Positions 1 to 64,000 of a stretch of DNA of 64,000 nt are shown here, in pieces; position 1 is the stretch's first letter, and each line of letters starts with the position of its first letter. The notes below the pieces were generated by a model that saw only the letters and a program-made list of their open reading frames with translations, was not told the DNA's origin and ran no database searches. Position numbers and translations under genes: made by a program. This DNA is from Chondrosia reniformis (Eukaryota; Porifera; Demospongiae; Chondrillida; Chondrillidae): positions 3,658,001-3,722,000 of the forward strand of contig OX359190.1 of the NCBI GenBank assembly GCA_947172415.1. The letters are read 5' to 3'.

Positions 1-919
1 GGGGATAAAGGGACACATGGCAAGGAGCATACATCGGAACCATTGGTGGTTGGCAGTCATTCTGTGCATTCAGACATCCCAATTACTTATGTTGACACAC
101 TGGTGTTGTCACTGAAAACAACAATTGAAGCTATATATAGTGACTAGTAACACTTTGAATAGTGAGTCAATAGTAAGGTGGTCAAAGTGTCATCACAGTC
201 AATTACAGACTATTCTTAGATTGGTGAATCGTCCTTCCCGGGCAACTTCCAGTAATATGCATCATCAAGTGGATGTTGCAGTAAAAGACAAAGTCTTTCC
301 AGCCTTTACGTCACAGTACATGCCAGCTTACACTAAAATAGGTGGAAATTGTATGCTATCTTTGGCCCTTTGTGGAACAGAGCACTACATGTGCCACTTG
401 AGATTGGTGACCGCTTATAGCCTCATTGTGCATCAACAACATATGCTAAAAGTCATTCAGCCAACTGCTAGGATACTTCTACCATTGCAGAAACAAGATG
501 CTGCTTCAGTTGCTAAAGCAGCAGAAGTACAGTGGCTGGAACTACTTCGCAGTTCTATCTCTGACAAGTCATGGGGAAACCAATTTCATCTGCATGCACT
601 GGCAATGACTTTGGAAAGGTCCATTTGGTTGTATGCTGTGATGCACAGCAGATGCCTTCAAGATGGGGGAAAGCAGCTCCAACCAATTAAGCAGGATATA
701 ACACCTACTGAATTGCAAGATCTGTTTGAAATGGGAGACAAGAGGTTGAATAACAGTATTTGCTATCTCTCTGATGCAGTCCCAGAAGAGCATGTTCCAT
801 TTATAGGATTTCTGGATTCCTCTCATTTCACTGCCATTCTTCCAATGGTGTCTGCAAAATGTTCCTTAGGGTTTGCTCCATTTACCACCTTCATGTCACA
901 GTGGGCTCCTGAAGAGTGA
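1..919 (+). pseudogene. Vertnin/OTU-like domain protein, 5' end cut by window edge
   Basis: An open frame runs in from the left edge to a TAG near 144. A second frame (from about 125 to 919, 264 residues) carries the recognisable part, so a frameshift is likely around 130-150. Residues 73-76 (GGNC) followed by a 'GTE..MCHLRL' block, residues 149-172 (WGNQFHLHAL...WLYA) and residues 234-240 (HFTAILP) match the order of an OTU-like fold as found in vertnin-type proteins: catalytic Cys loop, Trp-Gly strand, then His strand. In active OTU proteases the loop reads D-G-N-C. Here the Asp position is Gly while Cys76 and His234 remain. Vertnin/OTU domains are often carried by invertebrate transposons, which would fit the surroundings. 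No ATG is convincing as a start. Family assignment is from motif memory only; activity is doubtful. Confidence 0.5.
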
Positions 920-2109
920 TAAATACAAATGTGCTAACTACCATCATCGGTAGCAGTGTTTGGGTATCATTTCAAGTGCATGGTAGAATGCAGTGACTGC
1001 AAAGGCTGATGTGGTGATGTCAAGTTATATAGAATTTACTATTTGAGGCTACTTTCAACGCACAGAAGTTTACTTTTACTTTACCTATAATGTATTTTCT
1101 AAGTCTTTATAAAGTGTATACATCAACAATGTATTTTGACTATCAGTGACACTCTACAGCCATACAGGGTGTTAGTATATATGTGCTTTGAAATTTTGAA
1201 TGTTTTCTTTGATGTGTGGTTGGTAGTGTCACAGTTAGTATCCTCTTTTATGCTTTTCTAAGAAGCAAGGATGCATGGAACAGGTAATTTAAAAGCTTTC
1301 TGGTAAGTCAACAATTTCAATTTCTTGAATTGTATAGCTCATTTGGCTTTCACTTACAAAGTACATTGCCAATTTCTAATTGTTCTCACGTCAATGCAGG
1401 TCACTCCTTATCTTCACACTAGACTTTTGTGAGGGAAAATAATATTATAGAAGATCGTAAATCTGCATCGGGTAGATATGAGGAGTGAGCAAGCATTTCA
1501 TTTGAAACTCTTATAAGTAGGTGTACATATAACATGATTGCTAAATCACTCATTCACACAATTGCGAAGTGCTGTTAATATGTAAGTGTACTCCTTTCCT
1601 TCAGGTTTCCACATATTCTTTCAAACGAATTAATGCATTTCTGAGAAGCACTGGATAGAAATGTTTGGAACCAAAGAAAGAAACCATACCCATGCCATAT
1701 TTGTCAAATCGCATTTATTGTACTATTAACTTACAAGTCATTTTAGTGCATACTTCATAGAAGTGTTTAATACAGTATACCAGCTGCTGTTTGTTTAGAG
1801 ACAGCGATCAAAGGCCAAATCGCCTTTATATAATTATAAGTTAATGCATAGGCACTGCGTATATAATATAGGAGATCTCCTACTTATGTATATAACCGTT
1901 ATTGCATAGTAAAATATAATCAATAAACTCACTAGAAATGATGTTTGACGTCCTCACAGTTAGAACATGTGCAAATCACACATAAAAAGGGGCGTTTGGT
2001 GGTTTTATATAAAAGAATTTTGTTTATATATCAGTGTCCCACAATTAAATGTGTTGGTTGGTAATGCGCAAGGTACATGACATTTGGACACTCTTTGACA
2101 AGGCCAGGT
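920..2109. other. Non-coding AT-rich stretch
   Basis: No open frame that resembles a protein, no RNA gene and no repeat structure that I can support. It separates the OTU-like frame from a transposase relic. Confidence 0.5.
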
Positions 2110-2571
2110 CAAAAGGTTGGTAAACCAGGCTGGGAAACCCATTGGTGCCAAAGTCTTGCTGGAAACGCGAGAGGTTGATTCCAAGGAGTTAAAAGCCGAA
2201 GATATGTGCAGCATTATCAGCAAGTTCCCTGATGAAAAATGCCAATTAGAACACATGTTAAACCAGTGAGGTCACATTTGCATTTTCATCCCTAATTTAA
2301 ATTGCAACTTGATCTAATTGAGCATTGTTGGTCGCAGGCCAAAAGATACACTAGGGCATACTGCAATTACATGATAACTGCCTTGCAGAAAACCATTCCA
2401 GCTGCATTAGATAGCATGCAATTGGCAAATATACATAATTATTTTGATAGGGTTAGCCGAAACGTGTATGGATATTTAGAAAGTCTTGAAGCAGGAAAAG
2501 ACCTTGAGGCTAAAGCTACAGAGTTCAAGTATACATATAAATCGCATGGAAGAGTTGGCCTACATGCATAA
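2110..2571 (+). pseudogene. DDE transposase C-terminal relic
   Basis: Two plus-strand frames together read as the last 150 or so residues of a DDE-type transposase common in invertebrate and fungal genomes. The first part (2138-2266) begins PIGAKVLLETREVDSKELKA and ends at an in-frame TGA at 2267-2269. The second (2302-2571) contains LIEHCWSQAKRYTRAYCNY, the conserved block around the third catalytic Glu, and ends in KSHGRV, close to the usual KSHRRI terminus. The two parts are offset by a frameshift just after 2285. The N-terminal half with the first two Asp residues is absent. Clearly dead; superfamily within DDE transposases not resolved. Confidence 0.6.
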
Positions 2572-2951
2572 TCAGTGTGACATCAATTGGAATTAATTGT
2601 TTACTTAAAAAAACACAAACACATTTCATGTTTAATAATTTTCTTAATTTTTGAATAACCTGTACTGTTATCCTTTAGTTTTCCATTGTAAAGTTGTAGA
2701 AACACTTATTTACTATTACTTCTGCAATGCTAAAGTGATTTCACTCTATTTTGTAAGCTCTGAAAACATTTACAGTAGCCAATATTCAATTTGAATCAAC
2801 AGCTATATCTTTTTTATATTGAGATGGATTGATAAAAAGGTTATGTAGTTTTATAGGGAATGAGTTACCTTATTGAAATATAACTGCCGTCTATTTGTAT
2901 TAAAAGTTAACCTATAGTTGAAATATAAAATCGAAAAATGGAGGTTTTCGC
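2572..2951. other. Non-coding AT-rich stretch
   Basis: Nothing recognisable. It lies between the transposase relic and the MITE at 2961. Confidence 0.5.
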
Positions 2952-2960
2952 TTTTGAATG

Positions 2961-3407
2961 TAGTCTGGAAAGCCAGATATTACCTCCACTTCGCGTTGAA
3001 AGTAAGGGCTGGTCTAACTCGTATTCAAGTTTTGCGCAAGAATCTGATTTTCTGGCTCTTTCAAACAGATTGCTGAACGCGCGTAAAGCTCAATGATGAC
3101 GTATAACTCTTTGCGTTACGTACATTACATAAAATACGTATATAGTTCTTTTAATAATTATGTCTGCTACACAGCAGTTAAAGTTTTGCAAACTCTGCAG
3201 CAAGATAGTTAAGGTTAAATTTGGAAGATCCTCAGCGAATCAGTTAAAAGAAGCTTTAAAACTGACAAGATTTAAGTCGGTCATTTACGGCAGTCACTCA
3301 GTTAATTAGTATGCGTAAATCCACCCACTATGCACAGAACTTGAATACGAGATAGACCAGACTTACTTTCAACGCGAAGTGGATGTAAGGTCTGGCTCGG
3401 CAGACTA
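2961..3407. mobile_element. MITE with about 69-bp terminal inverted repeats
   Basis: Bases 2961-3029, starting TAGTCTGG, are repeated in reverse complement at 3340-3407. The shared core includes CCACTTCGCGTTGAAAGTAA and ends in CTCGTATTCAAG, with a handful of mismatches. The 447-bp element has no coding potential. The 9 bases before it (2952-2960) and after it (3408-3416) agree at 7 of 9 positions, suggesting a 9-bp target-site duplication. Long TIRs plus a 9-bp duplication are typical of Mutator-like (MULE) elements; that assignment is inference. Confidence 0.7.
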
Positions 3408-3759
3408 GTTTGAAGGGATCGTTCTGAAAGACGGTTAAAGGGTAGGCTGACCAATATTTTCTATAAATAATCTACGGTACAAATTATTGACACCTGAACG
3501 CTCAACGGCCCTCGGTCGCCCATACCCATACCCGTTCTGTACCCGTCCGTTCTCGAAAACAAACCTGTCTCAAAATGCTAACGTACGTGGTTGATAATTG
3601 TGAGTATGTTTCAAAAATTGTGTCAACTTTGAGCATCGAATTGTGAAATCATTTAAGAGCCGAAATCGTTATTGAAGATGTTTTACGAGAGCCAAAATTT
3701 TGCAGGAATTTGTCCGAGAATGCCATATACGGTATACATGAAGCGAAGTATTATCAATC
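3408..3759. other. Non-coding stretch
   Basis: No gene seen. It contains a short GC-richer piece near 3500-3560 with repeated CCCATACCC-like words and no other structure. Confidence 0.4.
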
Positions 3760-4270
3760 ATATTAGAATGGGGAAATCATAAGGACAGTTCTGAAAGTAA
3801 ATGAAGAGATACTAAAAACTATAGATGAACAAATGGAAAGGGATGCTGAAACAACTGCAAAAGAACTGCAACAGCATTTGAAAAATAAAGGCTAGAATGC
3901 ATCCTTATCGTCAATACTTAGGTGGAAATTACAGTTAGACTGGACTTCAAAGGGGACTAGATACTGTCACATGATCCGTGATGAAAATAAAGAGAAGAGA
4001 CTACAGCGGGCCAAGGAGAATGTTGAAGAAATGTATTTTGAAAATGTAATATTTACAGATGAGACCACAGTTCAGATGGAGACTCATAGAAGAACATGTG
4101 TTAAATGCGGAAGGAAGCCAAGGTACAAGCCAAGACCCAAGCATCCTCCCAAGCTCCATGTCTGGGGAGGAATTAGTGTTCGTGGTCGGACAGTATATGC
4201 ATTTTGATGGAAAAATGAATGCAAGTTATTAAGAGAAAGCAACAGGAATGCTAAAATAGATTTTCATCAG
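3760..4270 (+). pseudogene. Tc1/mariner-like transposase relic
   Basis: From about 3760 the plus strand reads NGEIIRTVLKVNEEI..., then a TAG at 3893-3895, then continues in the same frame to 4207. The stretch at 4049-4205 has FTDETTVQMETHRR followed by a basic RPKHPPKLHVWGGISVRGRT block. This is the second strand of a Tc1-type DDE_3 domain, where the D of TDET is the first catalytic Asp and VWGGIS precedes the second. After 4207 the frame shifts: the next codons in another frame read DGKMNASY, with stops. The C-terminal D/E region is missing and no TIRs were found. A decayed copy; Tc1-type is well supported, the exact lineage is not. Confidence 0.7.
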
Positions 4271-4436
4271 TAATTCATTCCTCATATTTTACTTGATAAC
4301 TTTACTACTAAACATTTATTACTATTTCCTTCATGGTTAACTATTAGTGAAAGTTTTTTATAAAAATTTAATAACAAATTAAACATGTAAACGAAAGTAG
4401 TAAAGTTATTAAGAGAAAACTTGTTTGTAACATTTG

Positions 4437-5354
4437 CTAAGCTAGGAATTTTCTTCTCAGCCCCTTACGGACCTGAGCAAGGGCCTCTTGAGTTTTTACC
4501 CAAGCCTTTTCAAAGTGCTGAGGCTGACTCCAAAACCAAGGGAAAGTTTTGAAAATGGACTTTTTTAAGTCATTCAATTCTTTCTGAGGCAAAGCTGGGC
4601 AATCTTTCCATCCCTTAGGGGTGCACTGCCTTAGGACCTCATCCCCAAAAAAGACTTCTCTTGCCAGCTTAATGGCTGGGGGAGTCATCTTACCCTCACT
4701 TTGAAGGGCAGGGTGAACTGAGGGTGCCAAGCACAGGAGAAGAAATATCCATAGCCACTGGTTGAAAACAACTGGTATTCAGTGTTACTGCTGAATCTTC
4801 TATGAGTCCATTCTTTAACATTTGTTCATCAAGTTTGTTCTCCAAATTATCAATTTTGCCTTCTTAATATACAAGTCTGCTGTTCATGGCTTCTAGGATC
4901 CGTGTAATGTCCTTAAGAGACTCAAGCAAGTGTTTCTGATAGTCAGGTGGTTCAGCCAAGTCTTGCTGTGATATCTTTTCAAAAATATTTTCCTTTTGCA
5001 GGAATTCATCTAAGTCACTTGGTGCTAGTTTGTCCATGGATAACTGTCCCCTACGTTTTGAAACACACAGGATGTTTCCTGTTTGTTCCTCCCCTTTGCT
5101 TTTCTTGTTGTTGGCCTTAACATGCTTTAGCTTTTTTTTCTTCTAATGGTTTCAGGAGCTTGATTCAAGTCCGCTAGTGGTAGGCGTTCAGCTTCTCCTG
5201 ATTCCTTTTCTTCTTCTTTCTTCTTGGCTTTTTCTGACCCACATTTTTCACTTATATATTTGGAGCTTGCCCCCAGGACTTGGGCAGGGAAATCGAAAAT
5301 TCCAAATAGGTTATTTTCTGGTCTGATCCTTGATGTTATAAAGCAGCGAACCAA
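4437..5354 (-). pseudogene. BEN-domain-like protein, broken
   Basis: On the minus strand, the frame ending at 4437 (97 residues) reads KLAREVFFGDEVLRQCTPKG...PALPQKELNDLKKSIF and then an aromatic-rich PWFWSQPQHF helix. This resembles a BEN domain: hydrophobic helix, 'F..e.L...tp.G', then 'L...k...i'. Upstream on the same strand, 5354-5127 encodes LFGIFDFPAQVLGASSKYIS followed by a Lys/Glu-rich stretch, the kind of linker found N-terminal to such domains. The 4730-5127 interval between them is interrupted by stops in every frame, so the gene is broken or has introns I cannot place. It starts about 190 bp from, and points away from, the integrase gene. BEN proteins bind DNA or chromatin. The call is tentative. 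Confidence 0.4.
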
Positions 5355-5546
5355 ACGTTAAGCATACGCAATAGAGTACACACATGGAACTGTCATGAAA
5401 AAATCGGTGCGGGCACAAAACCGGTCCAGACAGACCAATTATGGCAGGCGATAATTGGTCCCCCCGGTGATAACTAGTCCGAGGTGATACCGGCTCTCTC
5501 ACTTGTGAACGAAAAGTGTGAACGGAAGGTAGAAGATAAAGAGAGG
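5355..5546. promoter_or_regulatory. Divergent intergenic region with inverted repeat and CCAAT box
   Basis: This gap separates the minus-strand BEN-like frame from the plus-strand integrase frame and could serve both as a promoter. It contains a perfect 9-bp inverted repeat, ACCAATTAT at 5434-5442 and ATAATTGGT at 5451-5459 with an 8-base loop. Each arm is also a CCAAT box in one orientation. No TATA box is obvious. Regulatory function is inference. Confidence 0.3.
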
Positions 5547-7400
5547 ATGGATGAGACATTCAAGGATTTCAAGGAGGCGGAGGAAGCTGGCGATTTGGTG
5601 CAGGACGTGTACACCTACCTCACGGATCATCAGTACCCGCCTGACTGCGTGCAAACCCACAAGAGAGCAATCCGAAGATAAGTGACCAAGTTGGTAATCC
5701 ACAGTGGTGAGCTGTTCTTCCAGAAGGAGAAGAAAGCACAGGATGGCAAGAAGGTATGCCCACTGTGTTATTTCTGTATATGAAGGAGAAATACATTGGC
5801 GATATTATCGATTGTAAAACATTTAGAAAGGAACAGACTCCATGAACAAATTGTTATTGTGTTGTGTGTAATATTGTGAGTTCAAGCGAATTATTTAACT
5901 AAAACTGATGTAGTATGCATGACTGTATTTTATGATCCCTACAATATCATGCAATATTTCCTTACCTTAGGTGATTCAGCTGCGGTACATTCAGAGCAAA
6001 GAGGAGCAAGCAAAGATTCTAAGAGCCTGCCATGTCAATCCAACTGACGTTCACATGGGCAGCAAGAAGACCATTAATTGAATCACTGAGCGTTTCATGT
6101 GGCCTGGAATAGTGAATGATGTTAAGGCAATGGTACGTAGGTCCATGTGTCATATTCTACGCATATGCAGTGCAAGTCGCAATGTGTCCATCTATATACT
6201 ACACACAGATCACAACATGTTATGCATGTCAGAGGATGAATCGAAGGATAACCACTGTCACCCCAGAGTTTCATCTTGTGCCAGTCAAGGTCCCTTGGTA
6301 CCATGTGGGAATCGACTTCGTAGGGCCAGTCACAACATTAGACAGTGGCAATCGCTACATTCTGACACTGAGTGACTATTGTTCGAAGTGGGTTGAAGCT
6401 GTCTCTATGCCGTCCAAACATGCAAGTGGAGTTTTACATGCTCTGTTCAAGGTAAATGTGTTTGTGATAACATCATAGTTGTGATATAGCATGCACATCA
6501 TCAAACAAATGCAATTAAATGTTTGTTGCTTGTTTGCTTATTATGATTATTTAGATCTTCATGCGAATGGGGATGCCACAAGTCTTGACCAGTGACCAGG
6601 GAGGGTAGTTCGTGAACAAGCTCAATGATGAGCTGATGAAACTTATCACCTGCAGGTATGTGTCACTATGCTATGGTGTAGCCAAGAACGTACTTAATTA
6701 ATGTTTGCCTATTGTAGGCAAACGGCCTTGATGGGAGGTTCAACCAGACCCTCCAAAACATGCTTGTGAAGTTTTTTAGCAGGAACACTGAAGCATTGGA
6801 ATGAATTCCTCGACACATGTACTTTTGCGTACAACACATCAGTACACAAGTCAGCCCTCTTCTCACCTTTTGAGATCATGTTTGGTCGTAAGGCAACCTT
6901 GTCAATAGACCTGGTGATGGCCAAGCAAGACGGTGCAGAGAAACTACGGAAGTGCCTCAAGACTGGTGGGGAACCCTCTGCATCGGACGTGGAGAGGCTA
7001 GCTGGTCACTGGGAAGGTATCATTGAAGAAGCCAAGATGAACATCAAACAGGCCCAGGAGAAGCAGAAAAAAGTATATAATCGCAAGCATGCCCACCCAC
7101 ATGCCTTCCAGGCTGGCTTTGAAATCCTGAAGAGGACTTTCGATGTAAATAGCAAGCAAATGGAAAGCTGAATGCATGATTCCTTGGGCTATATACCATC
7201 ACTGAGAACCTTGGAAAGGGACTGCATGCGCTGGAACTGGATGCTGACCCAACTCAAAAGGTCCGCAGAGTTCATGGGGTTCATATCAAGCCCTATCACT
7301 TGCCTCCACCTGCTGACTCATCAATGGATGATCAGTGTAGTGAAACAGCTTCAAGTTCAGCCTCAGATGCTTCACTGGTGTAATCCCCAACAGAACCTTT
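5547..7400 (+). pseudogene. Ginger/KRBA2-type integrase (gypsy-like rve domain), intron-containing, inactivated
   Basis: Spliced exons can be read: 5547-5753, 5971-6132, 6209-6451, 6555-6655 and 6718 onward, with GT-AG borders. They give an H2C2 zinc-binding domain (ACHVNP...HMGSKKT, then CYACQRMNRR) and an rve integrase core with GIDFVGPV (first Asp) and LTSDQGG (second Asp). A gypsy-type tail follows: PFEIMFGRK, KMNIKQAQEKQKKVYNRKH and VHGVHIKPYHL. Lesions: TAA after IRR near 5680, TGA 6079-6081, TAG 6606-6608 in place of the Glu of QGGEF, a missing stretch before ANGLDGRFNQTL where the catalytic Glu is Gly, and later frameshifts. There is no reverse transcriptase, gag or LTR, and introns are present, so this is a Ginger-like DNA transposon or domesticated KRBA2-like gene, now dead. 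Confidence 0.75.
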
Positions 7401-7654
7401 AATCCCTTCTGTTGGCTGCACTTCCCAGCTCGAAGACGATGCTTAACCACCCGAGTCAGCACAAGAGATTTCAATGGGAGACAACCTTTCCCTTTTGGTA
7501 GACGTTGGCAGGCCATTCTCACCAGCTCTCCTGTGCATGGAAAAGATGTGAAACCTCTTTCCAAAGACAAACATGCTGCACGTGACCTGATCTTCAAGGT
7601 TAGGCAAAGCAACGTGAAACAAGAGCCCCACCCAGACATTATTGATTTTTAGAG
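7401..7654 (+). pseudogene. Linker between integrase and protease, decayed coding
   Basis: One frame reads PLSKDKHAARDLIFKVRQSN and ends at a TAG near 7651, just before the protease frame. This looks like the remains of the integrase C-terminal extension or of a spacer exon. Stops and shifts interrupt it and no domain can be named. Confidence 0.3.
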
Positions 7655-8212
7655 ATGGACCAACCAAAGAAGCTATCTTCCCGCAAAGCAGTGCAGCCTA
7701 AGAAGCAGTCGTGGATCGATAATGACATTGTGAGGCTGGCTAACAGAGCAACCATCAAGTCCTCAACTGGCTGGATTTCCGATGCAGTCATTGATGCTGC
7801 ACAGAACACCCTGCATGAACAGTTTGGGGTACCTGGGTTCCAGTCAGTTTTGTGTGGGCAAAGCTGAAATTTCAAAGTGGAGTCAGAGGAATTTGTTCAA
7901 ACTCTTCACAATGGGAAGAAGCACTGGATGAACATCAGCACTATTGGTATGAAGCACCCTGAAGTTTTTGCATACGACAGCATGTTCTGCCATGTACCAG
8001 ACCATCTCCAGCAGCAGATTGCTGCACTCCTTAAGACAGAGAAGAAAGCCATTGATGTAAAGTTCTGCAAAGTGGCCATGCAGACAAATGGCTGCGACTG
8101 TGGTGTGTATGCGATAGCATATGCATCAGCACTTTGCCTGGGGGTATCCCCTTCAAAGTTAGTTTTTGATGAGCATGCAATGTGGCCCCACCTTAATTAC
8201 ACGCATGAATGA
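7655..8212 (+). pseudogene. Ulp1-like C48 cysteine protease domain with one nonsense codon
   Basis: A single frame carries the whole domain, broken only by TGA at 7865-7867. Before the stop, GWISDAVIDAAQNTLHEQFG matches the 'WL.D..In.aq..L..qf' entry of Ulp1/SENP-like proteases. After it, the catalytic residues are all present: His in NGKKHWMNIS, Asp in VFAYDS, Gln and Cys in MQTNGCDCGVYAIAYA. These are residues 16, 34, 69 and 75 counting from codon 7877. C48 proteases cleave SUMO-like or related isopeptide bonds. Ulp1-type domains are known passengers of several DNA transposons, including Ginger-type ones. The domain follows the integrase on the same strand within about 250 bp, so it was probably part of the same element. 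The termination codon makes this copy inactive unless read through. Confidence 0.75.
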
Positions 8213-8599
8213 TTATATTTTTTACTCGCATGAGCAATTATATTTTTGGTGTACGATTTAATGTTTTAGCGTTCTATATTATTAATTTTATATATTGATA
8301 TGAGTTGAATTCATATGCGAAAGACGAGAAACATTAATTAGCATGCTCTTCTTGGCGGTTTTTACGAAAATGTCTATCCTGGAGTTAGGTCCTACTATCT
8401 TTCAGCCAATGTCATGAATTGTGCAATGAATGGAAAGGAAGACTTGTTCCTCATGCAATACAGCAATGGTTCACAGCAGTTGAGCTGATGTCAGTGATGG
8501 CTGCAGGTGATTTATTCGCAAAATTCAATTAGGGGTAGTTTGGTTTATACAATATTAACTTCATGTTTGTAAACATACTGACCAACAAACACATCCACA
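8213..8599. other. Non-coding stretch after the protease
   Basis: AT-rich for the first 120 bp, then a more balanced composition without a recognisable frame. No terminal repeat for the integrase-protease element was found here. Confidence 0.4.
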
Positions 8600-8897
8600 G
8601 TTGTAATTCTTCGTATCAACCTTCAGATTATACCCATCTGCAATCCGTAACCTCCTAATTAACTTGGGTATATTCTCTGTTACACTTTACTGACCAAGAG
8701 TTGAGGTAGTCCTTAGAGATATTAAGAGATTTAAGGCCAACCGTGGCCTGCTAGAGAGATCCCGCCTCCCAATCACTCCATCTGTCCTTTGCAAGTTGAA
8801 GAGTGTCTGGGGCATGAATCCAAAGTCATATTCCCATATTTTGGGCTGCGCCTGTCTTGGGTTTTTCGGATTCCTTCGTTTTGCCGGGTTTACAGTA
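8600..8897 (+). pseudogene. Tyrosine recombinase fragment of a DIRS/Ngaro-type retroelement
   Basis: Read with one or two shifts, the plus strand gives YPSAIRNLLINLG, then VEVVLRDIKRFKANRGL, then SRLPITPSVLCKLKSVW and ILGCACLGFFGFLRFAGFTV. This is the N-terminal and box-I region of the tyrosine recombinases of YR retrotransposons and Cryptons in invertebrates. The Arg of FFGFLR corresponds to the catalytic Arg of box I. The C-terminal half with the H-x-x-R and Tyr motifs is absent. Confidence 0.6.
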
Positions 8898-8939
8898 CCA
8901 TCTGCTAGCTACTGTGGGGCAACTTGTGGTTACAAGAAC

Positions 8940-9245
8940 AATGGCCTATAGTGTGGGAATTAGTGTAAAAGAATTGGTCCCTGTGGTCCTTGATTGTGCT
9001 ATGTGGGGTAGCCAATGGTCTGGGCAGGAAAGGGTCCTCCTGGGAACCCACAGGGGTGCCAATACACCTCTTGAGATGCCTAACTTTCTTCTCAGCTTAC
9101 TATAAATTTACCCTAGCCACTTGTCATGTTGCCTGGCATACATAATACATTAGCCGATGGCATTTCACGTAGTATATTATCCTGGGCCGTTGGGAGAACT
9201 CGATCTATCAATGCTATCTGTGGACCTCAAGGGAGGAACTGGCAT
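8940..9245 (+). pseudogene. RNase H fragment of a DIRS/Ngaro-type retroelement
   Basis: The first frame has SVKELVPVVLDCAMWGSQWS, the start of the RNase H domain in YR retroelements. After shifts, FSAYYKFTLATCHV and GIHNTLADGISRSILSWA give the closing 'H..G..N..AD..SR' motif, followed by HQSHLYxLIHQFKK. There are stops and at least two frameshifts. In intact elements RNase H normally precedes the recombinase; here it follows the recombinase fragment. Confidence 0.6.
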
Positions 9246-9810
9246 CAGTCTCATCTGTACTAGCTCATTCACCAATTTAAAAAAACTGTAAATGTACTCT
9301 ATAAGCCGTTACACTTACACTCGAGGAATTATTATTTTAACTTATATATACACAGCATGTATAGATGTATTATACGTTACTGTTCAGGGTCAAAGGCCCA
9401 GGTATTATAATTTGATTGCTATTTCGTTGTTCGCCATACAGTTAGTCTGTAAGGTGTAGTCTGTAATCAGTCTAGTCAATTCAATTGCTGCTGGAGCTAG
9501 ATGTATTATACTGTGTCTTTATGCTTTGGGGGAGTGTCCCCTTCACAAAAGTTTCAGGTCTGACCCATGGCAGTATGCGGCTAACACCTTAACCCCAAAG
9601 CTTCTAGGGGTGGTAAATTTATGCATGAAGGGGTCACCCTCTCACCTGGTATATGCTATATGCTGGGAACCTCAGCATAGACACTTCTATAGGCCAGACT
9701 CTAGTTATTTCAAAGGATACCTGTTGCTCTCAGGCACAGGGCTTCGTATACATAGTTACATTCATATTGTATGGCATTTCTCGGCCAAATGAACTCCATT
9801 CTTCTTTTAA
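9246..9810. other. Non-coding stretch with one unassigned 88-codon frame
   Basis: A frame at 9526-9792 is open for 88 codons but has no ATG in a good context, no recognisable motif and composition like its flanks. I do not call it a gene. Confidence 0.4.
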
Positions 9811-9955
9811 CCCTCAGCAAAGATTCATTTAAAGAAGTTATACCGAAAACAGCTTGTTAAACGGTCATTAAATATCGTTTACATTCTTGCACCACTTAAT
9901 CGGTATTGGCTGATAAGGGGGGTACCGTTTACACTTTAACGCGGCTGGTAAAAGG
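9811..9955. mobile_element. Short TTAA-flanked MITE (piggyBac-like family)
   Basis: TTAA at 9807-9810 and again at 9956-9959 flank a 145-bp insert. It starts CCCTCAGC and ends with a stretch (GTTTACACTTTAACGCGG... TAAAAGG) closely matching the ends of the elements at 32849 and 42553. It is internally deleted relative to those. Confidence 0.55.
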
Positions 9956-9959
9956 TTAA

Positions 9960-10458
9960 ATAAGGTAATATACTCCATACCAGGACAGTGCCTATAGACA
10001 AAAAAGTGGTACTGTAAAGCACATTTACAAAATTTCTGACCTTGAACTTACTTAATATATACAAAGAATTATAGTTATTTTCGAAAAGCGTTCGTTTTTC
10101 TCCGTAATGCTGGACGATTTCACAATGTTTCCTTTTCATTTCGTAACAATAAAACCGGAAAAGGCATAGCTAAGAATCACAGAATTTTAAATTACATGGT
10201 AAACAGCCATAAAACAATCAATTAAAAAGGGAAAAAGAAGCATTCTACTCCTCAAGACATCGAATACGCAAAAACATTATTACATATCCATAGCAGTCAA
10301 GGAAGGTTAGCTGCTTTGATATACATTCATGACATCTAATTGCCTATTGTTGGATAGTATAAATAGTAGATAATTGCATATAAATTTGTAGACCAATGAC
10401 ATCCAATGAGTGAAGGCAGCATGGTCAGGATTTGGAGAAGGAAATAGGATTGGTTTTA
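9960..10458. other. Non-coding AT-rich stretch
   Basis: No gene seen. The open frames here on the minus strand have no recognisable motif. Confidence 0.4.
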
Positions 10459-11231
10459 GAAGGCAAAATCTTACTAAGGCAAGCAGAGGCGACTTTTGGT
10501 ATCCCAAAGAGTATCATAGGAGATAACACCTCTGGAAGGCAAGAGATTGGATCTACCAAGGGCCACCAACAGTCCTTACACCTTGTGAAGGAAAGCAGCT
10601 AGCAGACTGGGCCTTAGAAATAGCAACCATGGGTATGGCTGTACAAAAGACCAGATTATGGAGACAATAGCAAAGCTGATTATATAAAGCTGACAACAGA
10701 CCAAACCCTTTCACAAATGATCAACTAGGGTATAAATGGTGGACAGGTTTTAGATAGCATCTTAGTGTTACCAAAAAAGAAGAATGATAGTAGGAAGCCA
10801 AAGCAGATATCAAAATCGGTAGAAATGCCTCTGGTCAGCAGATGATAACAATCCTTGACTGTAAAGAAAAAGAAAAAGAGGAGGAAGAAAGTAGAAAGGC
10901 TAACTAAAAGCAGACTGAGAAGAGAAGAGAAGAGAAAGAAGCGAGAGGCAGATAAAAATAGGAAGCAATAGGAAAAAGAGAGTATGGCACAGAAAAGAGA
11001 AGAGGAACATAGAAGAAAGAATGGTAAACAAAAGGCTGTGAAGCATTCCAGAAGGAAATTGCATTTAATCAGGATGTGGTGGATGATGGTATTTGTGGTA
11101 CCTGTGGGACAAATGACAGAGGAAGTTGGATCTGCTGTGATAATTGTTCAACATAACACCATCTTACCTGTGTTGATCTTCGGAGCTCTAAAAGTCTTGA
11201 AAATGACATTTGGATGTGCACAAACTGCTAG
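10459..11231 (+). pseudogene. Relic of a pogo/Tigger transposase with C-terminal PHD finger
   Basis: The 5' part reads LLRQAEATFGIPKSIIGDN, then GRQEIGSTKGPPTVLT and QLADWALEIATMG, then GYKWWTGF. These are the psq-type helix-turn-helix and CENPB-like DNA-binding half of a pogo/jerky transposase. The DDE core is missing. A Lys/Arg/Glu-rich linker (10860-11060) follows, then a C4HC3 PHD finger: CGTCGTNDRGSWICCDNC, a TAA at 11154-11156, HHLTCVD and WMCTNC, ending with TAG at 11229. Same domain order as the well-preserved element at 51881-55530 but far more diverged. The PHD finger would bind histone tails or similar peptides. Frameshifts, stops and the core deletion make it non-functional. Confidence 0.75.
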
Positions 11232-12702
11232 AAATATTTGTATGACTGCTTTTTATTGTTATTTTTGCTGTTCTACTATCTTAAACGCCTTGCAAAGTAG
11301 TTTTTTTAACCTGTCTGACTTTAGGCAAAAATGTCCAGGATATGGCAATATTACATCATGGTCAAAAGTGAATTCCTCGCTGGACAAGGAATAGTATTTT
11401 CCCAAGTTAAAACGGTTCTGGAAAGTAGAGATCATAGCTCTACCTGAATGTGCTTTTAATTTGTCTACGTACATTCTCTCATGGTTTATATATATTGAAG
11501 AAATATTAAGATGTCCGGGATATGGCTAATCTACCTTATGTAGTGTATATATTTTATTACATACTGTTATATTTATGCTGTACTTACTAATATTTCCTTA
11601 TGACTCCTATATAACTTCCTTGCCAGGTACATGTTTTTTTCAATTTAAAAAACATTTTTTCCCCTGTGTCCTAGGCCAGATTTTTGTATCACTCATACAA
11701 ATAATGAAGTGTTTTACCCCCTTTGTGTAAACCTAAAGTTACAGAAGTCTTCACTTATTGAAGGGAACTGCCTGCCTTAGGTGATTTGAAAGAAGGTTTA
11801 GGGAGACATTATTACGTGAGTCTAAATTGTGAGTTAGAATCTATAGGAATTTAGCCTAATAGCGATGAATCTGAACTGTGCGTATAAATAGGTAGGAATT
11901 TGGTTTAACAAAGGCGTCCTGTTTACGACTTAATCTGATAGAATTGGGTTTAACAGAGGCGCTCTGCAAGTGTCTAAACTACCTTCGTCTAAATCTGCAG
12001 ACAAAATTAGTTTCAGATTTCTGTGAGTCATTATATTTAACATTTTAACTCATTTTTAGGATGCGTTACTATGTGCGAATCTTCAAAATGAATCATTTCT
12101 TTAGTTAGTTGAGAAACACTTTAATTCGTTAAGAGATATGCTTATCACTAGCGTATATTACAAAATGTGAATTAATAGAATGCCTAAGGTTATGTTTCTG
12201 TATAGAATTCTTGTAGTGATTAGTTACTGTAGAAATTCTTACAAGTTGTATGTCAGGTTAGATTGGAAGGTGTAAGTACATACTTCACTAATTTGTTGGT
12301 AATGAGGATATGCATGAAAGACTATATAACAAAGTCTAGGCATTTCTCTTTGCTTGGTGGTTAGTGTTCAATTTACATAACATCATCTCAAGTTAAACGA
12401 GATCAATGTTAAATTTGCGATGCCTATATAGACATTATCATTGCTAGTTGCCAAATGAAACTATTTACTAAAATCCATGTTAGATGGTGTTGGTCATAAT
12501 AGATAGGTACAGAAGACAAGCTGAAGTTTCATTAACATATAATGCTTAAAAGTAGTCACCATGGTGTATTAGGTGACTAATTAATAGGATGTTTATACAA
12601 AACAGTAGAGTGTATGCAATAAACAAAGAGTGTTTATAGTAAACAAAACAGGAGAAAATAATGCTTACTCGACAGCTGTATTGCAACAAAAGTGTAGCGT
12701 AC
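11232..12702. repeat. Non-coding; diverged interspersed repeat at 11745-12010
   Basis: No gene. Bases 11745-11850 match the reverse complement of 32150-32235 (shared words include AAGGGAACTG and AGGTGATTTGA). Bases 11865-12010 resemble 25740-25880 (GAATCTGAACTG, TTTAACAGAGGC and CTCTGCAAGT are shared). They therefore belong to a dispersed repeat that happens to lie on both sides of the tandem array. Element type unknown. Confidence 0.45.
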
Positions 12703-13027
12703 TTAGGTGAAAAGGTCACTGAAGGTGGAATGGCATGAATTAAGAAGTCTAGAAATGAATGTAACTTGGATAGTTAGGTTGGATGCTCTCCAGCCTAATG
12801 AAGTGGCAATTGAATGGCTACAAGTAAGTAGACCAATTGAACACCAGGCACATACATTACAGAGTATAACAGCTGTTCCATTGAGCATTTTTGAGGATAG
12901 GCATGATCTTGAACCAATAGCCTTTCCAACTTTTTGATGTGATGGTGAAAATAACTTAGACACAATCAGAGAAACCTAGGTTACACCACTACAGTATTGC
13001 CATGCGAGAGTACTCAGTACTGACACA
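12703..13027 (+). pseudogene. Partial array unit: Helitron N-terminal region
   Basis: The frame 12707-12937 gives DALQPNEVAIEWLQ, then HTLQSITAVPLSIFEDRHDL and PIAFPTF, then a TGA. The next codons continue as NNLDTIRETxVTPLQYCHARVLSTDT. This text precedes the Rep-type domain of Helitron proteins in invertebrates ('I.vAP.Eg..P.si..D.d.e..aFP'). It matches the 3' end of each downstream unit, so at least one more unit once lay to the left. This copy lacks the palindrome seen in units B and C, and so preserves the older sequence. Confidence 0.55.
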
Positions 13028-13424
13028 ATGTGGGTGTGTCATCCTTCATATACATTTTGGGCCTCCAATATTGTGGAAGCATTGAGGTTGCAGAGTAGCA
13101 TTTCCATCGCTATGAGAATGTGATCAATCAGAGCAAGTCACTTTGATGTTTAACTAAATCTGGGAACATTTAACAACAATGATATTTCCAGCCTGCCTGC
13201 ATAAGCTGCAAGTTGATTGATGTTCAAAGTGAAAAACAAAGCACGGAAACTGAAACAAAGAGGTCTTGAAGACCATCTATGCTGTCAACATGCCAAAGAG
13301 CGTGTCTAGAAACTGAAATACAGGAAGAATATTCCGCACAACTAGGAAAAATGGCTGAAAACAAAGACTGTAACTGCAGTTTGAAACAGAAGAACAACGT
13401 TCTGTTAGATTGCATAAATATTCT

Positions 13425-13600
13425 GGAAATCAAAGGAAGCCCTTAAATTCGGAAGGGGCTGTTGCAAAACTTCCTTAAAATCAAAGGAAATGCTTAAATT
13501 AGGAAAGTGCTGAGCAATGTGAGGCCAGAGTTGGAAAACTTTCTTAAAATCAAGGGAAGTGCTCTAAATCAGAAAGTCGTGAGAAATAAGACGGTAAGTC
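13425..13600 (+). repeat. Minisatellite, about 66-bp period, coding-like (unit A)
   Basis: Two to three copies of a unit that, in one frame, reads close to RKVLSNVRPELQNFLKIKGS. The same repeat occurs at 19612-19760, 22090-22330 and 24760-25045 with different copy numbers. Each copy contains AAAATCAAAGGAAG and TGTGAGGCCAGAGTTGC words. Confidence 0.6.
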
Positions 13601-13687
13601 TCGATTGGCTATAATGTTGATGTCATCGACTTTTGTGAATTTTTTTATATAGCATGTAGAATAAATTAAATCTCTTTTCATATATAG

Positions 13688-13831
13688 GAAGAGGAACTTA
13701 CCGATTACAAAGAAGAACTCCAACCCCCACCAAAACCCCAATCCTCCCCAAAACCACAACACCCACTAGAACCCCAACCCCTACCCGAACCCAAAAATGA
13801 AAACCCTAACCTAGCCCCATCCCCAGTCTAA
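13688..13831 (+). CDS. Proline-rich exon (unit A)
   Basis: After an ATATAG acceptor, a 47-residue frame starts EEELTDYKEELQPPPKPQ, continues with P-x-P repeats, and ends in NPNLAPSPV with TAA at 13829-13831. Units B (19874-20017) and C (22429-22572) have exactly the same 144-bp length and frame, ending in TGA. Function unknown. Whether these exons are still expressed is unknown. Confidence 0.4.
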   Translation, partial: EEELTDYKEELQPPPKPQSSPKPQHPLEPQPLPEPKNENPNLAPSPV

Positions 13832-14173
13832 AGAGAGGTCTATAGACAAGTAGGAAGAAAGGGAATTTTTCTGATAATGTATTATAAATGTTATGTCATT
13901 TTCTCTGTGTATATAGCTGCCAATTCTATAATTTCGGCTTACTAAAGGATAGCCAAAATTGCAGAGTAGGAAAAGGTTCACCCAAAGGAGGGAGTGACCG
14001 GAGTCGTGGCCCTAAGAGTGGTATGCTTGGGAGGAGGGGGCCGTATCCACGTAATGTGAGTTTATACATTTCATTTATAGATTAACCAGAACCAACGATT
14101 GTTTTTTCTCTTCTGCAGACATACAATAACGTATTTAACACTGGATCAAAGACAACTTTAGTTCACAAGGAAC

Positions 14174-14893
14174 TTGCCATCCTTGTTAAAGGGGGCAGGC
14201 ATCACTGAAAATGTGAGAGAAAGATTGGTAAGACGAGACTTTTCCAGTTCGGTCATTGAGCCAGTCCAAGAGTTGCTGTTAGAAGCCCTGGAGTCATGCC
14301 TGTTCCCACTGGATGGGATGGTAATCCTAAAGGAAAGGGCTGCAGCCAATCTGTTCAGCTTTCTGGTGGATGAGAATATAGGCCAGTTGATCCAACATGC
14401 AGCTGAAAATACACAACAAAATGTAAATGACATCTTAAATACCCTAATAAAAGAGATTTAGGAAACAATGAGGAAGGCCTATATAAGGATTGTTAACAGC
14501 TGCACGAATGACAACCAGGGGAACAAGCCATGCCCTCTGACCTTGCCTCTGTTAGGGCTGCAGAAAGCCACATTCACCAAAGGCATGCACATTTACCTTG
14601 ACCAGTGTGTGCAATTCTACCGGGCATGGGACAGTAGCCATGCCCTTAACCAATTGTCACCTACAGTTTCAGTAGCAAACAATGTGGTACTGCTGGTTAG
14701 TGGGAGGCAGGACCTATATAGGAGGCTAGTCATCAAGGTGGGGTTGATCAGGGGAGTGGACGCCCTAATCACCAATGGACAGGTCCTTTTAGGATTTAGG
14801 AACTCGATATTTCCTCTACCACCAGCAATACCTGGACCGGGAGAAAAGTGGTCCAATATGTCAAAAATTACAGGGAGGATGGCAGAGGTTTAA
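14174..14893 (+). pseudogene. Two-part unknown frame of unit A (95 aa, stop, 141 aa)
   Basis: The frame 14174-14461 encodes a mostly helical 95-residue segment (RERLVRRDFSSSVIEPVQEL ... NVNDILNTLIKEI). It ends with TAG and resumes in the same frame as MRKAYIRIVNSCTNDNQGN. Compared with unit B, this copy jumps from NQLSP directly to TVSVANNVVLLVSG, missing about 290 bp that encode WPKVSHNQ...CVHLGV. I do not recognise a family. Upstream, the exon beginning after CTGCAG at 14119 reads TYNNVFNTGSKTTLVHKELA in a different frame from the 95-residue segment. Confidence 0.4.
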
Positions 14894-15235
14894 TGATTTG
14901 ATGGTGAAAATGTCATTGTAGGTGGAAACGCCATACATGGAAAAATCTAGAAATGGATGAAATTGGGATTGTCATGTTGGATGCTCTCCAGCCTAATGTA
15001 GTGGCAATTGAATTGCTACAAGGAAGTAGACCAATTGCACTCCAGGCACATACATTACAGAGTAAAACAGCTGTTCCATTGAGGATAGGCGTGATCTTGA
15101 GCCAATAGCCTTTCCAACTGCATATCCTGATGGTGATAATGACTTTGACACAATCAGAGAGACCAAGGTTACACCACTACAGTATTTCCATGTGAGAGTA
15201 CTGAGTGCTGACACAATATGCACAGGCGCCATATG

Positions 15236-16262
15236 ACTGATCTGCTTGTTGTTACGTTTTTTTCATAAACACTTTTAAGAGCAAGTTTCGTTTTAACAGA
15301 AACGATTTGCTACCTTAAACTGATATACATCGAAGTGCTTATTTAAATGTCAGCAAAGTCTAAATTTGAGCGAGATTGAACAACCAATATCGAAGATATA
15401 AAGTGTTAAAAAGGGCTGATTTTAAAACTCTCAGACACTATGCGCTTAGTCTAGGAAAAAGTTAGAACTACGTTCTATACTTCATTGAAAAGGTTACAAT
15501 GTATTCTAACAAATTCTAACAAAATTAACAAGTCTGCTTCGATTCGCCCATCCGTTGAGAAGAAAACTGTGAAAATACACTTTTAATAGATTAGTAAATG
15601 CTATTTAATCTTTCATATCTTGGAAAATAAAGCTCAGACGCCAACGGACTTCTTAATTCTAACTAAATGGCACTCACTGAATCCAGTGAAGCTGACTACA
15701 CGACTTTGAGGTTCTAACTTAAGCGCATAGTCTTCACTTCTGCAATAGCCATTTCTCCACATTTAAATCATATTCATTAGCAAATAAATATATTCATGGT
15801 ATGATTTACACATTTGAAACACAAACGGTGAAATTTTATAGCCAGATGTTAATATTGCGCAAATCCTAAGTTGTGTAACTGGGATATTATATACATGTAT
15901 ACTATATGTTGACGCAGTGATTGAGGATCGCTGTAAGGTGTTATTCACACTAAGGATCGCTAATTTTCGAATTTTCGTCTAAAGTAGAGAAGATTATGCC
16001 CCCCCTCGCAAAAAAGCCAAGAGGGATATCAGTTGATAACCAGGTTGCTCTGAAGTTCAACTACAGCTTTGCAAGAGTTGCTGCATACGAACTATTCGTT
16101 AACAAAAGGGACATAAAAAATAAGTAGTCGACAATAGCTAGAGAAGTGAATCATGTTGTAGCTACTATGCAAAGAGCCCCTGAAAAGCCGTTTTCACACT
16201 TATATTAGATATTAATTGTATAATACAATACGTATGAAGTGAGCCGATTTTATAATAGACAT
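15236..16262. other. Spacer splitting the array; short frame and weak inverted repeat
   Basis: Mostly AT-rich. A motif near 15440 (ACTATGCGCTTA...GTTAGAAC) recurs in inverted form at about 15709-15740, so a small MITE of about 300 bp may be present. A 43-codon frame with ATG at 15996 (MPPLAKKPRGISVDNQVALK...) ends in TAG at 16125-16127, and the text after the stop (STIAREVNHVVATMQRAPE) still looks coding. It may be a transposase N-terminal scrap; not identified. Confidence 0.35.
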
Positions 16263-16500
16263 AGAAATATTAAAAATTTTCTACAAAAATAGTGAAGATG
16301 TTGGGATGGCAAAAAAAGTAAGGAAACAAGAAAGGGATGTTGCATAGTGAAGCATTAGCTATGCATGAATCATACAACACCCTTGCTTGTAGGATTCATG
16401 CATAGCTAATGCTTCCCTGTGTAACACCCCTTCCTTGATTCCCCACTTTTTTTACCATCCCTACATCTTCACTATTTTGTAGAAAAGTTTTAATATTTCT
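16263..16500. mobile_element. Palindromic MITE, copy 1
   Basis: Bases 16263-16378 and 16390-16500 form a long imperfect inverted repeat: AGAAATATTAAAAATTTTCT at one end, AGTTTTAATATTTCT at the other, with GAAGCATTAGCTATGCATGA and its complement near the centre. Related copies are at 32639-32797 and 41381-41622. All three lie next to the repeat containing 'GCGTTATCGCTCTCGCTTCT', so palindrome and neighbour may be one composite element. Confidence 0.7.
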
Positions 16501-16551
16501 AGTTTCTGTACTTTTTATGGAGCATGGGCTAGGAATTAGATTCGTATAAAT

Positions 16552-16790
16552 AAAACTATTTTGGTTTCACAATCTTCGACTGAATATGACGTCATTAAAA
16601 TGGCGACTTTATTGAGGCCTTTAGTCTAGGGCCATGAAAACCGTCATGTTCAATAATAGCGTTATCGCTCTCGCTTCTACAAAAGAATACAGCTCGGAAA
16701 TTTGCAGTAGTTTTGTTTAACAATTAGTCCAAAAGCCCTATAGTTTTCTAGTTATGGCTAACGAAGAAGAAGAAGAAGAAGTGCAACCTA
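16552..16790 (-). repeat. Dispersed repeat (family M), partial
   Basis: The stretch with GACTGAATATGACGTCATTA, GAGGCCTTTAGTC and GCGTTATCGCTCTCGCTTCT recurs at 33320-33590 and 43590-43955, and in inverted orientation at 40935-41385 and 55988-56390. It probably represents a MITE of about 450 bp whose far end is the GAGAGTACGGTAGTACTCTC motif. Confidence 0.6.
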
Positions 16791-18035
16791 ACACAGAACA
16801 CAGAGAGACTACCATAATTAATCTTGTAAATGGCATGATTAATAGTCCTGCTGCTGGTACTAGAAAAGCATTACAGGTGCTTAACACTAGTGTAGCCTCT
16901 TCCACAGGAAAGAGCTTCAATACACTGGTTGACCTACACGACAAAAAACTAAGTTTAAGGAAATCCGCCAAAGAAAAATTGCAAAACAATATTGAATTGC
17001 TAAGCATAATAAGAGATAATGCTAATAGTTTCTATAAACAAAATGCAGCCTTGACTATGTTAGCAGAAAATGAATCAAAAGTGCATACAACAGAAAAAGA
17101 AAGGCTTTGTACTTTCAGGAAAATGTATGTGACACACCAAAAAGGAAAAAGTTACATTTAAAGGGATGAGTTGCTGAAACCGTCCTCCAAAAACTAACTA
17201 CAGCTATTGAAGAAGAAAGGACTATTCAATGGAAGTCGTTTGCTTCAGAATGTGGGCTGAACAGTTCAGATTCTGGTGTAAGAGTCAAAATATTTGCCAT
17301 TGCAAATGGTTTGGATATAACTAAACTAGAAGGGGAAACAAAATCCACTGAAACAAAGAGGCCTAGGAGAATATTACCAAAGATGCCTGGTAGTCACAGC
17401 AGAATTTCATCACCCTGCCCTCCTATATAGCTTAGATGAGGTCAATAAAGACATAGCAAAAATGTTAGTAGAAGGTCAGTTGAATGTTGGGTAACCGTGT
17501 GCACCAATGTCCTTAGAAAGGTACATGCCAGATGGCAATATACAAATAGTCCAGGCTCATGGGAATAAAATTCCATTAACAGAGCTACACCAGAAACTAT
17601 TGGACTAACATAGTAAATATATGAGATTAACAACTGATGAGCAAATTACAAAAATGTCTCTCACCTCTCTTAGATCAGAAGTTAGCAAATACATTAGTAA
17701 TTGTGAATCCCTTTCTAGACCTGAAATAGAACATGCATTCAAAGAAAGAAACACCTAATAATGTGGCATGACCATTCTACTTTACTCTCCTATGGTCTCT
17801 TACTGATAACAGTTAAAACTGCATATGATCCAGCAGTAGTTCCTGATAAAAAGGGAAGCTTTCAATTCAGGAAATAGTTGAAAAAAACTGAAATTCACCT
17901 TGTTGGTTTTTCAACTTCTAGTCACAACTCACAAGCTGATTTAATCTCCGACAGGTTAGATTGCTTATCAGAGATTAGTGAGAAAGTAAAAACGTCTAAT
18001 GGAATTGAGATCACTGCATTAGCTTTCTTTTAGAC
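16754..18035 (+). pseudogene. Unknown invertebrate transposon-associated protein, decayed
   Basis: ATG at 16754 opens a 135-codon frame (NEEEEEEVQPNTEHRETTII..., then a helical part with RKSAKEKLQNNIELLSIIRD) ending in TAA at about 17161. Coding text continues with stops and shifts: SLERYMPDGNIQIVQAHGNK (about 17510), RLTTDEQITKMSLTSLRSEV (about 17627), SNCESLSRPEIEHAFKERN, MWHDHSTLLSYGLLLITVKT (about 17760), then TEIHLVGFSTSSHNSQADLI. The MWHDH and 'eihll...s...dq..li.dR..cl' blocks recall a long uncharacterised protein found in many cnidarian, sponge and echinoderm genomes in repeat contexts. I know no function for it. The first codons lie inside the upstream dispersed repeat. Confidence 0.5.
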
Positions 18036-18134
18036 ATACATTATAATAAATATTTCATGTGTTAATTATGGCTGTATTCATAGCCAGTTAATGCATGCTT
18101 AGGTGATGAAACATCATCAGTTTAAGCTAATCTG

Positions 18135-18251
18135 ATTGGTTCATGAAGTCAAAACTTCATTGGCTAACACAATTTTCATGGTATCCTACCCAAATTATTA
18201 ATCTGATTGGATAACTTATTTTCCAAGGTATCCTCCTAGCAAGTATAAATA
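18135..18251 (+). promoter_or_regulatory. Core promoter: three inverted CCAAT boxes and a TATA box
   Basis: ATTGG occurs at 18135-18139, 18159-18163 and 18206-18210, and TATAAATA at 18244-18251. The next ATG, at 18319, opens a 146-codon frame 68 bp beyond the TATA box. Spacing and order are those of an RNA polymerase II core promoter. No experimental support is available. Confidence 0.5.
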
Positions 18252-18318
18252 TAGATGACTAAAGACAGAAATCATATATATTGAATAGAAAACAGCTAAA
18301 GAAAGAAGACTTTAAATA

Positions 18319-18759
18319 ATGGAAAATGGATACTACCAGTCAACATCAAGAAGATTCCCATCAAGAAGTTACAGAAAGCCTTATAAATGGCACAATCAGC
18401 AGCAATACTTAAAGAGAAAATATAGAATAAACCAAAGATTTAATGACTGGGGAGTAAATTCTTTGATTAGAATGCAGGTGGAAGAAGAAGTAAGCAGAAT
18501 AGATGGCAGAAGGCTGAAGAGGAGAAGAAAAAAGAGAAGAAGAGAGGCAAAAAGAAGAAATAAAAAAAGGATAGAAGAAGACGTGCGGAGTAGGCTAGTA
18601 GAGGAGACACGAAAAGAAAAGGAAGAGAAGATACGAATGGAGCAGATAGAGGAGGAAGAGAAGGAAACAAAACAAAAAGAAAAGGAAGAACAGGAGAATC
18701 GGCCTCAACTATTGAAAACACTAATTAAGGAAGTCCTCAGAGAAATGAATGACAGATAG
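18319..18759 (+). CDS. Highly charged coiled-coil protein, unknown
   Basis: An uninterrupted 146-codon frame from an ATG to TAG. Residues 1-50 are rich in Ser, Tyr, Arg and Gln (MENGYYQSTSRRFPSRSYRK at the start). Residues 50-125 are almost all Arg, Lys and Glu in a long helical, probably coiled-coil segment. The end, PQLLKTLIKEVLREMNDR, is an amphipathic helix. The bipartite basic clusters could direct it to the nucleus. No domain is recognisable. It sits in the block that splits the tandem array and has its own CCAAT/TATA promoter. It could be an accessory ORF of a mobile element or a small host gene. Low complexity makes chance openness possible, but promoter, ATG and stop agree. Confidence 0.45.
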   Translation: MENGYYQSTSRRFPSRSYRKPYKWHNQQQYLKRKYRINQRFNDWGVNSLIRMQVEEEVSRIDGRRLKRRRKKRRREAKRRNKKRIEEDVRSRLVEETRKEKEEKIRMEQIEEEEKETKQKEKEEQENRPQLLKTLIKEVLREMNDR

Positions 18760-19203
18760 GAATTATACTACTAACTTTAAAACAACAACATAAAAATTGT
18801 CCAGAATGCCTTTAATAGAATACACACAGACAATATGAAGGAACAGAATATACATTTCCTAAAGGTATTTACTAGAAGAAATATAAACAAACGGCATGAA
18901 CTACAACTATGAAGCCCTTAAAACAACAGAGTGTCAAAGTAAGAGCGAACTCACCGATTGAAGGGCTAAATTCTTCACTGGCTGGCGAGGCTTCTTCTTA
19001 GCGAGGCTTCGATTGGTCACACACCACGTGTTTGAGATTGCATATCTGGTAAGGCTTGGTTAGGGTTTTGATTTCCTCCGGTGTGTAACCGATAACACTA
19101 AAAAGACGCATTCACTCTTAACAATTGAAAACTAAAATTCTTTATTAATTAGCGCTTGTTATGTGTTGATGGCTATAAGGCAGCCTATCCCTAAGGAACA
19201 GCC
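18760..19203. other. Non-coding spacer before unit B
   Basis: No gene recognised. It includes a slightly GC-richer piece at 18940-19080 with repeated CGAGGCTTC words. Confidence 0.4.
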
Positions 19204-19611
19204 ATAAGGTACCAGTGTGGGCATGTCATCCTTCATATATCTTTTGGGCCTATAACTTTGTGGAAGCATTAAGGTTGCAGAGCAGCATTTCCATCGCTAT
19301 GAGAATGCCATCCATCAGAGCAAGTCACTTTGATGTGGAACTAAATCTGGGAACATTTCACAACAATGATATTTCCAGCCTGCCTACATAAGCTGCAAGT
19401 TGATTGATGATCAAAGTGAAAAACAAAGCACGGAAACTGAAACAAAGAGGTCTTGAAGACCATCCATGCTGTCAACATGCCAAAGAACGTGTCTAGAAAC
19501 TGAAATACAGGAAGAATATTCCGCACAGCTAGGAAAAATGGCTGAAAACAAAGACTGTACCTGCAGTGTGAAACAGAAGAACAACGTTCTGTTAGATTGC
19601 ATAAATATTCT

Positions 19612-19760
19612 GAAAATCAAAAGAAGCCCTTAAATTCGGAAGGGCCTGTTGCAAAACTTCCTTAAAATCAAAGGAAGTGCATAAATTAGGAAAGTGCTGA
19701 GCAATGTGAAGCCAGATTGCAATACTTTCTAATAATCAAAGAAAGCGCTCCAAATCGGAA
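19612..19760 (+). repeat. Minisatellite (unit B)
   Basis: About two copies of the coding-like 66-bp repeat described for unit A. Confidence 0.5.
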
Positions 19761-19873
19761 AGTGCTGAGAAACAATATGGTAGGTCTCGAGTGGCTATAA
19801 TGTTGATGTCAGTGACTTTTGTGAATTTTTTTATATTTCCTGTAAAATAAATTAAATCTCTTTTCATATTTAG

Positions 19874-20017
19874 GAAAAGAAACTTACTGATTACAAAGAA
19901 GAATTCCAACCCCCACCAAAACGCCAATCCTCCCCAAAACCCCAACACCCACTAGAACCCCAACCCCTACCCGAACCCAAAAATGAAAACCCTAACCTAG
20001 CCCCAACCCCAGTCTGA
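19874..20017 (+). CDS. Proline-rich exon (unit B)
   Basis: Begins EKKLTDYKEEFQPPPKRQ after a TTTAG acceptor and ends NPNLAPTPV with TGA at 20015-20017. Length and frame are identical to units A and C. Function unknown. Confidence 0.4.
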   Translation, partial: EKKLTDYKEEFQPPPKRQSSPKPQHPLEPQPLPEPKNENPNLAPTPV

Positions 20018-20359
20018 AGAGAGGTCTAGAGACAAGTAGGAAGAAAGGGAATATTTCTGAAAATGTACTGTAAATGTTATGTCATTTTCTCTGTGTATAT
20101 AACTGCCAATTCTGTAATTTCAGCTTACTAAAGGATAGCCAAAATTGCAGAGTAGGAAAGGCTCCACCCAAAGGAGAGAGTGACCGGAGTCGTGGCCCTA
20201 AGAGTGGTATGCTAGGGAGGAGGGGGCCGTATCCACGTAATGTGAGTTTATGCATTTCATTTATAGATTAGCCAAAACCGACAATTGTTTTTTCTCTTCT
20301 GCAGACATACAATAACGTATTTAACACTGGATCAAAGACAACTTTAGTTCACAAGGAAC

Positions 20360-21304
20360 TTGCCATCCTGGTTAAAGGGGACAGGCATCACGGAAAATGT
20401 GAGAGAAAGATTGGTAAGACGAGACTTTTCCAGTTCGGTCATTGAGCCAGTCCAAGAGTTGCTGTTAGAAGCCCTGGAGTCATGCCGGTTCCCACTGGAT
20501 GGGATGGTAATCCTAAAGGAAAGGGCTGCAGCCAATCTGTTCAGCTTTCTGGTGGATGAGAATATAGGCCAGTTGATCGAACATGCAGCTGAAAATACAC
20601 AACAAAATGTCAATGACATCTTAAATACCCTACTAAAAGAGATTTAGGAAACAATGAGGAGGGCCTATATAAGGATTGTTAACAGTTGCACGAATGACAA
20701 CCAGGGGAACCAGCCATGCCCTCTGGCCTTGCCTCTGTTGGGGCTGCAGAAAGCCACATTCACCAATGGCACACACATTTACATTGACCAGTGTGTGCAA
20801 TTCTACCAGGCATGGGACAGTAGCGATGCCCTTAATCAATTGTCACCTGCAAGGACCAGGATACCATGGCCTAAGGTTTCCCACAACCAGCGGAAACTCT
20901 TTAGGGTCAGCAGTCACATTTGTGCAATTACTTATGTGGACAGAGATGGAGGACTTCTGACCATAGAGCACATCAACGGGTTGAGGGAATACCTTCAGGC
21001 TAGCCATATCCCCCAGGTCTACGAGGTGGAATTCAGAGAAGTTGGCCATGATGCACACAAGCTGACTCACAGCTTTAGCATCAGGGGTTCAGCTTGTGTT
21101 CATTTAGGTGTGGAGGAATCCGGCAACCAAGGGCCAACGTTTCAGCAGCAAACAATGTGGTACTGCTGGTCAGGAACCCTATGGGATGCTAGTCAGCAAG
21201 GTGGGGTTGATCAGGAGAGTGGACCCCTTGATCACCAATGGTCAGGTCCTTTTAAGACAGGGCTCTCGATGTTGCCTCCCCCACCAGCAATAGCTGGACC
21301 GTGA
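20360..21304 (+). pseudogene. Two-part unknown frame of unit B (95 aa, TAG, 216 aa)
   Basis: The longest version of the unknown protein. The 95-residue part (20360-20647) is followed by TAG GAA ACA ATG and then 216 residues in the same frame (20654-21304). The second part has ARTRIPWPKVSHNQRKLFRV, ITYVDRDGGLLTIEHINGLR and VYEVEFREVGHDAHKLTHSF, with alternating hydrophobic strands suggesting a folded alpha/beta domain. The end is Gly/Pro/Trp-rich. The same TAG sits between the parts in units A and C. I recognise no family. Readthrough, reinitiation at the ATG six bases past the TAG, or pseudogenisation before the array expanded are all possible. Confidence 0.45.
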
Positions 21305-21357
21305 GAAAAGTGGTGTCAGAAATTACAGAGAGGATGGCAGAGGTTAACTGATTTGAT

Positions 21358-21900
21358 AGTGAAAAAGTCATTGTAGGTGGAAACGCCCTAGATGAAGAAA
21401 ATCTAGAAATGGATGAAACTGGGATTGTCATATTGGATGCTCTCAGCCTAATGTAATGGTAATTAAATTGCTACAAGTAAGTAGACCGATTGAACACCAG
21501 GTACATACATTACAGAGTATAACAGCTGTATGGAACAGCTGTTATACTCTGTAATGTATGTACCTTAGGATAGGTATGATCTTGAACCAAAAGCCTTTCC
21601 AACTTTACATCGTGTTGGTGAAAATAACTTTGACACAAATAGAGAAACCAAGGTTACACCACTACAGTATTTCCATGCAAGAGTACTGAGTGATGAGACA
21701 ATATGGGCATGTCATCCTTCATATACTTTTCGGGCCTGCAACATTGTGGAAGCATTGAGGTTGCAGAGCAGCATTTCCATCGCTATGAGAATGCGATCAA
21801 TCAGAGCAAGTCACTTTGATGTTGAACTAAATCTGGGAACATTTCACAACAATGATATTTCCAGCCTGCCTACATAAGCTGCAAGTTGATTGATGATCAA
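21358..21900 (+). pseudogene. Helitron N-terminal region across the unit B/C junction
   Basis: Reading EKVIVGGNAL...DALSLM, then (after the palindrome) FDTNRETKVTPLQYFHARVL, then ACHPSYTFRACNIVEALRLQ, SSISIAMRMRSIRASHFDVE and LNLGTFHNNDISSLPT, this is the text that leads into the Helitron_like_N (Rep) domain. The related copy at 33790-34290 continues into the Rep domain proper. Here it ends at a TAA and changes to the unit-specific exon. No HUH motif or helicase is present in the array. Confidence 0.6.
21500..21564. repeat. Perfect 30-bp-arm hairpin (unit B)
   Basis: Bases 21500-21529 and 21535-21564 are perfect reverse complements around a 5-base loop ATGGA. In the partial unit at 12845 and in unit A, only the left arm exists and ordinary coding-like sequence follows it. 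The right arm is therefore an inverted copy that replaced a few bases of the Helitron frame. Confidence 0.85.
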
Positions 21901-22089
21901 AGTGAAAAACAAAGCACGGAAATTGAAACAAAGAGGTCTTGAAGACCATCCATGCTGTCAACATGCCAAAGAACGTGTTTAGAAACTGAAATACAGGAAG
22001 AATATTTCGCACAGCTAGGAAAAATGGCTGAAAACAAAGACTGTACCTGCAGTGTGAAACAGAAGAACAACATTCTGTTAGATTGCATA

Positions 22090-22330
22090 AATATTCTGAA
22101 AATCAAAGGAAGCCCTTAAATTCGGAAGGGGCTGTTGCAAAACTTCCTGAAAATCAAAGGAAGTGCTTAAATTATGAAACTGCTGAGCAATGTGAGGCCA
22201 GAGTTGCAAAGCTTTCTTAAAATCAAAGGAAGCGCTTAAAATCGGAAAGTTCTGAGAAATGTGAGGCCAGAATTGCAATACTTCCTAATAATCAAAGAAA
22301 GCGCTCCAAATCGGAAAGTGCTGAGAAACA
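22090..22330 (+). repeat. Minisatellite (unit C)
   Basis: Three to four copies of the 66-bp-type repeat, the largest number among the full units. Conceptual translation repeats NVRPELQ..FLKIKGSA.NRKVL. Confidence 0.6.
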
Positions 22331-22428
22331 ATATTGTAGGTCTCGATTGGCTATAATGTTGATGTGAGTGACTTTTGTGAATTTTTTATATAACCTGTAG
22401 AATAAATTAAATCTCTTTTCATATTTAG

Positions 22429-22572
22429 GAAGAGAAACTTACCGATTACAAAGAAGAACTCCAACCCCCACCAAAACCCCAATCCTCCCCAAAACCACAA
22501 CACCCACTAGAACCCCAACCCCTACCCGAACCCAAAAATGAAAACCCTAACCTAGCCCCAACCCCAGTCTGA
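22429..22572 (+). CDS. Proline-rich exon (unit C)
   Basis: Acceptor ATATTTAG, frame beginning EEKLTDYKEELQPPPKPQ, TGA at 22570-22572; 144 bp as in A and B. Confidence 0.4.
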   Translation, partial: EEKLTDYKEELQPPPKPQSSPKPQHPLEPQPLPEPKNENPNLAPTPV

Positions 22573-22914
22573 GGAGAGGTCTAGAGACAAGTAGGAAGAA
22601 AGGGAATTTTTCTGAAAATGTACTGTAAATGTTATGTCATTTTCTCTGTGTATATAGCTGCCAATTCTATAATTTCGGCTTACTAAAGGATAGCCAAAAT
22701 TGCAGAGTAGGAAAGGCTCCACCCAAAGGAGGGAGTGACCAGAGTCGTGGCCCTAAGAGTGGTATGCTTGGGAGGAGGGGGCCGTATCCACGTAATGTGA
22801 GTTTATACATTTCATTTATAGATTAACCAGAACCAACGATTGTTTTTTCTCTTCTGCAGACATACAATAACGTATTTAACACTGGATCAAAGACAACTTT
22901 AGTTCACAAGGAAC

Positions 22915-23574
22915 TTGCCATCCTTGTTAAAGGGGGCAGGCATCACTGAAAATGTGAGAGAAAGATTAGTAAGACGAGACTTTTCCAGTTCGGTCATTGA
23001 ACCAGTCCAAGAGTTGCTGTTAGAAGCCCTGGAGTCATGCCTGTTCTCACTGGATGGGATGGTAATCCTAAAGGAAAGGGCTGCAGCCAATCTGTTCAGC
23101 TTTCTGGTGGATGAGAATATAGGCCAGTTGATCCAACATGCAGCTGAAAATACACAACAAAATGTCAATGACATCTAAAATACCCCACTAAAAGAGATTT
23201 AGGAAACAATGAGGAGGGCCTATATAAGGATTGTTAACAGCTGCACGAATGACAACCAGGGGAACCAGCCATGCCCTCTGACCTTGCCTCTGTTGGGGCT
23301 GCAGAAAGCCACATTCACCAATGGCACGCACATTTACATTGACCAGTGTGTGCAATTCTACCGGGCATGGGACAGTAGCGATGCCCTTAATCAATTGTCA
23401 CCTGCAAGGACCAGGATACCATGGCCTAAGGTTTCCCACAACCAGTGGAAACTCTTTAGGGTCAGCAGTCACATTTGTGCAATTACTTATGTGGACAGAG
23501 ATGGAGGACTTCTGACCATAGAGCACATCAACAGGTTGAGGGAATACCTTCAGGCTAACCATATCCCCCCATGA
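22915..23574 (+). pseudogene. Two-part unknown frame of unit C
   Basis: Close copy of the unit B frames: 22915-23178 (ending early by a one-base loss) and 23209-23574, the latter stopping at TGA after QANHIPP where unit B continues VYEVEFREVG. Downstream codons to about 23900 still match unit B in shifted frames. No family recognised. Confidence 0.4.
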
Positions 23575-24064
23575 CTCCCAGGTGGAATTCAGATAAGTTG
23601 GCCATGATGCACACAAGCTGACTCACAGCTTTAGCATCAGGGGTTCAGCTCGTGTTCATTTAGGTGTGGAGGCCTCCGGCAACCAAGGGCCAACGTTTCA
23701 GCAGCAAACAATGTGGTACTGCTGGTTAGTAGGAGGCAGGACCCCTATGGTAGGCTAGTCAGCAAGGTGGGGTTGATCAGGGGAGTGGACCCCTGATCAC
23801 CAATGGTCAGGTCCTTTTAAGACAGGGCTCTCGATGTTGCCTCCCCCACCAGCAATAGCTGGACCGTGAGAAAAGTGGTGTCAGAAATTACAGAGAGGAT
23901 GGCAGAGGTTTACTGATTTGATAGTGAAAAAGTCATTGTAGGTGGAAACGCCCTACATGAAGAAAATCTAGAAATGGATGAAACTGGGATTGTCATATTG
24001 GATGCTCTCAGCCTAATGTAGTGGCAATTAAATTGCTACAAGGAAGTAGACCAATTGAACACCA

Positions 24065-24129
24065 GGTACATACATTATAGAGTATAACAGCTGTATGGAA
24101 CAACTGTTATACTCTGGAATGTATGTACC
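24065..24129. repeat. Hairpin (unit C)
   Basis: The same inverted duplication as at 21500-21564, with three arm mismatches accumulated since: 24065-24094 against 24100-24129. Confidence 0.8.
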
Positions 24130-24257
24130 TTAGGATAGGCGTGATCCTGAAGGAATAGCCTTTCCAACTGCATTTCCTGATGGTGAAAATAACTTTGACA
24201 CAATCAGAGAGACCAAGGTTACACCACTAAAGTATTTCCATTCGAGAGTACTGAGGA

Positions 24258-25580
24258 CTGGGCATGTCATCCTTCTAGAGTTATGCAAGCACTGCAATGG
24301 CTAACGCATCAAAACACCTTGTTTAGCGATGTCTCCATCAGCAACATGTCAGTAGGTACGTTCATTAAAGGAGAAAAGGTCACTGAAAGTGGAAATGACA
24401 TACATGAAGAAATCTAGAAATGAATGAAACTGGGATTATCAGGTTGGTTGCTTTCCAGAATGCGATCAATCAGAGCAAGTCACTTTGATGTTGAACTAAA
24501 TCTGGGACCATATCACAACAATGATATTTCCAGCCTTCCTTCATAAGCTGCAAGTTGATTGATGATCAAGTGAAAAACAAAGTATAGAAAGTGAAACAAA
24601 GAGGTCTTCAAGACTGTTCATGCTGTCAACATGCCCAAGAACGTGTCTAGAAACTGAAATAGAGGAAGAATATTCCGCATGGCTAGCAAAAATAGCTGAA
24701 AACAAAGACTGTACCTACAGTGTGAAACAGAAGAACAATGTTCTGTTAAATTGCCTAAATATTCTTCCAATCGAAGGAAACCTTTAAATTCGGAAGGTGC
24801 TTAGCAACGAGAGGCCAGAGTTGCAAAAGTATCTGAAAATCAAATGAATCACATAAATTGGGAAAGTGCTGAGCAAAATGAGGCCAGAGTTGCAAAGATT
24901 CCTAAGGAAGCGCTTAAAAGTCTCTGAAAATCAAAGGAAGCCCTTAAATCCGGAAAGTTCTGAGCAATGTGAGGCCAGAGTTGCGAATCTTTCTTAAAAT
25001 GAAAGGAAGCACTCAAAATCGGAATGTGCTGAGAAACATGATGGTTAGTCTCGGCTGGCTATACTGTTCATTTTAGCGAATTTAGTGAATTTTTTATATA
25101 GCATGTAGAATAAATTAAATCTCTTTTCATATATAGGAAGAGGAACTTACCAATTACAAAGAACTCCAATCCAAAAACAACCACAACCCCCACCACAACC
25201 CCAACCCCCACCTGAACACCACCTTCAAAACCCTAACCTAGCCCTAACCCCAGACTGAAAGAGAGGCCTAGAGGCTGGACATGTAGCAAGAAAAGGAATA
25301 TTTCTGATAATGTACTCTAAATTTTATGTCATTTTCTCTGTATATATAGCAGCTAATTCTACAATTTTGGCTTACTAAAGGAATGGCGAAATTGCAGAAT
25401 AGGAAAGGTTCCAGGGAGGAGTGGCCGCAGGCGTGGCCCTAAGGGTGGTAGGCTTGGGAACAGGGGGCCGTATCCATGTAATGTGAGTTTATAGATTTCA
25501 TTTATAAATTAACTCGACACTTTTTTTTCTCTACTGCAGGCATACAATAACGTATTTAACGCTGGATCAAAGATAACGTT
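24258..25580 (+). repeat. Truncated array unit D
   Basis: Begins with a Helitron piece not seen in the other units (VMQALQWLTHQNTLFSDVSI, like the 'ALqWLk.nN..y.di.in' start of Helitron/PIF1-type proteins). It then jumps by deletion to RMRSIRASHFDVELNLGPYH. It continues through the Cys-containing exon (24600-24785), the minisatellite (24760-25045), a degenerate proline-rich exon (25137-25250) and the Arg/Gly exon (25340-25480), and breaks off in the exon after CTGCAG, at about 25580. More diverged than A-C. Confidence 0.7.
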
Positions 25581-26150
25581 TAATTAGTTTTTGTTAATTA
25601 AGTGTATTTAGGTTATAATGAATTAGGTACTCCATTGTCATGCATGTTTTGTGGCGATATGTTTGAATTAAATTCAATAGAATTCAATAATTTTATTTAG
25701 GCTGGAAAATCCTGTTTGTAAGGATCGGAAGTAAATCAGCTTCACACAAGTCTTTTAAGTGAATCTGAACTGAGCATATAAACAAAAAGACTTCAGTTTA
25801 ACAGAGACTTTCTGTCTGTGTCTGAATCCGTTAGAATTCATTTTAACAGAGGCACTCTGCAAGTATCGAAACTGTCAATGTTTCAATCAGTAAAATAAGT
25901 TTAAGCTTAAAGTTTAGACATTTTATGTGATTAAAGATCCATTTGCAGCCATTACATAAACAGATCAAGAAAGGAAACGTTCCAGAACCCGTGACACCGT
26001 TCAGTGTGTGATCTATTCCATTCCTGTAGAATAGTGTTTACATGGTAAATGAGGTTATTGAATAAACAGAGTGGCACGTCTAGGATATTTTCTATAATCG
26101 CATAGACTAATGTACATTACTGTTCATTTCATGTTGTCAAGTCAATTAAA
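25581..26150. repeat. Array flank with dispersed repeat
   Basis: No gene. Bases 25740-25880 resemble 11865-12010 on the other side of the array. The rest is AT-rich. Confidence 0.4.
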
Positions 26151-26212
26151 GGACCAATGAGGGACGAAGGGATCTTAGTAATAATTGGTTGAAGTGTTGC
26201 TAAAGCAATAAG

Positions 26213-27117
26213 ATGGCGCTCACCAATGGGTTGTTGGCTTACCTCAAGCCTTTTCGCCAGCACGCTGACTGTGAGTCAATTCGGAACCAGATCTTGAGCA
26301 AATATGACACTAAGTCGATCCGTGCTGCTAAGGACATTCTGTGGAGCGATTGCAGCACTGATCTGTCGAGATTAAAGCTGGAGAAGAAAGTGAGACAAAG
26401 CTCGACGGTATGCTCTCAAGAACTGGCCGACCTTGATGATATTATCGAGGCTTTTGATACGCTGGATAGCGATGCTTGTCTACCAGAGGTCGTCTGCTCT
26501 GCAGAGGATCTCCTTCAGACGCCTCAGCTTCTCCCTTTGCGTGGCGTTGAGCGAGTGTCTGAGGATGTTCGCACTTTGCGAGTATATAGATGTCTGCTCC
26601 CATCTCGAGGGTATTGAAAAACGTCTTCAACACTCTCTCTCTACTCCCTCTGTGTCCAAGAATGGGTCCAATGCAAATTTGCATAGTGGTTCGTCTCAAA
26701 GGCAAGCTCCTGACACGCTCGAACGCGGAAGTAATGTTGTTCTTTTTGGTATCCCGGAAAGATAAGGATCTTTCATTTGTTTGTGATGTTCTGCAGGCTG
26801 CTGCTGGCAGTCATATTGCTGTCAAAGACACGTTCAGACTGGGCAAACAGTTAAAGCAACCCCAGCAGACAAGAAAGCAACAGTCAAGCAATGTCTCTGA
26901 AAAGAACGGCTCACTGCCAACTACTCACTCCTCTTGCACATCTGAACCCACCCGCCCTAGACCTATTCTCATTAAGCTCAACTGTCCTTGGGACAGGCGA
27001 ATTATCTTTGCTGGAAAGAAGCGGTTGTCAAGCATCAATGGAATGGAAAAGTACTTCTTACAGCCAGACCTGCCTGTAGAAGAACGCAAGAAACGGAGAG
27101 CTGCATATCTGGCATGA
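26213..27117 (+). pseudogene. LINE ORF1 protein
   Basis: ATG at 26213 opens MALTNGLLAYLKPFRQHADC... A frameshift near 26570 moves the frame to one reading VCSHLEGIEKRLQHSLST and SNVVLFGIPE. A second near 26755 moves it to DKDLSFVCDVLQAAAGSHIA ... VKDTFRLGKQ, ending RPILIKLNCPWDRRIIFAGK and EERKKRRAAYLA with TGA at 27115. The middle has the NVVLFGIPE start of the RRM-like nucleic-acid-binding domain seen in CR1/L2-type ORF1 proteins, and the tail is basic. ORF1p binds the element's RNA. Two frameshifts make it inactive. Confidence 0.65.
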
Positions 27118-27155
27118 ATAACACCAGCTAGGAATTTCCACGCCACTAATCCACA

Positions 27156-28126
27156 ATGACTGATGATTATGCAACGTTGGTACAAGAGAAACTCTCAATA
27201 GCATCATTTAACTGTCATGGATACAATAATGGTCTTTCCTATATACCTGTTCTTCTTGATTCCTCCGATATTGTCCTGTTACAAGAACACTGGCTTTCAG
27301 ATTCAGAGCTAGGTAAACTCTGTTTTGATGGTTTTGTCAATCATGCTATATCTGGCTTTGATAGCTCAGCATTGTTATATGGGCGTCCTTTTGGAGGTTG
27401 TGCCATATTATATCGCCAATGCTTACTTAACTCTATTCAGCAAGCTAAAGCATCATCTGATCGATTTTGTGCTGTCAAGATTGATCTCCATAACTGTAAT
27501 AGTCTTTTAGTGAATGTCTATTTACCAAGTGATTATCGATCTGATGATGCCAATGAACAACTTAGTGACACACTTGGGGAGCTTTGCGGTCTTATCTCTG
27601 CAGTGACCCATGATGTCTTGGTGATTGCTGGAGATTGGAACACAGATATGCAGCGACCGTGCAGTTTCACTGACATTGAACAATCCTTCCTTAGTGAGTT
27701 GAATCTCTCCTTTGCAGATTTGAGGTATGCAGATGATGTTAGGTTTACTTATATGAGTCATAATGGGTCTAAGTCTTGGCTTGATCATGTAGCTGTCTCT
27801 AACTGTATTCTCCCATTAATTAGCAATGTACATAATACAATCAGTGATGGTAGGAATTTATCTGATCATAATCCCTTAGTTTTCTGTCTGGACTCACCCT
27901 GCACTGCAGGTGATTATAGATTTTCTACAGCTACTGAAACAATTACCACAAGGGCTTGGTTTAAAGCCAATAATCATCACATTAGTATGTTCCAGAATAT
28001 AGTTGGGCGTGCACTAGAGTCTATGAACATTGAGCTGAACGATGACATCATCTCCTGTTGCAATCCAACCTGCACAGCTCATCAGCAACAGCTTGAGCAA
28101 GTGTGTGATCAGCTTGTTAAGCGCCT
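27156..28126 (+). pseudogene. LINE ORF2, APE endonuclease part
   Basis: ATG at 27156 lies 38 bp after the ORF1 stop. Counting from it, the endonuclease residues are visible: Asn19 (SFNCHG), Glu44 (LQEHW), Asp160 and Asn162 (AGDWNTD), Asp210-His211 (SWLDHV) and Ser236-Asp237-His238 (LSDHNPL). All expected catalytic positions are kept. The enzyme nicks target DNA for target-primed reverse transcription. The frame is cut at 28126 by the inserted MITE; codons to 28175 belong to the insert. Confidence 0.8.
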
Positions 28127-28618
28127 TAACCCTTTCCGCGCCAACTTATTGCGTGGGCGGCCCTATACCTTATGACTGACTTTTTCGAAGGCCACGTGAT
28201 GTACGTAAGTGCTACGTGTAAGGTAAGGTTGTTTTTACACTGAGGAAGTGGATTCTCGTCAAGTTTAGCCTTTCGAATCAAGTGAAGAGAACGGACCAGG
28301 CACTAACCCTAACCCTAACCCTATGCGGTCGCATTCAGAGCCTGGTCAGTTCTCTTCACTCACACGGTACGTATACGGTTAATTCGTAGGCTTTTTTCGC
28401 CACGGAGGGAAGGTTCCTGCCACCTGTGTGCACTAATCGTAAAGTGCAACTGTCTGACGACCACTTAACACCTGTTAGAGTTTACCTTGGCCACGCATAT
28501 GCTAATAATTCGCCGGGAAAGCCTGCCGCCTATCTATGACGATGTATATCGTCAACGGTTATCGGCTGCATATAATTATCATGACGATGTATACCGTCAA
28601 CGGTCATTAAAGGGTTAA
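28126..28618. mobile_element. TTAA-flanked MITE with telomere-like hairpin, inserted in LINE ORF2
   Basis: TTAA at 28126-28129 and 28615-28618 bracket a 485-bp insert starting CCCTTTCC and ending AAAGGG. With one TTAA and the insert removed, the ORF2 frame continues without a shift (KRL then KDAADCS). TTAA duplication with CCC-type ends is the signature of piggyBac elements. Inside, 28270-28300 and 28332-28356 form a stem (GAAGAGAACGGACCAGGC and its near complement), with three to four CCCTAA repeats at 28303-28322 in the loop. Confidence 0.8.
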
Positions 28619-30605
28619 GGATGCTGCAGACTGTTCAATCCCATGCAAAGGACCTGGCAAACAACCCTGCATCGCTGGGTGGTCACAGTTTGTCAAACCA
28701 GAATTACAGGCTAGCCAGCGGTGGCATAAGCTCTGGCTTGATGCTGGTTCCCCTTCTGCTAGTGTTCTATTTCAGCTCAAAAAGCATTGCCACCGTAGAT
28801 ACAAGTATGCTGTCCGACGTGTAAGGAGAAGACAGGAGCATATCAGACGTGAAAAGTTGGCTGAGGCATTCCTTCAAGACCCTAACCGCGGTTTCTGGTC
28901 TGAAGTGCATCGAGCTGTTGGTAGAAAAAAAGGTCCTCCATCTCCAGTTGTTGATAATGTTACTGGGTCTGTCAACATTGCCAATCTGTGGTCCAATAGT
29001 TTCAAGCGCCTGTACAACTCCATTGACAGTTCTGTTACTACAGATCTGCTAGATAATCTTGAATCAGTTCTAACTTCAGCGGATATTGCTCCCATATTTG
29101 TGTCATTGGAAACAATCCAGGAGGCCATTGGGAAGCTCAAGCGTGGAAAGGTTGGTGGTGACTCACTGGCTTCAGACCATATTCTGAATGCACCTGCATC
29201 ATTACATCATTTTCTTGCATGTCTGTTTACATCACTGCTGAGACACGGGTTCATGCCGTCTGTACTCCGTGATGCCACTATTCAGCCAATACCTAAGGGT
29301 TCTAAAGATCCATCTCGCTCTGCAAATTACCGTGGAATTGCCCTTGCATCTTCTCTCAGTAAAGTTCTTGAGTGGTCTATTCTTACTACCTGGATTCAAT
29401 ACCTCATCACCAGTGATCTACAATTTGGCTTCAAACCGGGCTTCTCTACCACCTTGTGTACTGGTGCCTTGAAAGCTGTCATTAACCGTTACTTGAATAA
29501 GAGTTCTAAAGTATATGCTTGTCTGATTGATGCATCAAAAGCCTTTGACACTGTTGACCACAGCATTTTGTTTCAGAAACTGCTGGATAGAAGGATGCCC
29601 AAGCCTGTTGTCCGCCTGTTACTGGACTGGTACAAGACTCAGAAATTGCGGGTCCAATGGTCTGGTAGAGCCTCTGATTATTTTAAGGTCTCCAACGGGG
29701 TTCGTCAAGGCGGTGTACTTAGCCCAATATATTGTTTACAATATACCTTGATGGCTTGCTAGAATCGCTTCGTGCCAGTGGTCTTGGCTGTTACTGGGAG
29801 GATAACTTCTCTGGGGCTTTATGTTATGCAGATGACCTAACCATTCTTGCTCCATCCCCAGATGCTCTAAGAAAGATGCTTGCCCTTTGTGAAGAATATG
29901 CTCAGTCCCACCGCATTCAATTTAATCCCAGCAAGACTAAACTTATATGTTTTAGGCGTACTGCAGTTTCTGATCGCACCCGCTTCTCTCTCTGTGGTCA
30001 GCACCTCCCTTTGGTTGACTCAGTTGTCCACCTTGGGAACACTCTCCAGCATGATCTGTCTGATAAATTGGATATTCAGTTAAAATTGATGACATTCATC
30101 TGCCAGGCTAACTCTGTTCTATTTCAATTTAAAGGGTGTGATCCAGTGACAAAGATGAAACTTTTTAATGCTTACTGTCTTTCACTGTATGGCTGCTCAT
30201 TGTGGAGGCTTGATGCCCCTGACCTCAAATCTCTAAATGTTTCATTTAACTAGGTTATCAGGCGAATCTGGAAGCTACCTTATAACTGCCATACATCTAT
30301 TGCCCACTCTGTTGGATTAACTGCCAGTATCTATAACATTTATTCTAGATTTAAGAAACTACTATCCAGTGCATCCTCTCACCCATCTAGACTTATCCGT
30401 TCTGTATTTCGGGACAGCTCTCAAGTTTGCAATTCAAGCTTTGTAGGGTATAACTATATGTATGGAAACTCGCATTGTAAATCCTATTCCACTGATGATG
30501 TTGTTGTGGGCTATCTAATTAGAGAAATCCGAGACACTCACACTGTCATTCCTCACTTCAGTCAACATGAATTAGACATTATTGTGTCTTCAGCATCAAC
30601 TATGT
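28619..30605 (+). pseudogene. LINE ORF2, reverse transcriptase part
   Basis: The frame continues after the insert through basic DNA-binding text (RRYKYAVRRVRRRQEHIRRE) to the reverse transcriptase: PIPKGSKDPSRSANYRGIAL, DASKAFDTVDH (first catalytic Asp), GVRQGGVLSP, and after a 2-bp TA expansion at 29727-29732 a frame with YLDGLLESLRASG and YADDL (29825-29839, the two other Asp residues). A TAG at 30251-30253 stands where a Lys codon is expected (VSFN*VIRRIWKLP). The frame then runs on to TAA at about 30605. Only these two lesions and the MITE separate it from an open ORF2. Confidence 0.85.
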
Positions 30606-30764
30606 AACCATTTTAATCATTTTGCATTTGTCTCTGTTTTTTTGCACATTCACTGGTGTGTTTCAATAATAATAATAATAATAATAATAATAACTCTACC
30701 TACCTTAAGAGACGAAAGAGTCGAATGCATGTCTCCTAAAATTCCCCACCCAACAACTATATAC

Positions 30765-30880
30765 AGAGAGTGTGGTAGTACTCTCTATGTAGGGATGGTA
30801 CCGGTTGTTTCGTGTTCTCTATACAGTTGTATATGAGCGAAAATCCAAATTAGGCTGAAAATTGAACAGCACAGACACCG
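30765..30880 (+). repeat. Terminal segment of dispersed family M next to the Merlin relic
   Basis: Contains GTGGTAGTACTCTC, ATGTAGGGATGGTACCGGTT and AGTTGTATATGAGCGAAAAT, nearly the same as 40935-41030, 39150-39230 and 55988-56110. It lies just upstream of the Merlin transposase frame. Confidence 0.65.
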
Positions 30881-30881
30881 G

Positions 30882-31581
30882 CAATGATGTAACTGGAACC
30901 TCGGAATGACATCAGTGATAAGTTTCACTGGAAATGTAGACGCTGCAATAAGCGGATTTCTTTGCGAAACGGTTCAGCAAGTCCAAGTTGTGTTTGCAAA
31001 AATGGGCCATCTTATGAACTGGTGGGCTAGACATCCTGTCACAGATGCTCCAGAAGAAGCTGAGGTGACAGAGGCAACAGCTTGCCAGGTATACCAATGG
31101 CTGCGAGAGGTGTGTTTGACTAAGCTGATCAACACGCCTATTTGCTTTTGGAGGCCGTCCAAATAGATGAATCTCCTTTTCGGCCAAGCCGAAGAACCAC
31201 AGAGGAAGAGCCCCAAGAAGTGAACAGTGGGTTTTTGGCTTGGTTGACACATCACAACAACCAGCATTAGGGTACATGGAAGTTGTACCTCGTAGAAATG
31301 CCAGGACACTGCTCCCTATCATCCAAGCCCATATAGCACCAGGTACAATGATATATTCCGATGAATGGCGAGCTTACAGTAAGGTACACCAGCTCCCCAA
31401 TGTATCCAGTCACTCAACTGTTAATCACAGCCTTCACTTTGTGGATCCATTAACAGGAGTTCACACACAACATGTGGAAAGCTACTGGGCTAGAGTCAAG
31501 TGGAGATTCAAGTTCATGAAGGTGTTAGCTCCAACCAGCTTCCCAGGCTACTTGGATGAATTCATGTGGCGGGAAAGGTGA
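30882..31581 (+). pseudogene. Merlin/ISXO2-like (IS1595 superfamily) transposase relic
   Basis: In shifting frames, the plus strand gives a zinc-ribbon part HWKCRRCNKRISLRNG, then SKLCLQKWAIL.NWWARHPV and ATACQVYQWLREVC. The DDE core follows: QIDES (first Asp), HRGRAPRSEQWVFGLVDTSQ, PGTMIYSDEWRAYSKV (second Asp), and THQHVESYWARVKWRFK-like text (third Glu). The part 31240-31581 is a single open frame. This order defines the ISXO2/IS1595-type transposases, called Merlin in eukaryotes. At least two frameshifts and one stop inactivate it. The 5' flank is shared with a MITE family (see findings). Confidence 0.75.
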
Positions 31582-32338
31582 GGAGTGGGCCTCCACCCAG
31601 AAATTGCCATACAATACCCTGTTTAATAAATTTAACACTTTACAAACTGCCAGATTTTAATCCTTTTAGTCCTTGTTTTTTCACACTGATTTCCATTAAA
31701 CTATGACAAAAAGAAGGAAGACATAATAGTCGGTTTCTATCCAGCATACATCGCCTGCATTCGATAGAACAACATTTGACTTTGTCCACTTAGCGAAGAA
31801 GATTCTGAAAAAACATAAATGTGCACCAAGTAACACTTTTCGCTTGTAGTACGCGAAGGAGCCTGCAGCTTCTCATTTTCACCGTGAGCCATTTAACAAT
31901 GATGCAATAGTGTACTGATATTGTGGAATCGAATATTTGAGCTGTTTGGATGACGTAATGTGACGTCACAATTCAACAATGGCCACTGCAGGGATACTAT
32001 AGATACGATCCAACTCAGAAAACGCTCAAACTAATTTAGTCCACATATTGAGACATACACACGCATTTGTTAAATTGAAGTCCAACCAATTCAGATGCAC
32101 AGTTCATATGGATTCTCTTACAACATTGCTATATTAGGGTAAATTAGTACAGATTCTAACGCGCAGTTTAGAGTCACATATAAAGTCTCCTTTAGTCTTC
32201 TCTCAAATCACCTATCAGAGACAGTTCCCTTTAATAAATGAAGGCCTCGGCAACTTTAAATTTGCGCAATACTCGCAATAAAACACAGGGCAATATAGTT
32301 ATACTATTACATATGTATATATACATATATATATATCC
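31582..32338. repeat. Non-coding; contains inverted copy of the 11745 repeat
   Basis: No gene. Bases 32150-32235 are the reverse complement of a segment at 11745-11850. A TA-rich run lies at 32315-32335. Confidence 0.4.
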
Positions 32339-32560
32339 GTAACATGAAGCCATACATAAATCGCTGCCGCTTCCCGAATTAACTCGAACAACATATTGAG
32401 ATTTAATATAATCTTAACAATTGAGGACACTTAAGTGTCCTAAATAACGATGGAAAAGCTTCTTAACTAAAACCTCCTGAGTGCGGCCATTTGCCAAAAC
32501 GATGTATTGACGTATAAATTAAGTGTTACAATAGTTGCATAAGAATTCGTATTATATATA
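32339..32560 (-). repeat. Dispersed repeat (family R), copy 1
   Basis: Shares with 49245-49465 and 55533-55810 the blocks CGAATTAACTCGAAC, the perfect palindrome GGACACTTAAGTGTCC (32428-32450 region), TAATGATGGAAAA-like text and TGTTACAATAGTTGCATA. A non-coding MITE-like family of about 230-280 bp. Confidence 0.55.
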
Positions 32561-32638
32561 CAGCACAAGTTAAAATATACTAAGGTATATACAGTGCAAG
32601 TTACAATATACTAAGTTATATATATATATATATACACT

Positions 32639-32797
32639 AGAGAACAATTAAAATTTTCTACAATAGTGAAGATGTAGGGATGGCACAAAAAGCACAGAAA
32701 CAAGAAAAGGATGTTACACAGTGAAGCATTAGCTATGCATGAACCCTACAAGCAAGGGTACATCATCACTATTTTGTAGAAAATTGTTATTGTTCTC
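32639..32797. mobile_element. Palindromic MITE, copy 2 (centre deleted)
   Basis: Left arm 32639-32753 matches the element at 16263; most of the right arm is deleted, leaving CATCACTATTTTGTAGAAAA to 32797. It is followed by the same sequence as copy 1 (TTTCTGTACTTTTTGTGGAG). Confidence 0.65.
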
Positions 32798-32848
32798 CAG
32801 TTTCTGTACTTTTTGTGGAGCCCAAGTTAGGAACTCGATTATATTTAA

Positions 32849-33311
32849 CCTTTTACGGGCCGCATTAATCGCTACCCCCGTTATCGACCGATGACCACTA
32901 TAGTGGCTCAAGAGTATAAACTGCCTAGTCAAACTTTTAAATGTCTATTCTCACCTTTAATAAGCCTTTGCTTAAGTTATTAAGAGTAACAAATACTAAA
33001 AACCAAAAAGCGCTAAGGAAATAGGTACAATTCTTTTTGACGGCCATTTTAAAAATTTGCGTTTTTCATTAACTCATCATAATCATCATCATCATCATTC
33101 ATTTTCATTTCTTTACCTATAATATAAATTTCTTCCTATTATGATTCAGTTATACTATGGTTTATCCTATAATATTTCAGACGAAAATTCTTATACATAA
33201 GCGCTATCGATACATATTAATTTCCAAGAGATCCAAGAATTATTTAACTTTGTGGCTGTTAACGGCCTAAACAATTTCGAGCCATTATAGTGGTTATCCG
33301 TCGGTAAGGGG
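32849..33311. mobile_element. TTAA-flanked MITE (piggyBac-like), 463 bp
   Basis: TTAA at 32845-32848 and 33312-33315. Ends CCTTTTACGGGCCGCATTAA and TAAGGGG. Related, inverted, to 42553-43004 over its whole length: both contain CCACTATAGTGG, AAAAAGCGC and AAATTTGCGTTTTTC or their complements. It sits inside the composite repeat formed by the palindromic MITE and family M. Confidence 0.75.
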
Positions 33312-33315
33312 TTAA

Positions 33316-33590
33316 ACACATTTTTGTTTCGTAATCTTCAACTGAATATGACGTCATTAAAATGAAAAATTTATTGAGGCCTTGACTCTGTGGCCATGAA
33401 AACCATCCTACTCAATAATAGCGTTCTCGCTCTCGCTTCTACAAAAGAAGAGAGCACAGATAATATTTAGCCATAGTTTCGTTTAACTATCAGTCCAAAA
33501 GCTGATATAGTCTTTAGCTATGGCTGGCGAAGAAGAAGAAGAATAAGAAGAAAAAATATGAAGAAGACAAAAATGGGAATTTTTAAAGTT
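33316..33590 (-). repeat. Dispersed repeat (family M), copy interrupted by a MITE
   Basis: Continues the composite repeat after the TTAA insertion: CTGAATATGACGTCATTAAA and GCTCTCGCTTCTACAAAAGA match 16560-16690, followed by a GAAGAAGAAG run. Confidence 0.6.
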
Positions 33591-33789
33591 TATCTTCTCT
33601 CTCGTCTGCAGCTGCTGGTTTTACCATTTCGACTTTTACTGAAGGTGTAAAACCTGCAGCAAGGGCAGGCCCACTGAGTCTGGAAGGCTGGGTAACCAGT
33701 ATAGGCCAAAGCCTAGAAGAGCCCGGAGGCCCTATATGAAGGGAAATTTGAGTGTAAAATACACTTACATATATATATACATACATACA

Positions 33790-34290
33790 TCTTTTGGACC
33801 TGCGACATCATGGAAGAATTGAAGTTGCAGAGCAGCATTTCCATCGCTATGAGAATGTGCGATCTTTGATAATGTGACTGACAATGAAACTGACGATAAA
33901 CATAACCTCAGCTGGATTGCATCAAGGACAATGAATTACAATCCCGAATTATGAGTGATATACCTTCATGAAAGATATTCATGGTATGAAAGCTTATTGG
34001 AACTCAGTTAAGATCTAATTATTTGCTATATTTCGGACTGTTGATCCTCCCACATTCTTTGTCACACTGAGTGCTGATGATAATAATTGGGTAGGAATTG
34101 ATGATAGATGATTGAAGAATATTACAGAAGATGTCATTACTGCTACAATTTCAACAACAAGGGGAGACACGACACAGCATGGTTTTGTAAAGACTGCTAG
34201 CTTCATATATTATGCCACACAGGCAAAGAAGATGACTGCTTTCTCAAGTTCCACAGATGCTGTGTACCACCCTGTGAATAGCTTGTGAAC
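33790..34290 (+). pseudogene. Helitron Rep (Helitron_like_N) domain relic
   Basis: Begins with the array-type segment EELKLQSSISIAMRM (33812-33856). After decay it reads MKDIHGMKAYWNSVKI from the ATG at 33968, then FAIFRTVDPPTFFVTLSADD, then NNWVGIDD. This matches the Helitron_like_N consensus 'f.k.iRGs..Yw......l.a..r.lG.PtfF.TlSa.d..W'. The two-His HUH motif normally found downstream was not located. Rep nicks DNA for rolling-circle transposition. Multiple stops; dead. Confidence 0.65.
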
Positions 34291-34599
34291 GCCTATATTT
34301 CTACTAAATACTTAGTTGTCCTACCTATTTTTCAGTTATCTTGTATATGAAATTACCATCGATCAATATAGCACACAAACTCTGTCATAAAGCAATTCCT
34401 TATGTATAAGGTAAACTTAACGTAATCTGCTTCAATCATGTTTGAAAAGGTTCAGAGGTGTGTATACAATATTCAATGATATTGTGTGCAATTCTAGGGT
34501 TGATCAGATTAGAAAATATAGGCAATTCAACACAAAAACCTCAGGAATTCGTTCCCTCATTAATGCCGTTTGTTGAAGTGAAACATGCATACTGAAATC

Positions 34600-34941
34600 A
34601 TATACGGTGAGATAAACGGGCTCAAGTGAAGAGAACTGACTATATAGGCTCTGAAAGCAATCATGTAGGGTTAGGGTTAGGGTTAGCGCCTGGTCCACTC
34701 TCTAAACTTGATCCAATTTACGAACATAGACACAAACAAACTTACTTCAGGGTGATTTGTGGCTTTACATTTGGCATCTAATATTCAATGTTAGAGCGAA
34801 AATGAAGAAAGGCTAAACTTGACGAGAATCCACTTCCTCAGGCGTACAAACAACCTAACCTTACACGTGGCACTTCCATCACGTGGCCTTCCAGAAAAGT
34901 CGGTATGCAGCCTCCCACACATTAAGTTTGCACGGAAAGGG
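34600..34941 (-). mobile_element. Second copy of the telomere-repeat MITE, truncated
   Basis: Bases 34800-34941 are the reverse complement of the start of the 28130 element (CTAAACTTGACGAGAATCCA, then CGGAAAGGG before TTAA at 34942-34945). The TTAGGG-type run at 34673-34690 and the GAAGAGAACTGA stem at 34625 are retained. The other end was not found. Confidence 0.65.
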
Positions 34942-34945
34942 TTAA

Positions 34946-35320
34946 TGAGTATTTGGAATTCTCGGTTTGCATTGGAACAGACATGAATGCATGCATCTTG
35001 ATGATACCCACAGGGGGTGCAGCTTTTAACACTGGAGGCCTAACCATCCATAGACCATTGAGGCTAAAAGTAGACCTTGGCAAGACTGGCCATCAGTTGC
35101 ACCTGAATGCTTTAGCCTTGCATGATTTGAGAAAATTGTGGCAAAGAGTGCACACTATTACAATTGATGACATCGGCGATATAGTGTCTTATCAGATCTT
35201 GAAGTCTGTGGATAGCCATCTGTGTGAAATTTGCCAATAATGAAATATTTGGTGGGTTGAATGTGATAGCCATGGGAGACTTATACCAGCTATCGCCTGT
35301 AATGTAATGTGAGACATGTT
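34946..35320 (+). pseudogene. Helitron PIF1-type helicase relic
   Basis: Reads ILMIPTGGAAFNTGGLTIHR (degraded Walker A 'APTG.AAfn..G.T.H'), HDLRKLWQRVHTITIDDIGD (Walker B region), two stops at 35238-35243, then EIFGGLNVIAMGDLYQLSPV (motif III). These are the first PIF1/RecD2-like helicase motifs of a Helitron protein. It lies on the same strand as the Rep relic at 33790, and the MITE at 34600-34941 separates the two, so they may be one element. Inactive. Confidence 0.7.
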
Positions 35321-36430
35321 TTCAGAAATAAGCCTGGACATTCATCAGGCCAATGTCTTCACATGTTGGAGAGATTTCTTCAAGATCATTGAATCTGTAC
35401 ATTCAAATTCAATTGGTAATATGGATGCACAACTTGTGTCCTCCCTGAAAACGGTACTAGGAGTGATAGTAAATGGAAAAAAAATTAGAGTAGGGCAAAC
35501 TGTCACAAACAGTTGTAAACAAGTATTTCGAGTTTAAACAAGTAGTTCGAGTTTAAACAAGTAGTTCGATTTTTTAAAACTCATGGGGCGCCTTGCGCCC
35601 CCAGCAAATTCAAACCACTTGGTATATACGTAGTTTTTAGATGTCCAGTTAACCGCATCTGGTCGTCACTTTATTGCCTTTAATTGTTCAAGGCTATATC
35701 TTGTAGAAAACGTTTTTACGCAGGCTTTACGTTACATAGTATTAGTAAAGGTGGTTTCAAAATCCTTTTCGTTCATTTAATGTTCGACGCTAAGGAAGAG
35801 AAAGCTAGTTTTAAGCTATAAAACGAAAGCCAGCCGAACGTCCGCCATTTTGGTGACAGATATAAACAAGTTTACGAACAGGAAGCCATACGTTAACATA
35901 ATTTCTGAAAACAATATAGGGACACCTATGGCGCCACAAAAATTAACTAAGAAAGAGACTACAAAGGATTGAAATGACAACGAAACAGCAACATCTGGCT
36001 CACTATCAAATGGGTAGGAGGTAAATATGATGGAATTGTATGTGAAATCAGTATTTGAGGCTTAAAAATCAATATATTGCTGATATAGACACTTGAATTC
36101 TTTCGATTTTGATGCTGCTGCAATTTACAAATACCATAACTTTTCCATAGTCAATAGGCCTACGAAAGCTCTCATACATACACTTTGAGACTGATTGCTG
36201 AGGACCATATTTTATTTGGGACTGGTTTCCTTGCACTGCGACGGTATTTTGATTTATCGCAAATTTACAAGTATATTAGCCAGAAAATAGGAAATGGATG
36301 ATTAAGAAACAAAAGTCGAATTAACACTCAAAAGCATTAATCTAAGAAACCTATTTAGCAGCGAGGCTTTCTTGACAGTTGTCACTTGCTTAGGCCACTT
36401 AAGGCCCTCATATAACTACAGGCTTTTCCG
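35321..36430. repeat. Helitron remains and a hairpin-type repeat end
   Basis: A 73-codon frame at 35316-35537 may be further Helitron text (MFSEISLDIHQANVFTCWRD). At 35516-35600 the motif CAAGTAGTTCGA is repeated and followed by GGGGCGCCTTGCGCCCC, a short GC-rich hairpin that recurs at 36921-36975. From 35620 to 36430 nothing else is recognisable. Confidence 0.4.
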
Positions 36431-36436
36431 TGTTAA

Positions 36437-36769
36437 GTGGCACACCTATATAGGTGTTATTATGATATGGTGTGTAACAACAAATGGTCAACACTACCTC
36501 CATCTCATTTTTGCACTGAAGGAGCCATTGTGAAAGATCAGCAATCTCTGATTCAAGGTACTCATACAAGCAAGCTACTGACATGGACATGGGAAGTTTG
36601 GTTAGAAGTACATCCTATGGATCTGATGCACACTGTCCGATCCAATCCAGAGATTCTAACGATTGAAGGCCTTGTAATTGTGTCTGCAGGAGTAGGAGCA
36701 GAGGATAGAGCAAATTACCTGATTGAATTCCTGGATATTAAGAACAGAAAGGATACAGTCAAATCTTAA
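36437..36769 (+). other. Unidentified 110-codon frame
   Basis: An open frame (HLYRCYYDMVCNNKWSTLPP ... VIVSAGVGAEDRANYLIEFL) with a fairly protein-like composition, lying between two copies of the hairpin-type repeat at 35562 and 36921. No family is recognised; it may be a decayed transposon exon. Confidence 0.25.
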
Positions 36770-36981
36770 ACTTGCTCATCCACTATCACTTCACCACATG
36801 GCATTGTGGGGTGAATACATTTACACCTACCACCAGGCCAATGGATGTTTCTTTAGAATGAATACAAAACATTTTATGTCTTCACTTTAAATCAAGCAAT
36901 TACTGAAAACGGAAGAACCAGCAAGTAGTTTGAGTTTCATGGGGGCGCCTGGCGCCCCATAACTTTTTTAAACTCAAAATA

Positions 36982-37528
36982 CAGTTGAGTCCAAATAAGT
37001 AGAACTCGCTTGACTCGCATTTCTGCTTAAATCAAATAATTTCGTAGTCCCGTTCCAGAATATGTACAATCAAATACATGTACAATAACTCAATTTCTGT
37101 ATAATTCGAGTCAATTTATGAACCTGCACTCACACAAAAGTGTTAATCTCGAAGAACGACAGTTATGTTCGGTCGAAAACTTCACACTTTGCCTTTAAAG
37201 AGGAATATGGAACTCATTGATGCTGTTGTGAAGCACCCAGCTGGGAAGAAGAAGAAGGAAATTGCTGAAGAATTTGGTATCGTTTTGAACACCTTTTCTA
37301 CGACTATGAAGGGCAAGGAGAACTATCGGCAGGCATTTAATGGAGGGCAAAAAAATATCAACAAACAGAGGCAGCGGGCTCCAACACACAATGACATCGA
37401 CGAGGCACTCTTATGCTGGGTATCCTCTACTCGATCGGCCTATCCTAGAAATTTTGGATGAGCACAATTTCTGATAAGTGGAATGTTTTTATTTGTCTTA
37501 GGAGATTCGACTTATCCAGACTCAACTG
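36982..37528 (+). mobile_element. Tigger-like deletion derivative
   Basis: The element starts CAGTTGAGTCCAAATAAGT and ends with the inverse (ACTTATCCAGACTCAACTG), flanked by TA at 36980-36981 and 37529-37530, as in pogo/Tigger elements. At 547 bp it keeps only the 5' part of the transposase gene. Confidence 0.75.
37165..37461 (+). pseudogene. Tigger transposase N-terminus (CENPB-type HTH)
   Basis: 98 residues from the ATG at 37165: KRNMELIDAVVKHPAGKKKK, EIAEEFGIVLNTFSTTMKGK and QRAPTHNDIDEALLCW. This is the CENP-B-like helix-turn-helix and the start of the second DNA-binding half. The frame ends at TGA shortly before the 3' TIR; the DDE core is missing. Such truncated proteins could still bind TIRs, but expression is unknown. 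Confidence 0.65.
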
Positions 37529-37530
37529 TA

Positions 37531-39149
37531 CTTGTTTTATATACACCTGTAGACTGCCTCTTAGTGTGCGAACAAACTATTCAAAACTAATTAATGTACC
37601 GTATTTGTCTGTATAGAGTCCAGGCTCAAAAAAGGCCAGACAACAGCTGGGATATCCTTAAATAGAAACCGGGTCTTGAATAGAGCCCTGTCTCAAATAG
37701 GAGCCAAATCTGTCTAATTGCCATGCTGTTCGAGGTGTGAACCGATCATGACATCTGACCAGTTTCCACAGCAAAAGTCTAGGATATCCCGTCCAAGTTG
37801 AAGGCTTTGGAGTGCGCTGCGAGGAAGACTAAGGAAGCAGCTGCGAGATAGGTGGGTGTGGATGGTAAGATGATCTGGGAGTGGTGGAGGCTTTAGTTGC
37901 ACTGCAGAGGAAACGAAAGTCTCTGCGAAAGCGACAAATAGAAGTGGGGAAAAAGGGGCTAGATGTAACACGCCTTGTTCAGCTGGATTGTGGACCTGTG
38001 TTGTCGCAACCTTCATGTTTCTCAAATGATGATCCAGCAGCTGGCCAGATCACTATCCAGTGCTGCAACATATGTGCATGCACATCTCACTAACAATATC
38101 CAGCTATACATGCATGCACTTAATTATTCTCATTCATCCATTGATCATTTGTGGAGAGGCAAGAAATACTAAAATTACAATGACTGAGTTCACTGATTCT
38201 CTGCCAATCACAGTAGACAGCATTGAGTCTGTACAGTGGTTGAGAGTCTTCACAGGATAGCCTCCTTAGTTTAGCTACATGGTGGCTTCTGGCAATACCC
38301 TCTTCTCGAATAGACACCTGGGCTTCTATTCGGATAGATACAGTAAATGAAGTTTTTGTCTCGGCAAGGAAGTGCGGACACATCGTGCTAAATTATGGTA
38401 CCTAAGTACATGGAACATTTAATGATAGTCATACCATTGAGCAAAGTTAAAATATTGCATCATCATAGATCGCATAAGCGCGCTATGGTATTATTATGTA
38501 TTATGATATACTTCCAAGGTACGATAGCATTACACAGGACTCGGAATTCTTTGATGGAGTGAGAAATAACAGGTAGTTGTATGCACATGACTTATGGAAT
38601 GACCTGGGGCCTAGTGAGAAACATTGACATCCAAGTACAACATGAAAAAAGGCTTATAAAAAGTGAACTTTGCGACAAATGTTGTGTGGAATGATAGGAT
38701 AGTTGTGTGGATGACTTTCAGCACCACGTTGCTTGTAACTGTTTATGAGTATAGACATATAATACATTTATAATATTTGGGTGTCAGCTAAACTTGTGAT
38801 GATAATTCTTTTTTTAGGCTCTGCTCACCTAGTAAATTCAGGGGCTCCAAAACCTTACAACACTTATGCAGATCCTACCTGGCCAATTAAAGCAATTCTG
38901 AAGCCACTCCTTTCAGTGTAACTGTCAAAATATGTACTGCCATTCACTAGATACTAATAATATATATACTTAGGTGACCATGCAATTCTCTGTATATATG
39001 CAACTCTCATTTTACATTCATATTACCACCAATGTCCTAATATGGATTGGCCATATGCCTGGAATGACAGAGTTGAGTTGAAATAAATTATCTTTGCTGA
39101 ACAATCATTAATGATCTGCTTTCATGTCCCTGAAGCCATATCAAAGAGT
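37531..39149. other. Non-coding, possible MITE ends
   Basis: A sequence near 37600-37700 (CTGTATAGAGTCCAGGCTC...) has a weak inverted counterpart near 38310-38350 (GCTTCTATTCGGATAGATAC), suggesting a decayed element of about 750 bp. Open frames of 65-100 codons inside show no domains. Nothing else is seen to 39149. Confidence 0.3.
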
Positions 39150-39690
39150 AAAGTAGTACTCTCCATGTAGGGATGGTACTGGTTGTTTCGTTTTCCCTAT
39201 ACATTTGTATAGGACTGAAATCCCAAATTAGGTATATGAACGAAGTTGAAATCTCCCATTTTAGTTTTCTTCTTTTTCATCATCTTCTTCATTAACTAAA
39301 GGAAATAAGCTTTCAGGCTAACATTCCATTTGGATATTCACTTGATCAGTGTGTTGTTTAAAGCCATCCATTGCAAGTAAAACTTATCGCCCAAGAAACA
39401 GAAGATACCACGTTCCTCTTTAATAATTTTATTAGTCAAATGGAATCATCAATCAAGTCACCTAACTTGTGCATGCCCAACCTATGCCTTTAATTGTAAT
39501 ACAAACAAATTCTTTTAAAACCACAACTCCGCTTTTCATGTGCGATTTCCACATGTTCTACCTGCATAAAGGTTCTGCACTGTATTCTTTTGTAGGAGGG
39601 AGAGTGATAATGCTAGTAATGAGCATGACATTTTTCATGGCTCCCGAGGCAAGGCTTCAATAAATTTGTCATTTTATATAATTTAATTAA
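39150..39690 (+). repeat. Dispersed family M, diverged copy
   Basis: Starts AGTAGTACTCTCCATGTAGG and ends near GCTTCAATAAATTTGTCATT, with GGGAGAGTGATAATGCTAGT in between; the counterpart of 40935-41385 carrying an extra internal segment. Confidence 0.5.
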
Positions 39691-40818
39691 TAATATCCAT
39701 AGCAACCTAGTCTCATAACAATGGTAATTACTTCAAACACTCTGAAGGCCTTTGGGCTGTTACTTCAACAGTGCCTTTAAGTACTCCAGCGTTGTTGACA
39801 CTCGCATCAGTAGGCTACTACATGCTATATACATGCAGTCCTATGTTGAATTCCTATCAGTTGACCATACAACCTATTTACAAAACTTAGAATAGGAAAT
39901 TTGGGAAAGGCACACCAAGGAAGAAATCCACTATGGATATGGATGGATCAGATAAGTTATTTAATGTGTACTGTTTTGTGCAACATGGCTGCGTCTTGTG
40001 GTTGCTGACATGTCTGTCAGCTACTCTAGATCTTCTGTGTTAACCAGTGTCATTACCTATTTCTGCAGAACTCCACCTGTTATACGGGATGAGGAGCAGA
40101 AAAAGTTGTTCCTACTATTGAACTCTTAGAAATGCATAACCTGTTACTGTATGTACCTTTATATTTAGTGTTAATTTCCCTATGCATTTCACTGATGAAT
40201 TACTGAATTTGCGTTGGCCCTGTGGCTGGGACATTTGGTCCTATTACTGGGTCAATTGGTCCCGTTGCTGGGAACTTGAGAAGTGTGATCAGGATCTCTC
40301 TGGATTAGACCATAAGTCCCTAAACTCTGGCAGGTGTGAAAGTGCAATTCTCGGTAGTATCAAAGTTTGTTGTAGCAGTGCCGAATGATTACATGAGCAT
40401 CACTGTTACAGTTGCAAATGGGACTAATCACAGTCATTATACTGCATATACTATATATCATTACTATAACGGCATGGCAATGTGGAATTATACATTTATT
40501 TTGAAGTACTGTTTATGCTGGCATATTGACATTCTTTCATCAGAGGCAGTATTGGTTAACATGGACACTGCAGCTGCTAAATCACAGAGGATGTTATTGT
40601 GAGCATAACTGCTCCTTAACCAAAGCACTTATTTGTTGCTGCTATTGGAGATTATATAGAATCAAACCCAAGTCCTTCAATGGAATGGCTTAAGAAAGAG
40701 GCCAAAAACAAAGGTATGTGTTACAAACAGAAAAAATATAAGAGAAGAAAAGGCTTGATTATGTAGAGTCACAAACCAAAATGGCAAGCATCCAGAGCAA
40801 CTAGACAGGTTGCTTATA
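39691..40818. other. Non-coding stretch
   Basis: Frames of 68 and 88 codons at 40182 and 40336 overlap and show no recognisable motif. No repeat seen. Confidence 0.35.
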
Positions 40819-40862
40819 ACCCTTTAACGACTATAAGGCACAAGTGTGCCATGCTGGCTTTT
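40819..40862. repeat. Solo terminus of the TTAA MITE family
   Basis: ACCCTTTAACGACTATAAGG followed by a CACAAGTGTG palindrome resembles the left end of the elements at 42134 and 42553. The TTAA is mutated and no right end is present. Confidence 0.35.
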
Positions 40863-40934
40863 TTGAATTTTATCTAATTCAATAAAGAATCAATCATATA
40901 CCTTGTATACAAAATATTACTGCTATATATATCA

Positions 40935-41385
40935 GAGAGTACGGTAGTACTCTCTATGTAGCAATGGTACCGGTTGTTTCGTTTTCTCTATACAGTTGTA
41001 TATGAGCAAAAATCCGAAATAGGCTGAAAATTGCTGAAAAAAGGTTATGTATAGTTAAAAATAGACCAGCCATGCTATAAACTGGCCTTTAAGGCTAGCG
41101 ACCGTGTTCCGCTGGCAAATCAAGGAACTTTGAAATTTCCCATTTTCGTTTTCTTTTTTTCAACTTCAACTTCTTCATCTTCTTCGCCCGCTATAACTAA
41201 AAACGAAATAAGCCTTCAGACTACTTCTTAAGCAAAAATACTCTGGGGGGCTGTATTCTTTTGTAGAAGCGAGAGCGATAACGCTATTATTGAGTTTGAC
41301 TGTTTTCACAGCCCCACAGTCAAAGGCTCAATAAATTTGCCATTTTGTTAACGGCATATATTCAGTCGCAGATTGTGAAATAAAA
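40935..41385 (+). repeat. Dispersed family M, most complete copy
   Basis: Begins with the palindrome GAGAGTACGGTAGTACTCTC and ends near GATTGTGAAATAAAAAT, about 450 bp. It includes GTTCCGCTGGCAAAT and AGAAGCGAGAGCGATAACGC, shared with 55988-56390. Non-coding. It runs directly into a palindromic MITE. Confidence 0.65.
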
Positions 41386-41622
41386 ATAAAAATTTTCTGG
41401 AAAAATAGTGAAAATGTAGAGATGGCACAAAAAGCACAGAAAAAAAGAAAGGGATGTGACACAGTGAAGCATTAGCTATGCATGAATCCTACAATCAAGG
41501 GTGTTGTATGATTCATGCATATATAACTAATGCTTCACTGTGCAACAACCCATTCTTGTTTCTGTGCTTTTTGGGCCATCTCTACATTTTCACTATTTTT
41601 GTAGAAAATTGTTATTGTTCTC
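41381..41622. mobile_element. Palindromic MITE, copy 3
   Basis: Arms 41390-41500 and 41505-41620 are near reverse complements (GAAGCATTAGCTATGCATGA ... ATTCATGCATATATAACTAA). Same family as 16263 and 32639. Confidence 0.7.
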
Positions 41623-42129
41623 TCTATATATATACATTTGATACAGCCATGCCAGGGAAACATATGTACCTCTTTAAATTGCATATTTCAGTAGTCTAAT
41701 TGCTAAGGTACTAAAATGTGTTTGAGGGGTGGCTGCCCTTGGTTTGCCAAATTCATTTTCTCTGCATGAATGTATTTTTCTTGGTATATATGCCTTTGCC
41801 ACTTACAATAGTACATAAAAAGGGTTTTGTTTTATTGATGTTGTAGCCTATACCCTGTATAACGCTACTCTATATGAGTCTGTATCTTAAATCTGATCAT
41901 TTTTGTAAATTTGGTAAGTACCAGTCTGTAGGGGTTCTATATGATTATATATCTCACAAATTATGACCATATACTATGTGAGCATCTTAATCAAAGACTA
42001 GATATCCACTGAAGGATACCAGAGGAAAATACAGAGTACAGCGTATACAGAATGGCTGAACAAAGTGCCCAATTATTTCATTAAAATTTGAGATGAAGTG
42101 ATGATATGCTAGATATTGTATTTTCCCTT
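41623..42129. other. Non-coding AT-rich stretch
   Basis: Nothing recognisable. Confidence 0.4.
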
Positions 42130-42133
42130 TCAA

Positions 42134-42548
42134 CCCTTTATCGACTGAGAGCCACATTTGTGGCTCGAAATTTATTAGACCATTATCGACGGCAAAGTTA
42201 AAATAATCGTACAATCTTTCAGAAACATATTAATCGATAGCGCTTATACAGTGAATATACGTGTAAAATATTATAGGTTTCTACGGTAGTATAACTGTTT
42301 TGTGAAGAAAAGTATTACATATGGATGGATTACGCAAGTGTTTTAGGAAAAAACGCAAAATGAACGTCAAGAGTTTTCAATAATTTCATCTATTAACTTC
42401 AGCAAAGGTTTTTTGGATGTTATCCTAGCCAACAAAAGTACAAACAGAACTTAAAAAGGTTAGAAGAGGTAGTTTTACACTGGTGCCACAAATATGCCCT
42501 TCAGTCCATAAAGGGTTGCGGTAACACTTACACGCAGTCGTTAAAAGG
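42134..42548. mobile_element. TTAA-type MITE, first of a tandem pair
   Basis: Starts CCCTTTATCGAC after TCAA (a mutated TTAA) and ends AAAAGG before TTAA at 42549-42552, which is shared with the next element. Homologous to 42553-43004 in the same orientation (TAAAATATTATAGGTTT and AACTTCAGCAAAGGTT are shared). Confidence 0.7.
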
Positions 42549-42552
42549 TTAA

Positions 42553-43004
42553 CCCCATACCGACCGATAGCCATTATAATTGCTCGAAATTGTTTAGGCC
42601 GTTAACAGCCGCAAAGCTAATAATCTTTCGATCTCTTCAAAATTTTTATGTATATATGGATAGCACTTATGTATAAAGATCTTCGTCTAAAATATTATAG
42701 GTTTATACCATATTATAACTGTATTATAAAAGGAAGAAATTCATATTATAGGTATACAAACTACGTAAGCATTAACGAAAAACGCAAATTTTTAAAGGAC
42801 CTATTTTCCTTGGCGCTTTTTGGTTTTTAGTTTTTGTTGCTCTTAATAACTTCAGCAAAGGTTATTTGGAGGATTTTACAATTATTCAAGGTAAAAATAG
42901 ACCTTTAAAAGGTTAAACTAGGCAGTTTTTACTCACAAGCCACTATAGTGGTCATCTGTTGAAAGCGGGGGTAGCGATTACAGTTTAATGCGGCCCGTAA
43001 AAGG
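42553..43004. mobile_element. TTAA-type MITE, second of a tandem pair
   Basis: 452 bp between TTAA at 42549-42552 and 43005-43008. Full-length relative, inverted, of 32849-33311. Confidence 0.75.
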
Positions 43005-43008
43005 TTAA

Positions 43009-43589
43009 GTTTTAGCTTGTAATGATTCATGGGCCTCAGCTTGGCTTTGTACTGTATATGCAGGGCATTGTGTTAATTGTTTCTTATTTCTATAGACATT
43101 CACTACATAACAGTATCGAAGGGGACCATTCAGTTTAATTAACTAAACTCCATGCCAATTTATTTATTATTTCTTTGTTGGTCTCACGGTCAAAACGAAA
43201 ATACATGGCTAGCAATTTGCGAAAAATATGTACCAGCACTAGTTTTTGAAATGTATCAGTTCCATGTGGTGTGCCCATTTCGGTCTGTATCTTTATCATT
43301 CATTTATTAACTTCCTTTTTCATGTCAATGTTCAGTATATGTACTCTTTGTGTTAGTGCTACATTGGCCCGATATGTGTCCTAGCATCTTATGGTGCGGT
43401 GCACTGTAATAATAATAATAATGATTAATGTAGGCAATACTTCGTGAATAGAATGCATTAAGGTTATACCACCACATCTTCAATATTATATACGTATGTA
43501 ATGTACATTTCTATACTCAAATACTCAAATCCAACACATGAAACCATACAACTGAAACTACAATATGATAAAGGACTACTTTTGTTTCG
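43009..43589. other. Non-coding stretch
   Basis: A short (TAA)n run lies at 43409-43421. Nothing else recognised. Confidence 0.4.
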
Positions 43590-43955
43590 CAAAATCCAAG
43601 GTATCCTAGAGATAACGTAATTATTAAATGGCGGACTTATTGATGCCTTTGCTACGGGGGCTACAAAAACCGTCATGCCTAATAATAACGTTATCGCTCT
43701 CACTACTACAAAAGCTTATATAGTCTTTTAGTTACGATGAAGAATAAGAAGAAAAATATGAAGAAGACGAAAATGGGAATTTTTAAAGTTAATTATTTCA
43801 CCAGTGGGACATATTCGCTTGCCCCTAAGGTCTATTTAGAGTATGTATATTGTATATTTAGCTATACATAGCCTTGTTTTGTCGATTTACAGCCTATTTC
43901 AGGATTTTGCTCCATACCAATGTATGGGGAAAACGAAGAAAACTGCGTACTCCCT
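43590..43955 (-). repeat. Dispersed family M, inverted copy
   Basis: Reads AAATGGCGGACTTATTGATG, CGTTATCGCTCTCACTACTA and later GTATGGGGAAAACGAAG and TGCGTACTCCCTA, the complement of the 40935 copy from end to start. Confidence 0.55.
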
Positions 43956-44282
43956 AATAATAAAATATAGTTATGACCGTACAATTTGCCATCAAAGGTT
44001 CTACAATAAACAAAAGTGAAGAGGAATACACACTGATATATGTGAAGAATACAAAGAGTATACAAATTCTAATTAGATATGGCATAGTAGTGATCACTTC
44101 CACCGAACGAATCTGAATAAAAATCGATCAAGATAATTCGAAGCGAATTGTATCCGGTTTCCTATTAGCTGTGTTCATACCAATGTTAATCGGAACCGGA
44201 TACAATATGCCAGTGATTCAATAACAATATGCGCTCACTAGTTATATTTCGTTTGGTTGTTAAGATGTTTTCTATAGCGCTA

Positions 44283-44643
44283 TGAACAAAAGTTGTGAAC
44301 TGTGTGATGGAGATGATTTTGACCTCGCTAACAGCAGCTCCATGACTCAACCTCGAAGAAGACAGTTGCAGCAGATGGAAACTTGAAGAGACTCAGAAAT
44401 TGCTGCCAGCTATGGTCCGATACCACAATTCAGAAGCTCTTTAAGGAAATGGATAGAAACAAAAGCATATGGGAGAGGATTGCAAGCGATATGACAAAGG
44501 AAGGACATAAGAAAGCTTGGGAACAATACAAGAATAGGATCAAGAACCTCACTAGTGCCTACAGGAAGGTAAAGGAGCACAAAAGGATCAGTGGAAAAGC
44601 AAAAAGACCTGTCCCTAATACGAGAGCTATGATAAGATATTAG
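44283..44643 (+). pseudogene. Harbinger-type Myb/SANT (trihelix) accessory protein
   Basis: The frame 44383-44643 begins shortly after a separate N-terminal frame with ATG at 44283. It reads LWSDTTIQKLFKEMDRNKSI, WERIASDMTKEGHKKAWEQY, KNRIKNLTSAYRKVKEHKRI, a trihelix Myb domain (W..w....k...n) as encoded by the second ORF of PIF/Harbinger elements. It ends at TAG 44641. The Lys-rich coding-like text to about 45000 (KSPKKIPVTRRRSK and onward) is a shifted continuation. The partner transposase fragment is on the opposite strand at 45127-45790. In Harbingers the Myb protein helps the transposase enter the nucleus and bind ends. Decayed. Confidence 0.6.
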
Positions 44644-45126
44644 GTGATAAGCCTAGTGTGCAACCAGTTGTGTTATATATCTAGCTCACTCTCTGCCAGT
44701 ACTGACCATCATGAAGAGGTGATTCCTGCTCACTCAAAGTCAACTCCCACTACCAGTACTGATGTCAAGAGCCCAAAAAAGATCCCGGTGACAAGGAGAA
44801 GAAGCAAAAGCTGAAGAAGAGAAGCCTTAAAGACAGAATAGAAGGAACAATCAACTTGGTTGATGATTTAAAGGAAATGGACAAGACCTTTCTGGAGTTC
44901 CAGGAAAAATATGAAAAGAAGACAGAGAGGAAGAACTTGAAAGAAGGAACTGGGAAGCCAAACAACAAGAGAAAAGAGAAGCGTTTCTGATTGAACTAGT
45001 CAAACTGTTTAATAAATAAGATTATTATACAATTCCAACATTGTTTAAATAATTTGAAAGTTTACTATACCATTTATATTATATGTATATAGTGACACAA
45101 AGAGTTTAATTCCATTAACGAGTTGG

Positions 45127-45790
45127 CTACATCTCTGATTCAACTGCTGATACATAGTTAACCAAGGCCAGTCTTATATTCTTTAAAGAATTTCTAGTAT
45201 AGTGAGGTGTACCAGGGTCTAAATGACTTATACTGTGGATGTCTTTATGATCAGTTACAGTCCAATCTTCTATCACATGATCATCATGAATGATGCAAAA
45301 ATTATGCAAGGTAAAACAAGCTGCTACTAGGGATATGATGTGATCAAGAGTAGAATCATTCCTTTTCAACAAACAACGCCACCTCCCCTTGAATGCCCTC
45401 TCTACAGACATGGATGTACTGCTTAAAATGATAGTTAAATGTAGACTGATCAGAAGACACATTTCCTGGGAATGGTTTTATTAGCCAGTCCATCAAAGGA
45501 TATGCTGCATAGCCGATTAGAAATAGGGGAATTTTAACTAAATTTATAGTCTATGCCGTATTATTAGGAAGTATGTTTTTACCTTTAGTAAAGATGGAAC
45601 TGTTTGCAAATACACAGGCATCATGCACACACCCTGGCCATACTATGCAAACATCAGCAAATAAAGGTATGGATCTACAACTGCTTGCATAATAATTGAA
45701 GGATAACCTTTTTTGTTAACAAAACCTTCATTATGCCCCCTTGGTGCAATGATGTGGCACCCCCAATCTGTGGCAAGTTGGAAGTCCTTT
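45127..45790 (-). pseudogene. PIF/Harbinger transposase, C-terminal part
   Basis: On the minus strand: APRGHNEGFVNKKGYPSIIM, QAVVDPYLYL, FLIGYAAYPLMDWLIKPFP, then the frame 45462-45127 with SMSVERAFKGRWRCLLKRND and HNFCIIHDD. This is the DDE_Tnp_4 domain: the VERAFG-like block holds the catalytic Glu, while in the middle block the usual G-D-x-x-Y has become G-Y-A-A-Y, so the second catalytic Asp is lost. The first Asp lies upstream and is missing. Frames change at about 45460 and 45600. Convergent with the Myb frame at 44383. Confidence 0.7.
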
Positions 45791-46088
45791 TGAATGCCAA
45801 CATTAGAGAGTTTTAGATGGCCGTTTATTGCGCAAACATCAAACCGCTACGTCATAAAACGGAATGTGATCTTGCGTTTGATGTTTGTTTGCTGTTTGCC
45901 TTTAAAGGTTTGCACTTGTGGACCAGTTTCTAGAGGCTTTGCTTACCCTTGTGAAACAATATCAAAGTGTACGCTTCTTTTGCGTAAACTCCAGTTACTG
46001 CATCGTCTGTAGAATGAAATCGCTGTATGGTTGTACGTCTGGTTTGCATGTTTTGCATATCTTCCTGCAGTATTTCTGACCCAGACAT

Positions 46089-46323
46089 GCCATCTTTTCT
46101 CTGGCCAGACCCTTACCACAACATCACGCTGGCAAAGAAGGTTGTTGTGCGTTGTCCAGTCAAGCCACTTGACTGGGAGAACATTGCCACCACCCTCAAT
46201 GTGGCCTTTTCTCGTGAGGACAAGCCAGTGGACCTAAAGGGCCGAGGGTGCAGAGAGAGAAAGGACCGACTTATTGAGAAGTATAGAGCAGAGGATATCA
46301 GGCCTTTGAAGAGGTTTGTGTAG
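46089..46323 (+). pseudogene. Second Myb/SANT-like ORF
   Basis: From an ATG at 46089: PSFLWPDPYHNITLAKKVVV, PVKPLDWENIATTLNVAFSR and DLKGRGCRERKDRLIEKYRA, ending PLKRFV and TAG. This resembles the SANT-like domain (W..ia..ln......gr.crer...l...y..ed...lkr) found in invertebrate transposon proteins. It is 78 residues and ends abruptly before a (GT)n run. It lies antisense within the intron region of the minus-strand Harbinger exon at 46372. Probably a fragment of another element. Confidence 0.45.
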
Positions 46324-46362
46324 GGGGGTGTGATGTGTGTGTGTGTATGTATGTGTTTGTGT
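46324..46362. repeat. (GT)n microsatellite
   Basis: An interrupted GT-rich run directly after the SANT frame. Confidence 0.7.
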
Positions 46363-46371
46363 TTGCAGCTA

Positions 46372-46560
46372 CCTGAAGATTTGTTCGCATTGCTGATTGG
46401 ACAGGTCAAGGAGGTTGAGGCGAGGTCCAGGCAGAATCTTTGGTGCAAAGGCTAACTCTAGTAGCAATAAATCACGATCATCTTCATCGCTGCTACTGCC
46501 ATCTGAACTACTGTCTATGCTCTGCATAAGTTCAAAATAGCCTTGAAATCGCATCTGCAT
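46372..46560 (-). pseudogene. Harbinger transposase first exon
   Basis: ATG at 46560 (minus strand). An acidic Ser-rich part is followed by PRLNLLDLSNQQCEQIFR, the conserved N-terminal 'r.nf.dlsd.e....FR' of Harbinger transposases, then a GT splice donor directly after the Arg codon (AG|GTAGCT). It could be exon 1 of the transposase whose C-terminal part lies at 45790-45127. Confidence 0.5.
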
Positions 46561-46865
46561 GCATCATCAGCGATTGGTACATTCACTGTCTTCAGTCTAC
46601 TATTAATTGCAGCAACTAATATAAACTCGAACTCACCTTCGTGCAGCTACCATTCCGTTGCCATTGACGATGCCGATGTGCTCTTTTTACGCCTTAGTGG
46701 ATTGGTTCTGGATTAGTTTGAATCCTAAACCAATCGTCTTTGAGGTCGGTGTGAACACTCTTACCTGTAGGTGGTTTATTTTATACCAGAAACGATCCGG
46801 ATATCAATCCGGTGTTAACGCGCCCTTAGTTGTTAACCATGCAAGAGCTTAGAAATGGACTTGAG

Positions 46866-47625
46866 TCCATAGACAAGGGATGTCAGCATGCACTACACAG
46901 GCCAGTAAAGTGGATGAGCAAGAGCAGTTCCATAAGCTACTAGGCCATCCATTTCTCTGTGACATTAGAATGTGCAGTAGTCTGTTTAAAGCCCTCATCA
47001 CTGCCTCTAGTCCCTGCACATGGCTACAAAGGTTTCTAGTCTTACTATATTCTGCAAGAAGCCACCATCGCCAAATTTATACCATTAATGTGGCACTCCG
47101 ATTAGTAGATTTATTCTGCTAATGGATGTTGCTGGCATCAGTCACTGTGAGGTGCTATGCCAGAGTGAGGGTGAATCATGTCAAGAGAACTTGGCAGCAA
47201 CCCTTACTAGTCTGGAACCCTTGCTTCAAGTAAAACATGCCACTCTGATTTAGAACCTTTGGTGGGTTGGTGATGACCCAGAGTATGTTGCTGTTGTAAG
47301 CATTTGTACTAGCAAAGGAATGTCACAAGCATGAAGAATAGCACCCAGCACTTGTGACAAAGGTCTGGCTGCAATTGAAGAAGCATATACTTGAGCAGAA
47401 CAGTGAAATTGAAATTGATTCCCTTGGATTTCAGAAAGTCAGTGACACTGCCTCTTTGAACAGTGTGGATGACTGCCTCAAGTGAAAAAATGATGTACCA
47501 CCTTGGGCAGAACAGGAGGCGGGAGTGAATGATAACAACCCTCTATTTCTATGGTTGTGGAAAGCAAACATGGACATACAGTTTATTGCCCAGTCCTCAC
47601 TAGCGCTAGTGGAACATGTCCACCC
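46866..47625 (+). pseudogene. Helitron protein fragment, middle region
   Basis: Text such as VTKVWLQLKKHILEQNSEIE and WLWKANMDIQFIAQSSLALV (47560-47610) corresponds to the part of Helitron proteins between the Rep and helicase domains ('kaNmDIQfI...sl'). Upstream, 46880-47122 is open for 80 codons and may belong to it. Many stops. It breaks off at about 47625, and the matching continuation resumes near 48800. Confidence 0.5.
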
Positions 47626-48790
47626 ATCCGGAAATTTTCATTAAAAGTCGCTAACTAACACACTTTTTAATTAATTCTATTTTACTTTAGAAAGATCGTA
47701 TCGCTAAACAAATTATATAGAATTGAAGGGCTATTCTTTCGTAATCTTGTGGCTACAACAGCATCAGGATTGCAGGTTTAAAGGAGAAGATAAGCGGCCG
47801 TAAGTGATAGGTGGCAAATCGCCAAAAATGTTTTATTAGACAGTGGAAAATACGAATATAGAAAAAATGGTGACACCAATCTATGAAGGATAATCATATC
47901 TAACGATTGTATGTATACTCCTTTTAAATTCCCTTTAGTTTTTAAATTATAATCAAAAACGTATTTTCGTACCTTTATCGGGCGCCTCTAGTACTTCATA
48001 TCTCAGTTAAACAAGGGAATATTCCAGGAGTATACATACAACTTTTAGGCTGTTACTTACTGAAGAGATTCATGTCAAAAAATGGTTAGATATACAATCC
48101 TCCACTGTCTAATAATCGCTTCATTTTCGATTTGTCTCGTCTCCTTCAAGTAATGGCATTGTCACGTGATTATCAGCCAAAATTAGTAATATAGCTTAGC
48201 CATCATACAATGACGTCTTATGACGTTACATATGCACCCAAATATTTGGTAACACGTTATACAAACATTAGACTTCCGAAGTTGATAGATACAGTTTCCT
48301 TGATCTAAGTTTTTTGTTGTCGTAAGAGGTAAGTGGAAACAGTAAGCATATTACATATCTACTAATATCTATGTAATTATCAATGGCGAAAATGTATGAG
48401 CAATTAACGAAGTATAATCAATAGAAAAATGTTCTATTCTTCTTTTGATTATTAACATAGTATAATCAATAGAAAAACGTTCTATTCTTCTTTTGATTAT
48501 TTACGTAGTATAATCAAAAGGAAAATGTTCTATTCTTCTTTTGATTATTAACGTAGTATAATCAAAAGAAAAATAGAACGTTTTGGTCACGTAGGCCTTT
48601 ATTGGCCTTCCTCCGCTATACTATATGAATTGCTCGTAAGTTTTCAAAATTGATAATTTAACATCGATAACGACTAGTGACGACTCGTGACATTTCAGTG
48701 GCTGGTGCTCCGCTTTACGCGCAGGTCACATGCTAGAGACACTTCCGCCAGGAATGTGACACCCTGTAGGCGCTAATATGACGATTTACA
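47626..48790. other. Insertion within the Helitron relic, with tandem repeat
   Basis: Non-coding block separating two consecutive parts of the Helitron text. It contains a 48-bp tandem repeat (48413-48580). TIRs could not be identified with certainty, so the inserted element is unclassified. Confidence 0.45.
48413..48580. repeat. 48-bp minisatellite of self-complementary units
   Basis: TATAATCA starts at 48413, 48461, 48509 and 48557, a strict 48-bp period. Each unit contains ATAATCAAAAG-like and CTTTTGATTAT arms, so every unit can fold on itself. Confidence 0.85.
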
Positions 48791-48799
48791 AAAATCTGA

Positions 48800-49140
48800 A
48801 ATTCGTAGACATGTTCCACATGCGAGCCCTTTGTCACTCTGTGACAGGATATGTGACTAAGCCGAAAGAAGTAACATGCAGGACCTGTGGCAGGAAATTG
48901 GCTCCAACAAGAGTGTGTAGAGTCAACTCAGGAGCTTTGGCATCTGAAGTAAGAGTATGGACTCTATGTAGCAAGTGACCTGTTGCTTGGCTATCACTTG
49001 TGTGAAATGTCCGACTTAATTCAGTGGATTGACACCAAAAGAGGAAGGCCAGACTGAAGGATCACAGTAAACTGCAAGAACTTGCAAAGATTCAAACTCA
49101 ACTGAAATCTTTGGAGACAGTGTCATTGACAAAGAAGCCA
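48800..49140 (+). pseudogene. Helitron fragment continuing the middle region
   Basis: Across one shift: GYVTK, AERSNMQDLWQEIGSNKSV, SQLRSFGI, YVASDLLLGYHLCEMSDLIQ, WIDTKRGRP. This is the 'YvtGYvtKaE' region that follows MDIQFI in Helitron proteins. Same strand as 46866 and the helicase at 49470. Confidence 0.6.
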
Positions 49141-49244
49141 GCAGAAATGGAGGAGGATTGCCTTTATGACTAAGTTAAAAAGGCTATGTAAAATACAGAG
49201 ACGATAATTCAGGACAATTTCACAAAATCATTTCTGTATTGTGA

Positions 49245-49465
49245 CTAAACAAGTAGTTCGCGTTTACCTTCCCCCCATAATTAACTCAAACTACTTGGCC
49301 ACTTCGTTGAGTTTAATATAAATATTCATAATCTTGAGGATGCTTAAGTGTCCTGAACTTTAGAAATAATGATGGAAAACCTTCATAACTGAACCCCTTT
49401 TGCAAAACAATGTATTGACGTTTAAAGTAAGTGTTACAATAGTTGCATATGAACTCATATGCTCA
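49245..49465 (+). repeat. Dispersed repeat (family R), copy 2
   Basis: Starts AACAAGTAGTTCGCGTTTA and ends GTTGCATATGAACTCATAT; the reverse complement of 55533-55770 at high similarity. Inserted in the Helitron relic just before the helicase. Confidence 0.65.
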
Positions 49466-49469
49466 CAAT

Positions 49470-50090
49470 TGCAACCACTGCAAATGTTTTTTAGAAGATT
49501 TGGAAGGACTGGAAAAGCCTCTTTGATTTAAGCCATAAGAGCTCAGGTGGCTAAAATATGGAAAGACAAGCACGAGGCACTTCTCTGTGTAGTGGCTGCA
49601 CTAACAGGGCTTGCCGTCTTTAATGTTGGTGGCATTACTGTGCATCGTTTGTTTCAGTTACCCTTTGAACACAAGTGAAAAAAAGCTGGCTATTGGGGAC
49701 TACCACAAAACTCATTGAAGATCATGAGAAAGACACTTCAAGATGTGAAACTTTTCATAAATGAAGTAGTATCTATGCTATCAAGTCTCAACAAGGCCTA
49801 CCTTCATTTGTGTCTGGAAGAAGTATATGGGACTAAAAATTGGTTTGAGTCAATCAATATTCTCTTTGTGGGTGATCTTCTGTAGCTTAGTTTGCACAAA
49901 TGTTGGTATCTAGCAAAACAGGTTAATGAATTCCATGTGTTAGCATAGGACCCACTTTTCTCTAGACAATGGCTGAATCTATTATGTAATAGCGTGGTTA
50001 AGAAAAGTCTGTGAGGTTTATAAAGGGCGGGTGATATTGGTGTCGATGGGCAATAATTGCTTTTGAACAGCTTACTTACTGATTCTAGCA
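49470..50090 (+). pseudogene. Helitron PIF1-type helicase, N-terminal motifs
   Basis: Reads FGRTGKASLI (Walker A, changed from GGTGKS), AIRAQVAKIWKDKHEALLCV, TGLAVFNVGGITVHRLFQLP, then after a TGA LPQNSLKIMRKTLQDVKLFI, VSMLSSLNKAYLHLCLEEVY and INILFVGDLL (motif III). These are the first helicase motifs in correct order, with a substituted Walker A and stops. It belongs with 46866 and 48800 as one Helitron copy. Confidence 0.7.
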
Positions 50091-50559
50091 CTCACTAATA
50101 GAAGGAAGTTTTGGGATAAAACAACCAAAATTGAGTAACACTTCACTGAATAAGAGTTACAAGATCAGAAGTGGTAAGTGCTCATTCAGAAGCGTTATGA
50201 TAATTGGTTGCTTACTCTAAATCGAACAAAGTTCAAAGTCCCTGCTATACAATTGTATAGAACAGTCGCTCGTTAGTTCGAATGTCAGTTGCGTTAACTT
50301 TATCATTTTGGATGCAATGGACTTGATGCAGCAGTATTCCCTTTATTTGGACAGCACTGATGCTGCATGTAAGTAACAAAAGTTTTTCATCCATTGATGC
50401 AGCAATAGTACAACAGAAGAAACATGCAAAAATACAGATTTTTTTGCTAGTACAGTCAAATAACACATTAACTATAAATGTTGTGACCTTTTGATTGTGT
50501 TGACATACACACTCTACTAAATTCTTATTGAGTTTCATTACTATCAATAACAGGAACTG

Positions 50560-50640
50560 TCAATAACTGGAACTTTCCATGATGTCCCCTGGAGGTTCCA
50601 GGTAATGAGATTCCACTGTAAATTGTTACAGTGCATGGTT
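50560..50640 (-). repeat. Tigger-like terminal repeat
   Basis: The complement reads ACAGTGGAATCTCATTACCT followed by GGAACCTCCAG, like the CAGTNGAACCT... ends of Tigger elements. The opposite end could not be placed. Confidence 0.35.
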
Positions 50641-50744
50641 AGTGTACAAACACAACTACTGATTATATATATGCAATTTGATGCAATTCAATTGGTCGTG
50701 CTAAAACATTTTGCAGTCTTTTTAAAGGCTATACCACTTGTTAT

Positions 50745-50985
50745 ACGTGCCAAGGATTCACGAAGATCAAGACAAAGAAAAAGACAGAGACTCCCAGGAT
50801 CACTGATGAAGGGTGGAATTCCCAGAAACGGCTGTCTGACCCAGTGGAGAAGATGAAAGAAGGGAAAAGAAGGAAGAAAAGACTCCTGTATCTTCATCCA
50901 AAGCTCTCTTCAGGTTTAGTTCCCCTATAGGCTCTTTTAAACAGAATAGGCATAGCATGTAGGAAAATGGTATCTTAGATTTTTC
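50745..50985 (+). repeat. Dispersed segment, inverted copy at 59450-59665
   Basis: About 220 bp (CCAAGGATTCACGAAGATC, CTGTCTGACCCAGTGGAGAA, CATCCAAAGCTCTCTTCAGG) nearly repeated in reverse complement at 59450-59665. One frame is charged and open for 40-60 codons. Element type unknown. Confidence 0.6.
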
Positions 50986-51880
50986 ATGCATATGTATCTG
51001 TACATATTTGTGTATTAAATACTACAGCTACAGCCAAGTTGTGTTACATGACAAAGCTGTCTTGAAAGAGCCTTCAGCAGTTTATTCTAAAACTGATGAT
51101 TGCAGTTGTCCTAAAGTGTTTACTTCACCTAGCGAAGGCAAAATATTGTGTATAGTCTGATAAAACTATAAAATTCGAATTGTTTGACAATGCATCTTCA
51201 CCCTGAGATTTAAATATAAATGTATAGATCTCCCATGAAGTTACAAAGTAAAAGGTATAATAGCATGACCTAACCAATTGATGCTGCACCACCACACACG
51301 CTGCCCACCTGATAACAATGGGTGGGGTCAAGAGGGTTCATCAACAACATCTACCTTTTTGATACCCCTATATGTCAAAGTATATAGAAAAAGGGAACAG
51401 CAAGTACATGAGCAAGAGATTGTAAGAAAGTGATTCACACAATCAAGATACTGGTTGGACACTTAACAAGCATTTCCTTGCAAACATCATTGTCAACTGC
51501 CCTTTTAACTTGATCTCCTATATTGTGTTATAGGGCCATACAGATAATTTGTGAAATCTTAATGTATATATTGGATAATCTAGGTATTGACAACCTTAGT
51601 CCAATTTAGAATTTGACCCTTTCATACACTCAGACACGTGATGTACTGTATATTTTGTACTAATAATATAGGACATGTGTAGTTGAGATAGTAAGAGTAT
51701 ACATAGTCAATAAATGGCTATATAGTGACAAAAGGTGGGTGATTCTGTTAATATTGCTAACAGTATTTTTAGGGGCTGATTTGCCGATTACGTTGTATGG
51801 CTTCATGTTACGGAAAGATATATATATATAATACGGGTTCATACGCAACTATTATAACACTTATTTTATACGTCGATATA
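50986..51880. other. Non-coding flank of the pogo element
   Basis: No gene. The last 45 bp (51835-51880) match the start of the right flank of the pogo element (55533-55580), so the element lies next to a family R piece on each side. Confidence 0.45.
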
Positions 51881-52507
51881 GGGCGTGGCTTCTATTTTCG
51901 GACACCATTAATAATCGGACACCTGATCTCAGCCGTTCATTAATCGATTGTCGTCATTCTTGGCACGTCACACGAGTACACTAAGATTACTAGCCCTGCC
52001 AAGTTTGAACTAGATCTGCGCTTCCTTAACAGAGTTACAGTAGAAATATCGAAGTGTCTGGAAATATATATTTTCGGACAGATAGCATGTATTTTCGGAC
52101 AGCGAAGCGTACGTCGCAAGGCGCAGGTATTTGCTAACTCTTTCTACATTGCCGAATGGGTACAGACTTGTGCTAATTAGGACTAAAATTTCAAAAGAAA
52201 ACTCTCTTCCACGAAGGAGCTAGGGAACTTTTAATATGGGTGGTCGGGGTCACGAATTTTCGGACACTAATTTAATAACTTCCGTTGTGAAATTTTGAAT
52301 TTGCTACTTATTTGCGACCTAGAAATCGAAGACCGGTGCATAACTTTACCTTTTATCTGTTTTAGAGGACCTACCACGCATCTTAAAGGTATGCCAAAGA
52401 CATTCCATAATTGCATTTGTAAACATAGGGACTAATTGTCTGAGCTACATATTTGTGGCTTCTTGCTAAACAAACTAATTGATAACTCATTGAACAGCAC
52501 AACACAA

Positions 52508-54043
52508 ATGCTTTCTTTTGGACCTCCAGATCTAGACATGGCTAGCTTTGTACCATTTCATTCTGGTGATGAAATTCAGCCACTTGAGTCACGTATAGTG
52601 AGATCTCAGTCCAAGATTGCAATGAAAATTCAGTTACCTCCTCAACGGTGTCCAACCTACAGAGAATATAGCACCACCAGTGTTGAGAGGGCCTATAAGG
52701 CTGTCACTATGGGTGAAATGAGTTTGAGAAAGGCTGCTGAAGAGTATGGTGTTCCTCGATCTACTTTACATGATAAGGTAAAGGGAAAGAGTGCAATTAA
52801 TGTAAAGAGTGGCACCAAGAAGTACCTTAGTGATGGAGAAGAAGCCAAGTTAGTAGAGTTTTTAGCTGGGTGTGCTACAGTTGGCTATGCCAAGTCTAGA
52901 AAAGAGGTACAAGCAATTGTACAACAAATAGTTAGTTTGAGGGATCCACACATAGAGATAACAAAGGGGTGGTGGGATTCCTTTAAGCACAGACACCCTG
53001 AAATAACATTGCGCCAAGCAGAGCCTCTATCATATGCAAGAGCTGTTGCCACCAATCCACAAGTAGTGGAAAAGTACTTCAGTCTACTTGAAGAAACTAT
53101 GGAAGCAAATGGCTTGACTCGCTGTCCTGGCCAAATATTTAATTGCGATGAGACAGGAATGCCTCTCGCACATAAACCAGCAAAAGTTGTATCCTTGGTA
53201 GGACAGAAGCATCCATATGCCATTACATCTGGCGAGAAGGCACAAATCACCGTATTAGCATGTGCTAGTGCCAGTGGATACACTATACCACCCATGGTCA
53301 TTTTTGACAGAAAACAGTTACAAGTAGAAATGACCAGAAATGAGGTACCAGGCACTTTCTATGGTCTTTCAGACTCTGGATGGATGGATATGCAGCTCTT
53401 TGAGGAGTGGTTTAAAGGTCATTTCTTGGTTCATGCTCCATCTGCTAGGCCTCTACTTTTGCTCCTAGATGGCCATTCTTCACACTACAACCCTAGGCTT
53501 CTCAGAATTGCTGCAGAGGAAGGAGTGATTCTACTCTGCCTACCGCCGCACACCACCCACCTTCTGCAGCCATTGGATAATGGGACATTTTCCTCTCTAA
53601 AGGATCATTGGCGAAGAGAGTGCCAGAAATTTTATGCTGAGAACCCAGGTAAGGCCTTAAATCGCAGAAATTTTATGGGAGTATTCCACAAGGCCTGGGT
53701 TCGAGGAATGACCATCAGCAATGTTATAGCATGCTTTCGCTCAGTAGGAGTATATCCTTTAGATAAACAGGTAGTTGTGTCACAGCTCCCTTGTGAAAAT
53801 GGTATGAGCCCTACCCGTGAAGTCCCTATGCCCTATGTACCCTTCTGTACACCAAGAAGAGGTGAAACTCCTGGACCTCGTGCAGCTGATGACGAGTCAC
53901 TGAAGCACACCATGGCCACCTACTCATCTGATGAAATAGAGAGCTTCCAAGCTAGACTGCAAGCGTCTAAAACTCACGATATGCAGTCTGGTTGGAAACC
54001 TTCCACCCAAGAGCACATGAATCAACAAGAGAAGATACATTAG
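52508..54043 (+). CDS. pogo/jerky-type DDE transposase
   Basis: The frame is open from 52436; the first good ATG is 52508, preceded in frame by TAA at 52433-52435. From that ATG (511 residues): a psq-type helix-turn-helix at about 57-95 (VERAYKAVTMGEMSLRKAAE, YGVPRSTLHDKVKGKS), a CENP-B-like second DNA-binding part at 105-165 (GWWDSFKHRHPEI), and a DDE_1 catalytic core with Asp214 (FNCDETG), Asp321 (LLLDGHSSHY) and Asp357 (QPLDNGTFSSLK), the DDD triad of pogo/Tigger enzymes. Family size is about 450-550 residues, so the enzyme looks complete. It cuts and pastes DNA between the TIRs. The last residues (ESFQARLQASKTH...) shift frame near 54000 relative to the linker and PHD exon. Confidence 0.9.
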   Translation: MLSFGPPDLDMASFVPFHSGDEIQPLESRIVRSQSKIAMKIQLPPQRCPTYREYSTTSVERAYKAVTMGEMSLRKAAEEYGVPRSTLHDKVKGKSAINVKSGTKKYLSDGEEAKLVEFLAGCATVGYAKSRKEVQAIVQQIVSLRDPHIEITKGWWDSFKHRHPEITLRQAEPLSYARAVATNPQVVEKYFSLLEETMEANGLTRCPGQIFNCDETGMPLAHKPAKVVSLVGQKHPYAITSGEKAQITVLACASASGYTIPPMVIFDRKQLQVEMTRNEVPGTFYGLSDSGWMDMQLFEEWFKGHFLVHAPSARPLLLLLDGHSSHYNPRLLRIAAEEGVILLCLPPHTTHLLQPLDNGTFSSLKDHWRRECQKFYAENPGKALNRRNFMGVFHKAWVRGMTISNVIACFRSVGVYPLDKQVVVSQLPCENGMSPTREVPMPYVPFCTPRRGETPGPRAADDESLKHTMATYSSDEIESFQARLQASKTHDMQSGWKPSTQEHMNQQEKIH

Positions 54044-54249
54044 GAGTAATATTGAAACGCCCTATGCCACCAGCTCAATACAAAAAGCTACAGAGCCATC
54101 CTACTTGTGGGCGTGTACTTACCAGCCAACAATGTATTCAAGAATTAGCTGAAAAGGAAGAGAAAAAAAGGAAACAGGAAGAAGAAAAAGAGGAAAGAAA
54201 GAAACAGCGTGAGAAAAAGAAGAGGGAAAAGGAAGAAGAGAAGAAGTAG
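53992..54249 (+). CDS. Charged linker of the pogo protein (shifted frame)
   Basis: In a frame different from the transposase, STREDTLGVILKRPMPPAQY and VLTSQQCIQELAEKEEKKRK lead into a Lys/Glu-rich helical stretch ending at TAG near 54249. This is the usual linker between DDE core and C-terminal domain in this lineage. Either a one-base shift occurred near 54000 or a splice event joins the frames. Confidence 0.5.
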   Translation: METFHPRAHESTREDTLGVILKRPMPPAQYKKLQSHPTCGRVLTSQQCIQELAEKEEKKRKQEEEKEERKKQREKKKREKEEEKK

Positions 54250-54426
54250 AAGAGAAAAAAGCAGGAAATAAAGAAGACCCTTTGTGAAAAAAAACTAATG
54301 AATCAAGCATCATTACAGATAGGTATATACATGACTCATTAAGAAGCACATACAGATCTAAATATATATATAACATGCATAATTACAAATTAAACTCACC
54401 ATATGTACATTCTCTTTGCATATAGT

Positions 54427-54784
54427 GACTTCATCTACACAGCATGATGAGGAATTTACAATGGAAGAGGTGAAAAAATTTCAGTGCCGATTGGAGGAGG
54501 GGTATGACTTACCCGATCCACGTTATTCAATGTGGCTTAAACAGATTGGTATCAGGCCTAGTCCAAAAAAGAAATCCTGCAAAACGTCCAGTATACAGAC
54601 AACTGTCCATAACTTGGATGAGGAGAAGGCACAGACATCTTGTTTGGATGGGCAATGCAAACACCCCAAGGCCAGAAAATGGATTGGCTGTGACAGTTGC
54701 ACTCGGTGGTACCACTGCCTCTGTGCAAAAGTACCACATAAGAAAGCCACATTAGTCAATTTTACATGTTCTAATTGTCTCTAA
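54427..54784 (+). CDS. PHD-finger exon of the pogo element
   Basis: After a CATATAG acceptor at 54426, about 118 residues follow: EEFTMEEVKKFQCRLEEGYD and DPRYSMWLKQIGIRP, then a C4HC3 PHD finger, CLDGQC ... CDSC ... WYHCLC ... FTCSNCL, and TAA at 54782. All eight metal ligands are present. The frame keeps an Ser/Lys-rich hinge before the finger. The PHD finger probably reads histone tails or another peptide and could bias target choice. The relic at 10459-11231 shows the same fusion. Splicing from the linker is inferred, not shown. Confidence 0.75.
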
Positions 54785-55142
54785 CTGATGCATTTGACAT
54801 GTGAAAGCATTTGTTTGGACTTACTGACTATATTTATACTCTAGCTTGTCATTATTATATATGATGTATTATTCTGGTAGCTTCAGAAGTAATATGTTAA
54901 CTGCATATCCAGGAGAATCATCACTCACACTACAGCTGGTTTATTACCCAAAATATTTGGTATGGATGCATAAAAAAGGATCTTATATATACTAAAGTCC
55001 TGTGCTTGGATTTACTTTTCCGAGGTATAATGCATTATTCATGCCCAATAAGCTTAGGGTGATTTGTTTTCATTTAGAACTGTCAATTCTAAATTAGAGT
55101 TATTCTAAATTGAAGGCCGTTGACATTTAAAAACTGTTACCC
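54785..55142. other. 3' untranslated part of the pogo element
   Basis: AT-rich, non-coding, between the PHD exon stop and the right TIR. Confidence 0.6.
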
Positions 55143-55532
55143 AGTGTCCGAAAATTCGTGACCCCGACCACCCATATTTAAAGTTCCCTAGCTCCTTCGT
55201 GGAAGAGAGTTTTCTTTTGAAATTTTAGTCCTAATTAGCACAAGTCTGTACCCATTCGGCAATGTAGAAAGAGTTAGCAAATACCTGCGCCTTGCGACGT
55301 ACGCTTCGCTGTCCGAAAATACATGCTATCTGTCCGAAAATATATATTTCCAGACACTTCGATATTTCTACTGTAACTCTGTTAAGGAAGCGCAGATCTA
55401 GTTCAAACTTGGCAGGGCTAGTAATCTTAGTGTACTCGTGTGACGTGCCAAGAATGACGACAATCGATTAATGAACGGCTGAGATCAGGTGTCCGATTAT
55501 TAATGGTGTCCGAAAATAGAAGCCACGCCCTA

Positions 55533-55810
55533 TGTATAATACGAGTTCATACGTAACTATTGTTACACTTAATTTATACGTCAATACATCGTTTTTGCAA
55601 ATGGCGGCGTTCAGGAAGCTTTAGTTAACGAAGCTTTTCCATCGTTATTTATAAAGTTTAAGACACTTAAGCGTCCTCAATCGTTAGTATTACGAATATA
55701 TATATTAAATCCCAACGATGCGGCCAAGTAGTTCGAGTTAATTCGGGGGGCGGCAGCCCCACGAGTTTTTAAACTCGAAATACTAGTTTGAAGTTTGCTT
55801 ACTCGGAGTG
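55533..55810 (-). repeat. Dispersed repeat (family R), copy 3
   Basis: Homologous in inverted sense to 49245-49465 and 32339-32560. It ends with CCAAGTAGTTCGAGTTAATT and a GGGGGGCGGCAGCCCC hairpin. Confidence 0.6.
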
Positions 55811-55987
55811 CCACGATATATATGGATCACACTATAAATTAATTAAGCTTGAGCAAGCCCCACCCTAGTGAGGTGAACTGTGAGTTTTTACCTGTCTTCA
55901 GTGAATCATGCATATTTCTGCTGACCATTCTGTAGTCAAACATATTCCATATTTTGTAATTGGAATGTTAACATTGTTGTTCTTGAT

Positions 55988-56400
55988 CAGAGAGTACGTT
56001 GGTACTCTTATGCAGGCATATATTAGCGAGGAAAATGTGTAGGGATAGTACTGGTTGCTTTGTTTTCCCAATACAATTGTATCGGAGCGAATCCCGAAAT
56101 CGGCTGAAAACCGCCGTAACAAGTTAAATAATAGAACAGCCATGTTATAAACTGGCCTCGACCGTGTTCCGCTGGCAAATGAACGAACTTAGAAATCTCC
56201 CATTTTCGTCAACTTCTTAGTGATGATCATCAGCCGCTGTAACTAAAAAAGTAAATAAGTTCGGGCTACGAAAGTACTCTAAATTTTCCGCGCTGTAGGA
56301 GCGAGAGCGATAACGTTATTCTTGATTACGACGGTGTTCGTGGCTCTAGAGTCAAGGATTCTTTCATGATCAATAAATTTACCGATATCAACGTATTATT
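55988..56400 (+). repeat. Dispersed family M, copy
   Basis: Begins CAGAGAGTACGTTGGTACTC and contains GACCGTGTTCCGCTGGCAAAT-like text and GAGCGAGAGCGATAACGTTA, as at 40935-41385. Confidence 0.55.
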
Positions 56401-57014
56401 AGCACGAGAAGGGTGTGAGGAATTTTAATTAGCACTTTGACTGTATGCACCATCTTTTGACACGTATTAATTTGCAACAACCGCTGGCTCTTGCTCCAAG
56501 GTTCGCCCCGCAATGTCTTGCATTCACTAGTATATCACTGTATACATGAACGCATCTGGATGTGCGGTATGCTTCTTGATCGCTCTTTTATAACGTCTCG
56601 AAAATTACACTCGCATAGTACAAGATGCATGCCTGAGTTTGCGCTCTTCGAATATTCGGTATTATGTAAATACGTATAAACACCGAGAATAAATACAAAT
56701 GGTAATGTAGCGATACAAGTATAGCACATTCCTTTACCGGGATATGTTGCCTACACGAGGCCTTGACACGACCAGTTCGATCTTCTACTAGAGATGTCTA
56801 ATTCCAAGGCTTCCATGCACGATGGCGGAAAGGTTCAGTTAACATATTCTGCAAGGAGCGTCTGAAAAGAGTGACCTTTCAGCCACGAAGAAGAGATGAA
56901 TTTGCTCTCTATTTCAGCAGCTGTCACTGTTGCAATGCAAGGCCTTGCGGCTGTCGGTAATGAACTGCAAACGCGCATTCAAGGAACGAAACCCCACGAA
57001 CTTGAAACGAATAT
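56401..57014. other. Locally GC- and CpG-richer stretch without an assigned gene
   Basis: Composition rises well above the AT-rich background, with many CpG dinucleotides. A plus-strand frame from an ATG near 56794 (MSNSKASMHDGGKVQLTYSA) and the 56890-57030 stretch (AAVTVAMQGLAAVGNELQTR) look coding-like but are broken by stops. It may be a promoter/first-exon region or a recent insertion. Confidence 0.3.
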
Positions 57015-57398
57015 ATACAAGTAAATAAAAAACATTTACAAAAATGATGTTAGAAGTAGTAATGGCAGTGTTCACTAATACATCTGCAAAAAGTATCGAA
57101 ACAAGACACTGATTATATGATAAGGCTAATCATACAGAAGTTGCATATATACTGAAATTTAAGTAACTTAACCATACACTTCTGTGTTTGGGCGCACTAA
57201 CCTTAAGTAGGAATGGTGCGCCCAAACACAGAAGTGTATGGTTAAGTTACTTAAATTTCAGTATATATTCAACTTCTGTATGATTAGCCTTATCATATAA
57301 TCAGTGTCTTGTTTCGATACTTTTTGCAGATGTATTAGTGAACACTGCCATTACTACTTCTAACATCATTTTTGTAAATGTTTTTTATTTACTTGTAT
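57015..57398. mobile_element. Near-perfect foldback with 183-bp arms
   Basis: 57015-57197 and 57216-57398 are reverse complements with a single mismatch that I can find (near 57147/57267), around an 18-base loop. Ends are ATACAAGTAAATAAAAAAC. No coding content. It could be a young foldback MITE. Confidence 0.85.
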
Positions 57399-57419
57399 TC
57401 CCCCTTTTTTCCTCTTAAT

Positions 57420-57958
57420 ATTACTTGTTTTGAATTGATTTGAAAGTTTTCTTGGCGAAGATCTCAAAATAACGTCTTAGACAAGAGAAATTTGCCGAAA
57501 ACCATGATCTCTTAATTAAAAAATGGCGTCCGAGAAGACCACAATTTTCGCTCTTCACAATTAACATGCTTATTGTAGAGCGCATTCAGATTTAGGGCTG
57601 TCTATTCCCTAGTTCCGAAATATTTATGACGATTTATAACTAGTACGTGCCCGCATAAGTTCGCATATTAGCGCTAGTCTATTCAATAAAAGAAGAAGAA
57701 GAAGAAGAAAAAATGAATTTTGGAAGTGGGTCTATTCCTAGTTAGCCGCTTTTTGAACGCTATAGAGCGTGTAGAGCGTCGAAACATGTTTTGACATTTA
57801 GGAAAGCGTGCATTAATCGCTGCAAATAACCGAATATAACCGAAAATCGCTTCGTTGGCGATTTATGAGGTGTTGATTGCTAATACATTGGATAGGGCGG
57901 CCATTTTTTTTTCCGGCCATTCCTACTTAGAGAGTACTACCGTACTCTCTGATACGAC
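57420..57958 (-). repeat. MITE (family X), inverted copy
   Basis: Reverse-complement relative of 62108-62540: shared GGGCGGCCAT, TTTATGAGGTGTTGATTG, CCCTAGTTCCGAAAT and GCATAAGTTCGCATATTAGC. It ends with the AGAGAGTACTACCGTACTCT motif also present at family M ends. Confidence 0.65.
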
Positions 57959-58982
57959 AATCCTTATTGCCAATTTGGAGAGTGTAATCCTGACTCTTGT
58001 ATAGTATTAGTCTACTCTATTGAACCCCACTGAAAGCTGTTTAATATGTAAATTATTTAGATACGTTCTATAGGAAACTAGTTGGCTGAAAGAGTCTGTC
58101 TTCTAGGCAGAGAAATGAATGTAGCTACACTTTTAATGTTCGAGTAAAAGAAGTATGCCTATATAATATGATCATGTTTAATCTATATAGACCTACATTG
58201 CTTACCACAAAACTTAAATGCTCCTGTCTATCTCACATATCAGACGTTTTGACCCCGAGGGTCTTCCTTAGTCAGGGATACTGTATTTGTTGTTTTTTTC
58301 ATCTTCCATGTAGCTTGCTGGTGGTCTTCAATTTGATGGAGACAAGTTCCTTCTCTTTAAAGACCAGTCTACCTCTACTGGAAGACCTGAAGTTATTAGG
58401 CAGCTGACACCATCTGACAACTCGGGAGACGTGAGGGAGGCAGTTGTAAGCAGACCAATACTTGGCTTACCTCATTGAAAACCTCACCATTGGCAAAATA
58501 GTTGATGAACTGTAGCAGGGAGTGGGTTTTAGGCCACTAAGGTGTACAATGAAATCGAAACCACAAAGAGCAACGACGGCTCCAATGACATCTTTCTCCG
58601 TCACCTCTGGAGTACCGGTACAGAGGAGACACAGAGCTATATAGGCTATATATCTTCATTAAACTGTACACAAACATATGTACATTAGCCTATATAACGT
58701 GGCCCTTTTTTAAACAGTGATGTATACGAACATATACACAAAACCAATGTAGCTACAAAATAAATCACATCTATAAAGCCCATGTCTATATACTTCTCTG
58801 TACAATAAATAGCCATTGTACATAAAGCAGAAAATATAAATTCTCCAAATGATAACTAGATATGTAACATGCACAAAGAGTGTATAGGCAAATTAATAAA
58901 TTTGTCAAAAAGTAACTTGTTAATATGATCTTGAGATTTAGAGAATACTATAAATGTTTCTTTGTTTTCCTGTTTAATTTAA
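57959..58982. other. Non-coding; one exon-like block
   Basis: After a TTCCATGTAG acceptor-like site near 58312, the plus strand is open for about 50 codons (GLQFDGDKFLLFKDQSTSTG, RPEVIRQLTPSDNSGDVREA). No family recognised. The remainder is AT-rich. Confidence 0.25.
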
Positions 58983-59449
58983 TCAGTCTCTTCATCAAAT
59001 AGTTTAACGCGTTTTCCAGATCCAGGGGCAGCTGAATCTGCACGTGCAGAACTCCGCCTCTTTCCTAGAAATGAAACTTGGGCGGGAGAGTTAACTCTGT
59101 TATGTTCACAGTTGATCACAACATACACTGGATGGTGATCACTGACTTTATCCATCTGTACAATGTATATAGTACATGCAAAGGTATATGGATTATGTGA
59201 TATGTACTAAAGTAATTCAAACAGAAACTTGGAATCATGCAATGGCAAGCCTGAGACTAATATATATTACTTGACTGTATAATCATATGAAGAAAGGATT
59301 GAAACCAAAAAAATGAATTTACAGTCATTATGACATATAGTTGTAAGTCTTAGCCTATATATATGGATTAATGTATATTGCATGCACCTAATGTAAATGA
59401 CCCTAAGAGGAATTTATATATCCTAATTATATATATTATCCATGAAAAA

Positions 59450-59665
59450 TCTAATACACCATTTTCCAACATGCTATGGCTATTCTGTAAAAAAGTCTAT
59501 AGGGGAACTAAACCTGAAGAGAGCTTTGGATGAGGATACATGAGTCTTTTCTTTCTTCTTTCATCTTCTTCTCCACTGGGTCAGACAGCTGTTCCTGGGA
59601 ATTCCATCCTTTATCAATGATACTGAAAGTCTTTGTCTTTTTCTTTATCTAGATCTTCTGTGAAT
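59450..59665 (-). repeat. Inverted copy of the 50745-50985 segment, in a DNase-like gene intron
   Basis: Reverse complement of 50745-50985 with roughly one difference per ten bases by eye. It lies between the last two exons of the DNase I-like gene. Confidence 0.6.
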
Positions 59666-60431
59666 CCTTGGCTGTCTATGCTAAATCTAGGGACCTTATA
59701 TACACTATTTTGACACTATGTTTAACAAAATGTACTATGCAGCTATGCAGCTTTATTAATGTTACAGTGACAACTGCTGATGGAACTGCTGCTGGTAAGG
59801 TTTTAGACACATGCACATACATGTCACAGATTGTTAGCTTGTATATATATACCATAAAGTAGGAAAGTTAATGGCTTTGTATACATATATATTCACATAA
59901 AAGCTCTTTGGAATCTATAGTTTTGCAGTGTAATCTTCGAGGATTACCAGCCTAATACTCTTCAATTTATGATTAAGTATGCAAATATTACGATACAATT
60001 TACATGCACATCCTTAAAAAGAGTGAAAATTTATTCCCCTAGAAAATTCCTGCTAAGTATTTTGGTATATACTTTATTTTAAACACTAAAAACTATATAT
60101 ATGTGTGTGATTATCTGACTACATGCAATAGAATACAATTTACATATTTACCTACCAAAGCATGCATGCAGTCATCAGTGATGTCACCAGTTACTGTTTC
60201 AGTAATAGTTTCTTCAACAATATTTCTTACAGTATCAAGGACCCCATACTCCTTGACACATTTTGTAGCATATCTCATTCTTCTATCTCTGCTTCCATCA
60301 ACAGCTACAATCCTTCAATAATAATTACATAATACATAGAAACAACTGTTTAATACACATATACACACAAGATTAATGTTTTTAAGAGATCTACAATATG
60401 ACATAATTATACGTACATACGTATGTAAGAT

Positions 60432-60722
60432 ATATGAAGTTTATGGAGCAACAGCAACATTAAATCTTTGGAATAGAACGTTTCAACCCATAGGTCTTCA
60501 TCAGCAATATGAAAAAATTAGGAAAGGTTGGTGTTTAAACATCCTCATTAAATATTTGGTGCACAATTTCATTACATCATTTTTCACACCTGCCAAACAA
60601 CTTCCATTTAAACACCAACCTTTCCTCATTTTTTCATATTGCTGATGAAGACCTACGGGTTGAAACGTTCTATTCCCAAGATTTAATGTTGCTGTTGCTC
60701 AATAAACTTCATATATCATCAT
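60432..60722. mobile_element. Foldback element in an intron
   Basis: 60432-60543 (ATATGAAGTTTATGGAGCAA ... GGTTGGTGTTTAAA) and 60608-60722 are long near reverse complements around a 65-bp centre. It contains CTGATGAAGACCTACGGGTT, a word type common in animal repeats. Located between exons of the DNase I-like gene. Confidence 0.75.
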
Positions 60723-61729
60723 GATCGCGACAAATAAACCCTATCACTTCATACATATATATGTGCACCTATCTAGTTTTAATCTATGACATATAAGTAT
60801 TTGGGATAAATAATAAATGCTCACATGCACTTATAATAGATACAACAATGATCTAATATAGTTTTGCAGTGACATTACAATGGAAATGGAACCATAATAT
60901 ATATACAAAAGGCTAAATTCACCAGATTGCTTTGTTCTTAAACAGAAATCAAAAAACTAGAGTGGTAATCAACAGATTTATCAAATCGAAAAGGTCACAT
61001 CACATCTGCCACAGGGTACAGTACATGCATTTACCGAAAATCTGGACACCTCTATAATCAGGTCACAAGGTGTCCACATTATACATACAGGCTCCACTGT
61101 ATACAGTTCTTTGACCCTTATTTACCTTTTGTATACTAATAATAAAATTAACAGCATAATCCAGAATTTAAACAACATTTTTTTCAAGTGATAATAATTA
61201 TCTCCATAAAAAGGTGTGCTTCAGTACATCTCATAAATATACATTTCAATACCATATATATACTCTTTAAATTGGACATCCAGCTAATTTACACAAATTT
61301 TATATAATTATACATGTGATGAAATTATATAGGTTAATATGGTTATAAAGCAATTTCTCTAAATATATATACATGTAAAATTACACACATACAGTCAAGG
61401 TGAATCCTTCCTAAATGTTTGTAAAATACATGCATAATATGAGTACCTGTCATACTTGCAAGGCCTTCGTACATATTGAAATAAATTTGTAGGTGAATTG
61501 ATTAGCCACATGGTTGCAAAGCCAAAATTCAACTTGCCTGCTCTAAGAAAATTATTGAATGTTGTACTTGGAAAATATGTGCAGTCGGCATTAAAATCTC
61601 CCATGAAGTAAGCATTCAGAAAATATGAACTATACTCAGATTGCAAATTCAGAAAATCCTAATAAACATTTTTTAAATTTTCTACTTCCATCTGTGTGCC
61701 ACCATTTCTATCTGCTCTTGCATGTAAAC

Positions 61730-62107
61730 CTTACAAGAGAGTAATATTAGAGTAAATTAATTTATATACACAAGAAATTCACAAGAGTATACTCAAGAAT
61801 AATTTGTGGACAAATAGGATATGATACATGCATGTACTGCAAATATGCATGCAGTCAGTAAAACCAGTACAATTTGAATGTTTTATAAAAAGAGAATTCC
61901 ATTGCTAAGGAAATGTACAAAAAAAGAACTATGGATCTTCCCCACCACAAAATGCTTTGAATAACAAAAAAACTCTTTTCATCCAAAATTAAACCCAACA
62001 TCATCTTCACTCTATAAAGTCATGTTACAATATAAACTATAACCTTGTAAACTTACCAGTAAGCATCAAATGAAGAGATAGACTTTTATATGTACATAAT
62101 TTCATTT
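61730..62107 (-). other. Upstream DNase I-like region, mostly intronic
   Basis: Only a short possible exon at 62082-62057 (reading SLSLHLMLTG up to a GTAAGT donor) that would join in phase with GLHARAD. The rest is AT-rich. Confidence 0.3.
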
Positions 62108-62540
62108 GTGATATATCACAGAGTACGGTAGTACTCTATAAGTAGGGATGTGCGAAAAAAACATGGCCGCCCTATTCAATGTATTATCAATTAACACCTC
62201 ATAAATCAACAACGTTGAGATTTTCGGTTGCATTCATGTGTTTGCAGTCGTTTTTGCATGCTTTTCTAAACGCTAAAACATGTTTCGATGCTCTACAACC
62301 TTCGCAAAGTGGTTAAACCGAAATAGGCCAAATTCTGCAATTTCTCATTTTTTCTTCTTCTTTTTCAAATGAGCTAGTGCTAACATGCGAACTTACGCAG
62401 GTACATACAAATACTAAATCGTCATGAATGTTTCCGAACTAGGGAATAGGCTACCCTAGATTTCAACGCGCTCCATCCGAAGCGTTGAAAGTGCCAAATT
62501 TAGGGTCTCTTTGAACGCCATTTTTTAATTAAGTTTCAAA
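62108..62540 (+). repeat. MITE (family X), direct copy
   Basis: Begins CAGAGTACGGTAGTACTCTA, then GTAGGGATG and CATGGCCGCCCTATTCAATG; inverted relative of 57420-57958. It lies directly upstream of the last recognisable DNase I-like exon and may have displaced its 5' half. Confidence 0.65.
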
Positions 62541-63037
62541 TTCTCTATATAAAATAAGTAACTCGAGTGAGTAATATTTGTGGTACTGCCGCCACCCGCG
62601 ATCGAATTTCTTAGGCACTTTGCAGGGCCTATATACAGTCGTATTCTTAACAATTATGCACCCTTTAATATTCTAAACTGAATGTTAAGAGAACGGTAGA
62701 AAACATACTTATCAAATTTGGGATCTTTTCGGACGCCATTTTTTAATTTAGAGCTCTCTATTATATCGTCTATTCTGCTACTTTATTTCAAGTTTTAGTT
62801 AAAAGTAGGGATGGCACGGTCTATAAGAGCAATATAGGGGGGTCTGCTGTAATCGTCAGCATACCGTCCATCGTATTCTTGTATTACGGGAATAGTTACC
62901 TTGGAACTACATAAAATACATAACATATGAAAACTGATAACATATACACTGAGTAGGGTGGCCTTTGTGCCATGCATATCACATTATTCCAGTAGTTAGG
63001 TATATCAAGGTGTGAAAATATTTGTGAAAAGGGGAAA
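62541..63037. other. Non-coding stretch before the LINE
   Basis: A second piece similar to family X ends (GACGCCATTTTTTAATT occurs twice, near 62515 and 62735). No gene. The 5' end of the LINE may lie near 62800. Confidence 0.35.
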
Positions 63038-63859
63038 GTGAGCTCTTGGAAGAAATGGCCAAAAAATCGACAAGAACGCAATCGGATTGCATGGGCTAGG
63101 AATCTAGGGGAAGGGTGCCAGACACCGTTGGGACAGGCCAGGAAAGCGTCAGGAAGATCGGATAAGGGGGAAGTGGTTTTCGTAGGAACACTGAAGACAC
63201 CCGTGAAAAAAGAGGATATCTTCTGTATCTGTGGTAAGAACAGGGAGTCGCTCGCCAAGAACAAGAGAGATTGGGTGGAATGCGAAGAGTGTAAGCGGTG
63301 GTCGCATCTGTCTTGCTACAAAATAGCGAAGGGGGTGATGGAAAGAGAAGACGTCCAATTCGTCTGTGTCTTCTGCCGTATGACTACGGTCTCATGCCAG
63401 AGAAAGGAAACAACAGCATGCCGGCAACAACAGGAAAGGCTGGCAGGAATGGAGAGGGAGATAAGTGAGTTAAAAGTAAAGCTAAAGGAGAGTAATGAAC
63501 AAAGTGAAAAGTACAAAGCAGAAGTTACTAGACTGAGTTCTAAGGTTGAGTGTCTAGACAGAGAGCTAAAGAGAAGAGAGGAAAGGGGAGGGGAGCTCCA
63601 TTCTACTAGGAGGGGGGACGGTACAGAGAAGCACTTATCCCAGGGAGAGCCTGAAAAGCCTGCAAATAAAGTTGGGGGTGTGGTGACCAGTAAGGGGAGT
63701 CAGGATACAGTAGAAGGGGAACAAATGGCTGCCAGTGCAAGAGGAGCAGTGCAAAGAGACCAAGGAAAGCAAGGACAGGGGAGGTCACAAAGGACGATAA
63801 AAAGTAGGAGGCAAGTAAAGGGGGAAAAAGCAAGAAAGACAGTTTCAGTGAGGCAGTGA
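63038..63859 (+). pseudogene. LINE ORF1 with PHD finger and coiled coil
   Basis: 273 codons, with ATG about 20 codons in from a non-ATG frame start. Cys63, Cys65, Cys82, Cys85, His90, Cys93, Cys110 and Cys113 form a PHD-type zinc finger (FCICGKNRES ... WVECEECKRWSHLSCY ... FVCVFC). Residues 125-190 are a heptad-rich coiled coil (LAGMEREISELKVKLKESNE), followed by a Gly/Lys/Gln-rich basic tail. PHD-type fingers occur in ORF1 proteins of some CR1-type LINEs, where they may bind chromatin while the coiled coil trimerises the protein. After the TGA at about 63857, a shifted frame to the window end reads AIEVWGTQSSDTCKEVARTV, the start of the RRM-like domain, so a frameshift separates them. The rest lies outside the window. 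Confidence 0.65.
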
Positions 63860-63864
63860 AAAGA

Positions 63865-64000
63865 GGCAAGTAATGGGTGCTATAGAGGTTTGGGGTACTC
63901 AAAGCTCGGATACCTGTAAGGAAGTAGCGAGGACAGTTGTGGAGAGTGTGGGCCCTCTCAGGGTTGGATTCTCAGTGATGACAAGGTATATAACGGGAAA
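63865..64000 (+). pseudogene. LINE ORF1 continuation, RRM-like part, truncated by window end
   Basis: Reads GAIEVWGTQSSDTCKEVART and VVESVGPLRVGFSVMTRYIT in a frame different from the PHD part. 'v.vwGt....t...v......' is the opening of the nucleic-acid-binding domain of CR1-like ORF1 proteins. Confidence 0.5.

Follow-up and report, generated by a model that had tools for sequence, protein, structure and literature searches.

A decayed tandem array of joined Helitron, dispersed-repeat and gene fragments in the sponge Chondrosia reniformis, and a putative 2A leader in its source Helitrons

The Pacific oyster carries Helitron-related satellite DNAs, for which the authors of that work suggest that a transposon segment was tandemised with nearby sequence (PMC8268682). 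The array described here, in the kidney sponge Chondrosia reniformis, likewise consists of tandem monomers partly similar to a transposon; however, the oyster satellite is genome-wide, whereas the sponge array consists of some three 2.5-kb units at a single locus, with one related locus, and its Helitron parts are internal to an ORF, with no Helitron end seen. A further comparison is with StopGo/2A sequences, which have been described as frequent in RNA viruses but seldom present in cellular genes (PMC12846837), and with the N-terminal 2A-like sequences of sea urchin NLRs, for which a signal-sequence role has been predicted or demonstrated (PMC4981915). The Helitrons from which the sponge array derives resemble these NLRs in having D(V/I)ExNPGP close to the N-terminus and ahead of the main protein, although the sponge motif lies in a Helitron Rep/helicase ORF and its recoding and signal roles are putative. 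These Helitrons, with STPR, DUF6570, Helitron_like_N, and PIF1 domains (Pfam), are the source of two of the four parts of the array unit, which itself contains only the STPR and pre-Helitron_like_N pieces, with their order exchanged.

We analysed a 64,000-nucleotide stretch of chromosome 2 in a HiFi assembly, C2:3658001-3722000 (the window). Units A, B, and C, each of ~2.5 kb, lie head to tail with truncated ends at 12706-25660 (Table 1). The preliminary description had proposed a head-to-tail array of A, B, C, a truncated D, and a partial copy, and self-BLAST of the window confirmed it, with collinear, same-strand alignments of 12707-14665 to 21359-23406 (88.6%), 13026-14665 to 19213-20851 (93.9%), 19218-21720 to 21704-24275 (92.1%), and 21788-22904 to 24457-25585 (80.9%). 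Aligned identities are 92.3% for A/B, 95.8% for B/C, and 93.9% for A/C, and 85-87% between D and the other units. Units A and B are not adjacent, one unit being split by a 3997-bp insertion with TG on both sides, whose flanks match unit C once joined in a script. The terminal inverted repeat of this insertion scores 32, which is not above shuffled sequences (mean 23.2, maximum 39), and we therefore assign it to no superfamily. Copy D lacks the two-part low-copy gene frame, and its right side runs into a flank homologous to locus L043.

Table 1. Features of the array, in window positions
Feature	Position	Strand	Basis or remark
Copy 0, left-truncated; Helitron segment from just before Helitron_like_N	12706..13145	+	Self-BLAST, protein matches
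First copy of J1; Helitron sequence returns to the 2A codons	13145..13147	+	Breakpoint as mapped in unit C; octapeptide DV*LNLGT
Helitron 2A/STPR N-terminal segment ("Cys exon" and minisatellite)	13147..13589	+
Dispersed intron-bearing repeat piece (Pro-rich, Arg/Gly, TYNNVFNTGS exons)	13590..14159	+
Low-copy gene fragment, copy A	14160..14893	+	Stop; ~290-bp internal deletion at 14665/14666
Copy 1, Helitron pre-N segment up to the insertion	14903..15220	+
Later insertion, 3997 bp	15221..19217	.	TG both sides
Helitron pre-N segment of copy 1, remainder	19218..19334	+
2A/STPR segment	19332..19775	+	Octapeptide DVELNLGT; NPGP lost
Dispersed-repeat exons	19776..20345	+
Low-copy gene fragment, copy B	20346..21343	+	Stop at 20645-20647; frameshifting indels
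Helitron pre-N segment, ending at J1	21353..21820	+	GAT common to both sources at 21818-21820
2A/STPR segment	21818..22330	+	Octapeptide DVELNLGT; TRF array 22134-22328 inside
J2, STPR to dispersed repeat	22331..22332	+	2 nt assigned to neither side; spanned only in A-D
Dispersed-repeat exons	22333..22900	+
J3, inferred breakpoint of amplification, between repeat exon and middle of low-copy gene	22900..22901	+	Spanned only in A, B, C
Low-copy gene fragment, copy C	22901..23907	+	Stops, frameshifting indel
Helitron pre-N segment	23918..24275	+
Rearranged Helitron sequence preceding D (with RVMQALQW...)	24276..24456	+	Read by eye against L039
Copy D: J1, 2A/STPR, J2, dispersed-repeat exons; without J3	24457..25585	+	Octapeptide DVELNLGP at 24487
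Right flank of D, homologous to normal continuation in L043	25586..25660	+

Homology to the Helitron ORF supports the view that part of the array is Helitron-derived, and the array protein pieces match loci of Helitrons that carry Helitron_like_N (among the first 150 of 326 matches). The Helitron text, described earlier as N-terminal, comes from just before Helitron_like_N; none of the 133 genome matches to Helitron_like_N (PF14214; 150 of 153 candidates scored) falls in the window. PIF1 was not matched in the six array frames scanned, and at the DNA level unit C does not match the PIF1 region of the Helitron at L039. With neither the Rep domain nor the helicase found, the array does not qualify as an autonomous Helitron. 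The supposed Cys-containing exon belongs to the Helitron ORF, and this "Cys exon" and the "66-bp minisatellite" are, judged by their similarity to L039, L021, and the STPRs family (PF21107), the STPR repeats that this protein carries. For this repeat, Tandem Repeats Finder (score at least 50) reports a period of 69 and 2.8 copies, in unit C only. We found no report of the pairing of Helitrons with STPR in the open-access literature. The 2A octapeptide is DVELNPGP at 13 of the 16 Helitron loci compared; the array copies instead read DV*LNLGT (A), DVELNLGT (both B and C), and DVELNLGP (D).

The remaining parts are of two origins. The proline-rich and Arg/Gly exons, previously taken as parts of a captured or upstream gene, are a piece of a dispersed intron-bearing repeat found at eight other loci, and the aligned 3' parts of seven of its pieces have no obvious shared terminus. 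This leaves the two-part frame as the one fragment of a separate, low-copy gene. The single multi-exon gene of the preliminary description thus resolves into a Helitron ORF, a dispersed repeat, and a low-copy gene, although its claim that the accompanying gene has no recognised family holds, in that no Pfam family scores above cut-off. For positions 20348-20647 and 20648-21304 of the window, Pfam searches returned no family at E up to 1; 14462-14893 gave a single match, far below its cut-off, the open copy L041:1307-2404 gave none at E up to 0.5, and three distant relatives gave none above cut-off. A solved-structure search with L041:1307-2404 had a best E of 0.97, and an AlphaFold2 model of the unit-B frame, with the TAG read as E, was set aside (mean pLDDT 39.8). 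This TAG is common to A, B, and C. Gene block dN/dS is 0.63, 0.81, and 0.70 against L041 and 0.36-0.37 against L042; the values among A, B, and C (0.46-0.74) and against L040 (0.54-0.65) come from few substitutions and are compatible with weak constraint.

All four junctions, J1 to J4, are internal to the source sequences. The sources have a 3-nt GAT in common at J1 and 0-2 nt at J3; at J2 there is a 2-nt gap, and J4 is placed only to within about 10 nt. Genome-wide searches scored the best candidates only, such that the following counts are lower bounds. Of 40 matches, those in A-D and at C2:3986068 alone cross J1, with a further, diverged copy at C2:3981876; J4 is spanned in A-C and at C2:3981493 among six matches; J2 is spanned only in A-D and J3 only in A-C, among eight matches each. 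With J2 in four places and J3 in three genome-wide, the array is not satellite DNA of high copy number or long arrays. Nor is J3 an element terminus, because both sources continue past it.

We conclude that the array very probably arose by illegitimate joining of fragments into a chimeric, non-coding unit, followed by local head-to-tail duplication on chromosome 2 and decay. Two order-swapped pieces of a Helitron ORF, the dispersed repeat, and the low-copy gene would have been joined by non-homologous repair or template switching, and the stretch from gene fragment to repeat exon would then have been duplicated, with unequal crossing-over presumably setting copy number; stops, deletions, and the 4-kb insertion would have followed. 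The copies lie head to tail with the same breakpoint between them, and the last, D, lacks J3 and runs into the original flank, as tandem duplication with a breakpoint at J3 predicts. Because copy 0 begins within a Helitron segment, the left boundary that the monomer first had is absent, and the agreement extends to one side only. We read the greater divergence of D as that of an unhomogenised edge copy, although D could also have a separate origin. The array looks like inert genomic debris, and we infer that it has no function.

It had been suggested that a Helitron captured gene fragments and then produced a tandem array of truncated copies by rolling circle, as has been proposed for other truncated Helitrons (PMC8268682). 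Helitrons are abundant here, with the 133 Helitron_like_N matches noted above, and three on C5 lie exactly 11,965 bp apart. However, the Helitron pieces of unit C are ORF-internal, corresponding to 2660-3180 and 4342-4790 of L039, where they lie in the opposite order, and D passes at its right end into the sequence that normally follows in the dispersed repeat, not into Helitron text. The junctions, being source-internal, appear not to coincide with Helitron termini. A rolling-circle origin is thus not supported, and we consider it improbable.

An expressed tandem cluster of a chimeric multi-exon gene would account for the splice-like borders kept by the exon-like pieces, such as the CTGCAG before TYNNVFNTGS, and for J1 being in frame in unit C. 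It is nonetheless very unlikely, given the gene-block stop common to A-C, the indels that shift the frame of B and C, the extensive deletion within A, the 4-kb insertion in one copy, and loss of the 2A proline in A-D. Least likely of all is false duplication during assembly: such repeats are open to mis-joining, but the PacBio HiFi assembly has a coverage of about 70x and a QV of 69.8 (PMC12181767), A-C differ by 4-8%, one copy carries its private 4-kb insertion, and J1 and J4 are also present 300 kb away. Joining, duplication, and decay remains the preferred account.

The ORFs of the source Helitrons encode, in frame and upstream of the Rep domain, a canonical 2A (StopGo) motif with the sequence D(V/I)ExNPGP, which is preceded by a hydrophobic stretch. 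Using all 133 PF14214 matches, 51 of the 100 2A sites listed have a same-strand Helitron_like_N match 1.5-5 kb beyond them, with the 2A site upstream, against a mean of 0.72 in shifted controls; none of the 100 lies downstream. Different codons encode the motif in several Helitron subfamilies; four Helitrons have both the motif and Helitron_like_N within a single open frame, 2312-2555 aa long. From these sequence features, the array probably traces to a Helitron group that would make its Rep/helicase behind a 2A leader, in the order hydrophobic stretch, D(V/I)ExNPGP, and STPR-DUF6570-Rep-PIF1. We found no report of 2A or StopGo in Helitrons in the open-access literature, and the word "Helitron" is absent from the main text of both 2A papers cited here (PMC12846837, PMC4981915).

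The array illustrates in detail how remnants of transposons and genes fuse and duplicate, and it cautions that exon-like parts in such an array may derive from more than one gene. The source element matters more: a conserved 2A leader in a DNA transposon replication protein would be a new setting, as far as the open-access literature searched shows. An active 2A would separate leader and transposase during translation, and failed skipping could send the transposase to membranes, a dual targeting of a DNA transposon enzyme. Such a leader, if true, would make the control of Helitron protein production directly testable.

Self-comparison upheld the tandem array proposed in the preliminary description: three units of about 2.5 kb (A, B and C), with truncated copies at the left (copy 0) and at the end (D), lie head to tail, collinear and on the same strand. 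The genome searched, including the window (C2:3658001-3722000), amounts to 117,379,552 bases in 15 contigs of the Chondrosia reniformis assembly odChoReni1.1, described as HiFi at about 70x (PMC12181767). Identity is 92-96% among units A, B and C, and 85-87% between these and D. A 3997-bp insertion with TG at either side separates A from B; when its flanks are joined in a script, the resulting sequence aligns with the uninterrupted unit C, and the array was unbroken prior to the insertion. The array is real, yet of an ordinary kind: scraps of transposon and gene fused into a chimera, present as local tandem copies and decayed. Two palindromes also lie in the window, as does an inverted pair that may mark the two termini of a young transposon.

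Searching with unit C gave at least 72 genome matches (the best 40 of 103 candidates were scored). Parts of the unit resemble the Helitron N-terminal STPR region and the sequence immediately ahead of Helitron_like_N, the Rep domain PF14214 (pre-N). At L039, a Helitron locus on C4, the array order of these pieces is reversed; DUF6570, Helitron_like_N and PIF1 occupy a single frame there, with the STPRs in another, and at L021, a Helitron locus on C1, STPRs and DUF6570 share one frame. The Cys-containing exon and 66-bp minisatellite, previously assigned to an unknown gene, are instead a frameshifted, decayed Helitron protein, because the matching Helitrons (L039, L021) carry STPRs; one array frame scores 22 bits against the STPR family PF21107, whose cut-off is 27.

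Positions of features in the array, the window and related loci (unprefixed positions are those of the window)
Feature	Position	Detail
Tandem array	12706-25585	
Insertion between A and B	15221-19217	
Unit C, search query	21705-24275	unit positions 1-2571
STPR piece	unit 114-615	L039 2660-3180
Pre-N piece	unit 2214-2571 then 1-116	L039 4342-4790
Frame compared with PF21107	22032-22220	
Pro-rich and Arg/Gly exons	unit about 629-1196	
Low-copy gene	unit about 1201-2198	
Open gene copy L041	C2:3537806-3538903	L041 1307-2404; 366 aa
Palindrome	57015-57398	384 bp, 96.9%
Palindrome	60429-60717	about 290 bp, 82%
Inverted pair	51878-52268 / 55143-55533	391 bp, 99.7% identity, about 2.9 kb between
2A and Helitron_like_N, equal open-frame length	C1:5089806	2523 aa
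same	C1:4486537	2312 aa
same	C4:3326414	2510 aa
same	C5:3600949	2555 aa
LINE-like frame	L040 5764-6042	C2:3983 kb
Helitron_like_N trio (G000)	C5:4589442, 4601407, 4613372	exactly 11,965 bp apart
Helitron 5' regions	C6:4212680 (L025), C6:4223505 (L024)	same strand, 10,825 bp apart

For the Pro-rich and Arg/Gly exons the matching sequence is a dispersed repeat with 20 matches, four in the array and 16 at eight other loci (C1, C2, C3, C5 and C10); among the alignments listed, the long stretches in common are about 80-94% alike across these loci, and those in common with L043, a locus of the repeat, about 73-94%. The low-copy gene has 13 genome matches: three in the array, four at the related C2:3980 kb locus, one at L041, two in a broken C5 copy and three distant copies (34-35%). 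Stops are present in its other long matches, unlike L041, and the gene blocks of A, B and C have a TAG in common. No protein scanned from the gene or the repeat matched a Pfam family above cut-off, and structure prediction for the gene block was uninformative. Using our own Nei-Gojobori script, with gapped and stop codons dropped, dN/dS against L041 was 0.63 (A), 0.81 (B), 0.70 (C) and 0.83 (L040, the related locus); it was 0.54-0.65 for L040 against A, B and C, 0.34-0.40 in each of the five comparisons made with L042, an older copy, and 0.46-0.74 among A, B and C, where substitutions are few. These ratios indicate that the gene was formerly constrained, and the copies in the array and at L040 seem relaxed without being cleanly neutral.

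Short queries that cross each join were searched against the genome. GAT is common to both sides of J1 (Helitron pre-N to 2A), which is crossed in A, B, C, D (query 19-101) and at C2:3986068, with the remaining 35 of 40 matches one-sided; J2 (STPR to repeat), with 2 nt assigned to neither side, is crossed in A-D (4 of 8 one-sided). J3 (repeat exon to gene; 0-2 nt in common) is crossed in A, B and C, and the other five of eight matches, D included, are one-sided. J4 (gene to Helitron), placed only within about 10 nt, is crossed in A-C and at C2:3981493 (2 of 6 one-sided). The source sequences run on past J1-J3; for J4, the gene-side continuation is based on a single copy, L042.

Because J1 and J4 are also present at L040, 300 kb away, a precursor made up of gene fragment, pre-N and 2A/STPR is likely to have formed before the array; it would then have joined the dispersed repeat (J2) at the window locus and been tandemly duplicated with its breakpoint at J3. 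J3 is repeated between copies, and D passes that point into L043-homologous sequence, which is the pattern of such a duplication; the natural monomer would thus run from gene fragment to repeat exons. Copy 0 starts within Helitron text, and the pattern is therefore seen at the right edge. Non-homologous repair or template switching may have made the first joins, and unequal crossing-over may have changed copy number.

In the Helitron subfamily behind the array, the J1 position is DVELNPGP, a canonical 2A motif, exact in 13 of the 16 loci examined (L024 and L032 read NLGP, L034 DVKLNPGP). A hydrophobic stretch, LACVLSLLLLLAG or near it, lies ahead of the motif in 15 of the 16 (L028 differs); stops occur directly ahead of the motif in L034 and ahead of the stretch in L032. 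At L021 the frame is open from upstream of the 2A through STPRs and DUF6570. At the motif position in the array, A has DV*LNLGT, B and C have DVELNLGT, and D has DVELNLGP.

Genome-wide, D(V/I/M)ExNPGP occurs at 126 places versus one for the reversed pattern. Testing 100 listed places against all 133 Helitron_like_N rows, 51 lay 1.5-5 kb upstream of a same-strand Helitron_like_N (51 distinct matches), compared with none equally far downstream, none on the opposite strand within about that distance, and a mean of 0.72 (maximum 4) in 1000 random shifts of 20-400 kb. On C1-C9, an exact 2A lies upstream of 54 of 93 Helitron_like_N rows, and of 31 of the 46 longer than 500 bp (none for 15). Octapeptides among the 37 places with letters include DVELNPGP, DVEVNPGP and DIESNPGP; subfamilies differ in codons and free residue, with matches at these places of 38-54%. 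In the four Helitrons with 2A and Helitron_like_N in equal-length open frames, the hand-computed distances between the two are multiples of three. By sequence, Helitrons in this genome (these four and others, L017-L035) carry an in-frame candidate 2A (StopGo) that follows a hydrophobic stretch and precedes the Rep domain. We found no description of a 2A leader in Helitrons in the open-access literature searched.

Within the related Helitron locus at L040, a LINE-like frame recognized by eye has a near-2A, NVEVNPGQ (LLLLAGNVEVNPGQ); a Pfam search of the frame gave no match, and the Helitron 2A may be related to it or derive from it. The closely alike L025 and L024 5' regions are possibly a Helitron tandem pair. 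Three equal-score Helitron_like_N matches on C5, with 2A sites likewise spaced, may be complete Helitrons repeated in tandem, and perhaps a better site for studying rolling-circle arrays. The part worth following is the candidate 2A leader of the source Helitrons.
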